Below, piece by piece: positions 1 through 64,000 of a stretch of DNA of 64,000 nt; position 1 is the first letter of the stretch, and every line of letters begins with the position of its first letter. The stretch lies in assembly GCF_003337575.1 (NCBI RefSeq), contig NZ_QPJM01000008.1, positions 62,001 through 126,000 on the forward strand, written 5' to 3'. This DNA is from Phyllobacterium bourgognense. GTDB taxonomy: Bacteria > Pseudomonadota > Alphaproteobacteria > Rhizobiales > Rhizobiaceae. The notes under the pieces were generated by a model. That model ran no database searches, was not told where the DNA came from, and saw only the letters and a program-made list of their open reading frames with translations. The translations under genes and the position numbers were made by a program.

Positions 1-310
1 CGGTCTTTCGCCCCTGCAGAAAATGCCGGTTGAACCCAACTATCAGGTTCCATTCGCGCAGCGGATCAAAGCCGAGGTAAAAATGCCCGTCATTGCTGTC
101 GGACTAATCACCGAGGCGAAACAGGCGGAAGACATCATTGCCAACGGCGACGCCGATGCGATCGCGCTTGCACGCGCAATCCTCTATGACCCTCGCTGGC
201 CGTGGCACGCAGCGGCGGAACTCGGAGCACAGGTCGTGGCTCCCGAACAATATTGGCGATCGCAGCCCCGGAATCATGCGGATCTGTTCAAAATCCCGCA
301 AACAGCCTGA
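1..310 (+). CDS. NADH:flavin oxidoreductase / Old Yellow Enzyme family, C-terminal fragment
   Basis: This is the last ~102 codons of a gene that begins before the window. The end of an FMN-dependent (beta/alpha)8 barrel is visible: a VIAVGLIT strand that would contribute to FMN phosphate binding, an AEDIIANGDADAIALARA segment, and the family-typical LYDPRWPWHAA tail. Such enzymes use NAD(P)H to reduce activated C=C bonds or related substrates in the cytosol, but the substrate cannot be told from this end. The gene stops with TGA at 308-310 and converges on the diguanylate cyclase gene. Confidence 0.85.
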   Translation, partial: GLSPLQKMPVEPNYQVPFAQRIKAEVKMPVIAVGLITEAKQAEDIIANGDADAIALARAILYDPRWPWHAAAELGAQVVAPEQYWRSQPRNHADLFKIPQTA

Positions 311-332
311 ATTAAAACGCGAGCGGTCGTAG

Positions 333-1793
333 CTATTCGAGGTTACGGCGCTCGTTGTCTGACGAATAATGCGAACGCTTGTCCTCGTACATGAGCAGAT
401 CAGCACGCTTGGCCACAGCTTCCAGCTTTTCGCCAATATTGCTGGTGGCCCAACCGATCGATATGTTCAAGGGAATATTGGAGTAATACTGGTTGTTTAT
501 CTCGATAAGGCTGCGGATTTCGTCGATCATGCTTGCGGCGCCAAGCTCATCGATGGCCGGCAGCAGAACGGCGAATTCATCGCCGCCAATACGCGCAGCG
601 TAGCAGGGAGGCTTGACTGCTCCCGCCAGTACCTCGCCAACGCGTCGTAACAAAGCATCTCCAACGCCATGCCCCCACTGATCATTGACCACCTTCAGTC
701 CGTTGAGGTCGAGGATAATGATCGAGACGGGATAAAACTCACGGCGCTCAAGCCTGTTCAGCTCGTCCACGTAGAAGGCGCGGTTGTAAAGCTTGGTGAG
801 CACATCATGCTTGCCGAGATATTCCAGATAAGCCTCGGCCTTCTTGCGCGCCGTGATATCGGTCAAGGATATTTGGACCAAGGACCAATCCTGTTCGTGG
901 CCCGGCAGAACCGAAAATTGCAGCAGCACATGGCGTTCGGTTCCATCAAGTGCATAGTTTACGGTCTCACGCTGATGAAAGAGGTTGCCGTTCCAAAGTT
1001 CGATCAGCTGTTCCCTGAAATGCGCATTCATGCCGTCGCGGAAAATATCGGGAAGCCGGCGCAACAATGTCAGCTTGTCGGGCGCGAGAAACATCCTGAG
1101 CGTCTCGTTGTTGACATCGACAACGCGGATCTCGCTTGCACATTGTCCAACGAATTCAGGATGGACATCGGTAAACACACGAAAATCGATAATACCCTGC
1201 CCCCGCACTTCGTCAAGCAGACGCTTGATGCGGCTGAAATCTTCCACCCAAAGAGATACGGGAGAATATTCAAACAACCCTTCCGCGTAGCGCTTGCTCT
1301 CGATCTGCTGCCGCCGCGCGTCCTCGCGCTCGGTGACGTCTTCGATGGAAAGCAATACCCGCGTCCACGAATCTTCATATCCCGGCAGAACCGCGCCGCG
1401 AAGCTGGATATCCAGCCGGCGACCCGTCAGCGTGTAATTCACTGTACCACTGGAGAATTCGGTATCGCCATCCCACAGAGCCGAGAGCTCCTGTATATGC
1501 GACTGGAGCATGTCGTCGCGAAAGATGGAGTCGAGATTGCCGGTCAGGTGGTTGAAATCATTTGCCTCGAAAAGAGCAAGGGTCTTTTTGTTGACCTTTA
1601 GAACCCGGATCAGGCTTGCGCATTCTCTAATCCGGCCCTCGTCCTCACGCAGATAGGATCTGATATCGGTGACGCCGGATCGCCGCCATTTCTCGAACAG
1701 GTGCTTGACCCCACTGAAATCCTCCAGCCACAACGAGATCGGTGCGAGATCGAATGTCTCGACATCGGCGTGATTATCGACATGCTCATTCAT
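333..1793 (-). CDS. Diguanylate cyclase with two tandem PAS-like sensor domains
   Basis: The 486-residue product has two homologous N-terminal sensor repeats (about 15-150 and 165-310). Each begins with an S-L-W-(L/V)-E-D-F-S motif and carries a VNYxLxG segment, so the pair looks like a duplication. A GGDEF domain follows (about 320-480), with the intact active-site motif RIGGDEF at 401-407 that makes c-di-GMP from two GTP. The usual RxxD inhibitory site just upstream is replaced by KPPC, so product feedback at that site is unlikely. No membrane segment is seen, so the enzyme is probably cytosolic. I chose the ATG at 1793; a GTG at 1898 in the same frame would add 35 residues of unlikely composition. 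It may influence the flagellar locus 4 kb away, but that is inference. Confidence 0.85.
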   Translation of the reverse strand: MNEHVDNHADVETFDLAPISLWLEDFSGVKHLFEKWRRSGVTDIRSYLREDEGRIRECASLIRVLKVNKKTLALFEANDFNHLTGNLDSIFRDDMLQSHIQELSALWDGDTEFSSGTVNYTLTGRRLDIQLRGAVLPGYEDSWTRVLLSIEDVTEREDARRQQIESKRYAEGLFEYSPVSLWVEDFSRIKRLLDEVRGQGIIDFRVFTDVHPEFVGQCASEIRVVDVNNETLRMFLAPDKLTLLRRLPDIFRDGMNAHFREQLIELWNGNLFHQRETVNYALDGTERHVLLQFSVLPGHEQDWSLVQISLTDITARKKAEAYLEYLGKHDVLTKLYNRAFYVDELNRLERREFYPVSIIILDLNGLKVVNDQWGHGVGDALLRRVGEVLAGAVKPPCYAARIGGDEFAVLLPAIDELGAASMIDEIRSLIEINNQYYSNIPLNISIGWATSNIGEKLEAVAKRADLLMYEDKRSHYSSDNERRNLE

Positions 1794-1962
1794 ATAGCGC
1801 GAATCTCTCGGCTGACTGCTGTATCGGCAGCTATCTATATGAACGAAATTCACTGAACAATCATTACCTCGCGCAGAACGAACGCGCGAAGACCGCACCT
1901 CGTCTACACCACACTGTGCAGACGCCTTGAGGGCATCTGCACAGGATCGCTACGGGATGATT

Positions 1963-2682
1963 TTATTCTTCCCGCTGACCGGTCAGGCTGAGCAACAGCT
2001 GGAAGAGGTTGATGAAGTTGAGGTAGAGCGAGAAGGCGCCGAACACCGCCAGCTTCTGCTGCGATTCCGAATCGTAGCTTTCGGCAAACTGCTCCTTGAT
2101 CGATTGCGTGTCCCAAGCTGTCAAACCGATGAAGACCAGAACGCCGGCAACCGAGACAACGAACTGCAGCATGGAGGAGCCGAGGAAGATGTTGACGACA
2201 CTTGCCACGACAACACCGATCAGACCCATAATCAGGAACGAGCTGAACTGGGAGAGATCACGCTTGGTTGTATAACCATAAAGGCTGGTGGCACCGAACA
2301 TGGTGGCCGCTATGAAGAATGTGCGGGCGATGCTGGTCCCGGTAAAGACAAGGAAGATCGACGCCAGCGAAAGCCCCATGACCGCGCAGAATGCCCAGAA
2401 CATGGCCTGTGCGGTTGCTGCCGACATGGTTTGCATTTTGAACGAGAAGAACATCACGAAAGCAAGCGGCGCGAAGATAACGACCCATTTCAGGGGAGTG
2501 GAGAAAATCGGAACATACAGAGCCGGCGTCGAGGCGACGACGAATGCAACAACGCCCGTCAGAACAAGGCCCAGGCCCATATAGTTGTAGATGCGCAGCA
2601 TATGCTGGCGCAGTCCTTCATCGAACAATGCGGCGGACTGTCCGCGCGCTGTGCCCATTTCATAACGAAGTGGTGTATTCAT
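1963..2682 (-). CDS. BI-1/YccA family integral membrane protein (Bax inhibitor-1 like)
   Basis: The 239-residue protein has a short cytosolic N-terminus (start ATG at 2682, residues MNTPLRYEMGTARG) and about seven hydrophobic segments from residue 35 on. The C-terminal TAWDTQ motif is typical of bacterial BI-1/YccA/YbhL proteins, where a pair of Asp residues is linked to pH-gated calcium or ion leak. Length and topology fit the family. It stands alone, downstream of the anti-sigma gene and on the same strand, with only 24 bp between them, so co-transcription is possible. Its physiological role is not shown by the sequence. Confidence 0.85.
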   Translation of the reverse strand: MNTPLRYEMGTARGQSAALFDEGLRQHMLRIYNYMGLGLVLTGVVAFVVASTPALYVPIFSTPLKWVVIFAPLAFVMFFSFKMQTMSAATAQAMFWAFCAVMGLSLASIFLVFTGTSIARTFFIAATMFGATSLYGYTTKRDLSQFSSFLIMGLIGVVVASVVNIFLGSSMLQFVVSVAGVLVFIGLTAWDTQSIKEQFAESYDSESQQKLAVFGAFSLYLNFINLFQLLLSLTGQREE

Positions 2683-2706
2683 GGTTGTGATCCTTTGGCT
2701 GGTTAA

Positions 2707-3480
2707 TCAGTAAAGAGTTTTTGCAAGCTGCGATGCTACTATTTCAAGGTCGGCGGGGCTTGCATCCGATACGAGGGCATAGGCAACGTCACCAATCTGG
2801 AAATAGGCGGCGGTGCTATCATCGATGCGCAACGCTTTCGGCTTCACGACATCGAAACTGCCGGGACGAACCGCGAAAAGCGAGAGCCGCTTCATCTCAT
2901 CGGATCTGATTTCCATCTCGACACTTGGTCCGAAGGCGGACGGGAAAAGCTGGACATCATTGACGATCCACCGGTCCAAAAGTTGTGGCATGGTAATGGC
3001 GGTGGCCGCACGTATTTCTGCAGGATCGTAACTGTTCACCTCGGACTGCGACTTCATCCCTGCCCTGACCAAGGACGTCTTGTGGGCCATCACCGCATCC
3101 GCAACATAAGCCGGCGGCGGTGTCGAGGCGACGACCTCCGAGATGGTGAGCGGGCCAAAGCCGGCATGCGCCAGCCAACCAATACCGACAAGGACGGCGA
3201 CCGCGGCAACACGTTGCAAATTGCCGAGCAACCGGTTTCGCATGAGGCCACGTTCAAGGCGACGCGCTGCTTCACTCGTCTCCGGCGATCCCTTGCTGTG
3301 CATGCCGGTCAGCGCCAGCCGCAATTCGTCCCTCGCCTGCAGATCCGACATGACGCGGGCGGCCTGCTCAGGGTGATGCGAGAGGTAGCGGGCGATCTCG
3401 ATGCGGCGGCCCGCATCCAGCTGGTCGTCGACATAGGCATCAAGGTCGGCCTCAACGACGGGATCGATCGCGTCATTCAT
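2707..3480 (-). CDS. Transmembrane anti-sigma factor partner of the adjacent ECF sigma factor
   Basis: The 257-residue product has an N-terminal helical region (about 1-60) of the kind that sequesters ECF sigma factors, a single membrane segment near residues 92-110 (AVAVLVGIGWLAHAGF), and a ~145-residue C-terminal domain that would be periplasmic. The H-x3-C-x2-C zinc motif of many anti-sigma factors is absent. The ATG at 3480 overlaps the end of the sigma gene by 8 bp, which indicates translational coupling; an upstream TTG at 3495 is less likely. The arrangement implies that an envelope signal releases the sigma factor. The signal is unknown. Confidence 0.75.
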   Translation of the reverse strand: MNDAIDPVVEADLDAYVDDQLDAGRRIEIARYLSHHPEQAARVMSDLQARDELRLALTGMHSKGSPETSEAARRLERGLMRNRLLGNLQRVAAVAVLVGIGWLAHAGFGPLTISEVVASTPPPAYVADAVMAHKTSLVRAGMKSQSEVNSYDPAEIRAATAITMPQLLDRWIVNDVQLFPSAFGPSVEMEIRSDEMKRLSLFAVRPGSFDVVKPKALRIDDSTAAYFQIGDVAYALVSDASPADLEIVASQLAKTLY

Positions 3481-4003
3481 CGCGGCCTCCAACAATTTTC
3501 AGATGTGCGGTTTTGCCGGGCTCAGCCTCGAGAGACCGCAGTGTCGCCCGCGCGCGGCCAATTCTCGACATCAGCGTGCCCATCGGTATTCCCAACGTCG
3601 CTGCAGCTTCTTCATAGGAGAGACCCTCGATCGCTACCAAATGCAAAGCGGCTCGTTGCTCTTCGGGCAGCGAAAAAAACGCATTGCGGACCTCCATTAA
3701 CCGCATGGAATGCTCCTGCGGCGGCTGGAGTATCGTTTCGGTGATGACTGCCAAAGCATTTTCGCGGCGCGCTTCCGACTGGCTCGAACGCTTGCTGTCG
3801 ATAAAACCATTATGCAGGATCGACAAAAGCCAACCCTTCAGGTTTCCGCCATTGCGAAAATGACTGCGCCGCTCATAAGCCCGCACCAGCGTATCCTGCA
3901 CAAGGTCTTCCGCATCGGTTTCATTGCCCGTTAGCGAACGTGCATACCGGCGTAACGAACCAAGCTGGCCAACAACGTCAAAACGGGGTTTCGAATTCTC
4001 CAT
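3473..4003 (-). CDS. ECF-family RNA polymerase sigma factor
   Basis: The 176-residue product has sigma region 2 near the N-terminus (RYARSLTGNETDAEDLVQDT, then NLKGWLLSILHN) and sigma region 4 at the C-terminus (LPEEQRAALHLVAIEGLSYEEAA followed by the helix-turn-helix GIPMGTLMSRIGRARA). Regions 1 and 3 are missing, as is normal for ECF sigma factors. It directs RNA polymerase to a stress or envelope regulon and is presumably held inactive by the overlapping anti-sigma gene. A candidate self-recognised promoter lies immediately upstream (4010-4036). Confidence 0.9.
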   Translation of the reverse strand: MENSKPRFDVVGQLGSLRRYARSLTGNETDAEDLVQDTLVRAYERRSHFRNGGNLKGWLLSILHNGFIDSKRSSQSEARRENALAVITETILQPPQEHSMRLMEVRNAFFSLPEEQRAALHLVAIEGLSYEEAAATLGIPMGTLMSRIGRARATLRSLEAEPGKTAHLKIVGGRDE

Positions 4004-4009
4004 ACGGCG

Positions 4010-4036
4010 TATACGGACCTGCGGCGGATTTATTCC
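4010..4036 (-). promoter_or_regulatory. Candidate ECF-type autoregulatory promoter
   Basis: On the minus strand GGAATAAA (4036-4029) is followed after 13 nt by CGTATA (4015-4010). The -35 GGAAT / -10 CGT layout is typical of promoters read by ECF sigma factors in alphaproteobacteria. If used, transcription would start at or next to the ATG at 4003, giving a leaderless or nearly leaderless message. Only one site was seen, so this is tentative. Confidence 0.35.
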
Positions 4037-4077
4037 CTGCCATCCGCAATTATATCACGCGGCCGCAAATTTGCCGC

Positions 4078-5100
4078 CTAGATCAGCCTCTGCTTTTTAA
4101 GTTCGTCCTTGAGATAGGCATAGTAAATCGGCGCGGCGATGAGGCCAGCGATGCCGAACCAGGCTTCCAGCACGATCATTGCGAGGAGCAATTCCCAGGC
4201 GCGCGATTTGATTCGCGATCCGATGATCCTGGCGTTGAGGAAATATTCGAGCTTGTGGATGATGACCAGAAAGGCCAGCGAACCCACTGCGGCAACAAAG
4301 GAAACACTGAGTGCCACGACGACGATCACGGTGTTGGAGATCAAATTGCCGATAACAGGAAGTAACCCCGCAATGAACGTCACGGCAATCATGGTTTTGA
4401 CCAAGGGCAGGTGAACGCCGAAAAATGGCAGGATTACAACAAGATAGATAGCGGTGAATACTGTGTTCAATGCCGAGATCCGAAGCTGCGAGAACACGAT
4501 ATTACGAAATGCCGCGCTCAATAGCTCGATACGTTCGGCAAGGGCAATCGCGAGCGGGCCTGGCTCGCGTGATGAGGCAACGGTGGAACTAAGCGCGATC
4601 ATTCCCCCGATCACCATGCCGACGATTATTCGCACCAGGAGAACGCCAAGTTCCCTGCCGACGAGCTGAAGCTGGCCGGCATGTTCACGCAGCCACTTTG
4701 CCGCCAGCGTTTCCAGTTCCTCAAGATTTGAGGGGAAATAATCGCGGGCCCAGTTCGGCAGATGTAACTGGGCGGTATCGATGATTTCGGCCATCTTCTG
4801 GAAAAGCGATACTATACCTTCGTCGGAACCATCGGTGAGCAATGCCATGCTGCTCATGACGGCGGCGACGATCACGAGGATGAAAACCAACGCCAGTATT
4901 GCCAACGCTATGGTTTTTGCCAGGTGGCCGGAAATGCCTAATCTGCCGAGCAATGGAGCCGAATAATGGACGAGGTTGTAAACGAGCAGTCCTGAGAGGA
5001 GAGCCGAGAGCAAGCCTAGTTCAAGCACAGCGACGAGCGCGATGAACGACAAAATGTAGGAGGCAATTCGGAGCCTGGTGGCGGTTGGCAAGTGTGTCAC
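4078..5100 (-). CDS. AI-2E family (PerM-like) membrane transporter
   Basis: The 340-residue protein has eight predicted membrane segments: two near the N-terminus (about 10-45), one at about 62-87, then a ~70-residue soluble stretch, and a C-terminal bundle (about 150-330). It ends in the family-typical block EAWFGIAGLIAAPIYYAYLK. Members of this family export autoinducer-2, ions or other small solutes, and the substrate cannot be assigned here. The start is the GTG at 5100; no strong ribosome-binding site precedes it and no ATG lies in a suitable place. The gene stands alone between the ECF sigma gene and the PilZ gene. Confidence 0.85.
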   Translation of the reverse strand: MTHLPTATRLRIASYILSFIALVAVLELGLLSALLSGLLVYNLVHYSAPLLGRLGISGHLAKTIALAILALVFILVIVAAVMSSMALLTDGSDEGIVSLFQKMAEIIDTAQLHLPNWARDYFPSNLEELETLAAKWLREHAGQLQLVGRELGVLLVRIIVGMVIGGMIALSSTVASSREPGPLAIALAERIELLSAAFRNIVFSQLRISALNTVFTAIYLVVILPFFGVHLPLVKTMIAVTFIAGLLPVIGNLISNTVIVVVALSVSFVAAVGSLAFLVIIHKLEYFLNARIIGSRIKSRAWELLLAMIVLEAWFGIAGLIAAPIYYAYLKDELKKQRLI

Positions 5101-5321
5101 CTGAAGGGGCTGTCAATTTTCAGCTGTACCTACTCTTGAAAATGCCCGCGGCGCAAGCACCATTGATCCAGGCACGTAAATCTTCGCGATCCGAGCGCTG
5201 CATTCGAATGAAACATAACGGATTTGCAATTGTTTGCCTGTACAAGCTACGAATGAACCGCCGGCATGAAAGACGTCCGCGCGCCTTTTAACCGGCTTCA
5301 ATTCGGGCCAGGCAAATTTAC

Positions 5322-5663
5322 ATGCCATTATATCAAACGAACACCAAAGCCGAGAAACGCGTCGAGCAGCGCCAGCGAACACGATTGCGATCCGGCAAAC
5401 TCGTGACGCTCGATGGGCAGTTTCTGACCGAATGTCATTTTCACAATCTTGCCGGTGGCGGCGCCAAGATCAGGGTTGTCGGCCAATCCCCCGTCCCGAT
5501 GCGCTTCTGGCTGTTCGACGATCAGTATAGCGGCGCGTTGATGACGGAAGTCGTCTGGCGCCAAGATATGGAACTTGGCGTGCGGTTCGTCGAGGATCCT
5601 GACGTCACACCGTTGACAGACACAATTCTGCGCACGCTTGCCGGCAAATATTATTCACTTTGA
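5322..5663 (+). CDS. PilZ domain c-di-GMP-binding protein
   Basis: The 113-residue product is essentially one PilZ domain. An arginine-rich RxxxR-type motif (RQRTRLR, about residues 22-28) is followed by N-L-A-G-G-G-A-K-I (about 44-52), the counterpart of the (D/N)xSxxG motif, and the fold continues to the C-terminus (VRFVED). PilZ domains bind c-di-GMP and pass the signal to motor, polysaccharide or regulatory partners. The position at the edge of the flagellar locus, with a GGDEF gene 3.5 kb away, suggests a flagellar brake or switch, which is inference. The last 13 bp overlap the end of the convergent gene on the minus strand. Confidence 0.8.
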   Translation: MPLYQTNTKAEKRVEQRQRTRLRSGKLVTLDGQFLTECHFHNLAGGGAKIRVVGQSPVPMRFWLFDDQYSGALMTEVVWRQDMELGVRFVEDPDVTPLTDTILRTLAGKYYSL

Positions 5664-6139
5664 GGTGCTTGCTGACGCTGCAGACCCTTGGTGTTCTGGT
5701 CGCGGATTTCCTTGGCCGTTATGTAGTTGAATTGCTCGACCAGCAGGTCCTTCACCAATGGTTGCGGAAATCGTGCATTGACACCGTCAATGATCGATTT
5801 TTTGACATCATCGAACTTGACGTCCTGGATGTTCTTGACGTCCGAATAATGCCCGTAGAACTGGCTGAAAATCTCGTCATTGATGAAATACGATACCGGA
5901 ATCTTGAAGGACGCGTTCACGGTGTGGTCCAATGTATAGGCCAGCTGAGACACCACATAACCCTGAACCGCATTGTCCACGATGATCGGGACACTGAAGA
6001 CTTCGGTCTTGCCATCGTCCAGTGCCTCCTGAGTGTTGGGTGCAACAGCTGCTGTCGCAGAGTTCTGCCAGACGGCAAGATACAGGGATCCCAGTGCAAC
6101 GGCGCAGATCCACAGGCCGATCAGCACGATACGGATCAT
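5651..6139 (-). CDS. Uncharacterised membrane-anchored protein of the flagellar locus
   Basis: The 162-residue product starts with a hydrophobic segment (MIRIVLIGLWICAVALGSLY) that acts as an anchor or signal peptide. A soluble, probably periplasmic domain follows, with a polar Q-rich tail. I recognise no named domain. Its ATG overlaps the stop of the FlgN-like gene by 4 bp (ATGA), so it is the last gene of the flgJ/flgN operon. That context suggests a role near the basal body or export apparatus. It has no obvious counterpart in enteric flagellar systems. Confidence 0.65.
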   Translation of the reverse strand: MIRIVLIGLWICAVALGSLYLAVWQNSATAAVAPNTQEALDDGKTEVFSVPIIVDNAVQGYVVSQLAYTLDHTVNASFKIPVSYFINDEIFSQFYGHYSDVKNIQDVKFDDVKKSIIDGVNARFPQPLVKDLLVEQFNYITAKEIRDQNTKGLQRQQAPQSE

Positions 6140-6552
6140 GCACCGAGCCCGTTTCTGACCTGGCTGGCCGTGTACGTTCCGTCGGCCTCCTGCGTCTCAA
6201 GCGCATCGCGGATAATTCCCGCGAGCTCTGTCACCGCGCGCAAGTGCAATTTGATAGCATCGCAATTGCGATCAAGCTTCTGACGCAGGCTATCGAGGAC
6301 GGGCTGGAGCGCCTTAAGTGCAGGCGTGTCGACCGTCTTGACAGCCTTGCCCATGGCCTTGTTGAAATCGCGCAGCCCGCGGCTCTTATTGGCATTGATA
6401 CTTGCAAGATCTACCAACTGGCCTTCGAGAAGCAGCCGTGTTTCACGCTCTACGACATCTTCCAAACGACGAATGGCGAAAAGGACGGGTTCCAGCGCCG
6501 GTTCAGGCATATCGCTGCGGTTCTGATCATTGGTCATTATTTCTATTTCCAT
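6136..6552 (-). CDS. FlgN-like flagellar export chaperone (putative)
   Basis: The 138-residue product is almost wholly helical. Its N-terminal half (VLFAIRRLEDVVERETRLLL...) and the later ALKALQPVLDSLRQKLDRN stretch resemble FlgN-type chaperones, which hold the hook-filament junction proteins FlgK and FlgL before export. The start at 6552 is preceded by GGAGAG with 7-nt spacing, better than the ATG at 6573. It lies between the rod-binding gene and the membrane-anchored gene and overlaps the latter by 4 bp. The call rests on size, helical pattern and context, so a distinct flagellar accessory protein remains possible. Confidence 0.55.
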   Translation of the reverse strand: MEIEIMTNDQNRSDMPEPALEPVLFAIRRLEDVVERETRLLLEGQLVDLASINANKSRGLRDFNKAMGKAVKTVDTPALKALQPVLDSLRQKLDRNCDAIKLHLRAVTELAGIIRDALETQEADGTYTASQVRNGLGA

Positions 6553-6593
6553 ATCTGTTCTCTCCAATCTCATCGGCCTTGAGGGTTGGCGCT

Positions 6594-7175
6594 CTAACTC
6601 TGCCTCGAGTTGTCGACGCTTTCCGTTGATTTCAATTGCTTATGAATGAGCTGGCGTTGGATTTGGTGCAAAATGACATTTGAATCCTGGTTTTGAAAAT
6701 GTTGTTGATTTATGGATATCCCCGAAGCTGCTTCCTCAGCTTGTGCTGCAGCTTCAGACTTGGCTTTTTTGGCGCTCTGCTGCTCCAGCATGCGGGCGAC
6801 GCCTATCCCGCCGGCATCGGCCATCTTGTTGGCGACGGCTTCGGCCATCATTGATTTCCAGTACTCTCCGGCAATTCCTTCGCCGAAGACTGCCTGATTG
6901 TCTCCTGCGAACATGGATTCGACAAAGGATTGCAGCATGAAAGCTTCGAACTTTTTGAATGCAGCGTTCGGCGCATGCGATACGCTACCGGCAATGGTGC
7001 CACTTGACGAGGCCGGTTGCTGCATGGAGGCAAAGTTCTCGCGTGACAGCTGCTTCTGTGCCGCGACGCGGTCGGAAGCCATGCTCCGCAACTTCTCCAG
7101 GGAGGTTCGCAACGTGTCCGGATCGGCTGCCATGGCAACATCCAACACCAGATCGGAAGGTGGATTAATAGCCAT
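6594..7175 (-). CDS. flgJ: FlgJ-like rod-binding (rod cap) protein without muramidase domain
   Basis: The 193-residue product contains the rod-binding domain in its middle: FEAFMLQSFVESMF, then FGEGIAGEYWKSMMAE and ANKMADAGGIGVARML (about residues 75-135). This part of FlgJ caps the growing rod in the periplasm. The C-terminal muramidase of enteric FlgJ is absent. A separate lytic transglycosylase gene in the locus (16947-17537) would supply that activity. The ATG at 7175 follows an ACAGGA ribosome-binding site and is preferred to the ATG at 7190. A conserved promoter element lies 51 nt upstream. Confidence 0.8.
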   Translation of the reverse strand: MAINPPSDLVLDVAMAADPDTLRTSLEKLRSMASDRVAAQKQLSRENFASMQQPASSSGTIAGSVSHAPNAAFKKFEAFMLQSFVESMFAGDNQAVFGEGIAGEYWKSMMAEAVANKMADAGGIGVARMLEQQSAKKAKSEAAAQAEEAASGISINQQHFQNQDSNVILHQIQRQLIHKQLKSTESVDNSRQS

Positions 7176-7215
7176 CGATTCCTGTTCCATCCTGTTTCAT
7201 TGCATGCACCCTACC

Positions 7216-7236
7216 CTCCCAAACTTACGGGAGGCT
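7216..7236 (-). promoter_or_regulatory. Conserved flagellar promoter element upstream of flgJ
   Basis: Read towards flgJ the core is CCTCCCGTAAGTTTGG. It matches the shared pattern yTTCrCGCAAGyTTsr found before six other flagellar transcription units and is centred about 51 nt from the start codon. This copy also forms a 6-bp palindrome (CCTCCC...GGGAGG). It is a candidate FtcR site by inference. Confidence 0.5.
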
Positions 7237-7250
7237 TGAGACTTGCATCT

Positions 7251-7658
7251 TCAGATTGCGTGTCTGCCAAGCAGATGCCCCATATACTCGTCCGCTTCGT
7301 CGGCAACCTCGGCTCGCGATATCGTTTTTGCTAAATCACGAAGCCGGCTCTCCAACGTGTCGAGCGTACGCGACGCTTTCAGCAGATTCCGTTTGGCTTC
7401 GACCATGTGTTCGGACAACTGGGCCTGAAGCGACTTGTTGGTCTCGAGACGCTTCAAGATGATAGGCACGGGAACAAACGCGGTTGCACCTACGACAAAA
7501 CGATCTTCCTGCATCCTGAAAAGAGCGTCATTCTCCTCCTTGATCGCAGCCTGTTTTGCATTGAGGCGTGACAGCTCCAGTTCATGGCGCGCTTTGGCGA
7601 GCTTTTGCAGCCTGATCAATCCGAGATAGGATGTCCGGGATGCGTCATGCATGGTCAT
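7251..7658 (-). CDS. FliJ-like coiled-coil flagellar protein (putative)
   Basis: The 135-residue product is predicted to be almost entirely alpha-helical. Heptad-like runs lie at both ends (LIRLQKLAKARHELELSRLN and LLKASRTLDTLESRLRDLAK), as in FliJ, which recruits chaperones and contacts FlhA and the FliI ATPase. Its ATG (7658) lies 3 nt after the fliR stop, so it is in the flhA-fliR transcription unit. Sequence identity with FliJ is not evident. The call rests on size, structure and position. Confidence 0.5.
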   Translation of the reverse strand: MTMHDASRTSYLGLIRLQKLAKARHELELSRLNAKQAAIKEENDALFRMQEDRFVVGATAFVPVPIILKRLETNKSLQAQLSEHMVEAKRNLLKASRTLDTLESRLRDLAKTISRAEVADEADEYMGHLLGRHAI

Positions 7659-7661
7659 CAC

Positions 7662-8411
7662 TCAAAAGTTCCTCAGATACATTCCTGCCTCATTGGTGAA
7701 AAAACGCATCAGGTCGGACATGCTGAAATAGAGTAGCATCAACCCGCCGGCGAGGACGAAGGGCAACGAAATGAAATAAACGGGAATCGATGGCGTGAGC
7801 TTGTTGATCAGGCCCACCGCTATATTGACCACGACGGCGAAGACGATAAAGGGAGCAGCGATGCGTATGGTGCTCATGAACGCCTTGGACAAAGTGTCGG
7901 TCAGGTTGACCATCGCCGTTGCCGGTTGGAAGATGCCGTCCACCGGGATCGTCGAATAGGATGAAAGCAGCGCACGCAACACCTCCAGATGCAGGTCTGA
8001 TACGAAGAACAGACACAGCGCGGAAAGCGTGATCAGGCTTGCAATGGCTGCCTGTGGTTCGTCCGATTCAATGGCGCGCTCTGGTGCGCCGGAATATCCG
8101 GTCGCCATCGCCATGGCATTTGCCATGAATTGCAGCGCCCAAAAGTAGAGGCGCGACAAAATGCCGATGAAGGCGCCAACGATCGCTTCGATGACGATGA
8201 TCCGCATCAGCATCAAAGGGGCCGCCTTTGCCGCTGGAGTGACCTGCGGCAGCACCAGCGGCACGACCATGAGAGAGCATGCGAGTGCCAGGAAAAGGCG
8301 TATTTGCATGGGAATGCGTGGACTGGAAATGCCCGGCATGATCATCAGGCAGGCTCCTACACGGGCAAAAACAAGCAGGGCCGCAATGATGCTATCGCTC
8401 AGTGGCGGCAC
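7662..8411 (-). CDS. fliR: Flagellar biosynthesis protein FliR
   Basis: The product is a 249-residue, highly hydrophobic membrane protein with about six membrane segments and the FliR pattern (LLVFARVGACLMIMPG near the N-terminus). FliR forms the export gate core with FliP and FliQ. I chose the GTG at 8411, 10 nt after the flhA stop, because GTGAGG lies 8 nt upstream and the length fits the family. A longer in-frame start at 8474 would overlap flhA by 53 bp and add a non-conserved extension. Confidence 0.9.
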   Translation of the reverse strand: MPPLSDSIIAALLVFARVGACLMIMPGISSPRIPMQIRLFLALACSLMVVPLVLPQVTPAAKAAPLMLMRIIVIEAIVGAFIGILSRLYFWALQFMANAMAMATGYSGAPERAIESDEPQAAIASLITLSALCLFFVSDLHLEVLRALLSSYSTIPVDGIFQPATAMVNLTDTLSKAFMSTIRIAAPFIVFAVVVNIAVGLINKLTPSIPVYFISLPFVLAGGLMLLYFSMSDLMRFFTNEAGMYLRNF

Positions 8412-8421
8412 GTCTGGAGCC

Positions 8422-10512
8422 TCACGAAATAGTACCGAGGGAACGTACCTCCACGCCGCGTGCGATCTCGACATGGGACAGGACTGACAATGTCGCGAAC
8501 AGGCGCTCGATGATCATTCTGATGTAAGGCCGCGCTTCCGGCGAAGCAACGAGGACGAAGCGCTCGCCCCCATCAAGGTGCTTGCGGATCGCGACACTCG
8601 CTTCGTTACCGAATTGCTCCAGGAGACGCGGATCGATATCGAATTCCGTAATCTCGCCCTTGGCATCACGTTTGAGACTCTGGTGGAAAACCAAATCCCA
8701 ACGGTTGCCGAGACGCAAAACCGAAAGAACGCCATTGTCGGCAAGGTCGCCGCAAATTTGCTGTGCCATACGCATCCGCACATGTTCGACGATCATTTCC
8801 GAGCGGCGGATATGCGGTGCCACTTCCGCTATGGCTTCGAGGATGAGATTGAGGTTGCGGATCGACACCCGTTCCGTCAGCAGCAGCTTGAGAACCGCCT
8901 GCAGGCCGGAATAGGAGAGATGCGCCGGGCAGATATCGTCGAGCAGTTTGCGGTATTCGGGTCCAAGACGGTCGAGCAGTGCGCGCATGTCCTTGTAGGA
9001 AAGCAGCTGTGCCAGGTTGTTGCGGACGATCTCGCTGAGATGCGTCAGCAATACGGAGAGGTTATCGACCGTCATGTAGTTGTCGCGCTTGAGGTCGGCG
9101 GCAAAGATTTCCGGGACGGAATAGGCTTTCATACCGAACGCAGGCTCCCGCACCTCTTCGCCCGGCACATGCGGGGGTGGCCGATCGCCGGGAATAACCA
9201 GGATTTCACCGACCCGCAGCTCATGCGAAGCAACAACCGTCCCGTGGATCTTGATCCGGTATGTCTTGGGCGGCAGGAGAAAATCATCTGTAACTTTGAT
9301 TTCCGGGACGACAAAACCGTACTCGACCGCAAACTTCTTGCGCATCTTGTTGACGCGATGCGCAAGTTCAAGCTGCGATGCGAGCAGTCGTGCCGAGATT
9401 TGTTTGCCAAGACAGAGCTCGATCTGCGCCGTTTCAAGCGAAGCCCTGACAGAATCCCGGTCTTCCTGTTCCGCATGTTTCTGCTGCAGCGCGATTTCGG
9501 CCTGGGCAGCGGCTGCCACCCGGGCGAGCTTGCGCGGGACAGATACGCCAATCGCCACAAGTCCGGCTGCAAGCACGAAAAACGGAAAGGCAGGCAGCCC
9601 CGGCAAGATGCCGAGCACGAATAACAACAGGGCAGCGACGAACAGCGCTTTCGGATAAGCACCAAGCTGACCAAAGACGGCCTTGTCGGTTGAACCGCGC
9701 GTCCCGCCTTTTGAGACAAGAAGGCCGGCCGCAAGCGATACGATCAATGCCGGGATTTGGGTGACGAGACCATCGCCGACAGAGAGCTTTGTAAAGACAT
9801 CGGCAGCTTCGCCGACTTCCATGCCATGCCGCGTGACACCGATGATAATACCGCCGAAGATGTTGACGGCGGTAATGATGAGGCCGGCAATGGCATCACC
9901 CCGCACGAATTTTGAGGCACCGTCCATCGATCCGAAGAAGGCGCTTTCTTCTTCGAGTTCGCGCCGCCGGTGCTGCGCTTCCTTCTCGTCGATAAGGCCG
10001 GACGAAAGGTCCGCATCGATGGCCATCTGCTTGCCCGGAATGGCGTCGAGCGTAAAGCGCGCACCAACTTCGGCAATACGCGTGGCGCCCTTGGTGATGA
10101 CAAGAAAATTGACGATGATAAGGATGGCAAAGACCACAAGACCGATGACGAAATCACCGCCCATGACAAACTGCGAAAAACCATGGATGACCTGGCCGGC
10201 CGCGGCGTAACCCTCGTCGCCATGGGTCAGGATGACACGTGTCGTTGCAATATTGAGCGACAGGCGCATCATTGTCGCGATCAAAAGCACCGTGGGAAAG
10301 GCAGAAAAATCGAGGGGCCGCTGGATCCACAGCGATACCATCAGGATGAGCACGGAAAGGGCGATGGAGAATGCGAGACCAATATCGAGAACGATTGGTG
10401 AAACAGGCAGGAACAGCACTGTGAGAATGATGACGATGCCGAGAGCAAGGCCAACATCGCTGCCCGTCAGATAGCCCTTGTCGCCCAATCGTTTTACTGC
10501 GGCCTGCTGCAC
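8422..10512 (-). CDS. flhA: Flagellar biosynthesis protein FlhA
   Basis: The 696-residue protein has eight membrane segments in the first ~330 residues, including the conserved FHIPEP-type cytosolic loop region ([20 protein letters not shown]). A large cytosolic domain follows that docks substrate-chaperone complexes at the export gate. The start is a GTG at 10512, supported by an AGGAG ribosome-binding site 6 nt upstream. It heads a flhA-fliR-fliJ-like unit and is preceded by the conserved flagellar promoter element at 10545-10564. Confidence 0.97.
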
Positions 10513-10544
10513 GGCATTCTCCTGTTGTCACGGGGACAATAGAT

Positions 10545-10564
10545 GCCGAAGCTTGTGCGAAGCC
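10545..10564 (-). promoter_or_regulatory. Conserved flagellar promoter element upstream of flhA
   Basis: Read towards flhA the core is CTTCGCACAAGCTTCG, which differs by one base from the copy before fliF. It is centred about 43 nt from the start codon, in the 74-bp gap between fliQ and flhA. It is a candidate FtcR site by inference. Confidence 0.55.
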
Positions 10565-10586
10565 AACGCGAACGTGGCGACGCGCG

Positions 10587-10853
10587 TCAGAAACCTTTCT
10601 CGATCCGGGAATACGCCAGCAGTGTCAGCGTGTTGATCTGTGAACCGACGAACGGAGCGGTCAATGCAAGAACCGCCAGGATGACGAGGATCTTGGGGAC
10701 GAAGGTAAGTGTGATTTCCTGTATTTGTGTCAGTGCCTGAAACAGCGCAATGCAGACCCCAGCCAGCATCGCGGCTCCGACTGCCGGACCAGACGCAACG
10801 ATTACCGTCCAGATCGCCTGATTGACGATATCGAGCGCATCTGCCTCATTCAT
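10587..10853 (-). CDS. fliQ: Flagellar biosynthesis protein FliQ
   Basis: The product is 88 residues long with two membrane segments (AIWTVIVASGPAVGAAMLAG and KILVILAVLALTAPFVG), the expected size and topology of FliQ, a small subunit of the FliPQR export gate. The ATG at 10853 overlaps the flgD stop by 8 bp, so it is the last gene of the flgE-flgK-flgL-flaF-flbT-flgD-fliQ series. A longer in-frame extension inside flgD is not conserved-looking. Confidence 0.93.
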   Translation of the reverse strand: MNEADALDIVNQAIWTVIVASGPAVGAAMLAGVCIALFQALTQIQEITLTFVPKILVILAVLALTAPFVGSQINTLTLLAYSRIEKGF

Positions 10854-11253
10854 TGCCGGCCGAAATGACGATGCCGGCAGTGATTGGAAGCTGGGCACCA
10901 CCGACGAGTGTTGCGATCATGCCGTCACTGTAGATGCGCACGGACTCGACAACGCCGCTGACCTTACCGTCAGCACTCGTGACGGTGCGACCGATGATGC
11001 CATCGGCCTGTGATAGGGATGAACTCGCAAGCAACTGGTCGAGTTTGGTATTGGTCTGAACCGCTTGTTCAACGCTCGAAAACTGTGCGAGCTGAGAGAT
11101 TTGCTGTGTTGCGTCCATCGGCTCGGTCGGATCCTGATTTTTCATCTCCGCCACAAGCAATTTCAGAAACGCCTGATAGTCGACGCCGGGTCCGGTAGCC
11201 TTGGACGTATCTGTCGTATCGGCCTGTGTTCCTACGGGAGGGATGGTGGTCAT
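10846..11253 (-). CDS. flgD: Flagellar hook assembly scaffold FlgD
   Basis: The 135-residue product carries the FlgD N-terminal motif YQAFLKLLVAEMKNQDPTEP followed by QISQLAQFSSVEQ. This part caps the growing hook. It is shorter than enteric FlgD (about 230 residues) because most of the C-terminal FLG domain is missing, a form common in rhizobial relatives. The ATG at 11253 overlaps the flbT stop by 4 bp. The in-frame open region upstream to 11388 lies inside flbT and is not part of the gene. Confidence 0.93.
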   Translation of the reverse strand: MTTIPPVGTQADTTDTSKATGPGVDYQAFLKLLVAEMKNQDPTEPMDATQQISQLAQFSSVEQAVQTNTKLDQLLASSSLSQADGIIGRTVTSADGKVSGVVESVRIYSDGMIATLVGGAQLPITAGIVISAGNE

Positions 11254-11696
11254 GGGTTTGCCTCCGGCCTGACGGCCCTGTCTGTTTGAGAGGAAATGGT
11301 TTGTTCTACTGGGCCGAAAAGAATTTGTGCTTCCAGCGCGTAGAGCAATCTGATGGATTTCAGGGCGTCGAACACACGTTCGTTGCACACCATCTCGTCA
11401 ATCAGCTTCAATTCTTTCAGCATCTGCCGGTTTTCGAAGGTTGCGAGGAGCGACGCCAGCATACGCTTGAATGTGCGGTTTGCCTCCTCCTTCACAGCAG
11501 GATTGATGAGCATGATCTGTGCGGCGAAATAGAGCTGTCGTAGAGGCGTTGTCGTCTGATCCGCCTGAATGACGTGGCTTTCGAGAAGAAAACTGACATC
11601 GTTCATGAATTCGATGGAGACCTTGCGGTCAACGCGCAAGACTGCCCCGTTCACGTAGACTTTCTCACCGGCACGTAATGAGAGTTTCATGGTCAA
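11250..11696 (-). CDS. flbT: Flagellin synthesis repressor FlbT
   Basis: The 148-residue product begins with the FlbT signature (LRAGEKVYVNGAVLRVDRKV) and continues with FLLESHVIQADQTTTPLRQL. FlbT is a small cytosolic post-transcriptional regulator that acts on flagellin mRNA or secretion in alphaproteobacteria. It overlaps flaF and flgD by 4 bp each and is translationally coupled to both. Confidence 0.95.
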   Translation of the reverse strand: MTMKLSLRAGEKVYVNGAVLRVDRKVSIEFMNDVSFLLESHVIQADQTTTPLRQLYFAAQIMLINPAVKEEANRTFKRMLASLLATFENRQMLKELKLIDEMVCNERVFDALKSIRLLYALEAQILFGPVEQTISSQTDRAVRPEANP

Positions 11697-12037
11697 AGCC
11701 CGTCGCGAATGGTCTTGGTAATATCAATAATGCTGTCGTAGTCGCGTGAGGTCTCCTGCCTGATGGCTTCCAGTTGCCTCAGAATGAACAGACCGATCGA
11801 AATCAGTGATGCCCGCAATTGCGGCGGCAATCCATTGGCGGGACTGCCGAGATCTTCGATCACAATCATCCACAGACGCGACGTAAAATACACGGCTTCG
11901 ACGCCCTTAGAAGCATAGCCGCTCTCATCGCGAGCGGCTTCCAGCATCACGATCGACTGATCGAACAAGGACCGTTCCCGCTCCCTGGCTTCGTCAGCAC
12001 CGTCGTTCATGATGTCGTCGTATCGGGCCTGGTACAT
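11693..12037 (-). CDS. flaF: Flagellar biosynthesis regulator FlaF
   Basis: The 114-residue helical product matches FlaF in size and in motifs such as DQSIVMLEAARD, the RLWMIVIEDL core and the tail IIDITKTIRDGL. FlaF works with FlbT to balance flagellin synthesis and export. Start ATG at 12037. It overlaps flbT by 4 bp and lies 45 nt after flgL. Confidence 0.93.
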   Translation of the reverse strand: MYQARYDDIMNDGADEARERERSLFDQSIVMLEAARDESGYASKGVEAVYFTSRLWMIVIEDLGSPANGLPPQLRASLISIGLFILRQLEAIRQETSRDYDSIIDITKTIRDGL

Positions 12038-12082
12038 GCGCTTTTCCGGTTTTTAACGAACGCGGCTGTCGCGTTCGTTGAT

Positions 12083-13132
12083 TTACTTCAGGTAATTGAG
12101 CAGGCTCAGGCTCTGGATCTTCACGGTCAAGGCATAGGACGCATCGATCTGGGTCCGCAAAGCCTCCACCCGGTTGGCGGCCTCAAACGGGTCCACCGCC
12201 TCCAGATCGAGAACCGAGCTATTGAGAACATTGATCTGTACGGTCAGCCGGTCGGTCGCGTCCTTTGTCCGGGCTTGGGCATTGCCCAGGAAGGACTGAG
12301 CACCTGCCAGTGAAGTAGAGTTCTGGTTGGTCGTCTCCGCCACCTTGTCGATTACCGTATCGAACGCTGCCTGATTGAGCCCGATATCACCGAGTTCCGC
12401 CATCATCGTGTAGCTCATGGCGAGCTGACGGAACCCAGAATTATTGGCGCTAACCGACGTCTCCGCCAGCTCGGTCGGCGCAATCCGGCTCTTGACGAGC
12501 GTGTCTGACGCCGAAGACCAGTTGGCCGACCAGGACGCGGAATCGAATTCGGCCGCGAGCGACGTGTCCAGATAAGTTTTCATGGCTGCCGCGGTTATGT
12601 TTGCCACCTGCGGGTCAGTCGTCGGGAAGCCGAAATAATCCTGAAACGACTGCAACACGGCGGCCCTTGCGGGATCGCCGGCGGAGCCGTAGTCACCCAG
12701 CGGCTTTACGTCCGTGTTCTCTCCCGCGAAAATATACTCGCCGTTGTAGCTGGTGTTGATCAGGTCGGTGGCGGTCTGCAACAGACCCTTCGCCTTGTCG
12801 ACGATGATCGAACGGCCCTCGCTTGCTCCGCGCATCGCCGTTACATTACCGAGAAAATCCTGCGATCCCTTGATGACATTGCTCAAGGCATCTTGAGAAG
12901 CTTTCATTCGTTCAGAGATCAGCCCATTGGTCTGGGTCAGAACTGTCAGCCGATCGTGCTCTTTGCGCAGGGAAATCGACTGGCCGGTGCGGCTGCCAAG
13001 CGTAAGCCCTTTGTCGAAAACAAAACCCGTCGTTGCTTCCTGATTTGCCTTGACCAGTTCTGCCTGGGCCCTGGCGATAATGTTACGTGTCGAGTTGGAT
13101 AGCATATAGGATGAAACCGACTGGGTCTTCAT
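12083..13132 (-). CDS. flgL: Hook-filament junction protein FlgL
   Basis: The 349-residue product has a flagellin-like N-terminal helical region (SSYMLSNSTRNIIARAQAEL) and a C-terminal coiled-coil region ending in ASYALTKIQ-type sequence (SYALTVKIQSLSLLNYLK), as in FlgL/HAP3. It is exported and joins the hook to the filament. Its ATG lies 2 nt after the flgK stop, in the usual flgK-flgL order. Confidence 0.93.
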   Translation of the reverse strand: MKTQSVSSYMLSNSTRNIIARAQAELVKANQEATTGFVFDKGLTLGSRTGQSISLRKEHDRLTVLTQTNGLISERMKASQDALSNVIKGSQDFLGNVTAMRGASEGRSIIVDKAKGLLQTATDLINTSYNGEYIFAGENTDVKPLGDYGSAGDPARAAVLQSFQDYFGFPTTDPQVANITAAAMKTYLDTSLAAEFDSASWSANWSSASDTLVKSRIAPTELAETSVSANNSGFRQLAMSYTMMAELGDIGLNQAAFDTVIDKVAETTNQNSTSLAGAQSFLGNAQARTKDATDRLTVQINVLNSSVLDLEAVDPFEAANRVEALRTQIDASYALTVKIQSLSLLNYLK

Positions 13133-13134
13133 AT

Positions 13135-14601
13135 CTATCTCACCGCCTGAAAGAGTTCGTTCAACATGGCGTCAACGGCGGAGATGATTTGCGCCGATGC
13201 CTTGTAGGAATGTTCAAGATCAAGCATCGACGCCATCTCCGTGTCGATATTCACACCGCTGCTATTGGAAATTGCGTCTTCGGCGCGCGATGCCAGAACG
13301 GTGTTGTACTCATTCGTCTGGGTTACGGATTTGCGCTTGGTCTCAAGCGAACTGATCGTGGCCGCAGAAAAATCAAGGAGACTTTTCCCATCGCCGGCGG
13401 CCGCGTCCGGATCGTAGTTGCGAGGCGCCGAGATAGCACCGATAAGACCCTGGAGCCGCGCCGAAAACCCTGACGAGCCATCCGGATTCTGTACATAATC
13501 TGCTCCGGCCGCCCCGCCATCTCGCAAAAGTGCGGGATTGCCGCCTTCCGTCAGGATGAAGGCGGCGTGAACCTTGATTGTGCCGGCAATGCCCGAAAGA
13601 ATCGCCGCGTCCGCCGGCATTGTCGGTGCACCTGAATAGGTGAACAGGCCCGGAACCGTCGGTAGCGTCGCTGGTGTATTCTGGTCTTTTTCCGCGAACA
13701 TGCTGACGAGGCTGCGCGCTATCTCGTCGAGCTGGTTTTGATAGGCCGGCGCCGTGTCGTCGCGCAATTGCAACAAACCACTGAGGCGGCCAGTGCCATA
13801 GGGCTGCTGAAATGTTCCATGCGACAGCGGGACCCCATCGACATAGACATCGTTGCCGCCTGTACCGGCGCTGAATGCGCTGGTCGGTGTGAAGCTGACC
13901 GTTCGTGGGGAGCCTTCGAAAAGGGTTACGCCGGATTCGGCAAACACCACCATGTCATTATCGCCGCGGACCAGCGTCGTGATGCCGATCTCGCCTGACA
14001 TCTGCTTCAGCAGGCCATCGCGCTGGTCGAGATAATCCGAGACGTCTGTGCCGGAACGCGTGCCATTGATGATCCGGTTGTTGACGGTCTCGAACTGCGA
14101 CAGCAGCAAATTCAGATTCTTGACCGAATCGCCGATGTCGTTGTCGGCATCCTGGCGCAGCTTCTGCGTTTCTTCCGTGCCCTTGTTCAGCGCATTGGCG
14201 AGCTCCGTCGCCTTGGTGACGGTGGATTCGCCAACGGAAGTGTTGCCGGGCTGCGAGGCGTAGAGCTGCAATGAATCGCGCAAGTCTCCGAGGAGCGAAC
14301 TTGGTGATCCCGATGCATCATCAGCCGAATAAATCCCGGACAGCCGGTCGAGACCGGCCTGCAACGTGTTGGACGCGTTATACTGGCTGTTGCTTTCAAT
14401 AAACTTGGACAGGAGCGCGGAGTCGGCGGAGCGGGTCATGGAAAGATAGGTCGATCCGTTTGGTCCGCTCACGACGGAACCAATACGCCGCGTAAAATCA
14501 GGATCGTTGGCGCCCGCAATGTTGCGGGAGACCAGCGCTGTCTGTTTCGATACGGTATTGAGAGCACTCTGAGCAGTAAGGAGCGCCGAAGTTAGTGACA
14601 T
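13135..14601 (-). CDS. flgK: Hook-associated protein 1, FlgK
   Basis: The 488-residue product begins with the rod/hook N-terminal motif (SALLTAQSALNTVSKQTALV, then SRNIAGANDPDFTRR). It ends with the matching C-terminal helix (SGVNIDTEMASMLDLEHSYK, then ISAVDAMLNELFQ). FlgK sits between the hook and FlgL outside the cell. It lies 31 nt downstream of flgE with no separate conserved element, so it is probably read from the flgE promoter. Confidence 0.95.
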   Translation of the reverse strand: MSLTSALLTAQSALNTVSKQTALVSRNIAGANDPDFTRRIGSVVSGPNGSTYLSMTRSADSALLSKFIESNSQYNASNTLQAGLDRLSGIYSADDASGSPSSLLGDLRDSLQLYASQPGNTSVGESTVTKATELANALNKGTEETQKLRQDADNDIGDSVKNLNLLLSQFETVNNRIINGTRSGTDVSDYLDQRDGLLKQMSGEIGITTLVRGDNDMVVFAESGVTLFEGSPRTVSFTPTSAFSAGTGGNDVYVDGVPLSHGTFQQPYGTGRLSGLLQLRDDTAPAYQNQLDEIARSLVSMFAEKDQNTPATLPTVPGLFTYSGAPTMPADAAILSGIAGTIKVHAAFILTEGGNPALLRDGGAAGADYVQNPDGSSGFSARLQGLIGAISAPRNYDPDAAAGDGKSLLDFSAATISSLETKRKSVTQTNEYNTVLASRAEDAISNSSGVNIDTEMASMLDLEHSYKASAQIISAVDAMLNELFQAVR

Positions 14602-14632
14602 GCCCTGTGTCCATTCGCCATTAGAAGTTCAG

Positions 14633-15895
14633 CTATCTTTTCAGATTGACCAGCACATCCATCAAATCCGCACCGGTCTGAAAGACCTTCGAATTTGCCG
14701 TGTAGCTTCTCTGGGATTCGATCATTTCCGTCAGTTCCTGCGCGATGTCGGCATTTGATTCCTCCAGCGCCCCGGATGTCAGCGTGCCAAAGCTGCCACT
14801 ACCGGCAAAGCCAAGCTGGACGTCGCCGGATTCTGCGCTCGGGGAGAACACGTTGCCTGTCATGACAAGCAGGTTGTCAGGACTTGGAACGTCGGCCAGC
14901 GCGATCTGATAGATGGCCCGTTTCGCACCGTTCTTGTAGATGGCGGTTACGGTGCCATCGTCGGCGATGCTGACATTTTCTATCGGGCTTGGCGTGTTGC
15001 CGTCGATCTTTACCTCGATAGGCGTGTAGTCACCTGCCAGCTGTTTGGTGGCGGAAAAGTCGATTTCCAGCGCCTGTCCGTTTGGCACTGGGATCGAGAT
15101 CGACTTGTCCGCAGACGTGAGCTTGCCGGTGACGGCATCGAACGTATAATTTTCCGTAGTCAACGGCGCGGCAGGAGCATAGGGAAATCCACCAGCAGCC
15201 GATGCATTGGCGTGATTATAGGCGGCAACTTCCCAGCTATTGTTTGCGGTCTTGGTGAAGTAGAGATCGACGACGACGACGTTACCGAGATTGTCGAATG
15301 TCTGTACGGATGTCTTGGCGGTATATTGAGCCGACGCCGTGGCATTTGTTGGCGGCCGGTCAGCTGCGGCAATGATCGAAGCGCCCGCCGGGAGATTGGC
15401 CGTAAAGATACCTGTCTTGCTCGGATCCGCGATCAGGTCGTTCTGGGCGATATTGACCTTTTCGAGCCCCTGAAAGCCATTGGCAACCGGATTGACGTTG
15501 CCGTTGACCACGGGATAACCCATCAGATAGTAGCCGGCTGAATTGACGAGATTACCTTGCGCATCAGGCACGAATGAACCGGCGCGCGTCAGATATGGGG
15601 TGTCATCCGCGTTGCCGACAATGAAAAAGCCATTGCCTTTCAGCGCCAGGTCGGTCGACGAAGTCGTGAAGCGCTGCGAACCGTCATCCGAGATATGGTG
15701 GCGGATGACCGTTTCGACACCACCGGAATTATAAGCCCCCCCAGAACTTGGCAACACGAGCGATGCGAACTGCGTACTGGCGCGCTTGTAACCGGTCGTG
15801 CTGGAGTTGGCGATGTTGTCCGCCACGGTTGACAGCCTGTTTGCCTGGGCATTCATGCCCGACACACCGGTTCGCATCATTCCATAGAGGCTCAT
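14633..15895 (-). CDS. flgE: Flagellar hook protein FlgE
   Basis: The 420-residue product carries the hook/rod N-terminal motif (GMNAQANRLSTVADNIANSS) and the C-terminal motif (EMIESQRSYTANSKVFQTGA), with a central hook domain (GNGFFIVGN). FlgE polymerises into the flexible hook. The ATG at 15895 has an AAGGAG ribosome-binding site 6 nt upstream, and the conserved flagellar promoter element lies ~52 nt before it. It is the first gene of the flgE-K-L-flaF-flbT-flgD-fliQ unit. Confidence 0.97.
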   Translation of the reverse strand: MSLYGMMRTGVSGMNAQANRLSTVADNIANSSTTGYKRASTQFASLVLPSSGGAYNSGGVETVIRHHISDDGSQRFTTSSTDLALKGNGFFIVGNADDTPYLTRAGSFVPDAQGNLVNSAGYYLMGYPVVNGNVNPVANGFQGLEKVNIAQNDLIADPSKTGIFTANLPAGASIIAAADRPPTNATASAQYTAKTSVQTFDNLGNVVVVDLYFTKTANNSWEVAAYNHANASAAGGFPYAPAAPLTTENYTFDAVTGKLTSADKSISIPVPNGQALEIDFSATKQLAGDYTPIEVKIDGNTPSPIENVSIADDGTVTAIYKNGAKRAIYQIALADVPSPDNLLVMTGNVFSPSAESGDVQLGFAGSGSFGTLTSGALEESNADIAQELTEMIESQRSYTANSKVFQTGADLMDVLVNLKR

Positions 15896-15936
15896 TTCCG
15901 TCTCCTTGCACCGTGATTCCGTTCAAAATCGTTAGC

Positions 15937-15957
15937 GCGCAATACTTGCGCGAAGCT
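15937..15957 (-). promoter_or_regulatory. Conserved flagellar promoter element upstream of flgE
   Basis: Read towards flgE the core is CTTCGCGCAAGTATTG, centred about 52 nt from the start codon. The first 12 bases are identical to the copy before fliF. It is a candidate FtcR site by inference. Confidence 0.55.
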
Positions 15958-16034
15958 GACGTTCAGATGGTGTCACCGGGGAATAGTTGAATTTCAATTT
16001 TGACCGCGCCGGCGGTCTAAATTGTTCTGGCAGG

Positions 16035-16706
16035 TCAGTCCAGATTGATGCAGTAACCGAGAAAGCGCTTGGAATCGACCGGATCATAACCAAGTTGCTC
16101 ACGCAGCTTCTTGCGCAGTTTGCTGATGTGACTCTCAACGACACTTTCCTCGACATCGCTGTCGAAAATGCCGTAGATCGCGCTGAATATCTGTGCCTTG
16201 TTCAGGCGGCGCCCGCGATTGGCAATCAGATATTCCAGTATGCGCCGTTCGCGCCGCGGCAGCGAAAAATCAAGCCCGTTCACCTGTGGATCGCGGCCAT
16301 CGGAAAATACCCGGATCGGACCTACCTGCGTTCCCGCATCGCCATTGCCATAGCGGCGGCGAATGGCATTGATTCGCGCCAGGATCTCTCGCACATGCAT
16401 CGGCTTGCGAACCACATCGTCGACACCCGCCTGGAAAAGTTCCAGCGTATGTTCCAATGACTGTGTCTCATTGACAGCGATGACCGGCGCCGAACAGCGC
16501 TCGCGAATTTTTTGTGGAAACTGGCTACGATTGACACATTCTCCTATGAGAAATGCCTCGACCGCCATAATGTCGTTTTTCTGGACGGTGGCAACCCAAT
16601 CGCCGAAATCGTCCGGAGTAAACCCTGTTGTTGTTATGCCCTCGCGGGCGAACCACGCCGAATACCCACTCGTCACCAGACTTCGTTCGTCGACGACTAC
16701 AATCAC
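16035..16706 (-). CDS. ftcR: Flagellar transcriptional regulator FtcR (OmpR-type)
   Basis: The 223-residue product has an N-terminal receiver-like domain ([39 protein letters not shown]) and a C-terminal winged-helix DNA-binding domain ([50 protein letters not shown]). From memory it matches Brucella FtcR, the flagellar master regulator that activates fliF, over nearly its whole length. The start is the GTG at 16706, with GGAAGG 7 nt upstream and the N-terminus aligning with FtcR. An in-frame GTG at 16748 adds residues that do not fit. It lies between flgE and the transglycosylase gene with its own AT-rich upstream region. Confidence 0.93.
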
Positions 16707-16780
16707 TGCCCCACCTTCCGAATCATTTATTTTTGCCCCAAGCAACACACAACTAGCGGGGTCCGCGACTCGGCGACAAT

Positions 16781-16810
16781 TCCCAATATATTGTACCTAA
16801 CTTATTGGGA
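16781..16810. promoter_or_regulatory. Perfect 8-bp inverted repeat in the ftcR upstream region
   Basis: TCCCAATA (16781-16788) and TATTGGGA (16803-16810) form a perfect inverted repeat with a 14-bp spacer. It lies about 75-105 nt upstream of the ftcR start in an AT-rich gap. It could be a regulator-binding site or part of a message hairpin. No T-run follows, so a terminator is unlikely. Confidence 0.4.
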
Positions 16811-16946
16811 GTTCTAATTAATTCGATGTAGGGGAATTCTTGGGGAGGTTGGCATGTCCTGCACGGGCAGGATCAATACTATTTCGACCTTTACAAAATA
16901 TAAGCACGACGACAAATTCACGTTTTATTACCAAGTATTAACACGA

Positions 16947-17537
16947 TCACTTATCGCAAAACATTCGCGCCTTCGGCGTCCAGTTTCCGAAACCGGTAGC
17001 CACCATATTTTCCATTACTCGGCAAACATATTGCTTCTGGGCCGGGTCGTTATCGGGTCCCGCGTGATAGCGCGCAACCGCCATAGTCCAGCCGCCTTCA
17101 CGTGTTCTGAGCTCTTTTAGAAATCGCGCGGCGTAATCCACGTTGGTGGCAGGGTCTAACATTGCCGCGACAGACGGGAACTTGCTGGCGTGAAAATAGT
17201 GATTGATCTGCATGCATCCGATGTCGACGAGTTTCGCTCCGCGCGAATGCGCCTCGTTGAATTTGGCCATGGCAGCTGCTGCTGACGGCATAAATACTGC
17301 TTTACCTTCTATATTCATTGCGTAGGGTTGGAGCGAGTCCTTGTGCCCCGTTTCAGTCAAACCTACCGCGTAGAGAATTCCCACCGGAATATCGTACTTC
17401 GTCGAGGCACGGTGCATTTGCCGCTCGCAAAGGTTCTCCGCCGAGGCAGTCTGCGACGCGAGAAAGAGGCTAAACAACCAACCCGCGTGAAAGGCCATAC
17501 TCAGTACCCGGATCAGTTGCCTTTTCCACGCGCTCAT
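16947..17537 (-). CDS. Flagellum-associated lytic transglycosylase (SLT domain)
   Basis: The 196-residue product has a signal peptide (basic start SAWKRQLIR, hydrophobic core, cleavage near QTASA-EN) and a compact SLT domain. The catalytic glutamate is in GILYAVGLTETGHKD, and the IGCMQIN and VARYHAGPD motifs follow. The enzyme cuts peptidoglycan in the periplasm to let the rod through, which compensates for the missing muramidase of FlgJ. I chose the ATG at 17537, which overlaps fliK by 68 bp. The ATG at 17498 would leave a signal peptide without a basic N-terminus. It is the last gene of the fliF-fliH-motB-motC-fliK unit. Confidence 0.85.
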   Translation of the reverse strand: MSAWKRQLIRVLSMAFHAGWLFSLFLASQTASAENLCERQMHRASTKYDIPVGILYAVGLTETGHKDSLQPYAMNIEGKAVFMPSAAAAMAKFNEAHSRGAKLVDIGCMQINHYFHASKFPSVAAMLDPATNVDYAARFLKELRTREGGWTMAVARYHAGPDNDPAQKQYVCRVMENMVATGFGNWTPKARMFCDK

Positions 17538-18690
17538 CGGATCGCATCTCTCCAAAGGATTCTTGATTGCTGGAACGGTCACCGGACGAACCCTGGAATC
17601 CGGATTGGCCCTGGCTGCTGGCCCGCGCACCGGGCTGCTGGTCCTGCGCGGACAGATTTTGCTGCCCGTTCTGCGCGCTCGAAGAGGTGCCGGAGCGATC
17701 AATGACCGAGATGGTGACTGAGGAGGCGTCATCTGCCACACCCGCCCGCTGCAAGGCCTTGGTAAGCATGTCATGGTCCTTGGCGAGATGTTCTGCCATC
17801 GCCGGGTTTTCCGCCATTAACTGAATATGCATCCCTTCAGGCGTCAGGCGCATGCGCGCGGTCACCGTTCCAAGTTCGATGGGTTGAAGCTGAATCACCA
17901 GCGTTCTTGCGCCAGGTGTACTGCGATCAGAAAGAATCTGGACATCGGTTATCAGCAGACGGGAAGGTTGTACCGGCGTCGCGTTATTTGACACAGTCGC
18001 ACCGAGTTTTGCCTCTGCTTGAACCGACGGGGACGGTGCGGACGTGGCCGTCTCAACAGGCGCGGCGTATTCCACCGGGGCGGCCTTGGCGCTGACTTTG
18101 GGTCGCGGTCCCTCGGGGGCCTGAGTTGCTGGCGCAACGTCTTGCCGGGCATGCGAGGCTAATTTGCCGGGTTCCTGTTTGTCCTGCAAAGGAGCGGCTA
18201 CCTGCCTATCCGTGACAGCTTTCACATCAGTCTTCCCGGACTTTTTATCGGGCGCAGCTATCTCGGCCGGTTTTTCGCTTCCCTGATCCGCTTCGACAAT
18301 TTGGATGAGTCCCGCAATTGTATCGGCTTTGGATGGCGCTTTGGCATTGGTTACGGGTCTTGGCTGTTCGCCATTTTCGTGCTGCTGCCGGTCGAGCAGT
18401 TGTTCGAAAGCAAGGATTGCCTGGCCGAAGATGCCCTGAGCGGCGGCATCGGAAACATCCTTGTCCTCGTCCGGCTCCGCCCTATCCAGCAATTCCACCA
18501 AGCTCCTGTCGGGCTTTGCGTTCTCCTTGTCGAGCTTCAGCTTCGGGCCAACCGCCCTCACCATGGAGCTGAAATCCGAAAGGACGTCCTTGTCCTTCGC
18601 CGGCTTTTGGTCGGGCATGTCGTCCTTGCCCTTGTCGCGGACAATCGCGTCAAGCATTGTCTTAAGCGGCATGCGAACTCCAATGGTCAT
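17470..18690 (-). CDS. fliK: FliK-type flagellar hook-length control protein
   Basis: The 406-residue product is Ala/Pro/Lys-rich and probably disordered for its first ~240 residues. A Flg_hook domain follows near 250-330, with the LVIQLQPIELGTVTARMRL motif and the ENPAMAEHLAKDHDMLTKAL stretch, then a Gln/Ser-rich tail. FliK measures hook length and switches export to filament proteins. Start and stop overlap neighbouring genes (4 bp with motC, 68 bp with the transglycosylase). Confidence 0.88.
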   Translation of the reverse strand: MTIGVRMPLKTMLDAIVRDKGKDDMPDQKPAKDKDVLSDFSSMVRAVGPKLKLDKENAKPDRSLVELLDRAEPDEDKDVSDAAAQGIFGQAILAFEQLLDRQQHENGEQPRPVTNAKAPSKADTIAGLIQIVEADQGSEKPAEIAAPDKKSGKTDVKAVTDRQVAAPLQDKQEPGKLASHARQDVAPATQAPEGPRPKVSAKAAPVEYAAPVETATSAPSPSVQAEAKLGATVSNNATPVQPSRLLITDVQILSDRSTPGARTLVIQLQPIELGTVTARMRLTPEGMHIQLMAENPAMAEHLAKDHDMLTKALQRAGVADDASSVTISVIDRSGTSSSAQNGQQNLSAQDQQPGARASSQGQSGFQGSSGDRSSNQESFGEMRSDERVEKATDPGTEYGLSRGLVV

Positions 18691-19889
18691 TTCCTGGCCT
18701 TCCCGAGAAGCGCGTCAATGGCGTCGAGTTTCTTGCGTGTCGCATCAATCATCGGATCAAGCGTTTCAATGGGCGTTGTTTCGGCCCTGCCAGCCCCGAC
18801 GGCTGCCATGGAATTCTCCGCGGCTGAAGCCTGCTGCGGTCCGTCCATTGCCGGAATTGGCTGCGCAAGAATCTTGTTCGCCATCGTGGTCGCAGCCTCC
18901 ATCAGCTCTACATCCCGGCCGTGCAGACGATCTTTCGGCAATTGCGAAAGCATGGTCTTGGCCTCGCCGGTCTTGTCGGAACCAACATTGCTGACCGCCA
19001 GATAGAGTCTGGCCTGCGTGTCGTCTGCCTTGAGCACAGTTGCAAGGGCTTCGGCCTGTTGCGAGGCAAATCGGGCCCGCCCCATATCGCCATCCACGAT
19101 CGCACCTCGGGCCATGCGCAGGTAGAAAGGCAAGCGGGCCCCGGGCCACGCCAAGGAGGCCATTTCTTCGATTTCCGCATTGCTGATCTTATGCTTGATC
19201 ACCATCAAGGCGTCGACGAGCTGGCGAAAGAAGTCCTCCGAATAGGGGGAGAAGGCGAAGCGCTGCAGATAATTGCGCGCCATCAACCTGACCTTGTCCT
19301 TGTCGCCAAGACGTGCCGCGATCATCAGACCACGCCGCAGCGCCGCCTCCTCCAGCAGCGTTCCCGGCGCGTTGAGGCGTATATAATCCAGCCGCTTGAG
19401 TGCAGTTGCCGCGTCGATGCCGGCGAGCTGCGTCGCCGTGACCAGATAGATCGATGCGACCAGCTCGATAGGCACATTGGGCGGCAGTTCCTGGAAATTC
19501 TCGATAATGCGCAGCGTATCGCCATCGGCATAAGCCAGAGACCCTGCCACGAGTTTGGGATCGACCTGGCCAAGATTTGCCGAGGCCAATATGGTGCGAA
19601 CAACCTGCGGATTGCCGCCATTGAGGAGATAAATGAAAATGGCGTAGACATTTGCCGGTTTCGACCAGACTTCCGGCTTTGCCAGCTGAAGCTGTGCGGC
19701 GATATGGCCGAGGACGCGATTGAGCATCGGCAATGCTTCCGGCTTTCCGGACGCCACCTGATCCTGCAGCATGCGCATGGATCGCACCAGCATGTAGGGC
19801 TCCGGTGAGGGCATTGCAGCCTGCGCCGTCGTCAGCGGCAGGCTGAAAAGGCCGAACAGCAACAAGCGGATGGTTTGCCGCGCGATCAT
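18687..19889 (-). CDS. motC: Periplasmic motility protein MotC
   Basis: The 400-residue product starts with a signal peptide (MIARQTIRLLLFGLFSLPLT, cleavage after TAQA). A mostly helical periplasmic protein follows, with YMLVRSMRMLQDQVASG and EVWSKPANVYAIFIYLLNGG. MotC is a rhizobial-type motor protein that binds the periplasmic part of MotB. It overlaps motB and fliK by 4 bp each. Its dedicated chaperone MotE is encoded at 26470-26997. Confidence 0.88.
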   Translation of the reverse strand: MIARQTIRLLLFGLFSLPLTTAQAAMPSPEPYMLVRSMRMLQDQVASGKPEALPMLNRVLGHIAAQLQLAKPEVWSKPANVYAIFIYLLNGGNPQVVRTILASANLGQVDPKLVAGSLAYADGDTLRIIENFQELPPNVPIELVASIYLVTATQLAGIDAATALKRLDYIRLNAPGTLLEEAALRRGLMIAARLGDKDKVRLMARNYLQRFAFSPYSEDFFRQLVDALMVIKHKISNAEIEEMASLAWPGARLPFYLRMARGAIVDGDMGRARFASQQAEALATVLKADDTQARLYLAVSNVGSDKTGEAKTMLSQLPKDRLHGRDVELMEAATTMANKILAQPIPAMDGPQQASAAENSMAAVGAGRAETTPIETLDPMIDATRKKLDAIDALLGKARK

Positions 19890-21130
19890 CTGGACGCTGT
19901 CTTCAGAAAGATATCGATGCGCCGGTTCTGGGGAGCGTAAGGATCTGCCGGAATTTTCGGGTCGCGGTCGGCATGGCCTTCGACACGCAGGATACGCTTG
20001 CCGTCAAGCCCACCACGCGTCAGCATATAGTAGGCCATGTGCGCCCGCGCGGATGACAGGCGCCAATTGTCATAGGTTTCGCTTTTGAACGGGCGCGCAT
20101 CCGTGTGTCCGCTGATGATGACATCGCCCTTGCGGCTTGCGATGATCTTGGCGATTTCATCAAGCACCTGCACGACGCGCTTGTCGGGCTTGGCCGATCC
20201 TATGGCAAACATGCCATAGTCAACCTTGTCGGTGAGCTGGATCATGACGCCATCTTCAGTGGGGACGACCGAAATGTCAGGCGCTTTCTCATCCGGGCTG
20301 GCGCCGGTTTTCTTCGAAATCTCGGCAGCAAGTTCACGCGCGGCATTGATCTCAACCGCGCCGGGCTTCTCATCCTTCACCGCTGCCTTTTCGGCATGCG
20401 TCGGTTTGGCAGCATTGGATGGTGCAGCTTTCGCATCGGCCGGCGGCTCGCCAGCGGCCATTCGCTTTTCCAGCGCCCCCTGCTTGGCTTTTGCGTCAGC
20501 ATCAGAAACCTCATTCGACTTTGGCGCTATCGCTTTGTCCTGGGACGGAGGTGAAGTCACCGGACTGTCCGTCAGCGGGAAAATCTCGTCTTCAACGTGG
20601 GTCGACCAGTAATTGGGATTGAACGGGTCGCGATAGGCGTCTCCGCCCTCAGCACCCGTCGATGGACCGGCACGATTGGAACCGCCCTCTCCTGCTGCAG
20701 AACGATTTTGCAGGACGCCGGACTGCGTGGCGATCTCGGCAAGCACGGCATACGGATCCTTGAAAATCTGACGTTCTTCGGTTGCAGGTGGTGATTGAAC
20801 CTGCTTTTCGTTGCGCGCACTTTTGGTTTCGGCATCAGTCGCATCCAGGCTTTCAAAGCGAATCTTGCCCTCCTGACTGTCGGTTTCCTCGATGCCCTTT
20901 GGCCTCGACTGCCGGTCCATCAGCTTGACCGGATTGAAATAGGCAGCAACGGCAGCCTTCGTTTCCTCGTTGGCCGCATTGATGAGCCACATGACAAGGA
21001 AGAAGGCCATCATCGCGGTCATGAAATCCGCATAGGCGATTTTCCAGACCCCGCCGTGATGACCCTCTTCATGTTCACGGCCACGCCGGACGATGATGAT
21101 CTCACGGTGCGTTTCGGGATCAATGTTCAT
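19886..21130 (-). CDS. motB: Flagellar stator protein MotB
   Basis: The 414-residue product has one N-terminal membrane segment with the proton-binding aspartate (WKIAYADFMTAMMAFFLVMW). A long, low-complexity, charged linker (about 60-270) follows, then an OmpA-like peptidoglycan-binding domain (VIISGHTDARPF; YDNWRLSSARAHMAYYML). The linker is much longer than in enteric MotB and fits MotC-dependent motors. motA is encoded separately at 34372. Its start overlaps fliH by 11 bp. Confidence 0.96.
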   Translation of the reverse strand: MNIDPETHREIIIVRRGREHEEGHHGGVWKIAYADFMTAMMAFFLVMWLINAANEETKAAVAAYFNPVKLMDRQSRPKGIEETDSQEGKIRFESLDATDAETKSARNEKQVQSPPATEERQIFKDPYAVLAEIATQSGVLQNRSAAGEGGSNRAGPSTGAEGGDAYRDPFNPNYWSTHVEDEIFPLTDSPVTSPPSQDKAIAPKSNEVSDADAKAKQGALEKRMAAGEPPADAKAAPSNAAKPTHAEKAAVKDEKPGAVEINAARELAAEISKKTGASPDEKAPDISVVPTEDGVMIQLTDKVDYGMFAIGSAKPDKRVVQVLDEIAKIIASRKGDVIISGHTDARPFKSETYDNWRLSSARAHMAYYMLTRGGLDGKRILRVEGHADRDPKIPADPYAPQNRRIDIFLKTASR

Positions 21131-21785
21131 TGCTAATATCTCTCAATGCGTCGATGAGGCGGCCAAGCCGTGTCTCGACCACTGCGTCATCCAGTTTCAT
21201 CGACAATTCCGATTGGCCAGTTTCCCGGAAGGTGCACCGCATCGGATCGATTTCCGGTCGGATGCGAAGCACGTCGAGAAGATGGGATGGACCGGAAATT
21301 TCCATGCTCACAGCGTCGAACCCCTTGGTCATCCGTTCCACCTCATGCGCAAATGCCTCGACGGCGCGTTGGCGCAAGCGCTCTTCGACGAAAGGCGTGA
21401 GAACGGCAGCGAGTGAACCCGAAAGATCCGATGAAATCGCGGCCAGCCCGTCATTGATCTGCACCGCCATGCGCGTGCCGGTTTGTTGCATGAAGAGCGC
21501 TTCGGCAGCGGCCAGCTGATCCTGGAATTCCCTCTCAAGCCGGATTTTCTCGGCCTCGAACAGCACCGCGGCCTCCGCCTGGCCAGATTCGCGCCCAGCA
21601 ACAAATGCCTCCTTGATCTTCAACTCATAATCGATGAGTTCGACAACATTCTCCGATGGCTCCTCGATCTCCGCCAACAACTCGGCCCGGTCACGGCTCA
21701 CGGCCGCAAACACGGTAACGCGCTCCGCCGGCACATGCTTCGGCGTGAAATCAGTCAGCACACTGGCGACAGAGCGAGCGACCAT
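21120..21785 (-). CDS. fliH: FliH-like flagellar assembly protein
   Basis: The 221-residue product has an N-terminal segment, a charged coiled coil in the middle (EAAVLFEAEKIRLEREFQDQ) and a C-terminal domain (RPEIDPMRCTFRETGQSELS, then LGRLIDALRDI). This is the general layout of FliH, which tethers the FliI ATPase. It lies directly after fliF, and the stop and start overlap by one base (TGATG). Sequence divergence from enteric FliH is large, so the name rests on layout and position. A longer in-frame start at 21806 lies inside fliF. Confidence 0.7.
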   Translation of the reverse strand: MVARSVASVLTDFTPKHVPAERVTVFAAVSRDRAELLAEIEEPSENVVELIDYELKIKEAFVAGRESGQAEAAVLFEAEKIRLEREFQDQLAAAEALFMQQTGTRMAVQINDGLAAISSDLSGSLAAVLTPFVEERLRQRAVEAFAHEVERMTKGFDAVSMEISGPSHLLDVLRIRPEIDPMRCTFRETGQSELSMKLDDAVVETRLGRLIDALRDISNEH

Positions 21786-23431
21786 CAGGCTGCCTCGTGA
21801 ACCCATTGTTTGAGGATCGCCGCGACCCGTTCTTCATCCATGTCGATCATCTGCTCGAGACGATTTTGCGCGGGCACACGCATGCGTCGTCTAAGTTCGC
21901 TCAGATCATCATAGGGCAGGCTGTGTTCGGCATGAGCCTGCGCCACGACCGGAAGATTGGACGCCGGGGCCAAGCCTGGAACCGGAAGGTTGGAGCCGGC
22001 GGCAAGTTGCAGAGCCTCCTGCGGCTTGTTCATGTCACGCATCAGCGGGCGCACTCCAAACCACAGCACAAGCCCGACAGCGGCAATCAGGGCTGCAGCA
22101 TTGATGAAACTGCCGGCCTGGCGGAAGATCATCTCGGACACCGGTGTTGAAGCAGGCGCCAGCTGCTCGTCTGAAGCCTCCAGGAAATTGACCGCCGTCA
22201 CGTTGATCACGTCGCCGCGCTTTTGATCGAGACCCGCCGCCGTTGCGACAAGTTCGGTGATCTTTGCGATCTGCTGCTCCAGGAATCTATCCGGAGCTGG
22301 CGTCACACCGGCCGTTGCCAGCAGGCGCGCCTGATCGATGACGACTGCGATCGAGAGCCGCTTGATCTGATAGCTGTCGCTGGTCGTCGACACTGTCTTC
22401 GAGTTCAGCTCGTAATTGGTCAGTTCTTCGCGCTTGTCCGTCTTTTCCGATGAATTATCGCCATTCTTGCTGGCGATTTCTTCCTGCGGAATGTTCTGTT
22501 CGACGCCGGTTGCGTTGTCGCTGGTCGAATTTTGCGAATCGCCGCTCTCGCGCACCACCCGCACCGAACGTTCGACGCGCGATTCCGGATCAAAGACCGT
22601 CTCGTTGGTCTGGCGGCGATCGGTATCGAGCGCGACCTGAACACTGGTCTGGAAATGACCAACGCCAAGATAGGGCGCAAGGGCCTTGCGGATATTCTCA
22701 TCCACCGACGCCGAAACATTCTGTTCGAGCGTCGCCGACATCACCGCACCCGCATTCGTGCCGTCATCCTTCGAGGCAAGCAGACGGCCATTGGTATCGA
22801 GAATGGTGACTTCCGCAGCGGTAAGCTGCGGCACCGCGGCAGCAACGAGCTGGCGGATCGACTGTGCCGATTCGATGGCGAAGTCGCCTTCGGTGCGAAT
22901 GACGACCGAGGCGGATGGCGCCTGATCGCCGCGGCGGAAGCTGCCCTTTTCCGGCAAGACGATATGAACGCGGGCGGCCTTGATACCGCGGATTGCCTGG
23001 ATGGTACGGGAGATTTCACCCTCGAGCGCGCGAACCCGGGTGATCTCCTGCATGAACGAAGTGAGGCCGAGCGAACCCATATTGTCGAAGAGCTCGTAGC
23101 CGGCATTGTTGCTGGTGGGCAGACCTTTTTCCGCAAGGTACATGCGTGCCTGATCGGCCTTGCCAAAGGCCACGAGAATGGAGGTTCCATCGGATTTCAC
23201 ATCAAAGGGAATGCCGGCTTCGCCAAGCGCCATACCCATGCGGTTGACGTCGTCGCGGCTGAGGCCGACATACAAGGTCTCGTATTGAGGTTGATTGAGA
23301 TAAAGGCTTGAAACAAGGATGGCGCTGAACAGCGTGATGCCAATGACCCCAAGAGCAATGAGCCGCCTTGCGCCAAGCCTCTGCATCGCGGTGCCGAGCT
23401 GCGCAAATGTCTGTCTTACGTTCTTTTCCAT
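21785..23431 (-). CDS. fliF: Flagellar MS-ring protein FliF
   Basis: The 548-residue product has a first membrane segment near residues 22-43, the YscJ/FliF ring-building domains (YETLYVGLSRDDVNRMGMAL; VLPEKGSFRRGDQAPSASVV), a long periplasmic region, and a second membrane segment near 445-465 before the C-terminal tail that binds FliG. FliF forms the inner-membrane ring. The ATG at 23431 is chosen over an in-frame TTG at 23434. The conserved flagellar element lies about 46 nt upstream, and fliF heads the fliF-fliH-motB-motC-fliK-transglycosylase unit. Confidence 0.97.
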   Translation of the reverse strand: MEKNVRQTFAQLGTAMQRLGARRLIALGVIGITLFSAILVSSLYLNQPQYETLYVGLSRDDVNRMGMALGEAGIPFDVKSDGTSILVAFGKADQARMYLAEKGLPTSNNAGYELFDNMGSLGLTSFMQEITRVRALEGEISRTIQAIRGIKAARVHIVLPEKGSFRRGDQAPSASVVIRTEGDFAIESAQSIRQLVAAAVPQLTAAEVTILDTNGRLLASKDDGTNAGAVMSATLEQNVSASVDENIRKALAPYLGVGHFQTSVQVALDTDRRQTNETVFDPESRVERSVRVVRESGDSQNSTSDNATGVEQNIPQEEIASKNGDNSSEKTDKREELTNYELNSKTVSTTSDSYQIKRLSIAVVIDQARLLATAGVTPAPDRFLEQQIAKITELVATAAGLDQKRGDVINVTAVNFLEASDEQLAPASTPVSEMIFRQAGSFINAAALIAAVGLVLWFGVRPLMRDMNKPQEALQLAAGSNLPVPGLAPASNLPVVAQAHAEHSLPYDDLSELRRRMRVPAQNRLEQMIDMDEERVAAILKQWVHEAA

Positions 23432-23466
23432 CAATTCCCACCACCGTCGCGTGATAGAACCATAGA

Positions 23467-23487
23467 GCGCGAAGCTTGCGCGAAGTT
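23467..23487 (-). promoter_or_regulatory. Conserved flagellar promoter element upstream of fliF
   Basis: Read towards fliF the core is CTTCGCGCAAGCTTCG, centred about 46 nt from the start codon. In Brucella the fliF promoter is a known FtcR target, so this copy is the best anchor for calling the element an FtcR site. The assignment remains an inference. Confidence 0.6.
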
Positions 23488-23518
23488 AGAGCCCCGTGTC
23501 GGAGTGTCGTTTCCAAAC

Positions 23519-23547
23519 AAAAAAGGGCCACGCGCGAAGCGTGGCCC
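23519..23547 (-). terminator. Rho-independent terminator of fliC
   Basis: A perfect 9-bp stem GGGCCACGC/GCGTGGCCC (23525-23547) with a 5-nt loop is followed, on the minus strand, by six T residues (23524-23519). It lies 26 bp after the flagellin stop codon and separates fliC from fliF. Confidence 0.9.
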
Positions 23548-23573
23548 AAATCTAGTCAGAAGAATTATCGTTA

Positions 23574-24356
23574 TTAGCCGCGGAACAGCGACAGGATGCT
23601 CTGGTTGCTGGAGTTGGCAATCGAAAGAGCCTGGATACCCAGCTGCTGCTGAACCTGAAGAGCCGACAAACGTGCCGATTCCGCGTTCATGTCAGCGTCT
23701 ACGAGCTGGCCAACGCCGCGATCGATTGCGTCCATCAGGTTGCCTGTGAACGTCTGCTGTGTATCAATACGAGTCTTGGCAGAGCCAAGGGCGGCAGCGG
23801 CAGCCTTCATGGCGTTGACGGCTGTTTCAACGGTTGAGGACGATGTTGCAGCGGTCAATGCGGCTTCAAGGTCATAGGCCGCGACGCTCATCGTTGTTAC
23901 GCCGGTACCGGATGTGTAGCCGGTCACGATGTTCTGTGCCGCACCACCAGTCTCCAGAAGATTTACCCCCTGGAATGTTGCACCCTGCGCCATCTCGACG
24001 ATCTGGGCCTTCATTTCAGCGATATCGGCATCGATGATGGTGCCGTCGGTACCAGGCGTTTCCTTGGCAACATATTTCGCCTGAATCTTGCTGGCGAGGT
24101 CAATAGCACTGGTCAATGCGGTGTAAGCGGTGTCAACGATCGACGCGCCGAGACCAAGACCGTCCTTGACTGCCGAAAGAGCGGAATTCTGCGTGCGCAT
24201 GCCGGTGGCGATTGACCAGTAGGCAGCATTGTCAGAAGCGGTAGAAACGCGCTGACCGGTAGCGATACGGTCCTGCGTGGTAGCAAGGTTCTTGTTGGTT
24301 GTGTTGAGTGTCTGCAGCGCAGTCATTGCTGATGCGTTTGTAAGAATGCTGGTCAT
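23574..24356 (-). CDS. fliC: Flagellin
   Basis: The 260-residue product has the conserved flagellin N-terminus (LNTTNKNLATTQDRIATGQR, then VSTASDNAAYWSIAT) and C-terminus (DADMNAESARLSALQVQQQL, then ANSSNQSILSLFR). The central variable region is very short, so the D2/D3 domains are nearly absent. It is the only flagellin gene in the window. It is monocistronic: a strong terminator follows, and ~180 bp of AT-rich sequence precede it without the conserved element seen before the other operons. Confidence 0.97.
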   Translation of the reverse strand: MTSILTNASAMTALQTLNTTNKNLATTQDRIATGQRVSTASDNAAYWSIATGMRTQNSALSAVKDGLGLGASIVDTAYTALTSAIDLASKIQAKYVAKETPGTDGTIIDADIAEMKAQIVEMAQGATFQGVNLLETGGAAQNIVTGYTSGTGVTTMSVAAYDLEAALTAATSSSTVETAVNAMKAAAAALGSAKTRIDTQQTFTGNLMDAIDRGVGQLVDADMNAESARLSALQVQQQLGIQALSIANSSNQSILSLFRG

Positions 24357-24540
24357 AGGATGAAGCCCCTGATGATATCTTGGATCGGGACATATCGGAT
24401 TTTACCGATTTGACGGAGCGGCATGATGCCTATTGTCTCAATGACAACCCGTCATGGCGTGATGAGTACGACATAAGCATTACAGTTTCAATAACACAGA
24501 GCGTTAATTTTTTCTTCTCGTTAAAGAGCTGGAAAACCTT

Positions 24541-25275
24541 TCAGGAAAATGACCGTATGAGGCTGCCGACGAGAATATTCCAGCCGTCGATCAGCACAAA
24601 AAACAGGATCTTGAACGGCAGCGACAACACTGTTGGCGGCAGCATCATCATGCCCATTGACATTGTCAGCGTCGCAACGATGAGATCGATCACCAGAAAG
24701 GGCAGTACGATCAAAAAACCGATCTCGAAGCCGCGGCGCAGTTCGGAGATCATGAAGGCGGGAATAAGGATGCGCATGTCGACTACGTCATTAGCTTTGG
24801 TGCGAAATGACTCGTCCGCCAGATCCTCGAAAAGCCGCAGATCCTTGTCGCGCACCTGTCGCAGCATGAACTCGCGGAACGGGGTGGCGATCTCGTTGAT
24901 AGCCACTTGCTGTGTAATTTGGTTGTTGACCAGCGGCTGGACGCCATTTTGCCAGGCCCGATCAAAGACAGGCGCCATGACATAGAACGTCATGAACAAG
25001 GCAAGGCTGATCATCACCAGATTGGCCGGCGTCGTCTGCAGGCCAAGACCGGAGCGCAGCATCGAAAAGGCAATGGCGAAGCGGGTAAAGCTGGTCACCA
25101 TGATCAACAGGCCCGGCGCGATGGACAGCACCGTCAGCGCCGCCAGCATCTGTATGATCTGGCCGCTGGTCGATGCACTGCCGGGCGGGAGCAAACCTTC
25201 GAGCAGCGAGCTTTGCGCCATCGCGGTCCCGGTGAGAACCAGGAGTAACGCGGGCGTCAGAAAACGTCTTTTCAT
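24541..25275 (-). CDS. fliP: Flagellar biosynthesis protein FliP
   Basis: The 244-residue product has a signal peptide (MKRRFLTPALLLVLTGTAMA) and the FliP membrane pattern: VTSFTRFAIAFSMLRSGLGL with TTPANLVMISLALFMTFYV, then FLIVLPFLVIDLIVATLTMS and MGMMMLPPTVLSLPFKILFF. FliP forms the export gate with FliQ and FliR. It is the last gene of the flgB-to-fliP unit and overlaps fliL by 4 bp. Confidence 0.97.
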   Translation of the reverse strand: MKRRFLTPALLLVLTGTAMAQSSLLEGLLPPGSASTSGQIIQMLAALTVLSIAPGLLIMVTSFTRFAIAFSMLRSGLGLQTTPANLVMISLALFMTFYVMAPVFDRAWQNGVQPLVNNQITQQVAINEIATPFREFMLRQVRDKDLRLFEDLADESFRTKANDVVDMRILIPAFMISELRRGFEIGFLIVLPFLVIDLIVATLTMSMGMMMLPPTVLSLPFKILFFVLIDGWNILVGSLIRSFS

Positions 25276-25754
25276 TCCATCACCAGCGCCCAGATATAGA
25301 CTTTTTCGATCTTGCCTTCGGAGCGTATCGCCGCGCGCTCCTGCAAATCAGTCCTTAGATACTCGATACCCGCGGGACCGCGCAGTTGCATCAAATTGAC
25401 CGTTCTCATGAAGGCTGTAAAATCACCGGCGAGCGTGGCGGCAAGCTCGTCCGAAACTTTTTCACCGGGCCGCGCCACGACGCCGGCTTCGAGCCTGATC
25501 CACACGTCCTGCGGTATCTTGATGTTGGTGAGTATTGGTTTCAGCGGAACGACGCTGCCCGTGGGAACTTCCGCTGCTGTAGCCTGTTTCGCACCCTCAG
25601 TCTTGGCTGCTTCGGCAAGGCCCAAGCCGAGTTGGCCGCCAAGCAACCATCCACCGCCCGCTGCGACAAGCGTCAGCACCGCAACGACACCGATCAGCGC
25701 GACAATCGAAGCGCTTTTCGGCGCAGATTGAGTATCTTCAGAAACGCTCATCAT
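25272..25754 (-). CDS. fliL: Flagellar basal body-associated protein FliL
   Basis: The 160-residue product has one N-terminal membrane segment (SIVALIGVVAVLTLVAAGGG) and a periplasmic domain (PLKPILTNIKIPQDVWIRLE) typical of FliL, which surrounds the stator. Two adjacent ATG codons (25754, 25751) are possible starts, 5 nt after the flgH stop. Upstream in-frame codons lie inside flgH. The order flgH-fliL-fliP fits rhizobial flagellar operons. Confidence 0.88.
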   Translation of the reverse strand: MMSVSEDTQSAPKSASIVALIGVVAVLTLVAAGGGWLLGGQLGLGLAEAAKTEGAKQATAAEVPTGSVVPLKPILTNIKIPQDVWIRLEAGVVARPGEKVSDELAATLAGDFTAFMRTVNLMQLRGPAGIEYLRTDLQERAAIRSEGKIEKVYIWALVME

Positions 25755-25759
25755 CAATC

Positions 25760-26473
25760 CTAGATCGGCGAGACGGTGTCGAGGATCTGCTGCCCCCAAG
25801 GCGGCTGTTGCACTTCGCTCTGGCGTCCGCGTCCTCCATAGAAGATCCGCGCCTCGGCAATCTTGTCGTAGGGAATTCTGTTCAGATTGGTGATGTCGCG
25901 GGGGCGGACCACGCCGGCCACATTCAGAACGCGCAACTCGTTGTTGACCCCGATTTCCTGAGAACCCCGGATAACCATGTTGCCGTTCGGCAAAATGGCG
26001 GTCACGATCGCTGCGACCTGCAGATTGATCTTTTCCGATCGGTCGATCTTGCCTTCGCCCTTGGACCGGCTATCCGAATTGAGCGCAAGGTTTCCTTCAA
26101 TATCGCTGGCGGACACCCCGCTACCGCCAATGTCAGCGGACAATCCATAGCCGGAGGATGCGACACGCGACCGGTCAGATTTGTTGTCGAGCTTCGCCTT
26201 GTCATCGATCGTGATATCGACCGTCAGCACGTCGCCGGGATTGGTCGCCCTGGGGTCACGGAAGAAGCTGGCCTGACTGTCGCGCCAGAGCGAATATTTT
26301 TGCGGCCGCGGTTGCGACGGATAGTAAGCCGGGTCGGCAACATTGAATCCTTGGCCAACGCCTGTTCCGACTGGCGACATTTCGGGCGCGCGGTTGAAGT
26401 CGCGAAGGTTGTTCGCGCAGCCTGCAAGAGCCAGAACGCCGGCAAGAGTAATTGATTGTGCCGCTTTTTTCAT
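25760..26473 (-). CDS. flgH: Flagellar L-ring lipoprotein FlgH
   Basis: The 237-residue product has a lipoprotein signal with the lipobox L-A-G-C near residue 19, then FlgH blocks (SLWRDSQASFFRDPRATNPG; DVLTVDITIDDKAKLDNKSD; the IRPRDI-like VVRPRDITNLNRIPYDKIAE). It forms the outer-membrane ring. It overlaps motE by 4 bp. Confidence 0.97.
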   Translation of the reverse strand: MKKAAQSITLAGVLALAGCANNLRDFNRAPEMSPVGTGVGQGFNVADPAYYPSQPRPQKYSLWRDSQASFFRDPRATNPGDVLTVDITIDDKAKLDNKSDRSRVASSGYGLSADIGGSGVSASDIEGNLALNSDSRSKGEGKIDRSEKINLQVAAIVTAILPNGNMVIRGSQEIGVNNELRVLNVAGVVRPRDITNLNRIPYDKIAEARIFYGGRGRQSEVQQPPWGQQILDTVSPI

Positions 26474-26997
26474 TGGGCGGTTCTTTCTGCTGGAACAATG
26501 CGTGACCCGACGATGACCCGGGCAAGCTTCGATGATTTTTCCGCAGGCATTTCATTCAAGATGACACTGGAGACCCGGGGGTTAAGTTTGAGAAGAAGTG
26601 CCGCCGCCGCCTCATCGCCAAGCAGGGCCATCTGCGCTGCTGCCGCATCCGGCCGCATCTTGGAGATGATGCCGACAAGGGAATCTTCGGCCTTGTCGAT
26701 AAACGCGTCGCGCCGCTTCAGCCAGACTTCATATTCCTTGCGCTTGGCATCAAGCTGCTCGATACGGCTGTCTATGTCGGCGCGCAGCTGTGCCAGTTCG
26801 CGTGTCTGCATGGCATAGCGTTCGTCGGCCGCCTTGTCGCTGATGTTGGTGCAATAACGGTCAATCTCTTGTCCACTCTCTTCCTTGACTGCCGGTTCCT
26901 GCGAAATGCCATAGGTAACGGGCAGCAACAGAGCCGAAGTGAAGACGAGCGCCGCAACACTTGGCCTGATCGATTTCTTTAGACCTGATACCATCAT
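26470..26997 (-). CDS. motE: MotE-type chaperone for MotC
   Basis: The 175-residue product has an N-terminal signal segment (SVAALVFTSALLLPVTYGIS), a coiled coil (ELAQLRADIDSRIEQLDAKR) and a C-terminal MgtE_N-like domain (ISKMRPDAAAAQMALLGDEA, then LNPRVSSVILNEM). It corresponds to rhizobial MotE, a periplasmic chaperone needed for MotC stability. Start and stop overlap flgI and flgH by 4 bp each. Confidence 0.8.
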   Translation of the reverse strand: MMVSGLKKSIRPSVAALVFTSALLLPVTYGISQEPAVKEESGQEIDRYCTNISDKAADERYAMQTRELAQLRADIDSRIEQLDAKRKEYEVWLKRRDAFIDKAEDSLVGIISKMRPDAAAAQMALLGDEAAAALLLKLNPRVSSVILNEMPAEKSSKLARVIVGSRIVPAERTAQ

Positions 26998-28238
26998 TGC
27001 ACCACCAGCTCCGCATGCAAGGCTCCCGCCGTCTTGATACCCTGCAGGATCGCGATAATTCCCTGTGGTTTGACGCCGATCTGGTTCAAGCCTTTAACGA
27101 GGCTTTCGAGATCGGTGCCGCCGAGAATGCCGAGCTTCGACGCCTGTGTTGCATCAATGGTCGTGTTGGGTTCGACGGCAGTCACGCCATCGGAAAAAGG
27201 CTCGGGCTGGACGATCGTCGGTGTCTCGGTGACGCGCACCGACAAGCTGCCATGGCTGATTGCGACACGCGAGATACGCACCTTTTCACCGATCACCACC
27301 GTGCCGGTGCGCTCATCGACCACAACGCGGGCGACCTCGTCAGTCACCACCGGCAGGCCCTCGATTTCGGCGAGGAAGCGCGTTGCGGAAGTATTCTTTG
27401 GCCGGCGCAGGCGGATCGACTTGGAGTCGCGTTCTTTGGCAACCGGCTGGTTATAGCGGCGTTTGGCAAAGGCATTGATCGTATCGGTGATGCGTATGGC
27501 TGTCGTAAAGTCTGCCTCGCGCAATTCAACCACAAGTTCGTCCTGGCCGAAATTGCCGGTCACTTCTTTTTCGACGAGCGCGCCGTTCGGAATGCGGCCA
27601 CTGGTCGGAACGCCTTGGGTCAAGGTTTCAGCCTGTCCCGAAGCCACGAAGCCGGAGACGACCATATTGCCCTGTGCAACAGCATAGGTCTGGCCATCGG
27701 CCGCCGCCAGCGGCGTCATCACCAATGTTCCGCCGGCAAGCGATGTCGCGTCACCGAGAGAGGAAACCGTAATATCGATGCGTGAGCCGCGTCCGGCAAA
27801 GGGTGGCAGGTTGGCGGTGACGATAACCGCTGCGACATTCTTGACGCGCGAGGAGCCCGGAGGCGGGCTGATACCGAGATTGTCGAGCATCGCGCGCAAG
27901 GATTGTTCGGTAAAGGGTGCACTGCGCAGGCTGTCGCCCGTCCCATTCAGACCTATGACGAGACCGTAGCCGACGAGCTGATTTTCGCGCACGCCCTGGA
28001 TGTTGGCGATATCCTTCAGGCGGGCAATCGCGCCGCCTTCCCCCAACGGCGACGCGGCACCGCCCCAGTGCCCGTCATCACCTCTCTGCAGTGCGGCCTG
28101 CGCTTCGGCCTTTCGCCACGCAGCCTTGGCTTCGCCAGGTGTGCCATAGAGTTTGGCATTCGCCGACGGCTCAGCTGCCTTCACGACGACCGTACCTGCC
28201 AGTATCCCGACGAGGAGAGCGAGGGCAAAACGCATCAT
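26994..28238 (-). CDS. flgI: Flagellar P-ring protein FlgI
   Basis: The 414-residue product has a cleavable signal peptide (ALALLVGILAGTVVVKA) and the FlgI blocks RLKDIANIQGVRENQLVGYG, LVIGLNGTGDSL and GTVVIGEKVRISRVAISHGS. FlgI assembles the periplasmic P-ring. Two ATG codons are adjacent (28238, 28235), overlapping the flgA stop. Confidence 0.97.
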   Translation of the reverse strand: MMRFALALLVGILAGTVVVKAAEPSANAKLYGTPGEAKAAWRKAEAQAALQRGDDGHWGGAASPLGEGGAIARLKDIANIQGVRENQLVGYGLVIGLNGTGDSLRSAPFTEQSLRAMLDNLGISPPPGSSRVKNVAAVIVTANLPPFAGRGSRIDITVSSLGDATSLAGGTLVMTPLAAADGQTYAVAQGNMVVSGFVASGQAETLTQGVPTSGRIPNGALVEKEVTGNFGQDELVVELREADFTTAIRITDTINAFAKRRYNQPVAKERDSKSIRLRRPKNTSATRFLAEIEGLPVVTDEVARVVVDERTGTVVIGEKVRISRVAISHGSLSVRVTETPTIVQPEPFSDGVTAVEPNTTIDATQASKLGILGGTDLESLVKGLNQIGVKPQGIIAILQGIKTAGALHAELVVQ

Positions 28239-28717
28239 TGCATCCCGACCTGGATGCTGCCGTCAGCCAACACAGTGCCGGAGACGATAATGCCGCTGTC
28301 CATATTGCGGACCTTGATGAAGTCGCCCGCATGTCCGGCTTCCATCGGCGTGCCTTTGGCGGTGATGACCAATGTACCCGTGCTGTAGACCAGTGCCACA
28401 GGTACACCACGCTCGACCAGTTCCGGCTCGTTCAATGCACTGACCAGGATTGGCTGTCCTGGCAGCAGGGTACGGCGTGCCACCTTGCCGGCAAGTTGCT
28501 GCGAAGACAGGACATATTGGCCCGCTGCGCTCGCCTTGATGGTAAAATACTTTTCTTGAAGACCGGAACCGCCAATGATCTCGCCCGGATAGATGATCTG
28601 CGATGGAACCAGAAACGCTATGCGGTCGGCATAGGCGGCAAATGCCAACGGCCAGACGCAGCTGGCCATAGCCATGATGCGAATGATATTTTTAGCCGAG
28701 TAAATTGCCACCTTCAT
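28235..28717 (-). CDS. flgA: FlgA, P-ring assembly chaperone
   Basis: The 160-residue product has a signal segment and a SAF-type domain: VPSQIIYPGEIIGGSGLQEK, LLPGQPILVSALNEPELVER and a C-terminal block GDFIKVRNMDSGIIVSGTVL ahead of ADGSIQV. FlgA assists FlgI polymerisation in the periplasm. It is shorter than enteric FlgA, as is usual in alphaproteobacteria. It overlaps flgI by 4 bp and lies 7 nt after flgG. Confidence 0.92.
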   Translation of the reverse strand: MKVAIYSAKNIIRIMAMASCVWPLAFAAYADRIAFLVPSQIIYPGEIIGGSGLQEKYFTIKASAAGQYVLSSQQLAGKVARRTLLPGQPILVSALNEPELVERGVPVALVYSTGTLVITAKGTPMEAGHAGDFIKVRNMDSGIIVSGTVLADGSIQVGMQ

Positions 28718-28724
28718 GATTGTC

Positions 28725-29513
28725 CTAGCGCAGGTTCTTGGAAACGACCTGAGCCATTTCGTCCGCAGCCTGAATCACCTTCGAATTCATCTCGTAGGCG
28801 CGCTGCGCGGTGATCAGATCAGTGATTTCCTTGACCGGATCGACGTTGGAATTCTCGAGATAGGCTTGCTTCAATGTCGCAAATCCAGGATCGCCCGGGA
28901 CACCGACAACCGCGTCCCCTGACGCATCCGTCTGCTTGTAAAGATTGTCGCCAAGTGGCTCCAACCCGGCTTCATTGGCGAAATTGGCGATCGTCAGCTG
29001 GCCGAGATCGACGAGCGCCGTCTGATCAGCCATTTTCGCAAACACCTGGCCCGTATCGGTGATCTTGACCTCGATCGCATCGGTCGGGACAATGATGTTC
29101 GGTTCGACCAGATTTCCATCGAGCGTCACCAGCTGGCCGGTACTGTTCGTGTTGAATGCGCCGGCTCGGCTATACAGCGTCTCGCCAGCCGGATTCTGGA
29201 TCTGGAACCATCCGCGGCCAACCAGCGCCACGTCGAACGGGTTGCCGGTCTGGTTGAGGCTGCCCTGGATATGCAAATTGCGGACAGCCGATGTCTGAAC
29301 CCCAAGCCCGACCATTGCCCCTTCCGGAATGATGCTTTGGTTCGCCGCATTGGGCACGCCTGCCGTCCGTTCCGCCTGATACAGCAGATCCGAAAATTCG
29401 GCCTTGGCGCGCTTGAAGCCCGTTGTGTTGATGTTGGCGATGTTATTGGCAATCACTTCCAGATTGAGCTGCTGGGCATTCATGCCGGTTGCAGCAATAG
29501 TAAGCGCTTTCAT
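28725..29513 (-). CDS. flgG: Flagellar distal rod protein FlgG
   Basis: The 262-residue product starts [20 protein letters not shown] and carries the rod motif [18 protein letters not shown]. It ends with the C-terminal motif [20 protein letters not shown]. The length fits FlgG. The ATG at 29513 is chosen; the open frame upstream to 29621 lies inside fliE. The order flgB-flgC-fliE-flgG-flgA-flgI is the standard rod/P-ring order. Confidence 0.97.
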
Positions 29514-29523
29514 CGTTGATCCC

Positions 29524-29841
29524 TTAGATAGGCATGCGGCTGATTTCGAGATAGGCCTGGACGATCTTGTCGCGGATGGCGATGGCCGTTTGCAGCGATT
29601 GTTCCGCATCCATGACCGCATTCACGACGTCCCGGGTCGGCACGTCACCTGTCATACTCTTCATCGAAACAGCTTCCGCACCTTCAAGCTTGTTACTGAC
29701 CGATCCTGCGAGTTGCGACAGAACATTGCCGAATGAAGCCTGGCCGGTGGCCGCAGCGGGGGACGCTGCGCCCTGGGTGACGGTCTGCGCCAAATTCGAC
29801 AGAGCGTTACGCGTGGAAACACTGAGAAGTTGGTCTATCAT
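29524..29841 (-). CDS. fliE: Flagellar hook-basal body protein FliE
   Basis: The 105-residue product has the C-terminal FliE motif [20 protein letters not shown] followed by [13 protein letters not shown]. FliE links the MS-ring to the rod. The start ATG at 29841 overlaps the flgC stop by one base. Confidence 0.95.
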
Positions 29842-30260
29842 CAGGAATTCCTCAAAAGGTCGACAGTCATGGCAATCAGTTCGCGTGCTTGCTTGACCAC
29901 CTGGAGATTGGCTTCATAGGAGCGATTGGCTTCGCGCATGTCCGCCATTTCAACGACCATGCTGACATTGGGCAATTTCACATAGCCATTGGCATCGGCT
30001 GCCGGATGGCTCGGGTCATATTCTTCGGTAAAGGCGGAGGTATCCTTGCCGACTTCGGCGATGCGCACCGTTTCGACACCCGTGGCGCGATCAAGCTCTG
30101 TCGCAAAGGAAACCGTCTTGCGCCGGTACGGGTCGCTGCCGGCGGACTTGCCCGTCGACTGTGCATTGGCGAGGTTTTCCGAAACAATGCGCAGGCGCGT
30201 CGATTGCGCCGACAGACCGGATGCGGCGACTTTGAGAGCGGCTTGCAATGGATCGGACAT
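29841..30260 (-). CDS. flgC: Flagellar proximal rod protein FlgC
   Basis: The 139-residue product has the rod N-terminal motif ([20 protein letters not shown], then NAQSTG) and the C-terminal motif [20 protein letters not shown]. It is a structural rod protein and lies 1 nt after flgB. Confidence 0.96.
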
Positions 30261-30261
30261 C

Positions 30262-30642
30262 TTAGCTCTTTACCGCTGACAGCATCATGCGGTGAAACGC
30301 TTTGACGATGCTGGTGTTGAGAGAAAACTGACGGTTGATCTCGCCGGATTTCACCATTTCCTCCTCGAGGCTGACCGTATTTTTGGAATGATTCTGGTCG
30401 GTCACCGCATCCTGGCGCAGCGCTGTCGCGCTGATGCCGGACGCATCGATCTCCAGATGTTTGGGATTGGTCGCGGCCATGGTCAGCTGCGTTTGTTCCA
30501 GCACGTCCTTGAACGGCTCGACATCGCGTGCCTTGAAACCCGGCGTATTTGCATTGGCCACATTTCCGGAGATCGCCGCCTGCCTCACCGCGAGCCATTC
30601 GGCCTGACGTGATGCCAGCTCGAACAGATGGATGCCCTGCAT
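30262..30642 (-). CDS. flgB: Flagellar proximal rod protein FlgB
   Basis: The 126-residue product has the FlgB pattern ([20 protein letters not shown], then [15 protein letters not shown]) and the tail [14 protein letters not shown]. It is the first gene of the flgB-flgC-fliE-flgG-flgA-flgI-motE-flgH-fliL-fliP unit. The conserved flagellar element lies about 56 nt upstream. Confidence 0.95.
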
Positions 30643-30688
30643 GTCTTCCTCGCACGTCTGACCCGGTTAATCTTGCCTTAACCTATGC

Positions 30689-30708
30689 TTTCAAACTTGC
30701 GTGAGACT
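30689..30708 (-). promoter_or_regulatory. Conserved flagellar promoter element upstream of flgB
   Basis: Read towards flgB the core is TCTCACGCAAGTTTGA, centred about 56 nt from the start codon, in the 110-bp gap before flgB. It is a candidate FtcR site by inference. Confidence 0.5.
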
Positions 30709-30752
30709 TGCGGCCCTGATCCGTCAGCAACTTATGTTCAAAACGAAGTTCC

Positions 30753-31328
30753 CTAGTTGGTACGGCTGATCACATCGCCCTCAGATGTCTTGATCTGCCA
30801 ACTGTCCTTGCCAACACCGCGTTCGATAGCAACGAGCTTGCTTCCATCCGGAAGCGTTGCGCCTTTTTCGACGAACCAGTAGCCGCTATCATCTTCGATC
30901 ATAACCAGTCCGCCAACGATCTCACGTAACAAAAAAACCGGTTGGCCGGGAAAGGGCTGCTTGCTGGCCTCATCGACGCTGGCCACCCTGTCTTCCTTCA
31001 GATCCGCTGTCGTGGCGGTTGTCATCGGATCAAGTTCCGCGCTCGGTTTGCCCGGCGAAGCTCCATTTCTGCCATGGGTCTCGCGTACGACCTTCTGATT
31101 GCTCCGGTTGAGCGGATCATTGACCTTTTTGCCTGAGGACATGGGTGTCGATTGCGCATCCAGAATGTCGTAGTACATGACGAAGGGCAGCACGAAACTG
31201 CCGACCGCCAGCATGAACCCGACGCTCTTCAGATAACCGTCGAAGCGTTTATCGCGCGGACGACCTACCCTGAGCTCTGCACCAGCGGTCTCTGTGGTTT
31301 TCCCGGGCAAAGCTTGTTGTTTCGTCAT
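30753..31328 (-). CDS. Uncharacterised membrane protein encoded after fliI
   Basis: The 191-residue product has a cytosolic N-terminus of ~35 residues and one membrane segment (about 36-52, VGFMLAVGSFVLPFVMYYDI). A low-complexity stretch follows, then a small C-terminal domain (about 125-190) with VFLLREIVGGLVMIEDDSGY, WFVEKGATLPDGSKLVAIER and SWQIKTSEGDVI, which may be a periplasmic beta domain. I recognise no named family. It overlaps the fliI stop by 4 bp and ends the DUF1217-flgF-fliI unit, which suggests a role with the export apparatus. Confidence 0.65.
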   Translation of the reverse strand: MTKQQALPGKTTETAGAELRVGRPRDKRFDGYLKSVGFMLAVGSFVLPFVMYYDILDAQSTPMSSGKKVNDPLNRSNQKVVRETHGRNGASPGKPSAELDPMTTATTADLKEDRVASVDEASKQPFPGQPVFLLREIVGGLVMIEDDSGYWFVEKGATLPDGSKLVAIERGVGKDSWQIKTSEGDVISRTN

Positions 31329-32701
31329 GATGGCTCCTTTGGTCGCAGCGATACCGCAAGGTCGTTATAAGGATCCTGCGAGAGTGGCGAGGCCGGCGTT
31401 TGCTGCATGGCGTCATAGATGAGGGGGACAAGATTGACCGCCTGGTCGATAAGTGGATCACTGCCCGCCTGATACGCGCCGATCATGCGCAGATCACGCG
31501 TTTCCTCGTAGCGCGCGACAAGGCCGCGCAGACTGGTCACCAGTTTCCGTTGTTCTGTTGTCCAGTTATGCTGGGCAAGGCGAGAGATGGAACCGAGAAT
31601 ATCGACTGCAGGGAACCGTCCCTGCGCCGCGATGCTGCGATCAAGAACAATGTGGCCATCCAGCGTGCCGCGAATGGCATCGGCGATCGGATCATTGTGG
31701 TCATCGCCGTCGACAAGAACCGCATAGATGCCGGTAATTGTGCCACCGCTTTTAAGGCCAGGGCCGGCGCGTTCGAGCAGGCGCGGCAGCTGACTGAAGA
31801 CGCTTGGTGGATAACCGCGCGATACCGGTGGTTCGCCCGCCGCGATGGCGATTTCGCGCGCCGCATGGGCGAAGCGCGTGATGGAATCAACAATCAGCAG
31901 GACATTCTCGCCGCGATCCCGGAAGTATTCGGCAATCGCCGTCGCCGTATTGGGCGCAAGCCGGCGCATCATCGGGCTTTCGTCGCCCGTGGCGATGACG
32001 GCGATGGTCTTTTCAAGCTTCCCGGCCATCGTATCCTCAAGCATGTCCCGTACTTCACGCCCGCGCTCGCCGGTCAGAGCCAGCACGACCGTATCGAAGT
32101 CGGTGGCTTTGGTCATCATGGCGAGCAATGTGGATTTGCCAACGCCAGATCCGGCGAAAACGCCCATGCGCTGGCCAAAGCACAGCGGTAGGAAGACATC
32201 GACCGCATTGACGCCGGTGCGCAGCCCCGTTTCCACCCGGCCGCGAGTCATCGCGGACGGTGCCGGACAATCCACCGGTTTCGGGACGGTTCCCGCCGAT
32301 AACGGTCCCTTGCTGTCGAGCGGATATCCCAGAGCACTGATCACCCTGCCCTTCCAGTCGGGTGCAGGGGCGATGCGGAACGGTCCTTCCGGAAAGACCG
32401 GTGTTCCAAGCGATGGCATGATGCGGTCGTCGAATGGCTTGATCAGGACCCTTGTCTGTTCGAGCCGGACGACCTCGGCCGGGTGGAGCTGGCTATCGGA
32501 GCGGATTGCCACGATGTCGCCGAGTTGAACCTGGTCCGATATCCCACGAACCCCGATGGCGGAGCGCGATACCTCATTGACATAGCCACCGACAACAACC
32601 GGATTTCGCTCCTGGACGATCTGCGACACGATCCTTGCCAGCGTATCAAGACTGCCCGTCCGTTGGCATATCGTCGGCAAGGCTGCTTCAAGCGACTGCA
32701 T
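31325..32701 (-). CDS. fliI: Flagellum-specific ATPase FliI
   Basis: The 458-residue product is an F1-beta-like ATPase. Walker A is GVFAGSGVGKSTLLAMM, and Walker B lies in ENVLLIVDSITRFAHAAREI. The conserved block GEPPVSRGYPPSVFSQLPRL follows. FliI powers export with FliH and FliJ at the cytosolic face. I prefer the ATG at 32701; a TTG at 32707 would add two residues. It follows flgF after 13 nt. Confidence 0.97.
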   Translation of the reverse strand: MQSLEAALPTICQRTGSLDTLARIVSQIVQERNPVVVGGYVNEVSRSAIGVRGISDQVQLGDIVAIRSDSQLHPAEVVRLEQTRVLIKPFDDRIMPSLGTPVFPEGPFRIAPAPDWKGRVISALGYPLDSKGPLSAGTVPKPVDCPAPSAMTRGRVETGLRTGVNAVDVFLPLCFGQRMGVFAGSGVGKSTLLAMMTKATDFDTVVLALTGERGREVRDMLEDTMAGKLEKTIAVIATGDESPMMRRLAPNTATAIAEYFRDRGENVLLIVDSITRFAHAAREIAIAAGEPPVSRGYPPSVFSQLPRLLERAGPGLKSGGTITGIYAVLVDGDDHNDPIADAIRGTLDGHIVLDRSIAAQGRFPAVDILGSISRLAQHNWTTEQRKLVTSLRGLVARYEETRDLRMIGAYQAGSDPLIDQAVNLVPLIYDAMQQTPASPLSQDPYNDLAVSLRPKEPS

Positions 32702-32714
32702 GGTCAAACGGCGA

Positions 32715-33437
32715 TCATGTCTTCGATCCGAGCGTCTTTATGGCTTCGGAGAACGTGTTTTCGCTGCCGCGAAGCAATGCGTCAACCCGTTCGAAAGCGC
32801 GTGATACGCTCATCAACCGCGTCATTTCGCTGATGGCGTCCACATTCGAGCCTTCGATCGAACCCTGAATTACACCGGCATTGGGATTGTCGATGGCAGG
32901 CTGAGCCGCCATGCTCGGAATGACCGAGGAATTGTCGAAATAGGTGAGTTTGGCGTTCGGGCTGATGGTAAAAAGACCGATCGCGCCCAGTTGCCTGCCG
33001 TCTTGATAGACCGCGCCATCCGACGAAATATCAGGCGGTCCACCATTTGGATCGATCGTCAAGGGCTGCCCACCGGCGTCGAGAATTGGATAGCCCTTGA
33101 CGGAGAGGAGTTCGCCCGTCGTCGACATCTGCATACGGCCATCGCGCGTATAGACCTGACCGGCGGGTGACTGAAGGGAGAACCAGACGTCGCCCTTCGC
33201 CGCCACGTCCAGCGGATTGCCCGTCTGGGAAATCGGACCGGCTTCGGTCTTGATGTAGCTTTCGCCGGCCGTGACGAAACTTGAGTTTTCCGCGGCTTTC
33301 GACACCATTGCCTCGAACTTCATGCCTGTGGCACGAAAGCCAGGCGTCGACATGTTGGCGACATTGTGAGCCAGCGCATCGAGCCGGCGCTCCAGCGAGA
33401 TTTGTGCCGAAAGCCCGACATAGATCGAATTTTCCAT
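32715..33437 (-). CDS. flgF: Flagellar proximal rod protein FlgF
   Basis: The 240-residue product has the rod N-terminal motif (RRLDALAHNVANMSTPGFRA) and the core AAKGDVWFSLQSPAGQVYTR. It ends with the C-terminal motif DAISEMTRLMSVSRAFERVD. The ATG at 33437 overlaps the upstream stop by one base (TGATG). Confidence 0.94.
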   Translation of the reverse strand: MENSIYVGLSAQISLERRLDALAHNVANMSTPGFRATGMKFEAMVSKAAENSSFVTAGESYIKTEAGPISQTGNPLDVAAKGDVWFSLQSPAGQVYTRDGRMQMSTTGELLSVKGYPILDAGGQPLTIDPNGGPPDISSDGAVYQDGRQLGAIGLFTISPNAKLTYFDNSSVIPSMAAQPAIDNPNAGVIQGSIEGSNVDAISEMTRLMSVSRAFERVDALLRGSENTFSEAIKTLGSKT

Positions 33438-34219
33438 CAACGACCACCGAGCTTGAAGGATTGCAGGGTCGCAAGAATGCTTGCCGAAATCCCGATGGTG
33501 GCGGTTCCTCCGGGGAGCAAGGATGGCGCGCTCGCAGCAGTGGAAGGATTGCTCATCTCGTACATGGCCGTGAACCGCGTCAACAGCTTGTCGAGTTTGG
33601 CGGGGTCCTTGAGATCCTTCAGATCAAGTTTGTCCTCGACCAGTTTGGCCTGTCGGTCGATGTCGAGATTGGACATCTGCGCCGGCATGTTGAAGGTCGC
33701 CTGAAAAACCTGCAGCAGTGCCTTGTCGCCAAGGATCTCGAAAGCATTGGTAATGGTCGGCGCCTTGCGCGCGAAATACAGGGCCAGCCGCACGCCCTCA
33801 TTCTGCTGGCCCGTCTCGACCTCCAGCGTCTGGCGCACATATTTGTCGACGATGGGTTGCTTCACTCCAGGCTGGGCAGTTGCCTTGTCGCCAAGCTTGA
33901 CGAAATTGAATGTCGTCGCAAGTTCCTTATAACGGGGATCGGTAAGCTTGTTGGCGAAACTGTCGGGATTGTCTATGCCTTCGGTGAGCACCTTGCGGAT
34001 AAAGGCCTTGGCATAGGCCATATCCTCAAGGCCGAACGCCTTCAATGCATAGTTGTACAGTTTCGTATCTTTCATGAAATCGTCGATGGATTTCACATTG
34101 CCTATGTTTTTGAGATAATAATCGCTCTCACGCTGAACGATCGGCTCCTTGGAGACGCGAGCGAGCGAGCGCGGCAAGTCGGCGGCAATCAGCCTGTAGC
34201 CCGTCATCGTATTGATCAT
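33437..34219 (-). CDS. DUF1217-family flagellar locus protein
   Basis: The 260-residue, mostly helical product begins MINTMTGYRLIAADLPRSLA and contains ESDYYLKNIGNVKSIDDFM and ALKAFGLEDMAYAKAFIRKV. These are typical of DUF1217 proteins encoded next to flgF in rhizobia and Brucella. Their function is not established. It is the first gene of the DUF1217-flgF-fliI-orf unit, divergent from motA, with a conserved element ~52 nt upstream. Confidence 0.8.
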   Translation of the reverse strand: MINTMTGYRLIAADLPRSLARVSKEPIVQRESDYYLKNIGNVKSIDDFMKDTKLYNYALKAFGLEDMAYAKAFIRKVLTEGIDNPDSFANKLTDPRYKELATTFNFVKLGDKATAQPGVKQPIVDKYVRQTLEVETGQQNEGVRLALYFARKAPTITNAFEILGDKALLQVFQATFNMPAQMSNLDIDRQAKLVEDKLDLKDLKDPAKLDKLLTRFTAMYEMSNPSTAASAPSLLPGGTATIGISASILATLQSFKLGGR

Positions 34220-34261
34220 GATGCGCCTTTCCTGAAAAACGTTTGGCTCATATGTGTCAAA

Positions 34262-34280
34262 TCAAGCTTGCCTGAAGCTG
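34262..34280 (-). promoter_or_regulatory. Conserved flagellar promoter element upstream of the DUF1217-flgF-fliI operon
   Basis: Read towards the operon the core is CTTCAGGCAAGCTTGA, centred about 52 nt from the start codon. It shares a 152-bp divergent intergenic region with the motA copy. It is a candidate FtcR site by inference. Confidence 0.5.
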
Positions 34281-34312
34281 GCGGTGCCTCACGGGGGGCT
34301 TCCATCTCCTGC

Positions 34313-34332
34313 AAGGTTCACGCAAGCCGACG
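34313..34332 (+). promoter_or_regulatory. Conserved flagellar promoter element upstream of motA
   Basis: On the plus strand the core is GTTCACGCAAGCCGAC, centred about 50 nt before the motA TTG. It is the only plus-strand copy and the least conserved at its 3' end. It is a candidate FtcR site by inference. Confidence 0.45.
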
Positions 34333-34371
34333 CTGCTAGCGCTCTATCGATAAACGTGGCAGGAGAGTGTC

Positions 34372-35253
34372 TTGGGTATTCTTGTTGGACTCGTCGTGAC
34401 GATGGGATGTCTTCTCGGCGGATTTATCGCCATGGGCGGCCACGTTGCCGTGCTCATACAACCTTGGGAATTCGTCATCATCGGTGGCTCTGCGCTCGGC
34501 ACCTTCCTGGTGGCCAATCCGTTTTCGGCGGTCAAGGATACGGGACGGGCCTGTATGGAAGCCTTTACCAACAAGATTCCCAAGCAGCGGGACTATCTCG
34601 ATGTGCTCGGGGTCCTTTACGCCCTGATGCGGGAATTGCGTGCCAAGTCGCGCAATGAAGTTGAGGTTCACATTGACAACCCAACGGAATCGACAATTTT
34701 CCAAACCTTTCCGAGCGTGCTCAAGAACCACGATCTGACCCATTTCATCTGCGATTATTGCCGTCTCATCATCATCGGCAATGCGCGCTCGCATGAGATC
34801 GAAGCCTTGATGGACGAAGAGATCCACACCATCTCCCGTGACAAGCTCAAGCCCTACAATGCCATGGTCAGCGTCTCCGAAGGCCTTCCGGCACTCGGCA
34901 TCGTCGCGGCGGTACTCGGTGTGATCAAGGCCATGGGTGCGCTGAACGAGTCGCCGGAGGTGCTCGGCCATTTGATAGGCGCGGCACTCGTTGGAACCTT
35001 CGCCGGTATTTTTCTTTCCTATGGCGTCGTCGGCCCGATTGCCACCAAGATCAAGACAACGCGTGAGAAGCAAAACCGCCTCTACATGATCGTCAAGCAG
35101 ACATTGCTTGCCTATATGAATGGCGCACTGCCCCAGATTGCGCTGGAATACGGCCGCAAGACCATTTCCGCCTATGATCGCCCGTCCATCGATGTCGTCG
35201 AACAGGAAACGCTGACACCATCGGCTCCTGCCCCGTTGCAGCAAGCGGCGTAA
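34372..35253 (+). CDS. motA: Flagellar stator protein MotA
   Basis: The 293-residue product has four membrane segments ([20 protein letters not shown] at the start; [20 protein letters not shown] and [19 protein letters not shown] near the end) and the cytosolic domain that contacts FliG. It conducts protons with MotB. The start is a TTG at 34372 with AGGAG 6 nt upstream; no suitable ATG fits. It heads the motA-fliM-orf-fliN-fliG-flhB-orf unit. A long open frame on the opposite strand (34336-35553) is only its shadow. Confidence 0.96.
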
Positions 35254-35260
35254 GACAATC

Positions 35261-36199
35261 ATGGAGGTCGAAGCCGAACAGAAACGACCCGACGCACTCG
35301 CAGAGAACATTCTGCGGGCTGCAGGCCTTTCGGTCGATGACCTTAAATCGCTGGAAGCCGTCTTCCGCGATCTTGCTGGCTCATTCGGTTCGAGGGTCGC
35401 AGCCCAGACAGATGTCGCGATAGGAGCAGAATTCATCCGCATTGAATCGCTTGAGAAGGATGCGATCGGCGAGAATCTCCTTAAAGCCAGCCTTGTCGGT
35501 CTGGTGCCGGTTGCCAAGTGGGGATCACGGCTGATGCTCGCTGCCGACCGCAACTTTATCGATTGCGGTGTTGAGGCGCTATTCGGTTCGGGCGCAAGTC
35601 ACGACACTGGCGCTGCGGCGCGGCCGCTGACCTCCGTCGACCTTGGCATCGCCGCACGGATATTTGGCGATGTTACCGCTTCGCTCGATCATATTTTCTC
35701 GGCCGGCGGAGAGGCGCTTTTCCAGATCGGCGACCTCGTCGAGGCTGCGCATCTGGCACCAGCTACGGTCACGGAAACACGCATGATCTGTTGCACGATC
35801 GCGTTGAAGGCTAGCGGGCGCTCGGGTCAGATCCTGATCCTTTTGCCGCGGTCCAGTTTCAAGCCAATGCAGGAAGCAATTGCCCGGTTGCTTCGGCAGC
35901 CGGCACATCATTCCGATCCTGCATGGGCCAAGAAACTGCGGCTCGAAGTCAGCCGCGCCCGCATCGATGTTGAAGCCTATCTGCAGCAAGGCTCGATGAC
36001 GCTTGAACAAATCGCTCTGTTGCGGCCGGGTCAGGTGCTGCATTTGCCCAAGGACGCCATCGATCAGGTCCGTCTGCGCAGCGGCAAACAGGCGCTTTAC
36101 AAATGTCGGCTTGGCAAGGCGGGCAGCGCATTCACCGTGCGGATCACCGATTCCGTCAATGAAGAAGAGGATCTCCTCGATGAGCTTGCCGCTGATTAA
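35261..36199 (+). CDS. fliM: Flagellar motor switch protein FliM (divergent)
   Basis: The 312-residue product has a FliM-like middle domain (about 40-220) and a C-terminal SpoA domain (GSMTLEQIALLRPGQVLHLP, then KCRLGKAGSAFTVRI). The N-terminal CheY-binding EIDALL-type motif of enteric FliM is not visible; the protein begins with an acidic helical segment instead. FliM builds the C-ring and sets rotation. It lies 7 nt after motA. Confidence 0.85.
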   Translation: MEVEAEQKRPDALAENILRAAGLSVDDLKSLEAVFRDLAGSFGSRVAAQTDVAIGAEFIRIESLEKDAIGENLLKASLVGLVPVAKWGSRLMLAADRNFIDCGVEALFGSGASHDTGAAARPLTSVDLGIAARIFGDVTASLDHIFSAGGEALFQIGDLVEAAHLAPATVTETRMICCTIALKASGRSGQILILLPRSSFKPMQEAIARLLRQPAHHSDPAWAKKLRLEVSRARIDVEAYLQQGSMTLEQIALLRPGQVLHLPKDAIDQVRLRSGKQALYKCRLGKAGSAFTVRITDSVNEEEDLLDELAAD

Positions 36200-36638
36200 T
36201 TTTATTTCGATCGCGCTGACGGCGGTGTCCCTCGTCGTCTTCTTTGCGGCGCTGCGCAAGGCCAAGCGCCTTACAGCCATGAGCCGCATCATGGCACATC
36301 AGGTCGCCAGCTCTGCCGCCAATCTGCAGCAGGCACTGGCGATCCTGCAGGCCGAGCGCGAAAGCTGCCGCGATGAAAGCGTCCGGCTTGAGGCCAGGCT
36401 GAAAGATTCCGATCGTGTGCGTTCCGAAATCACCCGCGCCATCGACCTTGTCGAACGTGCAAAAAATGATCTCAAGGACAATGTCAGGGTGATGCCGGCA
36501 TCTGTCCAGCAAGCAGATACTGCTCCGGCAACACCCGCGTTTATCGCAAAGGCTGCGCCTGTCGCCCCCGCAAAGATCCTCCCCGTATTCGTCAACCGCG
36601 TCGTGCGCAGCGCCGATGTGGCAAGCGCCGTCCTCTAA
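36180..36638 (+). CDS. Uncharacterised membrane-anchored coiled-coil protein between fliM and fliN
   Basis: The 152-residue product starts at the ATG at 36180, overlapping fliM by 20 bp. It has an N-terminal membrane segment (LINFISIALTAVSLVVFFAA), a long cytosolic coiled coil (about 45-105, including QQALAILQAERESCRDESVR) and an Ala/Pro-rich tail. It may belong to the DUF6468-type flagellar locus proteins of alphaproteobacteria, but I am not sure. The position between two C-ring genes suggests a motor or C-ring role. Confidence 0.65.
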   Translation: MSLPLINFISIALTAVSLVVFFAALRKAKRLTAMSRIMAHQVASSAANLQQALAILQAERESCRDESVRLEARLKDSDRVRSEITRAIDLVERAKNDLKDNVRVMPASVQQADTAPATPAFIAKAAPVAPAKILPVFVNRVVRSADVASAVL

Positions 36639-36656
36639 CTCCGGGCTTTCCAAATC

Positions 36657-37010
36657 ATGACCATTTCCGACAAGACCACCATTGAAGACGAACTCAACGA
36701 AGCGATCGAAGATTTGAAGCGTGATGATCCGCAGCCGAACCGCAAATCGGGGGGCACGAAGCCCAACATCGATCTCATCATGGGCATCCCGGTGGATGTC
36801 CAGGTCGTCCTCGGCAGTACATCGATGCCCGTCGCCAATCTCATGAAGCTGGGCCGCGGCGCCGTTGTCACCCTGGACAAGCAGATCGGCGATCCGGTCG
36901 ATATCGTCGTCAATGGCAGGGTTATCGCCCGCGGCGAAGTAATCGTTCTTGAAGACGATTCCTCCCGCTTCGGTGTCAGCCTCACCGAGGTTATCGGCAG
37001 CGGCATCTGA
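36657..37010 (+). CDS. fliN: Flagellar motor switch protein FliN
   Basis: The 117-residue product ends in a SpoA domain with the FliN pattern IDLIMGIPVDVQVVLGSTSM, LMKLGRGAVVTLDKQIGDPV and DIVVNGRVIARGEVIVLEDD. FliN forms the base of the C-ring. It lies 18 nt after the coiled-coil gene. Confidence 0.96.
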   Translation: MTISDKTTIEDELNEAIEDLKRDDPQPNRKSGGTKPNIDLIMGIPVDVQVVLGSTSMPVANLMKLGRGAVVTLDKQIGDPVDIVVNGRVIARGEVIVLEDDSSRFGVSLTEVIGSGI

Positions 37011-37047
37011 TCCCAATCCACACCACAACTCTTAGAAGCCGGGCCGC

Positions 37048-38076
37048 ATGAGCGATCAAGAAATACCTCAAAGTTCAAGCGCCATCATGGATCTGTCAGG
37101 TCCGGAAAAGGTGGCGGCATTGCTCGTTGCCATCGGGCGACCATCCGCATCGCGGCTGCTCAAGCATTTCACCGCCGATGATCTGCGTTCGCTTGCCGGC
37201 CATGCGCGCAAGCTCGAACCGATCACGCCGGGTGATTTCGAAGAGCTGGTCAAGCAGTTCGAAAACGCCTTCGCCGATGGCGCGCCGGTATCTGAGGCCG
37301 GGATGCGTTTCGAAGGCTTGTTACGTGAAACGCTCTCGGCCGACGAAGCCAGTGCCGTCATCGAGAACCGTCGTCCGGAATTGCTGACGCAGGAGTCGGT
37401 GTGGGACCAGTTGCCACGCATTCCATCTGACGTGCTTCACGCCTATCTGACCGCACAACATCCACAGGTCAGCGCCTATGTCATTTCCCGCCTTCCCTCC
37501 GATATTGCCGCCAAACTCCTGATCCGTTTTGATGCGGCAGAGCGCAGCGCCCTCATTCAGCGTACCTTGCACATCCGCAAAGTTGGTCCAGCCGTTTCAG
37601 CCATGCTGGAGGGCATCCTGCAGCGCGAACTCACCGGCAAGGACAATACAAGTTCCGAAAAGAGCCATCATGGAGCGATCGCCAATATCATCAATCAGTT
37701 GGAAAAATCCGAGATCGACGAATTGCTTGCGGGCCTGACCGATCTCGGCGCCGATGATCTTGCCAAGATCAAAGCCAAGCTGTTCACCTTCGAGGATATC
37801 CTTCGTATATCGCAGCGTGCCCGGCTTGTTCTTTTCGACGAAATCCAGACCGATGTGGTCACGACAGCGTTGCACGGCTGTGAACCGCAGTTACAGGAAC
37901 TGATCCTGCAGTCGCTCTCCACCCGCGGGCGGCGCATGGTGGAAACCGAACTTTCCAGCCAGACCAACATCAATGCCAATGCGGTCACAGAAGCACGGCG
38001 GGCAATTGCCCGTACGGCGATTGTGCTTGCAGACCGCGGTGACCTCAAACTCGAAGCTGAAGAGCCCGCAGCATGA
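37048..38076 (+). CDS. fliG: Flagellar motor switch protein FliG
   Basis: The 342-residue product has the FliG N-terminal domain (LSGPEKVAALLVAIGRPSAS), the middle domain (EHPQ-like AYLTAQHPQVSAYVISRLPS) and the C-terminal torque domain (FTFEDILRISQRARLVLFDE, then VTEARRAIARTAIVLADRGD). FliG transmits torque from the stator to the rotor. The ATG at 37048 is 37 nt after fliN. Confidence 0.96.
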   Translation: MSDQEIPQSSSAIMDLSGPEKVAALLVAIGRPSASRLLKHFTADDLRSLAGHARKLEPITPGDFEELVKQFENAFADGAPVSEAGMRFEGLLRETLSADEASAVIENRRPELLTQESVWDQLPRIPSDVLHAYLTAQHPQVSAYVISRLPSDIAAKLLIRFDAAERSALIQRTLHIRKVGPAVSAMLEGILQRELTGKDNTSSEKSHHGAIANIINQLEKSEIDELLAGLTDLGADDLAKIKAKLFTFEDILRISQRARLVLFDEIQTDVVTTALHGCEPQLQELILQSLSTRGRRMVETELSSQTNINANAVTEARRAIARTAIVLADRGDLKLEAEEPAA

Positions 38077-38093
38077 GGCGAGGTCGCTAGCGG

Positions 38094-39158
38094 ATGTCGG
38101 ATACGGCCGACAAGGAAAGCAAAACCGAGGAAGCCACTGAGAAAAAAGTCAGTGACGCAATCGAAAAAGGCAATCTGCCTTTCTCCCGGGAAGCACCAAT
38201 CCTTGCTTCGATCATCGCTTTTCTCATCATCATGGTCTTCGTCGTTGTGCCCAGCGGCGCCAAGCTTGCCTCGTTTCTTTCCGAGCTCTTGGATAAATCC
38301 GACGATTGGCGGCTGAGCAGTGCCGATGATGCGCGCCGATTGTTTGGCATTATCGGCTCCGCCGTCGGCTTGGCCCTGCTGCCGATCCTCATTATCGTCC
38401 CTGGTGCAGGTATTCTCGCATCCGTCCTGCAAAATGCGCCCCGCATCGTCTTCGATCGCATCCAGCCGGAAGCCTCGCGCGTTTCCATCATCAAGGGCTG
38501 GTCGCGCCTTTTCGGTTCAGCAGGCCGCGTCGAGTTCCTCAAATCCACGTTGAAATTTGCCGCCGCGAGCATCATTGTCTTCATGATCTTCTTCAAGGAC
38601 AGCCATTTTTTTGTCGACGCGATCATCACCGAGCCGGGCCAGTTGCCCGAACTCATCCGCACGCATATTGTGCGCCTCCTTGCCTCCGTAGCGATTGCCG
38701 TCACCGTGCTTGCGGCATTCGACCTGGCCTGGACCCGGATACACTGGCGCAGCGAACTTCGCATGACACGCCAGGAAATCAAAGACGAACACAAACAGGC
38801 AGAAGGCGACCCACTGCTCAAATCGCGCTTGCGCTCACTTGGCCGTGACCGGGCACGCCAGCGCATGATCGCTTCGGTACCGACTGCCACACTGATCGTC
38901 GCAAATCCGACACACTTCTCGGTTGCTCTGCGCTACAATCCTGCCCAAGATGGGGCACCCGTCGTTGTCGCAAAGGGTCAAGATATCATCGCCCTCAAGA
39001 TCAGGGAGATCGCCGAGGCGCATGACATACCCATATTCGAGAATATCCAATTGGCACGATCACTTTACAAGCAGGTCCAGGTCAATCACGTGATTGCTCC
39101 GGAATTTTATAAGGCGGTGGCTGAACTCATTCAATTTGTTAATGGACGCCGTAAATAA
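38094..39158 (+). CDS. flhB: Flagellar export switch protein FlhB
   Basis: The 354-residue product starts with a charged segment (ADKESKTEEATEKKVSDAIE) and has four membrane segments. The cytosolic domain carries the autocleavage motif N-P-T-H (VANPTHFSVALRYNP). FlhB switches export specificity from rod/hook to filament proteins together with FliK. It follows fliG after 17 nt. Confidence 0.97.
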   Translation: MSDTADKESKTEEATEKKVSDAIEKGNLPFSREAPILASIIAFLIIMVFVVVPSGAKLASFLSELLDKSDDWRLSSADDARRLFGIIGSAVGLALLPILIIVPGAGILASVLQNAPRIVFDRIQPEASRVSIIKGWSRLFGSAGRVEFLKSTLKFAAASIIVFMIFFKDSHFFVDAIITEPGQLPELIRTHIVRLLASVAIAVTVLAAFDLAWTRIHWRSELRMTRQEIKDEHKQAEGDPLLKSRLRSLGRDRARQRMIASVPTATLIVANPTHFSVALRYNPAQDGAPVVVAKGQDIIALKIREIAEAHDIPIFENIQLARSLYKQVQVNHVIAPEFYKAVAELIQFVNGRRK

Positions 39159-39184
39159 TCGCGTAAATTCAAGCGGATCAATAT

Positions 39185-39616
39185 ATGAAGCGAACACAAT
39201 ATTCCGTTGCCCGCGTCGAGATCATCTCGGCGCATCTGCAGGAGGTCATACACGATCTTTGCCTGGTGGATGTGGCGGACTATATCGCCTTCATTCGTTG
39301 CGAACTGTTCGGCAATATTGCCGACATCGTCAATTCTGCGACGGAACTGACCTTTTACCCCAATACGCTGACTTTCGGGCTTGGGGGCGAGTACACACTC
39401 GACTGGAATTCAACGCCAAAAGTGATGCTTGATCTGGAATTCAGCAATATGGGCGTGAATGCTTATTTCAGATTGACCCTGTCATCCGATACCACCGGGA
39501 TCGACTTGCATCACGTTCGATTTTCCGAAACGGGCAAAACTCCGGCCGATAATACGGCTCTGCTCGCGGCAGCGTTCGACAATGCCCGGCTGCCACAGCT
39601 CACGGCACCCAGATAA
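39185..39616 (+). CDS. Uncharacterised protein encoded after flhB
   Basis: The 143-residue soluble product has no signal peptide or membrane segment. Visible stretches are CLVDVADYIAFIRCELFGNI and GGEYTLDWNSTPKVMLDLEF. I recognise no named family. It lies 26 nt after flhB on the same strand and converges on vjbR with only 3 bp between the stops, so it is probably the last gene of the motA-flhB unit. A cytosolic accessory or regulatory role is plausible but unproven. Confidence 0.6.
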   Translation: MKRTQYSVARVEIISAHLQEVIHDLCLVDVADYIAFIRCELFGNIADIVNSATELTFYPNTLTFGLGGEYTLDWNSTPKVMLDLEFSNMGVNAYFRLTLSSDTTGIDLHHVRFSETGKTPADNTALLAAAFDNARLPQLTAPR

Positions 39617-39619
39617 GGT

Positions 39620-40411
39620 CTAGAATCTGCTGGCAATGGTTGGCATCTCGATGACGCCCAGGGCCAGCGCCGTCGCCACCGTCGATGTGCGATTGGAGCA
39701 ACCAAGCTTGTTCTTGGCGTTCTGCAGATAGGTCACGACGGTCCAGCGGGCAATGTTGAGAATCTCGCCAATTTCACCGTCGGTTTTGCCGTTGGCGGCC
39801 CAGTACAAACAATCCAATTCGCGTTTCGTCAACAGCTTCGCGACGACCGCCGCCAGGCGCGGATTGCGATTGCCATGCAGGACATTGTGCAGGCGCGTCG
39901 AAACGGTCGCCAACCTCTTTCGCATCCCGTCCACGAATGCACCTTCATGTGCGCGTTCAATGTCGAAAGTGAAAAGCGTCACTCCGCGAAAGCCATGGGC
40001 ATTGGAAGCATCGACGGCCAGATAGAGATTACCCAAACCACGCAATTCGCAATCGCGCAGAAACTGCCTCACCTCCGTTGACACTCCATCCTCCGCCGAG
40101 AGGTTGCGGATGGTGCCAGGTGCAATTCCGGCCTGTTTGGACGGCTTTATGGCCCGCATGATCGGATCAACCGAGAAGTAGTTCTTGGCTGCATAACGCA
40201 TCACCCATTTCGTCGGCACAGTGGTGAGCACGGATACATCCGGAGCAGGACCGCGATAGGGGCCAGGCTGATCGCTATGGCCCACATGCGTAATGTGGCG
40301 GCAATTCAGTTGCTGCCTGATGCCAACAAGCATTTCAAGGGTGTCATGCTTGACGGTCCCACTTATAAAACCTTCCTCGAAATCCGGAAAATGGGCCAGA
40401 TTAAAATGCAT
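39620..40411 (-). CDS. vjbR: LuxR-type quorum-sensing/flagellar regulator VjbR
   Basis: The 263-residue product has an N-terminal autoinducer-binding-like domain (about 20-180, with KWVMRYAAKNYFSVDPIMRA) and a C-terminal GerE/LuxR helix-turn-helix (LTKRELDCLYWAANGKTDGE; IARWTVVTYLQNAKNKLGCS). From memory the C-terminal part matches Brucella VjbR nearly residue by residue, which controls flagellar and virB genes. Rhizobial VisN/VisR come as a pair, while here there is a single gene, which supports VjbR. The ATG at 40411 is the start. Confidence 0.88.
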   Translation of the reverse strand: MHFNLAHFPDFEEGFISGTVKHDTLEMLVGIRQQLNCRHITHVGHSDQPGPYRGPAPDVSVLTTVPTKWVMRYAAKNYFSVDPIMRAIKPSKQAGIAPGTIRNLSAEDGVSTEVRQFLRDCELRGLGNLYLAVDASNAHGFRGVTLFTFDIERAHEGAFVDGMRKRLATVSTRLHNVLHGNRNPRLAAVVAKLLTKRELDCLYWAANGKTDGEIGEILNIARWTVVTYLQNAKNKLGCSNRTSTVATALALGVIEMPTIASRF

Positions 40412-40719
40412 CGCGGGAGTGAACCATTTCTTCTTGGCAGAATATGCCCGTATCCTCGTTAAAATTTAAAAATTCGAACTGGTTGAAAAGGCACAGAATC
40501 AATAACCTGCATATGGTTGCACGAGCTTTGCCCGAGGCACAAGTCGCTGAACTATTGTATTGCCGCTTTGTCACATTTTTACAACGCAACGGCAGTCTGC
40601 AGTTGAAAGTCGCGTTTTTCTGCTCCCTCCTTTTCAGGAGGCCGCTTGTTTTTGCCCAAGACATTGCACAATGCAGTTCACCCATCGCTCGCCACTTTGG
40701 ATTGTGCTAACCGTTATGC
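40412..40719. other. Divergent intergenic region between vjbR and the DUF3095 gene
   Basis: These 308 bp separate two divergent genes and must hold both promoters. The vjbR-proximal part (40440-40500) is AT-rich. A short inverted repeat CCTCC/GGAGG lies near 40627-40642. I saw no tRNA, no clear lux box and no copy of the conserved flagellar element. Confidence 0.4.
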
Positions 40720-41874
40720 ATGACTACAGAAACATCGGGCGACTTCTTCGAAACACTCCCTGTCTTCGAACACTTCGAGGGTGTTTCCGACCTCGGCAAC
40801 TATCAGCCACTCCCGGATGACTGGGTGTTGGCAACGGCCGATATTGTTGATTCGACCCTGGCGATTAAGGCGGGACGCTACAAGGCTGTAAACATGGCCG
40901 GCGCGAGTGTCATCTCTGCTCTCCTCAACGTGCTCGACAGGAAAAACTATCCCTTTGTTTTCGGTGGCGATGGGGCATTGGTGGCACTACCCGCATTCAC
41001 CGTTCCGCTCGCTCGCGAAGCGCTGGCAGCTGTACAATCCTGGGTTGCCGATGAACTACAGTTGAACCTGCGTGCCGCCATTGTCCCCATGCGCGATATC
41101 CGGACTGAAGGCCTTGATGTGCGGGTCGCACGTTTCAGGGTCAGCCCCGACGTTTCTTACGCGATGTTTGCCGGAGGTGGGGCGAGTTGGGCGGAAGCGC
41201 AGATGAAGAAAGGCGCCTACGCGATCGAACCCGCTCCTTCCGGTACGAGGCCGGACCTGACTGGTCTTTCCTGCCGTTGGAATCCGATTGAGGCACGCAA
41301 CGGCGAAATCATGTCGATCATCGCAGTGCCGGGGCCATCAGGTGCCAGCAAGGAATTCCAGACACTCGTTAGCGATATCATTGCCGTTACAGCCGAGCAA
41401 AACCGCGGCGCCCACCCACTTCCCGCCGAGGGCCCGTCGATAAACTTGTGGATCAAGGGTGTCGATGTGGAAGCGCGCGCCACCGCTCCGGTGGGTAAAC
41501 GCATTTCCCGCAAATTCGCGATTATCGGACAGATCATCTTAACTTTTCTGCTCGACAGGCTCGGACTGACTGCGGGCGGCTTCGATCCCAAGCGCTACAA
41601 AATCGAATTGTCGCAAAATTCCGATTTCCGCAAGTTCGACGACGGCCTCAAGATGACCATCGACATCGACGGTCAGCGTTCGCACCGCATCGAAATGCTG
41701 CTCGAAAACGCTGCGAAAGCGGGTATCGTTCAATATGGCTTGCACCGGCAGGATGCCGCGCTGATTACCTGTTTCGTGCCGACGCCCCGCGCCCACGACC
41801 ACATTCACTTTATCGATGGCGCAATGGGTGGCTATGCAATGGCAGCAAGCAATCTGAAAGCGAAAATGTCTTAG
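40720..41874 (+). CDS. DUF3095 family protein, nucleotidyl cyclase-like
   Basis: The 384-residue product belongs by pattern to the DUF3095 family. Its N-terminal domain resembles a class III nucleotidyl cyclase: ATADIVDSTLAIKAGRYKAV with candidate metal ligand D41 (and D44), then PFVFGGDGALVALP with D84. The typical N-x3-R transition-state block is not obvious, so activity is uncertain. The C-terminal half (about 230-384) is a separate region with ITCFVPTPRAHDHIHFIDGA near the end. The stop TAG is formed by the TA target site plus the first G of the inserted element; without the insertion the codon would still be TAG. Confidence 0.7.
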   Translation: MTTETSGDFFETLPVFEHFEGVSDLGNYQPLPDDWVLATADIVDSTLAIKAGRYKAVNMAGASVISALLNVLDRKNYPFVFGGDGALVALPAFTVPLAREALAAVQSWVADELQLNLRAAIVPMRDIRTEGLDVRVARFRVSPDVSYAMFAGGGASWAEAQMKKGAYAIEPAPSGTRPDLTGLSCRWNPIEARNGEIMSIIAVPGPSGASKEFQTLVSDIIAVTAEQNRGAHPLPAEGPSINLWIKGVDVEARATAPVGKRISRKFAIIGQIILTFLLDRLGLTAGGFDPKRYKIELSQNSDFRKFDDGLKMTIDIDGQRSHRIEMLLENAAKAGIVQYGLHRQDAALITCFVPTPRAHDHIHFIDGAMGGYAMAASNLKAKMS

Positions 41875-41978
41875 GCCGTGTTGACAAAGTGGTGTCGGGC
41901 GCATCTTCCAAATGGGTCTATAAGAAACTGTTGCCTATACGGAATTTAAAAACTATTCGTTTTGCATAATCGAGACGA

Positions 41979-42191
41979 GTGGCTTACCAGAGAGGCTTGT
42001 ATGTCGGCGCTGTCCTCTCCTTCGCCGCGTTTATAGCTGCCATTGATTGGTGGCATCGGCGATATCAAAAATTCAAAGCTACACCGGGCGGAGAACGATT
42101 CGTCCGCAACGTCAGGCGGGTCCGCCTCGTTCTCACACTTTGCATGACTGGGGCGGGTCTCTGGTGGCTCTGGAACGTAATCGAACTGTAG
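41979..42191 (+). CDS. Small two-segment membrane protein (hypothetical)
   Basis: The 70-residue open frame starts with GTG at 41979 and encodes two hydrophobic segments (YVGAVLSFAAFIAAIDWW and VLTLCMTGAGLWWLWNVI) separated by a basic loop. The upstream GAGACGA is only a weak ribosome-binding site. I recognise no family. It lies just inside the left end of the mobile unit and is followed by a 29-bp repeat that recurs at 44473. It may be a passenger gene. Confidence 0.4.
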   Translation: MAYQRGLYVGAVLSFAAFIAAIDWWHRRYQKFKATPGGERFVRNVRRVRLVLTLCMTGAGLWWLWNVIEL

Positions 42192-42192
42192 G

Positions 42193-42221
42193 ACCTGAGC
42201 CAGCGGGATAAGCCTTATAAT
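42193..42221 (+). repeat. 29-bp direct repeat, copy 1
   Basis: This stretch (ACCTGAGC...CGGGATAAG...TTATAAT) matches 44473-44501 at 26 of 29 positions in the same orientation. The two copies bracket the SDR gene, the AraC gene and the IS1595 relic. It may be an end of an IS1595-type element. Confidence 0.6.
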
Positions 42222-42253
42222 TTATCTGGCATCTTTCCCTTTTGCCGCTGTGC

Positions 42254-42279
42254 GGCCCGATAACTAGACTTATCGGGCC
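42254..42279. other. Perfect 10-bp hairpin between the small ORF and the SDR gene
   Basis: GGCCCGATAA (42254-42263) and TTATCGGGCC (42270-42279) form a perfect stem with a 6-nt loop. It lies 45 bp after the SDR stop on the minus strand and 63 bp after the small ORF. No T-run follows on either strand, so it may be an mRNA-end structure or a bidirectional weak terminator. Confidence 0.45.
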
Positions 42280-42323
42280 GGCACTTACAGGAAATGAGTT
42301 GCCTTGGACGACAAGTGGTCAGG

Positions 42324-43079
42324 TCAAATCACCTGACCGCCTGATACCTCGATCCGCTGCGCGGTAACCCATCGATTGTCATGACCTAACAGGCCTGCAA
42401 CCATCGGCCCGATATCGTCTGGCACCCCCACTCGGCCAAGTGCCGTCATACCTGCGAATTGGGCGTTTACGTCGGCATTGTCCCGGACAAGTCCACCACC
42501 GAAATCGGTCTCTATAGCCCCTGGAGCGACGGTGTTTACAGTGATTCCGCGACTGCCCAACTCACGAGCCATATAAACGGTCAGAATCTCAATCGCTCCT
42601 TTCGCGGCGGCATATGCAGAAAAACCTGGATAAGAGACCCGGGTCAAGCCGGAGGAGAAATTCACGATCCGACCCCCATCGGCGATAAGAGGCAAAAGAG
42701 TCTGTACGAGGAAGAAGACTCCTTTGACATGGACATCGAATAGCCCATCGAACTGGCTCTCGGTGGTCTCGCCGATCATGGCGAATTCGCCATGGCCAGC
42801 GTTGTTGATCAGATGATCGAACGTGTCGCGGTCCCAGGTCTGTAGCAGCGCGGCGCGCAAGGTGTCCGCAAAGACGGGGAAGCTGTCGATTCTGGCGATG
42901 TCGAGTTGTAGCGCGATCGCCCTGCGACCTAGAGCCTCGATCTCGGCCACCACTTCACGGGCCTGAACGTCGTTGCCGCGATAGGTAATGATTACGTCCC
43001 CGCCAAGTCTGGCGATGCTGATGGCCGTGTTTCGTCCGAGGCCGCGGTTTGCGCCTGTTACGAGAGAGATGCTGGTCAT
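42324..43079 (-). CDS. Short-chain dehydrogenase/reductase (SDR)
   Basis: The 251-residue product has the N-terminal cofactor motif TGANRGLG (TGxxxGxG), the NNAG motif (HLINNAGHGEFA), and the catalytic Ser and Y-x3-K (NFSSGLTR; YAAAKGAIEIL). It is a complete classical SDR that uses NAD(P)H on an unknown substrate. The ATG at 43079 follows an AGGA site 7 nt upstream. It is divergent from the AraC-type gene across a 200-bp gap, a common arrangement in which the regulator controls the oxidoreductase. Confidence 0.9.
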   Translation of the reverse strand: MTSISLVTGANRGLGRNTAISIARLGGDVIITYRGNDVQAREVVAEIEALGRRAIALQLDIARIDSFPVFADTLRAALLQTWDRDTFDHLINNAGHGEFAMIGETTESQFDGLFDVHVKGVFFLVQTLLPLIADGGRIVNFSSGLTRVSYPGFSAYAAAKGAIEILTVYMARELGSRGITVNTVAPGAIETDFGGGLVRDNADVNAQFAGMTALGRVGVPDDIGPMVAGLLGHDNRWVTAQRIEVSGGQVI

Positions 43080-43280
43080 AGTAGTTTCCTTTCATCAAAA
43101 GTGATGTCGGGAAGATGGAGTAAATGCTGCGTCTCGTGTTGCCCGTTCCTCGCGCTACTTTGCCTGATCCTACAAATGTAGCGTTGACCATACTCGTTGT
43201 CGTGCGGAAAACGTCGAATTACCTTGCCTGATGCCAGATATCTCCTTGCCTGAAGCTACGACAAGTTCCATTCTTATGGC

Positions 43281-44161
43281 ATGACAGGAAACCTGCTGGA
43301 TCTTGTGCGGCGATACGCCGACGCTCATGCCGACCATTTCGGCGCTGCCCCGACTCCCATTCCCGGGATGGCCGCGATACGCGCGATTCAGACAGACGAA
43401 CTGCAAGTCGCTGTCAACAAACCGCTGGTGGCAATACTGCTGCAAGGCAGGAAACGCGTTTCGATGGGGGCCGACAGTTTCGAATTCGGGCCAGGCGAGT
43501 CGCTGTTGATCTCGGCAGACGTTCCCACGGTCAGCCAGATCATACAGGCAAGCCCCGCTGCGCCGTATTATTCGCTGGTGCTTGAACTCGACCCAGCCTT
43601 GGTGCGAGAACTTTCAGTCGAGATCGCGGCCATTCCCGATGGGGACGACAGCCCCGTGCGGATCGAACCAACAGATGAAGATGTTTCCGATGCGGCACTG
43701 CGCTTGATGCGGCTTTTGGACCGACCCGCAGCGCTGCCAATGCTGGGAAAACAACTTCTTCGCGAAATCCATTTCTGGCTGCTGACAGGTAAGCATGGCA
43801 CGGCAATTCGCCGTCTCGGCATCACTGACAGCCACGCACAACGCGTCGCGCGCGCCGTCTCAATGATCAGACAGTATTATGCCAGACCTATACGCGTAGA
43901 AGAGTTAGCTGCTGCGGCGGGCATGAGTACCTCATCGTTCCACCAACATTTTCGCGAAATCACCACTCTATCGCCATTGCAGTTCCAAAAGCACTTGCGC
44001 CTGATCGAGGCGCGCAGACGGATGCTGGCAGATGGCATGAGCATAAGCTCAACGGCGTTTGCCGTTGGTTACGAAAGCGTACAGCAGTTCACCCCGAATA
44101 TGGCCGTTTGTTTGGTAGCCCCCCAGCACGCGACATGCGGCATACAGAGATGAGCGCGTAG
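43281..44161 (+). pseudogene. AraC-type transcriptional regulator, C-terminus frameshifted
   Basis: The gene encodes an AraC_N sensor domain (about 20-175; VNKPLVAILLQGRKRVSMGA) and two helix-turn-helix motifs (IRVEELAAAAGMSTSSFHQH; ISSTAFAVGYESVQQF). After VQQFT near 44091 the frame leaves the family consensus and ends at 44153 in 18 unrelated residues. Adding one base near 44094-44096 restores EYGRLFGSPPARDMR and a stop at 44159-44161, which is the normal end of this family. So one nucleotide is missing. The change removes the end of the second DNA-binding helix region, and function is probably impaired. A sequencing error is possible. Confidence 0.75.
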
Positions 44162-44205
44162 GATTGGCGTGTAAGAGGCGGCAGCGGCAAGAGGTCAGAT
44201 AGGTC

Positions 44206-44441
44206 GTGCATCACGGTGCCGGCAATCAACGATGTCTGGCGGCCGCAAGCTGAACATTCCCACAGCCACGGCCGCGACTCGAGACGCCATCCCTTCCTGT
44301 GGGTGCAACGCGGGCATTCGAATCCCTCTGGCCAGCGTTTCTTGAACAGATACTTGCGCAGTCGTCCGAGAAGTCAGCCATGAACTTCTGGATCGAGGGA
44401 GGTCGGTCGTGCCTCCAGCGCGTAGGGAATAGACCCTTCAT
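44206..44441 (-). pseudogene. IS1595-family transposase relic (zinc-ribbon N-terminus)
   Basis: On the minus strand two frames together give the start of an IS1595-type transposase. First comes SIQKFMADFSDD. Then, after a frame change, LRKYLFKKRWPEGFECPRC follows with a second Cys pair in WECSACGRQTSLIAGT, making a CxxC...CxxC zinc ribbon. The catalytic domain is gone and the sequence stops matching near 44206. It is a dead remnant inside the mobile unit. Confidence 0.7.
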
Positions 44442-44472
44442 GGCGCGCCAAATACCGGCAGCAGGCCATACA

Positions 44473-44501
44473 ACCTGAGCAACCGGGATAAGCGTTATAA
44501 T
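44473..44501 (+). repeat. 29-bp direct repeat, copy 2
   Basis: This is the second copy of the repeat at 42193-42221, with three differences (positions 9, 11 and 22). It lies upstream of the IS1595 relic on that relic's strand, where the terminal inverted repeat of the element would be expected. Confidence 0.6.
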
Positions 44502-44617
44502 AAACCCAATGTTTCGAAAATATACATATATTCCAACCGTCTTATGCTGCTGATGATCCTACTTATAGCTATAATGACGGCAAGAACATTGGATATAGTT
44601 TATGGGGCAATCGGGAG

Positions 44618-45399
44618 TTAGCGTAGCATTACAAAATATGGGAGCCAAATCTTTGCGGCGGCTAGGGCAAGGAAAGCGCCAAACGAGCGTCTGGTTTTGT
44701 CGTATCGAGTTGCGATCCGGCGAAACTGTTTTAGCCTGTTGAACATGCGCTCGATACGATTGCGGTCCTTGTAAGCTCTGAAATCGCAGACGGGCGGATT
44801 TTTCCGATTGGCCTTTGGAGGAATGACAGGCCAAATGCCTTGGATGAGCAGTTTCTCGCGCACCCCATCTGCATCATAGCCCTTGTCGGCGAGGAACAGC
44901 TTGGGTCTGTTGACTGGCATTGCCAGCAGATCGGGAACCGCGGTGTAATCAGAGACTTGTCCGCCCGTCAGGACAAAGCCAAGAGGGCGGCCCTGACCGT
45001 CTGTGCGGGCGTGGATTTTGCACGTAAAGCCGCCACGTGATTGACCAAAAGCCTCCTTATGAGTCCCCCTTTAGCACCAGCAGCCTGTGAATGGCCCCGG
45101 ACCGTGGTGCTGTCGATCATATGCTGCCAGTCGTCGGCCGCCCCAAGTTCGACAAGGGTCTCGAGCAATGCTTCCCAGACGCCTTGCTCTGCCCAGCGCC
45201 GGAAGCGGACATAGACGGAGTTCCATTTGCCATAGCGTTCATGCATGTCGCGCCAAGGGCAGCCAACACGCAGGACGTGCAGCATCCCGTTCAGAAAGCG
45301 CCGATTATCCTGGGCTGGACGGGACTTCCTCCCACGCTCTGCAGGCAGAAGCGTTTCAATAATCCGCCACTCGGCATCTGTCAGGTCTCCGCGAGCCAA
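44618..45399 (-). CDS. IS5/IS427-group transposase, two frames joined by a -1 frameshift
   Basis: Frame A starts at a TTG (45399) behind AGGAGGT and encodes DLTDAEWRIIETLLPAERG, CPWRDMHERYGKWNSVYVRF and DSTTVRGHSQAAGAKGG, with the first DDE aspartate. It leaves the consensus at the run AAAGGGGG (45073-45066 on this strand). A -1 shift there continues into frame B, which encodes GGFTCKIHARTDGQGRPLGF, PKLFLADKGYDADGVR (second Asp) and RNRIERMFNRLKQFRRIATR (catalytic Glu). The joined product is about 260 residues, the usual length, so the enzyme looks complete and uses the programmed frameshift known in this IS group. Confidence 0.88.
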
Positions 45400-45484
45400 A
45401 GCTACCTCCTAAAAGGCAGCCTTGAATCATACCGAAGCTGATTTGGGAATCCACTTTGTCAACACAACCTAGGACGTCGACCGG

Positions 45485-46858
45485 TTACGCCTTTACAACA
45501 TGCTCGGCCATCAGTCCCAGCCTGGTGAAAATATTCCGCGTATCGAGGATGAGAGGTGCCCATCTCGCGAGAGCGGCGTAGTCGACGCGATCATGATCGG
45601 TCGAGATCAGAATGGCGTCGTAGGATCTGATCGAAGTCTCGTCCAAATCCACCGACCTGCGCCCCTTCAACATCATGTATTCACGGGTTGTCGGGATTTC
45701 GTCAACGAAGGGATCATGATAATCGGCGGTTCCTCCACGTTCCTCGATGATCTCAATCAATCGCAAAGACGGGCTCTCGCGGATATCCGGCACGTTCTTC
45801 TTGTAAGCCAGTCCCATGACAAGAATACGTGAACGGCTGAGCGCCTTGCCTGCCCGAATATCGAGCGCCTCCGCAAGCTTGCCTACGACATGGCGCGGCA
45901 TGGCGGAATTGATTTCGCCAGCCAGCTCGATAAACCGTGTCGGTAGTTCATGTTCACGCGACTTCCACGTCAAATAGAACGGATCGATGGGAATGCAATG
46001 GCCTCCGAGCCCCGGCCCGGGATAGAAGGGCATATAGCCAAAAGGCTTGGTCTTCGCGGCTTCAATGACCTCCCAGATATCAATTCCCATCGCCGCGTAG
46101 ACGACCTTGAGTTCGTTGACGAGAGCGATGTTGACCGACCTAAAGATGTTTTCTGTGAGCTTGACCGCTTCTGCCGTCGCATTCGATGAAACCGGCACCA
46201 CGGTTTCTACCGCCGCACCATAAAAAGCTTGCATCAACTCGCGTGCCTTCTCGCCGTCGCCCGCAACGATTTTCGGAATCGTGGCAGTCTGGAAGTCACG
46301 ATTGCCAGGATCTTCACGCTCAGGCGAAAATCCGAGGAAAAAGTCCGTGCCGGATTTGAGACCGGTTTTCTCGAGGATCGTCTTGACCACCTCATCGGTC
46401 GTGCCGGGATAGGTCGTCGACTCAAGCACGATCAGTTGGCCGGGGCGCAGGGCCGCCGCAATCGAGCGGCAAGTCGCCTCGACAAAAGAAAGATCCGGGT
46501 CGCGATGTTTCGTCAGCGGCGTGGGCACGCAGATGATGATGACATCGCATTTTGCAAGCTCGGAAAAGTCGATTGTCGCGCGAAACCTTTTCGCTGCTAC
46601 CTCGCTTTTGAGAGCATCGTTCGTCACCGCTTCGATATAGGAGTGCCCCGCATCGAGCGCTACTTTCTTGCCCGGATCGATATCGAAACCGGTCACGGCA
46701 AAACCGCTGCGCGCAAGCGTGATCGCAAGAGGCAATCCGACGTAGCCAAGCCCTATGACACCGGCGCGGGCCTGCCGTGTTGAGATTTTACCCGAAAGCT
46801 CGGAAAACGGGGACGAAGCCAATATATTCTCTCTTGTACTAGCGCCGCTGCCGGCCAT
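45485..46858 (-). CDS. UDP-sugar 6-dehydrogenase (UDP-N-acetylglucosamine/-mannosamine or UDP-glucose type)
   Basis: The 457-residue product has an NAD-binding motif GVIGLGYVGLPLA near residue 33, the central helix region, and the catalytic cysteine in GPGLGGHCIPIDP. The C-terminal UDP-binding domain follows (GLAYKKNVPDIRESPSLRLI). Such enzymes oxidise C6 of a nucleotide sugar twice to a uronic acid. The pattern is closest to WecC/WbpA-type enzymes, so an N-acetylated substrate is likely but not proven. It is divergent from the adenylate cyclase gene and supplies precursors for polysaccharide. Confidence 0.9.
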   Translation of the reverse strand: MAGSGASTRENILASSPFSELSGKISTRQARAGVIGLGYVGLPLAITLARSGFAVTGFDIDPGKKVALDAGHSYIEAVTNDALKSEVAAKRFRATIDFSELAKCDVIIICVPTPLTKHRDPDLSFVEATCRSIAAALRPGQLIVLESTTYPGTTDEVVKTILEKTGLKSGTDFFLGFSPEREDPGNRDFQTATIPKIVAGDGEKARELMQAFYGAAVETVVPVSSNATAEAVKLTENIFRSVNIALVNELKVVYAAMGIDIWEVIEAAKTKPFGYMPFYPGPGLGGHCIPIDPFYLTWKSREHELPTRFIELAGEINSAMPRHVVGKLAEALDIRAGKALSRSRILVMGLAYKKNVPDIRESPSLRLIEIIEERGGTADYHDPFVDEIPTTREYMMLKGRRSVDLDETSIRSYDAILISTDHDRVDYAALARWAPLILDTRNIFTRLGLMAEHVVKA

Positions 46859-47223
46859 CAGGTCGGTTTTAGATGGCCGCTACGACGTTGGCTGTCAAGC
46901 GTCGACGACCGCGAACTATCTCTTCAAGAAACCAAGCCGCCCGTTCGTCGACAGGTAACTCACGATCAAGTGACAATCGCCTATTGTTTCAAGGGGGCGA
47001 CATGCCCATTTGAGAAATGAAAACAACGACTGATAGAGGACTTCCCCGCCGAACTACCCGCTTGAGCTGTATCGGGCCGGTGCCTGTCTCCGACGTTGAC
47101 ACGACTATCCGATTCGCTCATCTTCCTCCCGCTCTCTGACACGTTCGTGCGGTTGATCACGCTTGCTCAAGGGGCGACTGGGTGCGGGAAAGTGGACGTG
47201 GCTCGCATTTGCAAGGACGACGG
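46859..47223. other. Divergent promoter region between the UDP-sugar dehydrogenase and the adenylate cyclase
   Basis: These 365 bp contain no gene that I can support. A short inverted repeat TCAC-GATCAA-GTGA lies at 46960-46973, but its arms are arranged opposite to a CRP box. No TGTGA-N6-TCACA site was seen by eye. Confidence 0.4.
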
Positions 47224-48567
47224 ATGAGCACGACCCAATTTGATGTATCCAGCATACTTCTCGACAAGGTAGCCGACTGGCTCACGCAAACTTCGCTTGC
47301 CGGCGACAATCTGGAGACTATTGTACGCGGCTTTTGCGAACGTATCGCAGCGGCGGGCCTGCCGATCGCGCGCGTCAATCTCTCGTTCTCAATGCTGCAT
47401 CCGCTCTACGATGCGTTGGGATTCACTTGGAAGCGCGCGAGTGGTATGAGCGTGGAAGGTTACCGGCACGACCCAGCCGGAAAGCCTGAACGCTTCCTGT
47501 TGAGCCCCTATTTCTATCTCCTTAGCAATAATTTGGAGCATTTGCGGCGACGCATCGATGTGGATGGACCATTCGAATTCCCCGTCCTTGACGAGTTGAA
47601 ACAGGAGGGCGTCACCGATTATCTCGCTTTCTTGCAGCCTTTTGGCGGTCAGTCGACGCAAGGCATGATGGGTTCCTGGTCAACAGACAGCAAGGAAGGG
47701 TTTAGCGATGCCATGATCGCGGCGCTTCTGCGATTGCAGAACCATCTGGCAGTCGCCGCCAAAATGGCGGTCCTCGGCAAACTTGCGGATAACATGCTGA
47801 CCACATACCTCGGTGGCAATGCCGGCAAGCGTGTCCTGAACGGCCAGATCCGACGTGGTGATGGCGATACAATCCGGGCCGCTCTCGTCATGGGTGATAT
47901 GCGCGAGTCCACCGTCCTGGCCGAGAAAGAGGGCCGCCAGGCATATATCGATACACTCAATCATTTTTTTGATGCTATTGCAGCCCCGTTCAATCGGGGT
48001 GGTGGCGAAATTCTCAGCTTTATGGGCGACGGCTTTCTCGCGGTCTATCCTTGCGGTCGTCATAAGGATCCGTCGAAGATCGCCTGTCAAACCGCGCTCA
48101 ATGCGGTGTTCAAGGCGCAGGCACGCGTCGCTGAACTCAACGAGGAGCGGCGCAAGGATGGTCTTGGAGATATTCGTTATGGCATCGGCCTGCACGTTGG
48201 TAACGTCATGTTTGGGAATGTTGGTCTGAAGGACCGCTTGACGTTCTCGGCTTTCGGCTCTGCTGTAAACGAAGTACAGCGCTTACAGGGCCTCACCAAG
48301 AAATATTCGCGCGAGGTTATCGCCAGTCAGGCGTTTGCCACCTATTGTGGTGGCGACTGGGTTACCCTGGGCGAGGAAAAATTGCGCGGTGTTGGACAGA
48401 AAGTCACTGTTCTATTGCCAAAATCTTCTGAGCAGACAGGCCAGCTGGACGACGCCTATGATCAGGTCACCTATGATGGCCTGTCAGATGCAGAACAGGT
48501 TATGCTGTTGCACCGCGATACCAGGACCCAGGAGCGGCGGCCCATGATAGACAAATTCATGCAATGA
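47224..48567 (+). CDS. Class III adenylate/guanylate cyclase with N-terminal sensor region
   Basis: The 447-residue product has a ~190-residue N-terminal region with SMLHPLYDALGFTWKR, a feature of rhizobial cyclases, and a C-terminal catalytic domain (about 215-390). Candidate metal ligands are D225 (LVMGDMREST) and D269 (SFMGDGFLAVYP). The transition-state pair is N349 and R353 (SAVNEVQRLQ). It would make cAMP in the cytosol. The ATG at 47224 has AAGGA 6 nt upstream and is preferred to a GTG at 47182. Its stop overlaps the start of the polysaccharide lyase gene by 4 bp, so the two are co-translated. Confidence 0.9.
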   Translation: MSTTQFDVSSILLDKVADWLTQTSLAGDNLETIVRGFCERIAAAGLPIARVNLSFSMLHPLYDALGFTWKRASGMSVEGYRHDPAGKPERFLLSPYFYLLSNNLEHLRRRIDVDGPFEFPVLDELKQEGVTDYLAFLQPFGGQSTQGMMGSWSTDSKEGFSDAMIAALLRLQNHLAVAAKMAVLGKLADNMLTTYLGGNAGKRVLNGQIRRGDGDTIRAALVMGDMRESTVLAEKEGRQAYIDTLNHFFDAIAAPFNRGGGEILSFMGDGFLAVYPCGRHKDPSKIACQTALNAVFKAQARVAELNEERRKDGLGDIRYGIGLHVGNVMFGNVGLKDRLTFSAFGSAVNEVQRLQGLTKKYSREVIASQAFATYCGGDWVTLGEEKLRGVGQKVTVLLPKSSEQTGQLDDAYDQVTYDGLSDAEQVMLLHRDTRTQERRPMIDKFMQ

Positions 48568-49523
48568 CAGGAAAGATCATCGCAATGGCTCTCCTTGCCG
48601 CAACTCTCAACCTATCTGGTGCGGCAGCCGAGCCAGGAGGCGACACGCTTTTCGACGGTTTCGATGGCAAGGATTTTGCGGCAGGCGGCGGACTTTACTA
48701 CCGCAAGAATTTCGAGCAGCGCGCGGGTTCTTTCGAGTTCCAGTCCGCCGTCACGCAGACTGGCGCTGGCGCGCTGAAGTTGAGCGTCAAGCCATTTTGT
48801 CCAAACGTCAAACAGAACTGCAGCGAACGGGCAGAGATATGGGAGAGAACCGACCGTCGTGTGCCCTACACTGAGGGTGTTTGGTATGGTTTTGCTGTCA
48901 AATTCGCCGATCCAATCCCAGAAGGTGATCATCGATATCTCATCGCACAATGGAAGCGTGAGATCGGGCCCGACGCTGTCGGTGATTTTAGCCCTTTCCT
49001 GGCGCTACGTTTGAACCAGGGCAAGCTGTTCGCGACCGTCGAAACGAATTATGTCGCCCCTGCCAAAGCGGAAGGGGCGAGTACTGTCCAGGCCTGTGGA
49101 AACAACCAAACGCCGGTCTGGTTCCGACCGGACACAGACCAAATGCGTGCGCTGATAGCGACCGACGAGAACTGGACGCCGCAGGACGGTAGCCAGTTCA
49201 ATAGCTGCACCGATGCGATCACCGTGACCGACCACGGCAACAAGCTGCCTTCTCCAGATTCCGGCTGGATTGATTTCGCTATTTACACCAAGCCTGGCCC
49301 TGACGGGTCCGGCCATATCGAGATTTTCGCCAACAAGAAATGGATCGTGACAGTCAAGGGGCATATCGGTCACGGCGACAAAGGTCTTGGTAAAAATCAG
49401 TATTTCAAATTTGGCCCTTATAGAGCTGCCGACAAGACCGAGTGGACACTTTATTATGATAATTTCCGCCGTTCACCGCGCTGCGAAGACGTGCTTGGCG
49501 CCGGGGTTTGTCCCACGCCTTGA
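48564..49523 (+). CDS. Secreted polysaccharide lyase-like protein
   Basis: The 319-residue product has a signal peptide (TGKIIAMALLAATLNLSGAA) and a beta-rich domain. It contains CSERAEIWERTD, GVWYGFAVKFADPIPEGDHR, YLIAQWKREI and NQYFKFGPYRAADKTEWTLY, the jelly-roll pattern of Polysacc_lyase (PF14099) proteins related to glucuronan- and heparin-type lyases. Such enzymes cut uronic acid-containing glycans by beta-elimination. Four cysteines or more (FCPNVKQNC, RCEDVLGAGVC) suggest disulfides in the periplasm or outside. Overlap with the cyclase gene points to joint expression. Confidence 0.75.
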   Translation: MTGKIIAMALLAATLNLSGAAAEPGGDTLFDGFDGKDFAAGGGLYYRKNFEQRAGSFEFQSAVTQTGAGALKLSVKPFCPNVKQNCSERAEIWERTDRRVPYTEGVWYGFAVKFADPIPEGDHRYLIAQWKREIGPDAVGDFSPFLALRLNQGKLFATVETNYVAPAKAEGASTVQACGNNQTPVWFRPDTDQMRALIATDENWTPQDGSQFNSCTDAITVTDHGNKLPSPDSGWIDFAIYTKPGPDGSGHIEIFANKKWIVTVKGHIGHGDKGLGKNQYFKFGPYRAADKTEWTLYYDNFRRSPRCEDVLGAGVCPTP

Positions 49524-49709
49524 TTGATTTCTTGGATCTCAAATCTCCAACACGCCTTACCGCTTTGAATTCCATCGCAAAGTTCATTATTGCATAGCCT
49601 CCTCCAAAGGTATGCGATGCTATCGTCACATAGAGCCAGCTAGACTCCCCCAATGCCGTGCGATAGGTTCAAATTCAAGTGAGCAACGAACAAGGCTCCG
49701 AGGGAACAA

Positions 49710-51601
<1,892 letters not shown>

Positions 51602-51608
<7 letters not shown>

Positions 51609-53527
51609 CGCGCCGTACTGTTCTTGGTACTTTTGGCCTCGGGGCTTTGGGTTGCGCGATGCTGCCGGATATGGCAAATGCGGCCGATCGTGATATTGAG
51701 CCGGAATATCTTGCGGATCAATTGCGTGCCCGCAGTTTGCCTCCCCTTCCCCAAAGACTGCCAAAGCGGCCACGCATTGTGCACCTCAAGGCAATGGGAC
51801 GAACCCCCGGACAATATGGCGGAACCGTTCGCACGATCATTGGCAGTGCCAAAGACATACGGTTCATGACCATTTATGGTTATGCGCGGTTGATTGGCTA
51901 TGACGAACGTCTGGTTTTCCAGCCTGATATTCTTGAGGGCTTTCAGTCCGACAATGATACCGTCTTCACTTTCACACTCCGCGAAGGCCACAAATGGTCG
52001 GACGGATCGCCATTTACCGTCGATGATTTCCGCTATTGGTGGGAAGACGTTCTGCTCAACAAGGATCTGACACCTGGCGGCGGCTCCATGGTGTTGCGTG
52101 TCGATGGAAATCTGCCACGCTTCGAAGTTCTCGATGAATGGACCATTCGCTACTCCTGGGACAAGCCAAATCCGGACTTCCTGCCAAATCTCGCCGGGCC
52201 GCAGCCATTGGTCCTCGTCGGGCCATCAGCCTATCTCAAGCAGTTCCACAAGGAGTATCAAGACGAGTTCCGGCTTTCGGCCCTGATGAAAGAAAACCGC
52301 GTCAAAAAGTGGGCCGACCTTCATATCAAGATGTCACGAACGTACCGGCCGGAAAATCCCAAGCTGCCGACGCTTGATCCTTGGCGAAACATGACAGCGC
52401 CACCGGCGGAGCAATTCATCTTCGAACGCAACCCGTTCTTCCACCGCGTCGACGAAAACGGCCGTCAACTGCCCTATATCGACCGCTTCGTACTCAATGT
52501 CAGTTCATCCTCCATTATTCCGGCGAAAACGGGGGCGGGAGAAAGTGATCTGCAGGCAACAGGCATTGATTTTGCCGATTACACCTTTCTGAAGGACGCG
52601 GAAGACCGCTATCCTGTGAAGGTCGATTTGTGGAAAATGACTCGTGGCTCGCGCGTCGCAATCCTGCCCAATCTCAATTGCGGCGATGACGTCTGGCGAG
52701 AGCTGTTCCGCGACGTGCGGGTGCGACGGGCTTTGTCGCTTGCCATCGACCGGCATGAAATCAATATGGCGGTATTTTACGGTCTCGGTGTTCCCAGTGC
52801 TGATACACTTTTGCCCGAAAGTCCTCTGTTCAAGCCCGAATATGCCAATGCGTGGATCAATCACGACACGGAACAGGCCAACGCGCTCCTTGACGAGGCC
52901 GGACTGCAAAATCGCGATGAGGACGGCATTCGCCTCCTCCCGGACGGCCGGCTAGCCGAGATCACCATCGAGACACCCGGCGAGAGCTCTGTGGATACGG
53001 ATGTGCTTGAACTCGTCACGGATCACTGGCGCAAGATCGGAATCGCGCTGTTCATTCGCACCTCCCAGCGCGACATCTTTCGCAGCCGTGCTATGGGCGG
53101 ACGCATCATGATGTCAATCTGGTATGGCATGGACAACGGCGTTGCAACTGCCGACATGAACCCGGGACAGCTGGCGCCCACCATGGACGATCAGCTGCAA
53201 TGGCCGCTCTGGGGAATGCATTACCTGTCGCATGGCAGCCAGGGCAAGGCAGCGGATCTTCCTGAAGCGATCGAGCTTACCGAGCTTTTGCGGCGCTGGC
53301 AGCGATCCGCGCACCTGGCGGAGCGCACTGAAATCTGGCAGCAGATGCTGGCCATCTATACCCAGCAGGTATTTTCGATCGGGCTTGTGAATGGCACGCT
53401 GCAACCGATCGTGCGTACATCACGTTTGCAGAACGTTCCCGAAAAGGGCCTCTACGGATTTGATCCCACATCCTATCTCGGCATTTACATGCCTGATACT
53501 TTCTGGCTGAGCGGGGAGCAGGTCTAA
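51602..53527 (+). CDS. Periplasmic substrate-binding protein, family 5 (peptide/oligosaccharide type)
   Basis: The 641-residue product starts with a twin-arginine-like signal (TRRTVLGTFGLGALGCAM) and has the SBP_bac_5 pattern: FTFTLREGHKWSDGSPFTVD, FIFERNPFFHRVDENGRQLP and VRVRRALSLAIDRHEINMAV. It is longer than typical DppA/OppA (about 540 residues), as in members that bind oligosaccharides or unusual ligands. The ligand is unknown. The GTG at 51602 overlaps the ATPase stop by 7 bp. Confidence 0.88.
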
Positions 53528-53531
53528 AGAA

Positions 53532-54530
53532 ATGCTGCGTTATATACTTTGGCGTATTGCTGCGATGATCCCCACCCTATTGGTCATCTCGGCCCTGGTC
53601 TTTACCATTATCGAGTTGCCGCCAGGCAATTTCTTCGAAAGCCAGATTGCGGAGCTTCGTGCCCAGGGTGAAACCGTCAATCTGCAGGAGATTGAGGAAC
53701 TGCGGCATCAATACGGTTTCGACCAACCGCCGGTGTTGCGATATTTCTATTGGCTAGGCGGCATGCTGCAGGGTGATTTCGGCTATTCCTTCGAGTACCA
53801 GCTGCCCGTGAGCGAGGTGGTGGGAGAACGGATGTGGCTGACAATCCTCGTCTCTTTTGTCACTATCCTGTTTACTTGGGTAATCGCCTTTCCTATCGGC
53901 ATGTACTCGGCCACGCATCAATACAGCTGGAGCGACTACGGCCTTACTTTGTTCGGGCTTCTCGGCATTGCTATCCCCAATTTCATGCTGGCGCTTATAC
54001 TGATGTACTTCGCCAATATCTGGTTCGGTACATCGATTGGCCATCTGATGGATCAGAAATTTCTGAACGAACCGATGAGCTGGGAAAAAGCGCGGTCTAT
54101 TCTCTCCCATCTATGGATTCCAGTAATTATTGTTGGCACCGCTGGCACAGCCGGCATGATCCGGCGTTTGCGCGCCAACCTTTTGGACGAGTTACAAAAG
54201 CAATATGTGATGACGGCGCGCGCCAAAGGGCTTCATCCGTTCCGTACGCTGGTCAAGTACCCGCTTCGAATGGCGCTGAACTTCTTCGTTTCCGATATTG
54301 GTTCCATTTTGCCGTCGATCATCTCCGGCGCTGAAATCACCGCAATCGTCCTTTCACTTGAAACGACCGGCCCGATGCTCATCAAGGCCCTGCAAAGCCA
54401 GGATATGTACCTCGCCGGCTCCTTTTTGATGTTCCTCGCATTCCTGACGGTTATCGGTGTGCTCATATCCGATATTGCGCTTGCCTTTCTTGATCCGCGC
54501 ATTCGCTTGCAAGGCAGGAGTACAAAGTGA
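53532..54530 (+). CDS. ABC transporter permease, DppB/OppB type
   Basis: The 332-residue product has about six membrane segments and the BPD_transp_1 pattern with the EAA-type loop RARAKGLHPFRTLVKYPLRM. The N-terminal block IPTLLVISALVFTIIELPPG is typical of the family. It forms the channel with the next permease. It lies 4 nt after the binding-protein gene and overlaps the next gene by 4 bp. Confidence 0.93.
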   Translation: MLRYILWRIAAMIPTLLVISALVFTIIELPPGNFFESQIAELRAQGETVNLQEIEELRHQYGFDQPPVLRYFYWLGGMLQGDFGYSFEYQLPVSEVVGERMWLTILVSFVTILFTWVIAFPIGMYSATHQYSWSDYGLTLFGLLGIAIPNFMLALILMYFANIWFGTSIGHLMDQKFLNEPMSWEKARSILSHLWIPVIIVGTAGTAGMIRRLRANLLDELQKQYVMTARAKGLHPFRTLVKYPLRMALNFFVSDIGSILPSIISGAEITAIVLSLETTGPMLIKALQSQDMYLAGSFLMFLAFLTVIGVLISDIALAFLDPRIRLQGRSTK

Positions 54531-55702
54531 CGGCACCGCTTCCTTCGCCCGGCGCGCCCCTGCAACATTATGTTTCCAACGCCCCGTTCGATCCGATGTC
54601 GGTCGAGGTGATGACGGACGCGCAGGCGAAAATCCATCTTGCATCGCAGACACGTTTGATGTGGTGGAAATTCAAGCGGCACAAGCTTGCCTTGGCATCA
54701 GGCATATTCTTGCTCTTGCTTTACGGCATGATCGTTATTGCCGAATTCCTGGCACCTTACAACTTGCACACCCGTAACGTCGACTTTATCCATTCGCCGC
54801 CACAGCGGGTGCATCTGTTCCACGACGGACAGTTTGTTGGACCCTTTGTTTATGGCCGGCAAATGAAACTTGATATGGGGTCGCTCAAGCGTATCTACAC
54901 AAATGATCGCAACGATGTTGAACCGCTTCGTTTCTTTTGTCGTGGTGACAGTTACCGCTTCTGGGGCCTGATCGAGGGTAATGTCCATCTTGTCTGCCCG
55001 GCGAAGGATGGCCAGATGTTCTTGCTCGGCACTGATCGTCTCGGCCGTGACGTGTTATCCCGCATCATCTATGGTGCGCGCATATCGCTGACTATCGGGC
55101 TCATCGGCATAACCATCAGTTTCGTTCTCGGCATCGTCATCGGCGGACTTGCAGGCTATCATGGCGGTTTGTTCGATCTGCTGGTGCAACGCGTCATCGA
55201 AGTGTTGCAATCATTGCCTAGCCTGCCGCTATGGATGGCATTGGCGGCTATCATGCCGGTGACGTGGAGTCCTATCCTGATCTATTTCGGCATCACCATC
55301 ATCCTCGGCATGCTGGACTGGACCGGGCTCGCTCGTTCCGTGCGCTCCAAACTGCTTTCGCTGCGGGAGGAAGACTACGTGCTCGCGGCGCAGTTGATGG
55401 GTGCCAGGAGCGGCCGGATTATCGGGCGGCATCTGGTGCCCGGCTTTATGTCGCATCTGATCGCCACGGCCACCATTTCCATACCTGGGATGATCCTCGG
55501 AGAAACCGCACTGAGTTTCCTTGGGCTTGGCCTCAGGCCCCCTATCACCAGTTGGGGTATCCTATTGACTGAAGCACGCAGCGTTAGTGTCATCGCCTTT
55601 TATCCTTGGCTGCTGTTTCCGATGATTCCTGTCATACTTGTTATCCTGGCGTTCAATTTCTTGGGAGATGGGTTGCGTGACGCAGCCGATCCCTACAGAT
55701 AA
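54527..55702 (+). CDS. ABC transporter permease, DppC/OppC type, with long periplasmic loop
   Basis: The 391-residue product has a cytosolic N-terminus, a first membrane segment (LASGIFLLLLYGMIVIAEFL) and then a ~110-residue non-membrane insertion (about 85-185). The canonical core follows, with LGTDRLGRDVLSRIIYGARI and GMLDWTGLARSVRSKLLSLR. OppC-type proteins are usually ~300 residues, and the extra length lies in this loop, which would face the periplasm and may contact the large binding protein. Confidence 0.9.
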   Translation: MTAPLPSPGAPLQHYVSNAPFDPMSVEVMTDAQAKIHLASQTRLMWWKFKRHKLALASGIFLLLLYGMIVIAEFLAPYNLHTRNVDFIHSPPQRVHLFHDGQFVGPFVYGRQMKLDMGSLKRIYTNDRNDVEPLRFFCRGDSYRFWGLIEGNVHLVCPAKDGQMFLLGTDRLGRDVLSRIIYGARISLTIGLIGITISFVLGIVIGGLAGYHGGLFDLLVQRVIEVLQSLPSLPLWMALAAIMPVTWSPILIYFGITIILGMLDWTGLARSVRSKLLSLREEDYVLAAQLMGARSGRIIGRHLVPGFMSHLIATATISIPGMILGETALSFLGLGLRPPITSWGILLTEARSVSVIAFYPWLLFPMIPVILVILAFNFLGDGLRDAADPYR

Positions 55703-55789
55703 GGGAAACGAGAATCCGATGAGTTCGCATTCTCACCATCGTTTCGAATGCACTGCGCGGGTCAACCCGCAAAACAAGGGGTTTTGACC

Positions 55790-57001
55790 ATGATGCGGCG
55801 TTTCGAAGATGCCCGGATCTTGATGTATAGCCACGACACCTTCGGCCTTGGCCATTTGCGGCGGTGCAGGACGATTGCCCATTCGCTTGTCGAGGACTAC
55901 CGCGGGCTCAATATCCTGATTATATCCGGCGCAACTATCGCGGGCGCGTTCGATTATCGCGCCCGCGTCGATTTCGTGAAGGTGCCGAGCGTGATCAAGC
56001 TTCGCAATGGCGAATACACTTCGCTTGCACGCCACATCGATCTGCATGAAACACTGAAGATGCGCCAGTCGATCATCCGGCATACGGCCGAGACTTTTCA
56101 ACCGGATATTTTTATCGTTGATAAGGAACCGATGGGGCTGAAAGGCGAAGTGGAAGAAACCCTCGCCTATCTTAAATCTCGCGGCACGACACTTGTCCTT
56201 GGCCTGCGAGAGGTCATGGACGCGCCGCATCTGCTCGAGGCCGAGTGGAAGAACAACAACGTGATGCGCAAGATCGATCAGTTCTACGACACGGTTTGGG
56301 TCTATGGCCCGCCGGATTTCTACGATCCGCTCATCGACCTGGATGTGCCGGTCACCCTACGCGACAAGATGAAATTTGTCGGCTTCCTGCAACGGAGCCT
56401 GTCGAACGACAACACCCCAACCCATGTTCCCGAGGGCGATTATATTCTGGTGACTACGGGCGGCGGTGGCGATGGGGCCGACCTCGTGCACAATGTCATC
56501 CACGCCTATCAGCAGGATCCGACCCTTCAGCACAAGGCATTCATAGTGCTCGGCCCGTATATGCCGGCGAAGCAGCGGGCAAAACTGGTGAAGAAGGGCG
56601 GCAAAATTCCCTACATCCAGGTTATCGAGTTCGATAATCGCATGGAAGAATTGATCGCGGGTGCAAAGGCCGTTGTCGCCATGGGCGGCTATAACACCTA
56701 CTGCGAGATTCTGTCTTTCGACAAGCCGGCGCTGATCGTCCCCCGCGTCCTGCCACGCGAAGAGCAACTGATCCGGGCCACACGCGCCGCCGAACTCGGT
56801 CTCATCGAAATGCTGCTGCCAGAGGAAGCCGAGGACCCCTTGCGCTTTGCAGAGGTGCTCAAGCGCTTGCCGGACCGTCCCCCGCCATCGCAAACCGGCA
56901 AGGGTGAAGGCATGCGGCTGGAGGGTCTCGTGCATATTTCCGAGATCGTCGGCGACTGGCTGGACGAACGCGAACAGCCATTGCCCGCAGTCGCGGAATA
57001 A
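55790..57001 (+). CDS. GT28/MurG-like glycosyltransferase (COG4671 type), first copy
   Basis: The 403-residue product begins with an Rossmann-like domain (ARILMYSHDTFGLGHLRRCR). The C-terminal nucleotide-sugar half has VTTGGGGDGADLV and GAKAVVAMGGYNTYCEILSF, then KPALIVPRVLPREEQLIRAT. It fits the predicted glycosyltransferases of the COG4671 type; donor and acceptor are unknown. The ATG at 55790 has AAGGG 9 nt upstream and follows the permease operon by 87 bp. Confidence 0.8.
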   Translation: MMRRFEDARILMYSHDTFGLGHLRRCRTIAHSLVEDYRGLNILIISGATIAGAFDYRARVDFVKVPSVIKLRNGEYTSLARHIDLHETLKMRQSIIRHTAETFQPDIFIVDKEPMGLKGEVEETLAYLKSRGTTLVLGLREVMDAPHLLEAEWKNNNVMRKIDQFYDTVWVYGPPDFYDPLIDLDVPVTLRDKMKFVGFLQRSLSNDNTPTHVPEGDYILVTTGGGGDGADLVHNVIHAYQQDPTLQHKAFIVLGPYMPAKQRAKLVKKGGKIPYIQVIEFDNRMEELIAGAKAVVAMGGYNTYCEILSFDKPALIVPRVLPREEQLIRATRAAELGLIEMLLPEEAEDPLRFAEVLKRLPDRPPPSQTGKGEGMRLEGLVHISEIVGDWLDEREQPLPAVAE

Positions 57002-57010
57002 GAGAATAGC

Positions 57011-58255
57011 TTGTCAATACGCCTCAAGACATTGGTGATTCTGAAGGGCTATCCGCGCCTTTCGGAAACATTCATCGCACAGGAACTGCTCGGACTGGAG
57101 CGGGCAGGCTTCGACCTGACACTGATCTCCATGCGTAAGCCGACGGACAAGAAGCGCCATCCAATCCACGATGAGATCAAGGCGCGTGTCGTCTATCTGC
57201 CCGAATATCTCCACGAAGAACCAATTCGCGTGTTCCGTGCCCTCATGGCAGCGCGGAAGAAACCCAATTTCAGGCCGCTTCTCCTGCGGTTCTGGAAAGA
57301 CCTGCGTCGCGATATTTCGCGCAACCGCATCCGCCGTCTCGGCCAGGCACTTGTCCTTGTCCATGAATGGCCGGACAAAGGTGAATGGCTGCATGCCCAT
57401 TTTATCCATACGCCGGCTTCCGTCGCACGCTATGCCAGCATCATGACCGATGTGCCCTGGACCTGTTCGGCCCATGCCAAGGACATATGGACCTCCCCCG
57501 ACTGGGAACTGATCGAGAAACTCGGCGCGGCGCGCTGGAGCGTCACCTGCACGCGCGCTGGCTTCGACCATATGCGTGAGCTGACAAACCGAAAAGAGCA
57601 GGTGCATCTGAGTTATCATGGTCTTGATCTTGCCCGCTTCGGATATTTCTCCGGCGTCCGTCCGAGCCGCGACGGTTCGGACGCCTCGAATCCCGTGCAG
57701 ATATTGAGCGTCGGCCGTGCCGTGCCGAAGAAGGGCTATGACATCCTCTTGCAAGCACTGGCGCTTCTGCCTGCCCGTCTACACTGGAGGTTTGTTCATA
57801 TTGGCGGGGGCGACGAACTGGCGCGATTAAAACCCCTTGCCGACAAGCTCGGCATCGCGGAGCGCATCACCTGGAAAGGCGCGCTTGCGCAGGAGGATGT
57901 CCTTGGCCACTATCGCAGCGCCGATATATTTGCCCTGGCTTGCCGGGTCGCGGCAGATGGAGACCGCGACGGCTTGCCCAATGTCCTTTTTGAAGCCGCC
58001 AGTCAAAACCTTGTCTGCATCTCGACGAATATTTCCGGCATACCCGAGCTTTTGACCGGCGGAGAAAACGGTTTCGTCGTCCCTCCGGAAGATCCCCGAC
58101 TGCTGGCGGTTGCACTTGAACGGGCGATCCGCGAACCTGACCTTCGATACCGCTTGGGCAAGGCCGCCGAAAAACGGGTACGCGAACACTTCGACCACAA
58201 TTCAAGTATCCGCCAATTGACCCGGCTTTTTGAAAGCGAATGGCAAAAACCATGA
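57011..58255 (+). CDS. Glycosyltransferase family 4 (GT-B)
   Basis: The 414-residue product has the N-terminal block LKGYPRLSETFIAQELLGLE, known in exopolysaccharide transferases of the WcaL/EpsD kind. The GT4 donor site follows: ILSVGRAVPKKGYDILLQAL and LPNVLFEAASQNLVCISTNI with the second Glu in SGIPELLTGGENG. It transfers a sugar from a nucleotide donor in the cytosol. The start is a TTG at 57011, 9 nt after the previous stop. It overlaps the next gene by 4 bp. Confidence 0.88.
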   Translation: MSIRLKTLVILKGYPRLSETFIAQELLGLERAGFDLTLISMRKPTDKKRHPIHDEIKARVVYLPEYLHEEPIRVFRALMAARKKPNFRPLLLRFWKDLRRDISRNRIRRLGQALVLVHEWPDKGEWLHAHFIHTPASVARYASIMTDVPWTCSAHAKDIWTSPDWELIEKLGAARWSVTCTRAGFDHMRELTNRKEQVHLSYHGLDLARFGYFSGVRPSRDGSDASNPVQILSVGRAVPKKGYDILLQALALLPARLHWRFVHIGGGDELARLKPLADKLGIAERITWKGALAQEDVLGHYRSADIFALACRVAADGDRDGLPNVLFEAASQNLVCISTNISGIPELLTGGENGFVVPPEDPRLLAVALERAIREPDLRYRLGKAAEKRVREHFDHNSSIRQLTRLFESEWQKP

Positions 58256-59382
58256 GCAAACCGCGCGTCCTTTTCTACGTCCAGCATCTTCTTGGCATAG
58301 GTCACCTTGCCCGCGCCAGCCGCGTCGCCTCGGAGCTCGCCGCTGACAAGTTCGACGTCACGCTTGTAACAGGGGGATCGAAGGTTCCGGGTTTTCCAGG
58401 ATCGGATGTCAAATTTGTCGCGTTGCCCACACTTGTTGCGGACAATGCTGGATTTTCAGGTCTGGCAGATGCGTTTGCTAATTCGGTTGACGATGAATTC
58501 CTGGCTCGCCGCCGCGATCTCTTGCTCGAAGCCTTTCACCAAATCAGCCCATCTATCGTCATCACGGAAGCGTTCCCTTTTGGGCGCAGGCAGATGCGTT
58601 TCGAACTTCTGCCATTGCTGGGTGCCATCAAGGCAACGTCGCCGCGGCCAAAGCTTCTGAGCTCAGTTCGTGATATCCTGCAGGAGCGCACGAAGCCCGG
58701 GCGCGACGAAGAGACGGTTAGCATTATCAACGCACACTTCGACCATATCCTGGTGCACGGAGACCCGTCATTTGCAACGCTTGCCGATACGTTTCCGCTC
58801 GCAAGGAAGATCGCTGGCAAGATTATCTATACCGGTCTGGTTGCGGGTCCTGACCCAGCAGAACCTTCGGAAGTCTTTGATATCGTTGTGTCTGCCGGTG
58901 GCGGCGCAGTGGGGCTCGCCCTGATCCGCTCAAGTCTGGAAGTGGCAACGCAATCGGCATTCCGGGGATCGTGGTGCCTGATCACCGGACCCAACCTGCC
59001 GGAACGCGATTTTAATGCCTTGTTGGCAGATGCACCCCGCAATGTGAGCGTCGTCCGTTTCCGCCAGGATTTTCCATCATTGCTCAAAGGAGCCGAGCTT
59101 TCGATTTCGCAGGCGGGCTACAATACGGTATGCGATATTCTGCGCGCGCGGTGCCGTTCCATCCTTGTTCCCTTCGCTTCCGCAGGCGAAACTGAACAGA
59201 GCGTGCGGGCCGCACGATTGGAAGCCCTCGGCCTCGCCATCGCCTTGCCCGAAAACGGCCTCAACGCGGATATTCTCGGCAGTGCCCTAGAAGCCGCGTT
59301 GGCACAGCCAAAGCCATCGTCACATAGGCTCGATCTGAATGGTGCCGAGCGCACGGCTGGGGTGTTACGGAGTCTCCTCTAG
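58252..59382 (+). CDS. GT28/MurG-like glycosyltransferase (COG4671 type), second copy
   Basis: The 376-residue product resembles the gene at 55790 in layout. It opens with VLFYVQHLLGIGHLARASRV, has SAGGGAVGLALIRSSLEVAT in the middle and SISQAGYNTVCDILRARCRS near the donor site, then LVPFASAGETEQSVRAARLE. Its ATG at 58252 overlaps the GT4 stop by 4 bp; an ATG 12 nt upstream is also possible. Together the three genes would add at least three sugars to a common acceptor. Confidence 0.8.
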   Translation: MSKPRVLFYVQHLLGIGHLARASRVASELAADKFDVTLVTGGSKVPGFPGSDVKFVALPTLVADNAGFSGLADAFANSVDDEFLARRRDLLLEAFHQISPSIVITEAFPFGRRQMRFELLPLLGAIKATSPRPKLLSSVRDILQERTKPGRDEETVSIINAHFDHILVHGDPSFATLADTFPLARKIAGKIIYTGLVAGPDPAEPSEVFDIVVSAGGGAVGLALIRSSLEVATQSAFRGSWCLITGPNLPERDFNALLADAPRNVSVVRFRQDFPSLLKGAELSISQAGYNTVCDILRARCRSILVPFASAGETEQSVRAARLEALGLAIALPENGLNADILGSALEAALAQPKPSSHRLDLNGAERTAGVLRSLL

Positions 59383-59544
59383 TCAAGCAGTATTCCTCAG
59401 CGACGGCACTGCGCTGATCCTCCAAGCTTGCTGAAATTAAACACCAACACCTCTGGTTGACAGCGCTATGTTCCCTACCCATGTCATATAGCCTTCACCA
59501 AGCTGATGCTGTAGGCTGGGACGATTCAATCATGGAGTTCGTCC

Positions 59545-59622
59545 ATGTACTCTTCAAACGTTTCAGTATTTGAAATTCCTGCTGAATTCGCAGCCCCTGG
59601 TCGCCCATGGAAACAAGTCTAA
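59545..59622 (+). CDS. Possible 25-codon leader ORF overlapping the ABC gene start
   Basis: ATG at 59545 has GGAG 7 nt upstream and opens a 25-residue frame (YSSNVSVFEIPAEFAAPGRP in the middle). It stops at 59622, 16 bp after the ABC gene start at 59607. The ABC gene itself has no clear ribosome-binding site, so translational coupling through this ORF is possible. There is no direct evidence that it is expressed. Confidence 0.3.
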   Translation: MYSSNVSVFEIPAEFAAPGRPWKQV

Positions 59623-62321
59623 CACGCTATATCTGGTCGAACACGCGGCTGCAGCAGATATGGATTCTGTTCGTCGTAGCTGTCTCGATGATTCCGTATT
59701 TCATGTCTTTCGATCTGCCAAAACAGATCGTCAACGGTCCCATCCAGGGTAACGGGTTCGAGACACCCGGCGCGACGCGCACCTTCATGCATCTCGAATA
59801 CGACCTCCCCGCGCTCGGCAAGGTGGTGTTTTTCGATGGCCTTGAGCTTACCCGTTTCCAGACATTGATGGCATTAAGCCTGGTTTTCCTGCTGCTCGTC
59901 ATCATCAACGGTTTGTTCAAGCTTTATATCAACACCTACAAGGGCCGTCTCGGCGAACGCATGTTGCGACGAATTCGCTTCGAGTTGATTGATCGCGTGC
60001 TGCGCTTTCCACCAGCGCAATTCAAGCGGGTAAAATCCGCTGAAATTGCGACGATGATCAAGGACGAAGTAGAACCTATGGGCGGCTTTACCGGGGATGC
60101 CTTCGTTCAACCGGCATTGCTAGGCGGACAAGCTATCACTGCCCTCGTCTTCATCATCATGCAGAATTTCTGGCTTGGTATGATCGCTGCAGGAATTGTC
60201 GCGGTCCAGGGCGTCGTGATTCCCCGCATGCGAAAACGCTTGCTTGAACTCGGACGTCAACGTCAGCTCACAGCGCGGGAATTGTCTGGCCGTGTTGGTG
60301 AGATAGTCGACGGCATTGGTACCATTCACGGTAACGACACGTCGAACTTCGAACGGGCCGATATCGCGTCGCGTTTGGGCCTTATCTTCTCGATCCGGTA
60401 CGATCTCTATCAATGGAAGTTCCTGGTCAAATTCATCAACAATTTCCTCGCACAGGTCACCCCGTTTCTATTTTATTCGATCGGCGGTTTTCTGGCGTTG
60501 CAAGGAAGACTCGATATCGGCCAGCTTGTTGCCGTGATCAATGCCTACAAGGATCTCCCGGGGCCGTTGAAAGAGCTGATCGATTGGGACCAGGCCCGTC
60601 AGGATGTCCAGGTCAAGTACAACCAGGTGGTCGAACAATTCAACGTCGATATGCTCGTTGATCCGAAAATTCAGGCTCTTGCCCCCGATCCCGTCAACCG
60701 TCTTGAGCATTCGCTGCACGCCGTCAACCTGACACTTTCCGACGACAGCGGTGCGCCCTTGCTCAGACATGTCACGCTGGAGATCAAACCGGGCGAAACC
60801 GCCGCAATCGTCGGCAACAGCGGAAGCGGGGCTGAGGCCCTCGCCGAGGCCTTTGCCCGCCTTATCTGGCCCGAGCAGGGCCGCATCACCATCGATGGCA
60901 AAGACATCCTCGAACTGCCAGAATCAGTAACCGGCCGCCGCATCGCCTATGCGGCGTCCGATACTTATTTCTTCTCCGGAACCTTGCGGGACAATCTGCT
61001 TTATGGCCTCAAGCATGCGCCCTTGACCACGGTTGAGTACGAGGGAGCGAAAGCCGCCAAGAACAGATGGAACATCAACGAAGCGCGCCGTGCGGGCAAT
61101 CCCGAACTCGACGTTAACAGCGACTGGGTGGATTATGTCTCCGCGGGCGTGACGGGGCCTGACGATCTCTTCAAGGTTGTGCGCCCGGTCCTTGATGCCG
61201 TTCTGATTTCTCAGGACATTCTCGACATGGCATTGCGCTCCACTGTCGTCATCGAGACACACGCCGATTTGACCGATCGCATCGTCGAGGTGCGTCAGGC
61301 CCTGCGCAAACGATTGAAGAAGGAAGATCTCGACGACCTCGTCGTTCCGTTCAAGCTGGATGAGTATAACCCTCAAGCCACCGTTGGTGAAAACCTGCTG
61401 TTCGGCAGCATGAGGCGGCCAATGATGACGAACCGCAAACTGGCGGCGCATCCTTATTTCCGCTCGGTGTTGCGCGAGAACGACCTTTACATCGATCTTT
61501 ATACTATGGGTCTGGAGATCGCGGCCAATGCGGTCGAGCTGTTCGAGGATCTGCCGCCAGATCATCCGTTCTTCCAGCAACTGACCTTCATGACCGCCGA
61601 TGACATTCCGGCCTATCAGGTGTTGCTGCAAAAATTGCAGGGCCGCGGTATCGACGCGGCGTCGGCAGACGAACGTACAAGTATAATTCGCCTGAGCTTC
61701 TCCTACATCGAGCCGAGGCATCGCTTTGGTCTTCTCAACAGCCAGCTCATGGCCAAGATCGTCGATGCGCGCGCACGTTTCCACCAGAATATGCCGGACG
61801 ATCTCAAAGCTGTTATCGAACGCTATGATCCGGAACGCTTTATCTCATCGGCGACGCTTCTGGATAATGTCCTCTTCGGTAGGATCGGCTTCACCCAAGC
61901 CGACGGCTCGGATCGCATCCGTACGATTTTGCGCGACCTGTTCGACCGACTCGGCCTGTTCGAAAGTGTGCTTTCGATAGGCATGGATTTCGATGTCGGA
62001 TCCGGTGGCAAGCGATTGACCAATGTGCAGCGCCAGAAGCTCAATGTCGCGCGTGCACTGCTCAAGCGTGCCGATTATATAATATTCAACCGTCCATTGC
62101 CGGCACTTGACCAGCGCGTACAAGACCATATCACGCACAACATCATGGAGGACCTGCACGAAGAGGGCCACGCTCCTGCGATCATCTGGGTGCTGTCCAA
62201 CACTGCACTTGCCAATCTGTTCGATCGCGTGATTGTATTCGACAAGGGGACATTGGTCGAAGAGGGAACGCACGCGACTCTTTTGGAGAAAAACGGTATA
62301 TTCAAGGAGCTGGTGTCATAA
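59607..62321 (+). CDS. ABC exporter-like protein with degenerate, insertion-bearing nucleotide-binding domain
   Basis: The 904-residue product has an ABC exporter membrane domain (about 15-340, with RLGERMLRRIRFELIDRVLR) followed by an NBD-like region (about 370-904). Every catalytic motif is changed. Walker A reads GNSGSGAEAL (403-412; Lys replaced by A409). The Q-loop reads AASDTYFF. The signature is LTNVQ (804-808). Walker B is YIIFNRP (824-830; the Asp-Glu pair is N828-R829). The H-loop His is N865. About 300 residues are inserted between Walker A and the signature. Three related blocks occur: SGTLRDNLLYG (457-467), ATVGENLLFG (591-600) and ATLLDNVLFG (749-758). ATP hydrolysis is unlikely, so a structural, gated or regulatory role is inferred. 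The ATG at 59607 is the start. Confidence 0.85.
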   Translation: METSLTRYIWSNTRLQQIWILFVVAVSMIPYFMSFDLPKQIVNGPIQGNGFETPGATRTFMHLEYDLPALGKVVFFDGLELTRFQTLMALSLVFLLLVIINGLFKLYINTYKGRLGERMLRRIRFELIDRVLRFPPAQFKRVKSAEIATMIKDEVEPMGGFTGDAFVQPALLGGQAITALVFIIMQNFWLGMIAAGIVAVQGVVIPRMRKRLLELGRQRQLTARELSGRVGEIVDGIGTIHGNDTSNFERADIASRLGLIFSIRYDLYQWKFLVKFINNFLAQVTPFLFYSIGGFLALQGRLDIGQLVAVINAYKDLPGPLKELIDWDQARQDVQVKYNQVVEQFNVDMLVDPKIQALAPDPVNRLEHSLHAVNLTLSDDSGAPLLRHVTLEIKPGETAAIVGNSGSGAEALAEAFARLIWPEQGRITIDGKDILELPESVTGRRIAYAASDTYFFSGTLRDNLLYGLKHAPLTTVEYEGAKAAKNRWNINEARRAGNPELDVNSDWVDYVSAGVTGPDDLFKVVRPVLDAVLISQDILDMALRSTVVIETHADLTDRIVEVRQALRKRLKKEDLDDLVVPFKLDEYNPQATVGENLLFGSMRRPMMTNRKLAAHPYFRSVLRENDLYIDLYTMGLEIAANAVELFEDLPPDHPFFQQLTFMTADDIPAYQVLLQKLQGRGIDAASADERTSIIRLSFSYIEPRHRFGLLNSQLMAKIVDARARFHQNMPDDLKAVIERYDPERFISSATLLDNVLFGRIGFTQADGSDRIRTILRDLFDRLGLFESVLSIGMDFDVGSGGKRLTNVQRQKLNVARALLKRADYIIFNRPLPALDQRVQDHITHNIMEDLHEEGHAPAIIWVLSNTALANLFDRVIVFDKGTLVEEGTHATLLEKNGIFKELVS

Positions 62322-62412
62322 GGGGGCAACATGAGATCTTTTGAGAATTCAGCTTTACGCCCGTCTGGCTGAAATTATCGAAAAGTCTCTATTTAGAGGG
62401 TTGTGGACGTTC

Positions 62413-62877
62413 ATGCTGCTGAAAGATGAAGTTGAAATGTTGCGGCGGGTACCGCTGTTTTCGGGCGTTGCGCCGGCCAAGCTCAAGCTTCTGGCCTTCA
62501 CATCCGAGCGCGTCAGCTACAAATCCGGCCAGACACTGTTTCGCCAGGGTGATCCAGCCGATGCAGCCTATGTCATCCTCACCGGCGGCGCTGATATTCT
62601 CTCCGATTCCCCAAGCGGCGAGATCAAGGTTGCGGAGATAGAGCACGATTCCATCGTTGGTGAAATCGCGATCCTTTGTGATGTTTCGCGAACTGCGACG
62701 GTCCGCGCAAATTCTGCACTCGAGGCCTTGCGCATCAGCAAGGATCACTTTCTCAAGCTCCTTAGTGACTATCCGGAGATGACCATCGAGATCATGCGGG
62801 TTCTTGCCGACCGTTTGAGTCACACAACCACCGAACTCAGCGAAGCGCGCAGCAAACAGAAGCAGGCAGCGAAATAA
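62413..62877 (+). CDS. Stand-alone cyclic-nucleotide-binding protein
   Basis: The 154-residue product is one cNMP-binding domain. It opens with EVEMLRRVPLFSGVAPAKLK and has the phosphate-binding cassette IVGEIAILCDVSRTATVRAN, with E84 and R93 in the positions that bind the cyclic phosphate and ribose. A C-terminal helix follows. No helix-turn-helix is present, so it is not a CRP-type transcription factor. It lies 91 nt after the ABC-like gene and is probably co-transcribed with it. I chose the ATG at 62413 because the domain starts there. A TTG at 62341 would add 24 residues. Another ATG at 62331 behind AGGGGG opens only a 13-codon frame. Confidence 0.85.
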   Translation: MLLKDEVEMLRRVPLFSGVAPAKLKLLAFTSERVSYKSGQTLFRQGDPADAAYVILTGGADILSDSPSGEIKVAEIEHDSIVGEIAILCDVSRTATVRANSALEALRISKDHFLKLLSDYPEMTIEIMRVLADRLSHTTTELSEARSKQKQAAK

Positions 62878-62904
62878 TGCGGCGCCGTGGCCTCCACCTA
62901 CCCT

Positions 62905-64000
62905 TCAATAGGCTGGCCGGTCTATATTCCGCGTGACTGACCCGCTGGTCAGATCAACCAGGAAGTCACGCGACGGCATATCCGACAGATATCGCCCCAT
63001 CATGCGCAATATGCGTGCGAATTTTCCCTGAGCACCGCCAATCTCGAGTGCAGAAGAGCCGGCGTAAATCTCGATCAGCAAACGATAGGCCGCAAGCCGA
63101 GCCGGCGAAATGCGATTGAGTGCCATTTCACTGCCCATGCGCAGCCGGTACCAATCGCCAAGCAGGCTGAGTACCGGGATCGAATCCAGTTGTTCAATCG
63201 CGTTTGCGTTGTAATCATTTGAAGTTTTGCCAGCGCGTTCGGCATGAATAAGCGCAACAGTGTCCTCGAGCGGAAATGGCTGCGCACATTGGCCGAGCAC
63301 GTATAAATCTCCGAGATTGAGCCGCGACATCGTCCTTGCCATGTCATTCGGCCATTCGCGGCGCAAATAGCGATGCACGACCAATTGATCCACATGCTCC
63401 GACAGGAAATCTCCGTAGTTGGCAGCATCCAGCATATGACCCGTCTTTTTGCCTGTGACATTGATCTCGATACGATATTGCCGATTGATGGCTGGATCGA
63501 TTGGCAGATGCTCGATGCTGGCCGTTTCAACCTTTAACGCCATATCTTCCAGCGTTATCACCTTGAAGGCCGCAGGAAAGGCAGCAAGCGACGGCACGCC
63601 GATGTTGAGGAGGTAATCTTTCCCCTGCCGGACCAGCGCCGTATCATTGACGTGAAGATGTCCGCTGAAGTGTATACCGATGCCCGCATCGATGGCCGCA
63701 CGCGCCACCTCATCCGTCGGTGTCCGTTGCGTGGCGATCGTTTCACCCATTAGCGATCGTTCGTCCTCCGCTGTGCCATTGAGCATATCCAGCAACGGAT
63801 AGTGCGAGAAGGTCAGCAGCCGCTTGCCACCTCGCCTGGCTCTGCTGGCGACATCTTTTGCCCACTGCAGTATGAAACGCTTATGCTTGAGCAAGGCATT
63901 CCAGCCGGCATGGGTGCTGTCGACGAATGCGCCCGCGTCGCCTTTGGCAAAAACACCGTTGCGCGGCTCGAAGACATTGGCATCGATCATCAGCAGCCAG
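62905..64000 (-). CDS. Calcineurin-like metallophosphoesterase, 5' end beyond the window
   Basis: At least 364 codons are present and the frame stays open to the end of the window, so the start lies beyond 64000. The motifs LLTFSHYPLLDML and IHFSGHLHVND (GHxH) are the C-terminal metal-binding blocks of calcineurin-like phosphoesterases. The remaining ~200 residues form a separate C-terminal part with QYRIEINVTGKKTGHMLDAA. The substrate is unknown; a cyclic nucleotide is possible given the neighbours, but the sequence does not show this. The gene converges on the cNMP-binding gene with a 27-bp gap. Confidence 0.8.
   Translation of the reverse strand, partial: WLLMIDANVFEPRNGVFAKGDAGAFVDSTHAGWNALLKHKRFILQWAKDVASRARRGGKRLLTFSHYPLLDMLNGTAEDERSLMGETIATQRTPTDEVARAAIDAGIGIHFSGHLHVNDTALVRQGKDYLLNIGVPSLAAFPAAFKVITLEDMALKVETASIEHLPIDPAINRQYRIEINVTGKKTGHMLDAANYGDFLSEHVDQLVVHRYLRREWPNDMARTMSRLNLGDLYVLGQCAQPFPLEDTVALIHAERAGKTSNDYNANAIEQLDSIPVLSLLGDWYRLRMGSEMALNRISPARLAAYRLLIEIYAGSSALEIGGAQGKFARILRMMGRYLSDMPSRDFLVDLTSGSVTRNIDRPAY

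Follow-up and report, generated by a model that had tools for sequence, protein, structure and literature searches.

An ABC exporter-like protein that has lost its ATPase catalytic residues and is linked to a cyclic-nucleotide-binding-domain protein is probably a signal-controlled, ATP-independent membrane machine

The usual view of ABC exporters is that they are motors run by ATP, and where sites are degenerate the common explanation is that each dimer still has one site that works. What, then, does an exporter do in a family where a degenerate site is the normal state, with repeated changes at that site, the fold kept, and coupling to a second-messenger-type domain? We address this question for P0001, encoded in a 64,000-nucleotide stretch of Phyllobacterium bourgognense DNA (the window), with the following features:

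59607..62321, + strand: P0001, an ATPase-degenerate ABC-exporter half-transporter of 904 amino acids, ATG start
59607..60641, + strand: transmembrane domain of P0001, residues 1-345 (Pfam)
60702..61016, + strand: N-terminal half of the nucleotide-binding domain (NBD), residues 366-470 (Pfam and structure model)
60813..60839, + strand: Walker A position, GNSGSGAEA, Lys and Ser/Thr gone
60942..60962, + strand: Q-loop position, Gln replaced by Ser451
60975..61007, + strand: repeat block 1, SGTLRDNLLYG, residues 457-467 (profile-profile comparison)
61017..61841, + strand: insert, residues 471-745 (sequence comparison)
61377..61406, + strand: repeat block 2, ATVGENLLFG, residues 591-600 (profile-profile comparison)
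61851..61880, + strand: repeat block 3, ATLLDNVLFG, residues 749-758 (profile-profile comparison)
62016..62030, + strand: signature position, LTNVQ, residues 804-808
62076..62093, + strand: Walker B position, YIIFNR, with N828 at the Asp and R829 at the Glu position
62196..62201, + strand: H-loop position, S864-N865, His-Arg lost (family alignment)

The open reading frame contains no internal stop, and in Pfam the protein matches ABC_membrane (PF00664) over residues 85-311 (E 1.5e-16) and ABC_tran over residues 386-484, the latter to profile positions 1-80 of 137 only, because the NBD is split. The NBD fold is complete in the structure model, which aligns with MsbA and other exporters, and the best NCBIfam match is likewise MsbA (TIGR02203), at 193.5 bits. 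Descent from an MsbA-type exporter, with the membrane domain and the whole NBD fold retained, is the best explanation; P0001 differs from that type in scoring far below the curated cut-off of 602, in its lost catalytic residues, in its insert of about 275 residues and in having a cyclic-nucleotide-binding (CNB) partner.

The earlier note had claimed that every ATPase motif is lost, and its particulars (no Walker A Lys, Asn-Arg in Walker B, an LTNVQ signature, loss of the Q-loop and H-loop residues) are all borne out by the translation and the family alignment. Walker A (G403-N-S-G-S-G-A409-E410-A411) retains the Gly scaffold, lacks Lys and Ser/Thr and does not fit GxxGxGK[ST]; Walker B reads IIF-N828-R829 instead of Asp-Glu; S451 occupies the Q-loop Gln position; the signature is L804-T-N-V-Q808 and not LSGGQ; and S864 aligns with the H-loop His, where other family members read ALHR. 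The claim thus stands for six catalytic residues but is slightly overstated, as the signature still has its Gln and the D-loop (ALD) its Asp, D835.

These substitutions recur in homologues. Across 81 rows (P0001 and 80 close homologues, one of which, L026, ends before the last motifs), the Walker A Lys and Ser/Thr, the Q-loop Gln, the Walker B Asp and Glu, and the H-loop His are each found in none; Walker B is NR in 79 rows, NQ in one and missing in the truncated row, and the signature is LTGGQ in 24. By comparison, simple patterns found GxxGxGK[ST] in 18 and DE[AP] in 16 of 19 ABC ORFs located in 18 regions elsewhere in the genome, and rough patterns found the signature in 16 and the H-loop in 12, some of these ORFs being importer ATPases. 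In the aligned sequences, the catalytic residues are absent from P0001 and remain absent across its close relatives, and the P0001 clade is almost certainly without ATP hydrolysis.

Homologues with canonical residues, which the earlier note had named as evidence against its reading, do occur at greater distance, but none has the full set. We examined 165 rows (P0001, a choice of 14 near homologues out of 80, and 150 distant loci, of which some draw P0001's own family again), from which L149, which reads in two frames, was excluded (L026 is truncated). K409 is present in 78 rows, E829 in 71 and H864 in 41, while all six residues (K409, S/T410, Q451, D828, E829 and H864) occur together in none, and 48 rows have none of the six. 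Since distant members retain much of the site (five of six residues in L273), the family as a whole need not be inert. A quick tree of 164 rows gave 15-21 changes per residue, a rough count that does not distinguish gain from loss.

The insert had been put at about 300 residues, and a block occurring three times had been taken to suggest internal duplication of NBD segments; the insert is indeed large, although closer to 275 residues, and duplication is supported. The three blocks lie at the positions first reported and resemble one another above chance, with single-pair profile-profile E-values of 7.9e-17 (blocks 2 and 3), 3.2e-8 (1 and 2) and 1.1e-7 (1 and 3), against a best overlap-free E of 0.014 when each block was set against 11 other 90-residue windows of P0001 (33 controls in all, the best four per block being listed); one control reached E 2.9e-6 but overlapped its query by ten residues, which makes it unfair. 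Within the insert, residues 600-689 also matched blocks 1 and 3 (E 3.1e-5 and 1.4e-4, single pairs), and residues 640-729 did not (E 0.18 and 0.075). By these profile comparisons, the insert repeats the Q-loop/helical-subdomain segment twice more, so that the NBD carries this segment in triplicate. It does not form one or two partial NBDs, as the structure check proposed earlier had envisaged, since the modelled NBD is complete without it. The insert has no match among PDB sequences up to E 10 and nothing above chance level in Pfam, its model on its own is poor (mean pLDDT 48.8), and comparison of the full model with exporters is uninformative on its fold.

Immediately downstream lies the gene that may bear on control of P0001:

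62341..62877, + strand: single-CNB-domain protein (PF00027; Pfam, E 2.2e-20), conserved partner

Its ligand site contains E108 and R117 (GEIAILCDVSRTATV), which we take to be the phosphate-binding-cassette Glu and Arg. A CNB domain is found downstream of, or fused to, the P0001 homologue in 218 of 231 loci, with none in reach in 13 and only two placed elsewhere over 3.0 Mb of loci; in non-fused loci the gap has a median of 54 bases and a maximum of 1,349. The count uses the looser of two rules (domain within 3,000 bases), under which the 151 distant loci divide into 122 adjacent, 17 fused and 12 without, compared to 113, 17 and 21 under the tighter rule. Glu and Arg are both retained in every one of the 80 near rows, made up of 79 loci plus the window, in 116 of 122 far adjacent cases and in 13 of 17 fusions, and no CNB gene occurs in any of the 18 control regions of the same genome that contain other ABC ORFs. 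The CNB protein is, on this genomic evidence, a near-constant and sometimes fused genetic partner, which strongly supports the partnership suggested earlier; that the two also work together is very probable, and the CNB protein should be a sensor of cyclic nucleotides, as predicted from its sequence. HetC of Nostoc likewise joins a CNB-type domain to an ABC exporter: PMC10986499 describes an N-terminal CNB domain needed for function, a C39 peptidase domain, ppGpp binding in vitro and an essential ATPase Glu, and thus CNB-type domains can bind ligands other than cyclic nucleotides. P0001 is not of the HetC type, having neither a CNB nor a C39 peptidase domain (Pfam) and Arg829 at the Glu position.

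Upstream, on the same strand, the locus contains:

47182..48567, + strand: adenylate/guanylate cyclase (PF00211, E 1.2e-6)
48564..49523, + strand: polysaccharide lyase-like protein (PF14099)
49710..55702, + strand: oligopeptide-type ABC importer, made up of a double ATPase (49710-51608), an SBP_bac_5 protein (51602-53527) and two permeases
55748..57001, + strand: glycosyltransferase 1 (PF04101, GT28 C-terminal domain), conserved neighbour
57011..58255, + strand: glycosyltransferase 2 (PF00534), conserved neighbour
58240..59382, + strand: glycosyltransferase 3 (PF04101, GT28 C-terminal domain), conserved neighbour

In plant-associated rhizobia, a surface-glycan-like locus is here linked with a sensor of the cyclic-nucleotide type. 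Of 112 distant 8-kb loci, 80 contain homologues of the glycosyltransferases, against none of the 18 control regions (one genome only); no homologue of the three was found in the other 32 of these 8-kb loci or in 17 of 28 distant 20-kb loci. Because many P0001 loci are without them, proximity alone does not prove cargo, and we give even odds that P0001 carries the product of the linked glycosyltransferases. The msbA2 operon of Sinorhizobium meliloti (SMb21188-21191, pSymB) similarly places an ABC exporter beside glycosyltransferases (PMC3687685); MsbA2 is not the P0001 gene, since on pSymB the SMb21188 fragment lies at 938 kb and the P0001 homologue at 841.7-844.4 kb.

Relatives of the P0001 membrane domain that have no NBD also occur, with membrane-domain scores of 144-309 bits, compared to at most 27 bits for canonical exporters of the same genome and at most 47 bits for PDB exporters. 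The set consists of 11 proteins (10 of the 11 listed places, and L152). The tree suggests that NBD loss is nested inside the family for the copper-operon form; the trees have long branches, and since grouping all full-length proteins in one clade is not rejected by an AU test (p 0.156), NBD loss and primary absence are not separated. Exporter membrane domains have been made to work without an NBD in engineered MsbA-MD and LmrA, with ΔpH-driven transport by the truncated MsbA (PMC4979069), and we count both this and the NBD-less relatives in favor of ATP-independent transport. Those constructs are man-made truncations, whereas the NBD-less and NBD-degenerate forms here are natural material for asking if the membrane domain of an exporter can function in the absence of ATP.

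Taking the near-total ATPase loss in P0001 and its relatives together with the CNB gene linkage, P0001 is probably a signal-controlled, ATP-independent membrane machine. In the fuller reading that we favor, to which we assign a probability of roughly 0.45, P0001 does not hydrolyse ATP and the CNB protein gates ATP-independent movement of the glycosyltransferase product, a glycan or glycolipid. P0001 would form a homodimer in which the NBDs are no longer a motor but a cap with a regulatory or structural role, and the CNB protein or fused domain would dock on P0001. Cyclic nucleotide bound by the CNB protein would then shift the membrane-domain conformation, gating downhill or ion-gradient-driven transport of cargo from the adjoining glycosyltransferases. 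We note, however, that lipid A flopping by MsbA is reported as only ATP dependent (PMC8660845), and this counts against a bulky glycolipid crossing readily without ATP. The generalization to a widespread alphaproteobacterial class, in which cyclic nucleotide replaces ATP as the switch of ATP-independent flippases or scramblases for glycolipids that a CNB protein opens or closes, the old NBD dimer and the two helical-subdomain repeats act as a docking module, and the NBD-less relatives are the end point of the same path, is rather doubtful.

The evidence leans towards P0001 translocating rather than purely scaffolding. MurG also has a GT28 C-terminal domain, as do two of the three glycosyltransferases here, and together with the lost ATPase residues, the long insert and the glycosyltransferase linkage this would suit a membrane platform that moves nothing, and holds the glycosyltransferases (and the CNB protein) or senses their product. 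Such a scaffold is unlikely: conservation across the family is highest in the membrane domain (column entropy averages 1.57 bits there vs 2.07-2.09 elsewhere), its near-invariant polar residues near TM5 (K271 and N278 each in 157 of 165 rows, K275 in 156) are more than would be expected of an anchor, and many loci that retain P0001 lack the glycosyltransferases.

Degenerate-site heterodimeric exporters keep one working ATP site, and P0001 could be the inactive half of such a pair, with a canonical half encoded elsewhere supplying that site. Among heterodimeric exporters (TM287/288, TmrAB, TAP) such degenerate sites are frequent (PMC7756269), with catalytic residues substituted and the NBD fold kept, and the Mesorhizobium members L038 and L064 carry LTGGQ, which is close to a working signature and is the part that a partner half would borrow. 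This pairing is nonetheless quite unlikely, since P0001's own signature is LTNVQ, and another exporter-like ORF occurs in only two of 231 loci (L157 and L170) by a Walker A plus hydrophobicity rule that recognised 14 of 18 control regions and tests linked partners only; an earlier, less sensitive rule, which would miss exporters matching only in the NBD, gave one of 231. As a homodimer, by contrast, P0001 would have every site dead.

CFTR is controlled by phosphorylation, and like CFTR (ABCC7) P0001 combines the exporter fold in another use with an added regulatory region. A CFTR-like pore opened by the CNB protein instead of ATP would account for the exporter fold, the regulatory partner and the extra inserted domain, but it is improbable, as nothing in the P0001 sequence indicates a pore or an ion; CFTR is an ATP-gated anion channel (PMC7756269), whereas P0001 has lost the ATP site and has a CNB protein as partner. 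Non-canonical binding or slow hydrolysis of ATP at the old site is very improbable: the Walker A glycines and D-loop Asp do persist (G408 in 150 and D835 in 145 of 165 rows), but close homologues have none of the catalytic Lys, Ser/Thr, Asp, Glu, Gln and His, and in L040 the Walker A loop is itself missing five residues. A decaying pseudogene has next to no chance, despite the lost motifs, the truncated L026 and the deposited S. meliloti 1021 copy in two frames, since 80 near loci match P0001 over the whole query or nearly so and dN/dS to near relatives is 0.02-0.06.

The coding region is, by these ratios, under purifying selection, in keeping with the earlier proposal of uniform loss under selection in an intact long frame. 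Against the Rhizobium loci L011 and L012, dN/dS was 0.10-0.17 for the NBD and insert where computable; dS exceeds 1 throughout, and for some regions with saturated dS no ratio can be computed. No description of the family was found among the titles and opening lines of abstracts in a literature search that covered few papers of subscription journals. The insert profile had no match outside Alphaproteobacteria among 398 sampled Pseudomonadota genomes, all 31 matching genomes being in that class, and the family is present in 131 of 385 sampled alphaproteobacterial genomes, about a third. With the membrane-domain profile (E up to 1e-35), one NBD-less protein was found outside Alphaproteobacteria, at a contig end.

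P0001 (59607-62321, + strand), the ATPase-degenerate ABC-exporter half-transporter, is encoded by an uninterrupted open reading frame of 904 residues with an ATG start. The features on which the analysis turns, all on the + strand and numbered by P0001 residue unless stated otherwise, are:

1-345, ABC exporter membrane domain (domain match)
remainder of P0001 after the membrane domain, nucleotide-binding domain (NBD), interrupted by an insert at 471-745 (domain match; predicted model)
Walker A position, GNSGSGAEA (sequence)
451, Q-loop position, Ser (sequence)
457-467, 591-600 and 749-758, blocks 1, 2 and 3, within the repeated segment
signature position, LTNVQ (sequence)
Walker B position, IIFNR (sequence)
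864, H-loop position, Ser (sequence)
window 62341-62877, gene directly after P0001, CNB (cNMP-binding) protein with one PF00027 domain

The earlier note's claim that every ATPase motif is lost stands for the named catalytic residues but not for the Walker A glycines, the D-loop Asp and the signature Gln, which the NBD retains. We also note that the loop between TM1 and TM2 (residues 46-81, window 59742-59849), which at ~35 residues is long for an ABC exporter, contains strands in the predicted model and is possibly a small periplasmic element.

A genome-contig scan of 134 relatives left 80 near loci, from rhizobia and their kin by record titles, with 64-98% identity to P0001 in the best segment and the query covered wholly or nearly so. 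Aligned with the window (81 rows, one truncated), the Walker A Lys and Ser/Thr, Q-loop Gln, Walker B Asp and Glu, and H-loop His each occur in 0/81 rows, such that the substitutions recur across homologues and the losses are fixed rather than random. Walker B reads NR in 79 rows and NQ in one (the truncated row lacks it), while the signature varies (LTNVQ in 29/81, LTGGQ in 24/81). With dS high in all comparisons, dN/dS between P0001 and the near relatives L002, L003, L006 and L010 was 0.02-0.03 for the membrane domain and 0.04-0.06, where computable, for the NBD and insert. Comparison with L011 and L012, which are more distant, gave values of 0.04-0.17. On these sequences, purifying selection acts on the degenerate NBD, if somewhat less strongly than on the membrane domain, in agreement with the earlier suggestion of selection.

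Constraint is also evident in the insert. Profile comparison of residues 551-600 with 710-758 gave E 7.7e-16, and in a 165-row alignment the block pairs gave E 7.9e-17 (2/3), 3.2e-8 (1/2) and 1.1e-7 (1/3), whereas the best control without overlap reached only 0.014, which supports the proposed internal duplication of NBD segments. The predicted model shows blocks 2 and 3 both as strand-short helix-strand and block 1 as strand-helix. Since block 3 continues into the signature, we read the insert as two additional copies of the Q-loop/helical-subdomain segment. Across these 165 rows, few family residues vary as little as the block Asn residues (N596 and N754 invariant, N463 nearly so) and the invariant linker Arg residues R563 and R722; constraint has therefore moved off the ATP site and onto the repeats.

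Searches with an insert profile placed the family in 31/398 sampled Pseudomonadota genomes, every one alphaproteobacterial, and in 131/385 genomes (87/277 genera) sampled within that class; P0001 also matches 339 PLSDB plasmid records (E up to 1e-30), with Rhizobium (144) and Sinorhizobium (80) the top genera. Among 165 aligned members, K409 is kept in 78, S/T410 in 12, Q451 in 25, D828 in 27, E829 in 71 and H864 in 41. Thus, the prediction that homologues lack canonical residues fails for single positions such as K409 and E829 but holds for the full set, present in 0/165; none of the six is kept in 48 members, one in 37, two in 38, three in 28, four in 13 and five in a single locus, L273. Frequent distant forms are GSGK[DE] and [NS]EA. 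A quick tree built only from the membrane domain gives 15-21 state changes for each of K, Q, D, E and H, and the window's clade (25 rows, SH-aLRT 98) lacks all five. A partly degenerate site with recurrent changes is therefore the family norm, and by sequence the window's clade is the far end of this degeneration. As a control, simple patterns were applied to 19 ABC ORFs from 18 regions elsewhere in the window's genome and found GxxGxGK[ST] in 18, DE[AP] in 16, the signature in 16 and the H-loop in 12. Separately, one subgroup (L163, L165, L166, L177, L178) has a highly divergent membrane domain and lacks a recognisable signature and Walker B, and 4/5 of its loci have no CNB gene. The S. meliloti 1021 pSymB copy (L149:15001-17713) is in two frames as deposited; two further S. 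meliloti records carry two pieces, and five a single unbroken match.

The partnership with the neighbouring cNMP-binding protein suggested earlier is strongly supported: 218/231 family loci have a CNB domain that is either fused or encoded downstream in the same orientation (79/80 near; 122 adjoining plus 17 fused among 151 distant), with only 2 elsewhere in these loci across 3.0 Mb and no CNB gene in the 18 control regions. The window's protein carries E108 and R117 within GEIAILCDVSRTATV, and both residues are retained in 80/80 near rows (79 loci and the window), 116/122 distant adjoining and 13/17 fused domains. The fusion in some lineages is, at the level of sequence, the strongest sign of one working unit.

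Upstream of P0001, on the same strand, lie a cyclase, a polysaccharide lyase-like protein, an oligopeptide-type importer and three glycosyltransferases. R. leguminosarum WSM1325 keeps this order minus the lyase, and in Azospirillum thermophilum a CNB-fused member adjoins the importer and glycosyltransferases. Glycosyltransferase homologues (E up to 1e-15) occur in 80/112 distant 8-kb loci and 11/28 distant 20-kb loci, and in 0/18 control regions. In the window (47182-48567), as in R. leguminosarum and S. meliloti, the cluster begins with the cyclase, a possible local ligand source for the CNB protein. On the - strand, an ORF at 62905-63990, without Pfam or NCBIfam matches up to E 1, has a homologue adjoining the CNB gene in 12/80 near loci.

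Alongside the residue loss, conservation, triplication and CNB linkage seen in the sequences and the fold seen in the predicted model, we propose that P0001 would act as a homodimer, that the CNB protein would gate it, and that this dimer would move a glycan or glycolipid from the linked enzymes without ATP. Such transport has a precedent: MsbA reduced to its membrane domain performs ΔpH-driven ethidium transport (PMC4979069). Lipid A flopping by MsbA, however, was reported to be ATP dependent only (PMC8660845), which counts against an easy ATP-free mechanism for a bulky glycolipid. We consider it unlikely that P0001 is instead a scaffold. That it is the inactive half of a hidden heterodimer with a canonical half-transporter is less likely still. 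Another exporter-like ORF lies in just 2/231 family loci, by a rule that recognised 14/18 control regions; this argues against a linked active half, although such a partner may be encoded elsewhere. A gated channel seems quite improbable. A literature search found no account of the P0001 family. The nearest known systems are degenerate-site heterodimers, CFTR, HetC and engineered membrane domains, and to our knowledge none joins an all-subunit degenerate site to helical triplication and a CNB partner.

Beyond the full-length family, a membrane-domain profile search detects relatives without an NBD, to which L152, identified separately, is added; they include:

L152:9773-11077, NBD-less ABC-exporter membrane domain, among copper genes
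L374:3515-4726, NBD-less ABC-exporter membrane domain, in an operon with multicopper oxidase and CopB
L375:3542-4816, NBD-less ABC-exporter membrane domain, in an operon with multicopper oxidase and CopB

Judged by gene content, these three settings are copper-resistance-type operons, and a literature search on NBD-less exporter membrane domains in copper operons gave no match. The 11 NBD-less proteins read span 323-437 residues from stop to stop (one ends at a contig edge), and score 144-309 bits, versus a maximum of 27 among canonical exporters encoded in the window's genome and 47 among PDB exporters. They cluster with the family, away from canonical exporters (98/98, on long branches). They may have lost the NBD inside the family or lacked it from the start, as the AU test (p 0.156) does not reject a single full-length clade. 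A second, shorter NBD-less group (L378-L383, 323-379 residues) has diverse neighbours, among them genes for a carboxyl transferase or an L,D-transpeptidase.
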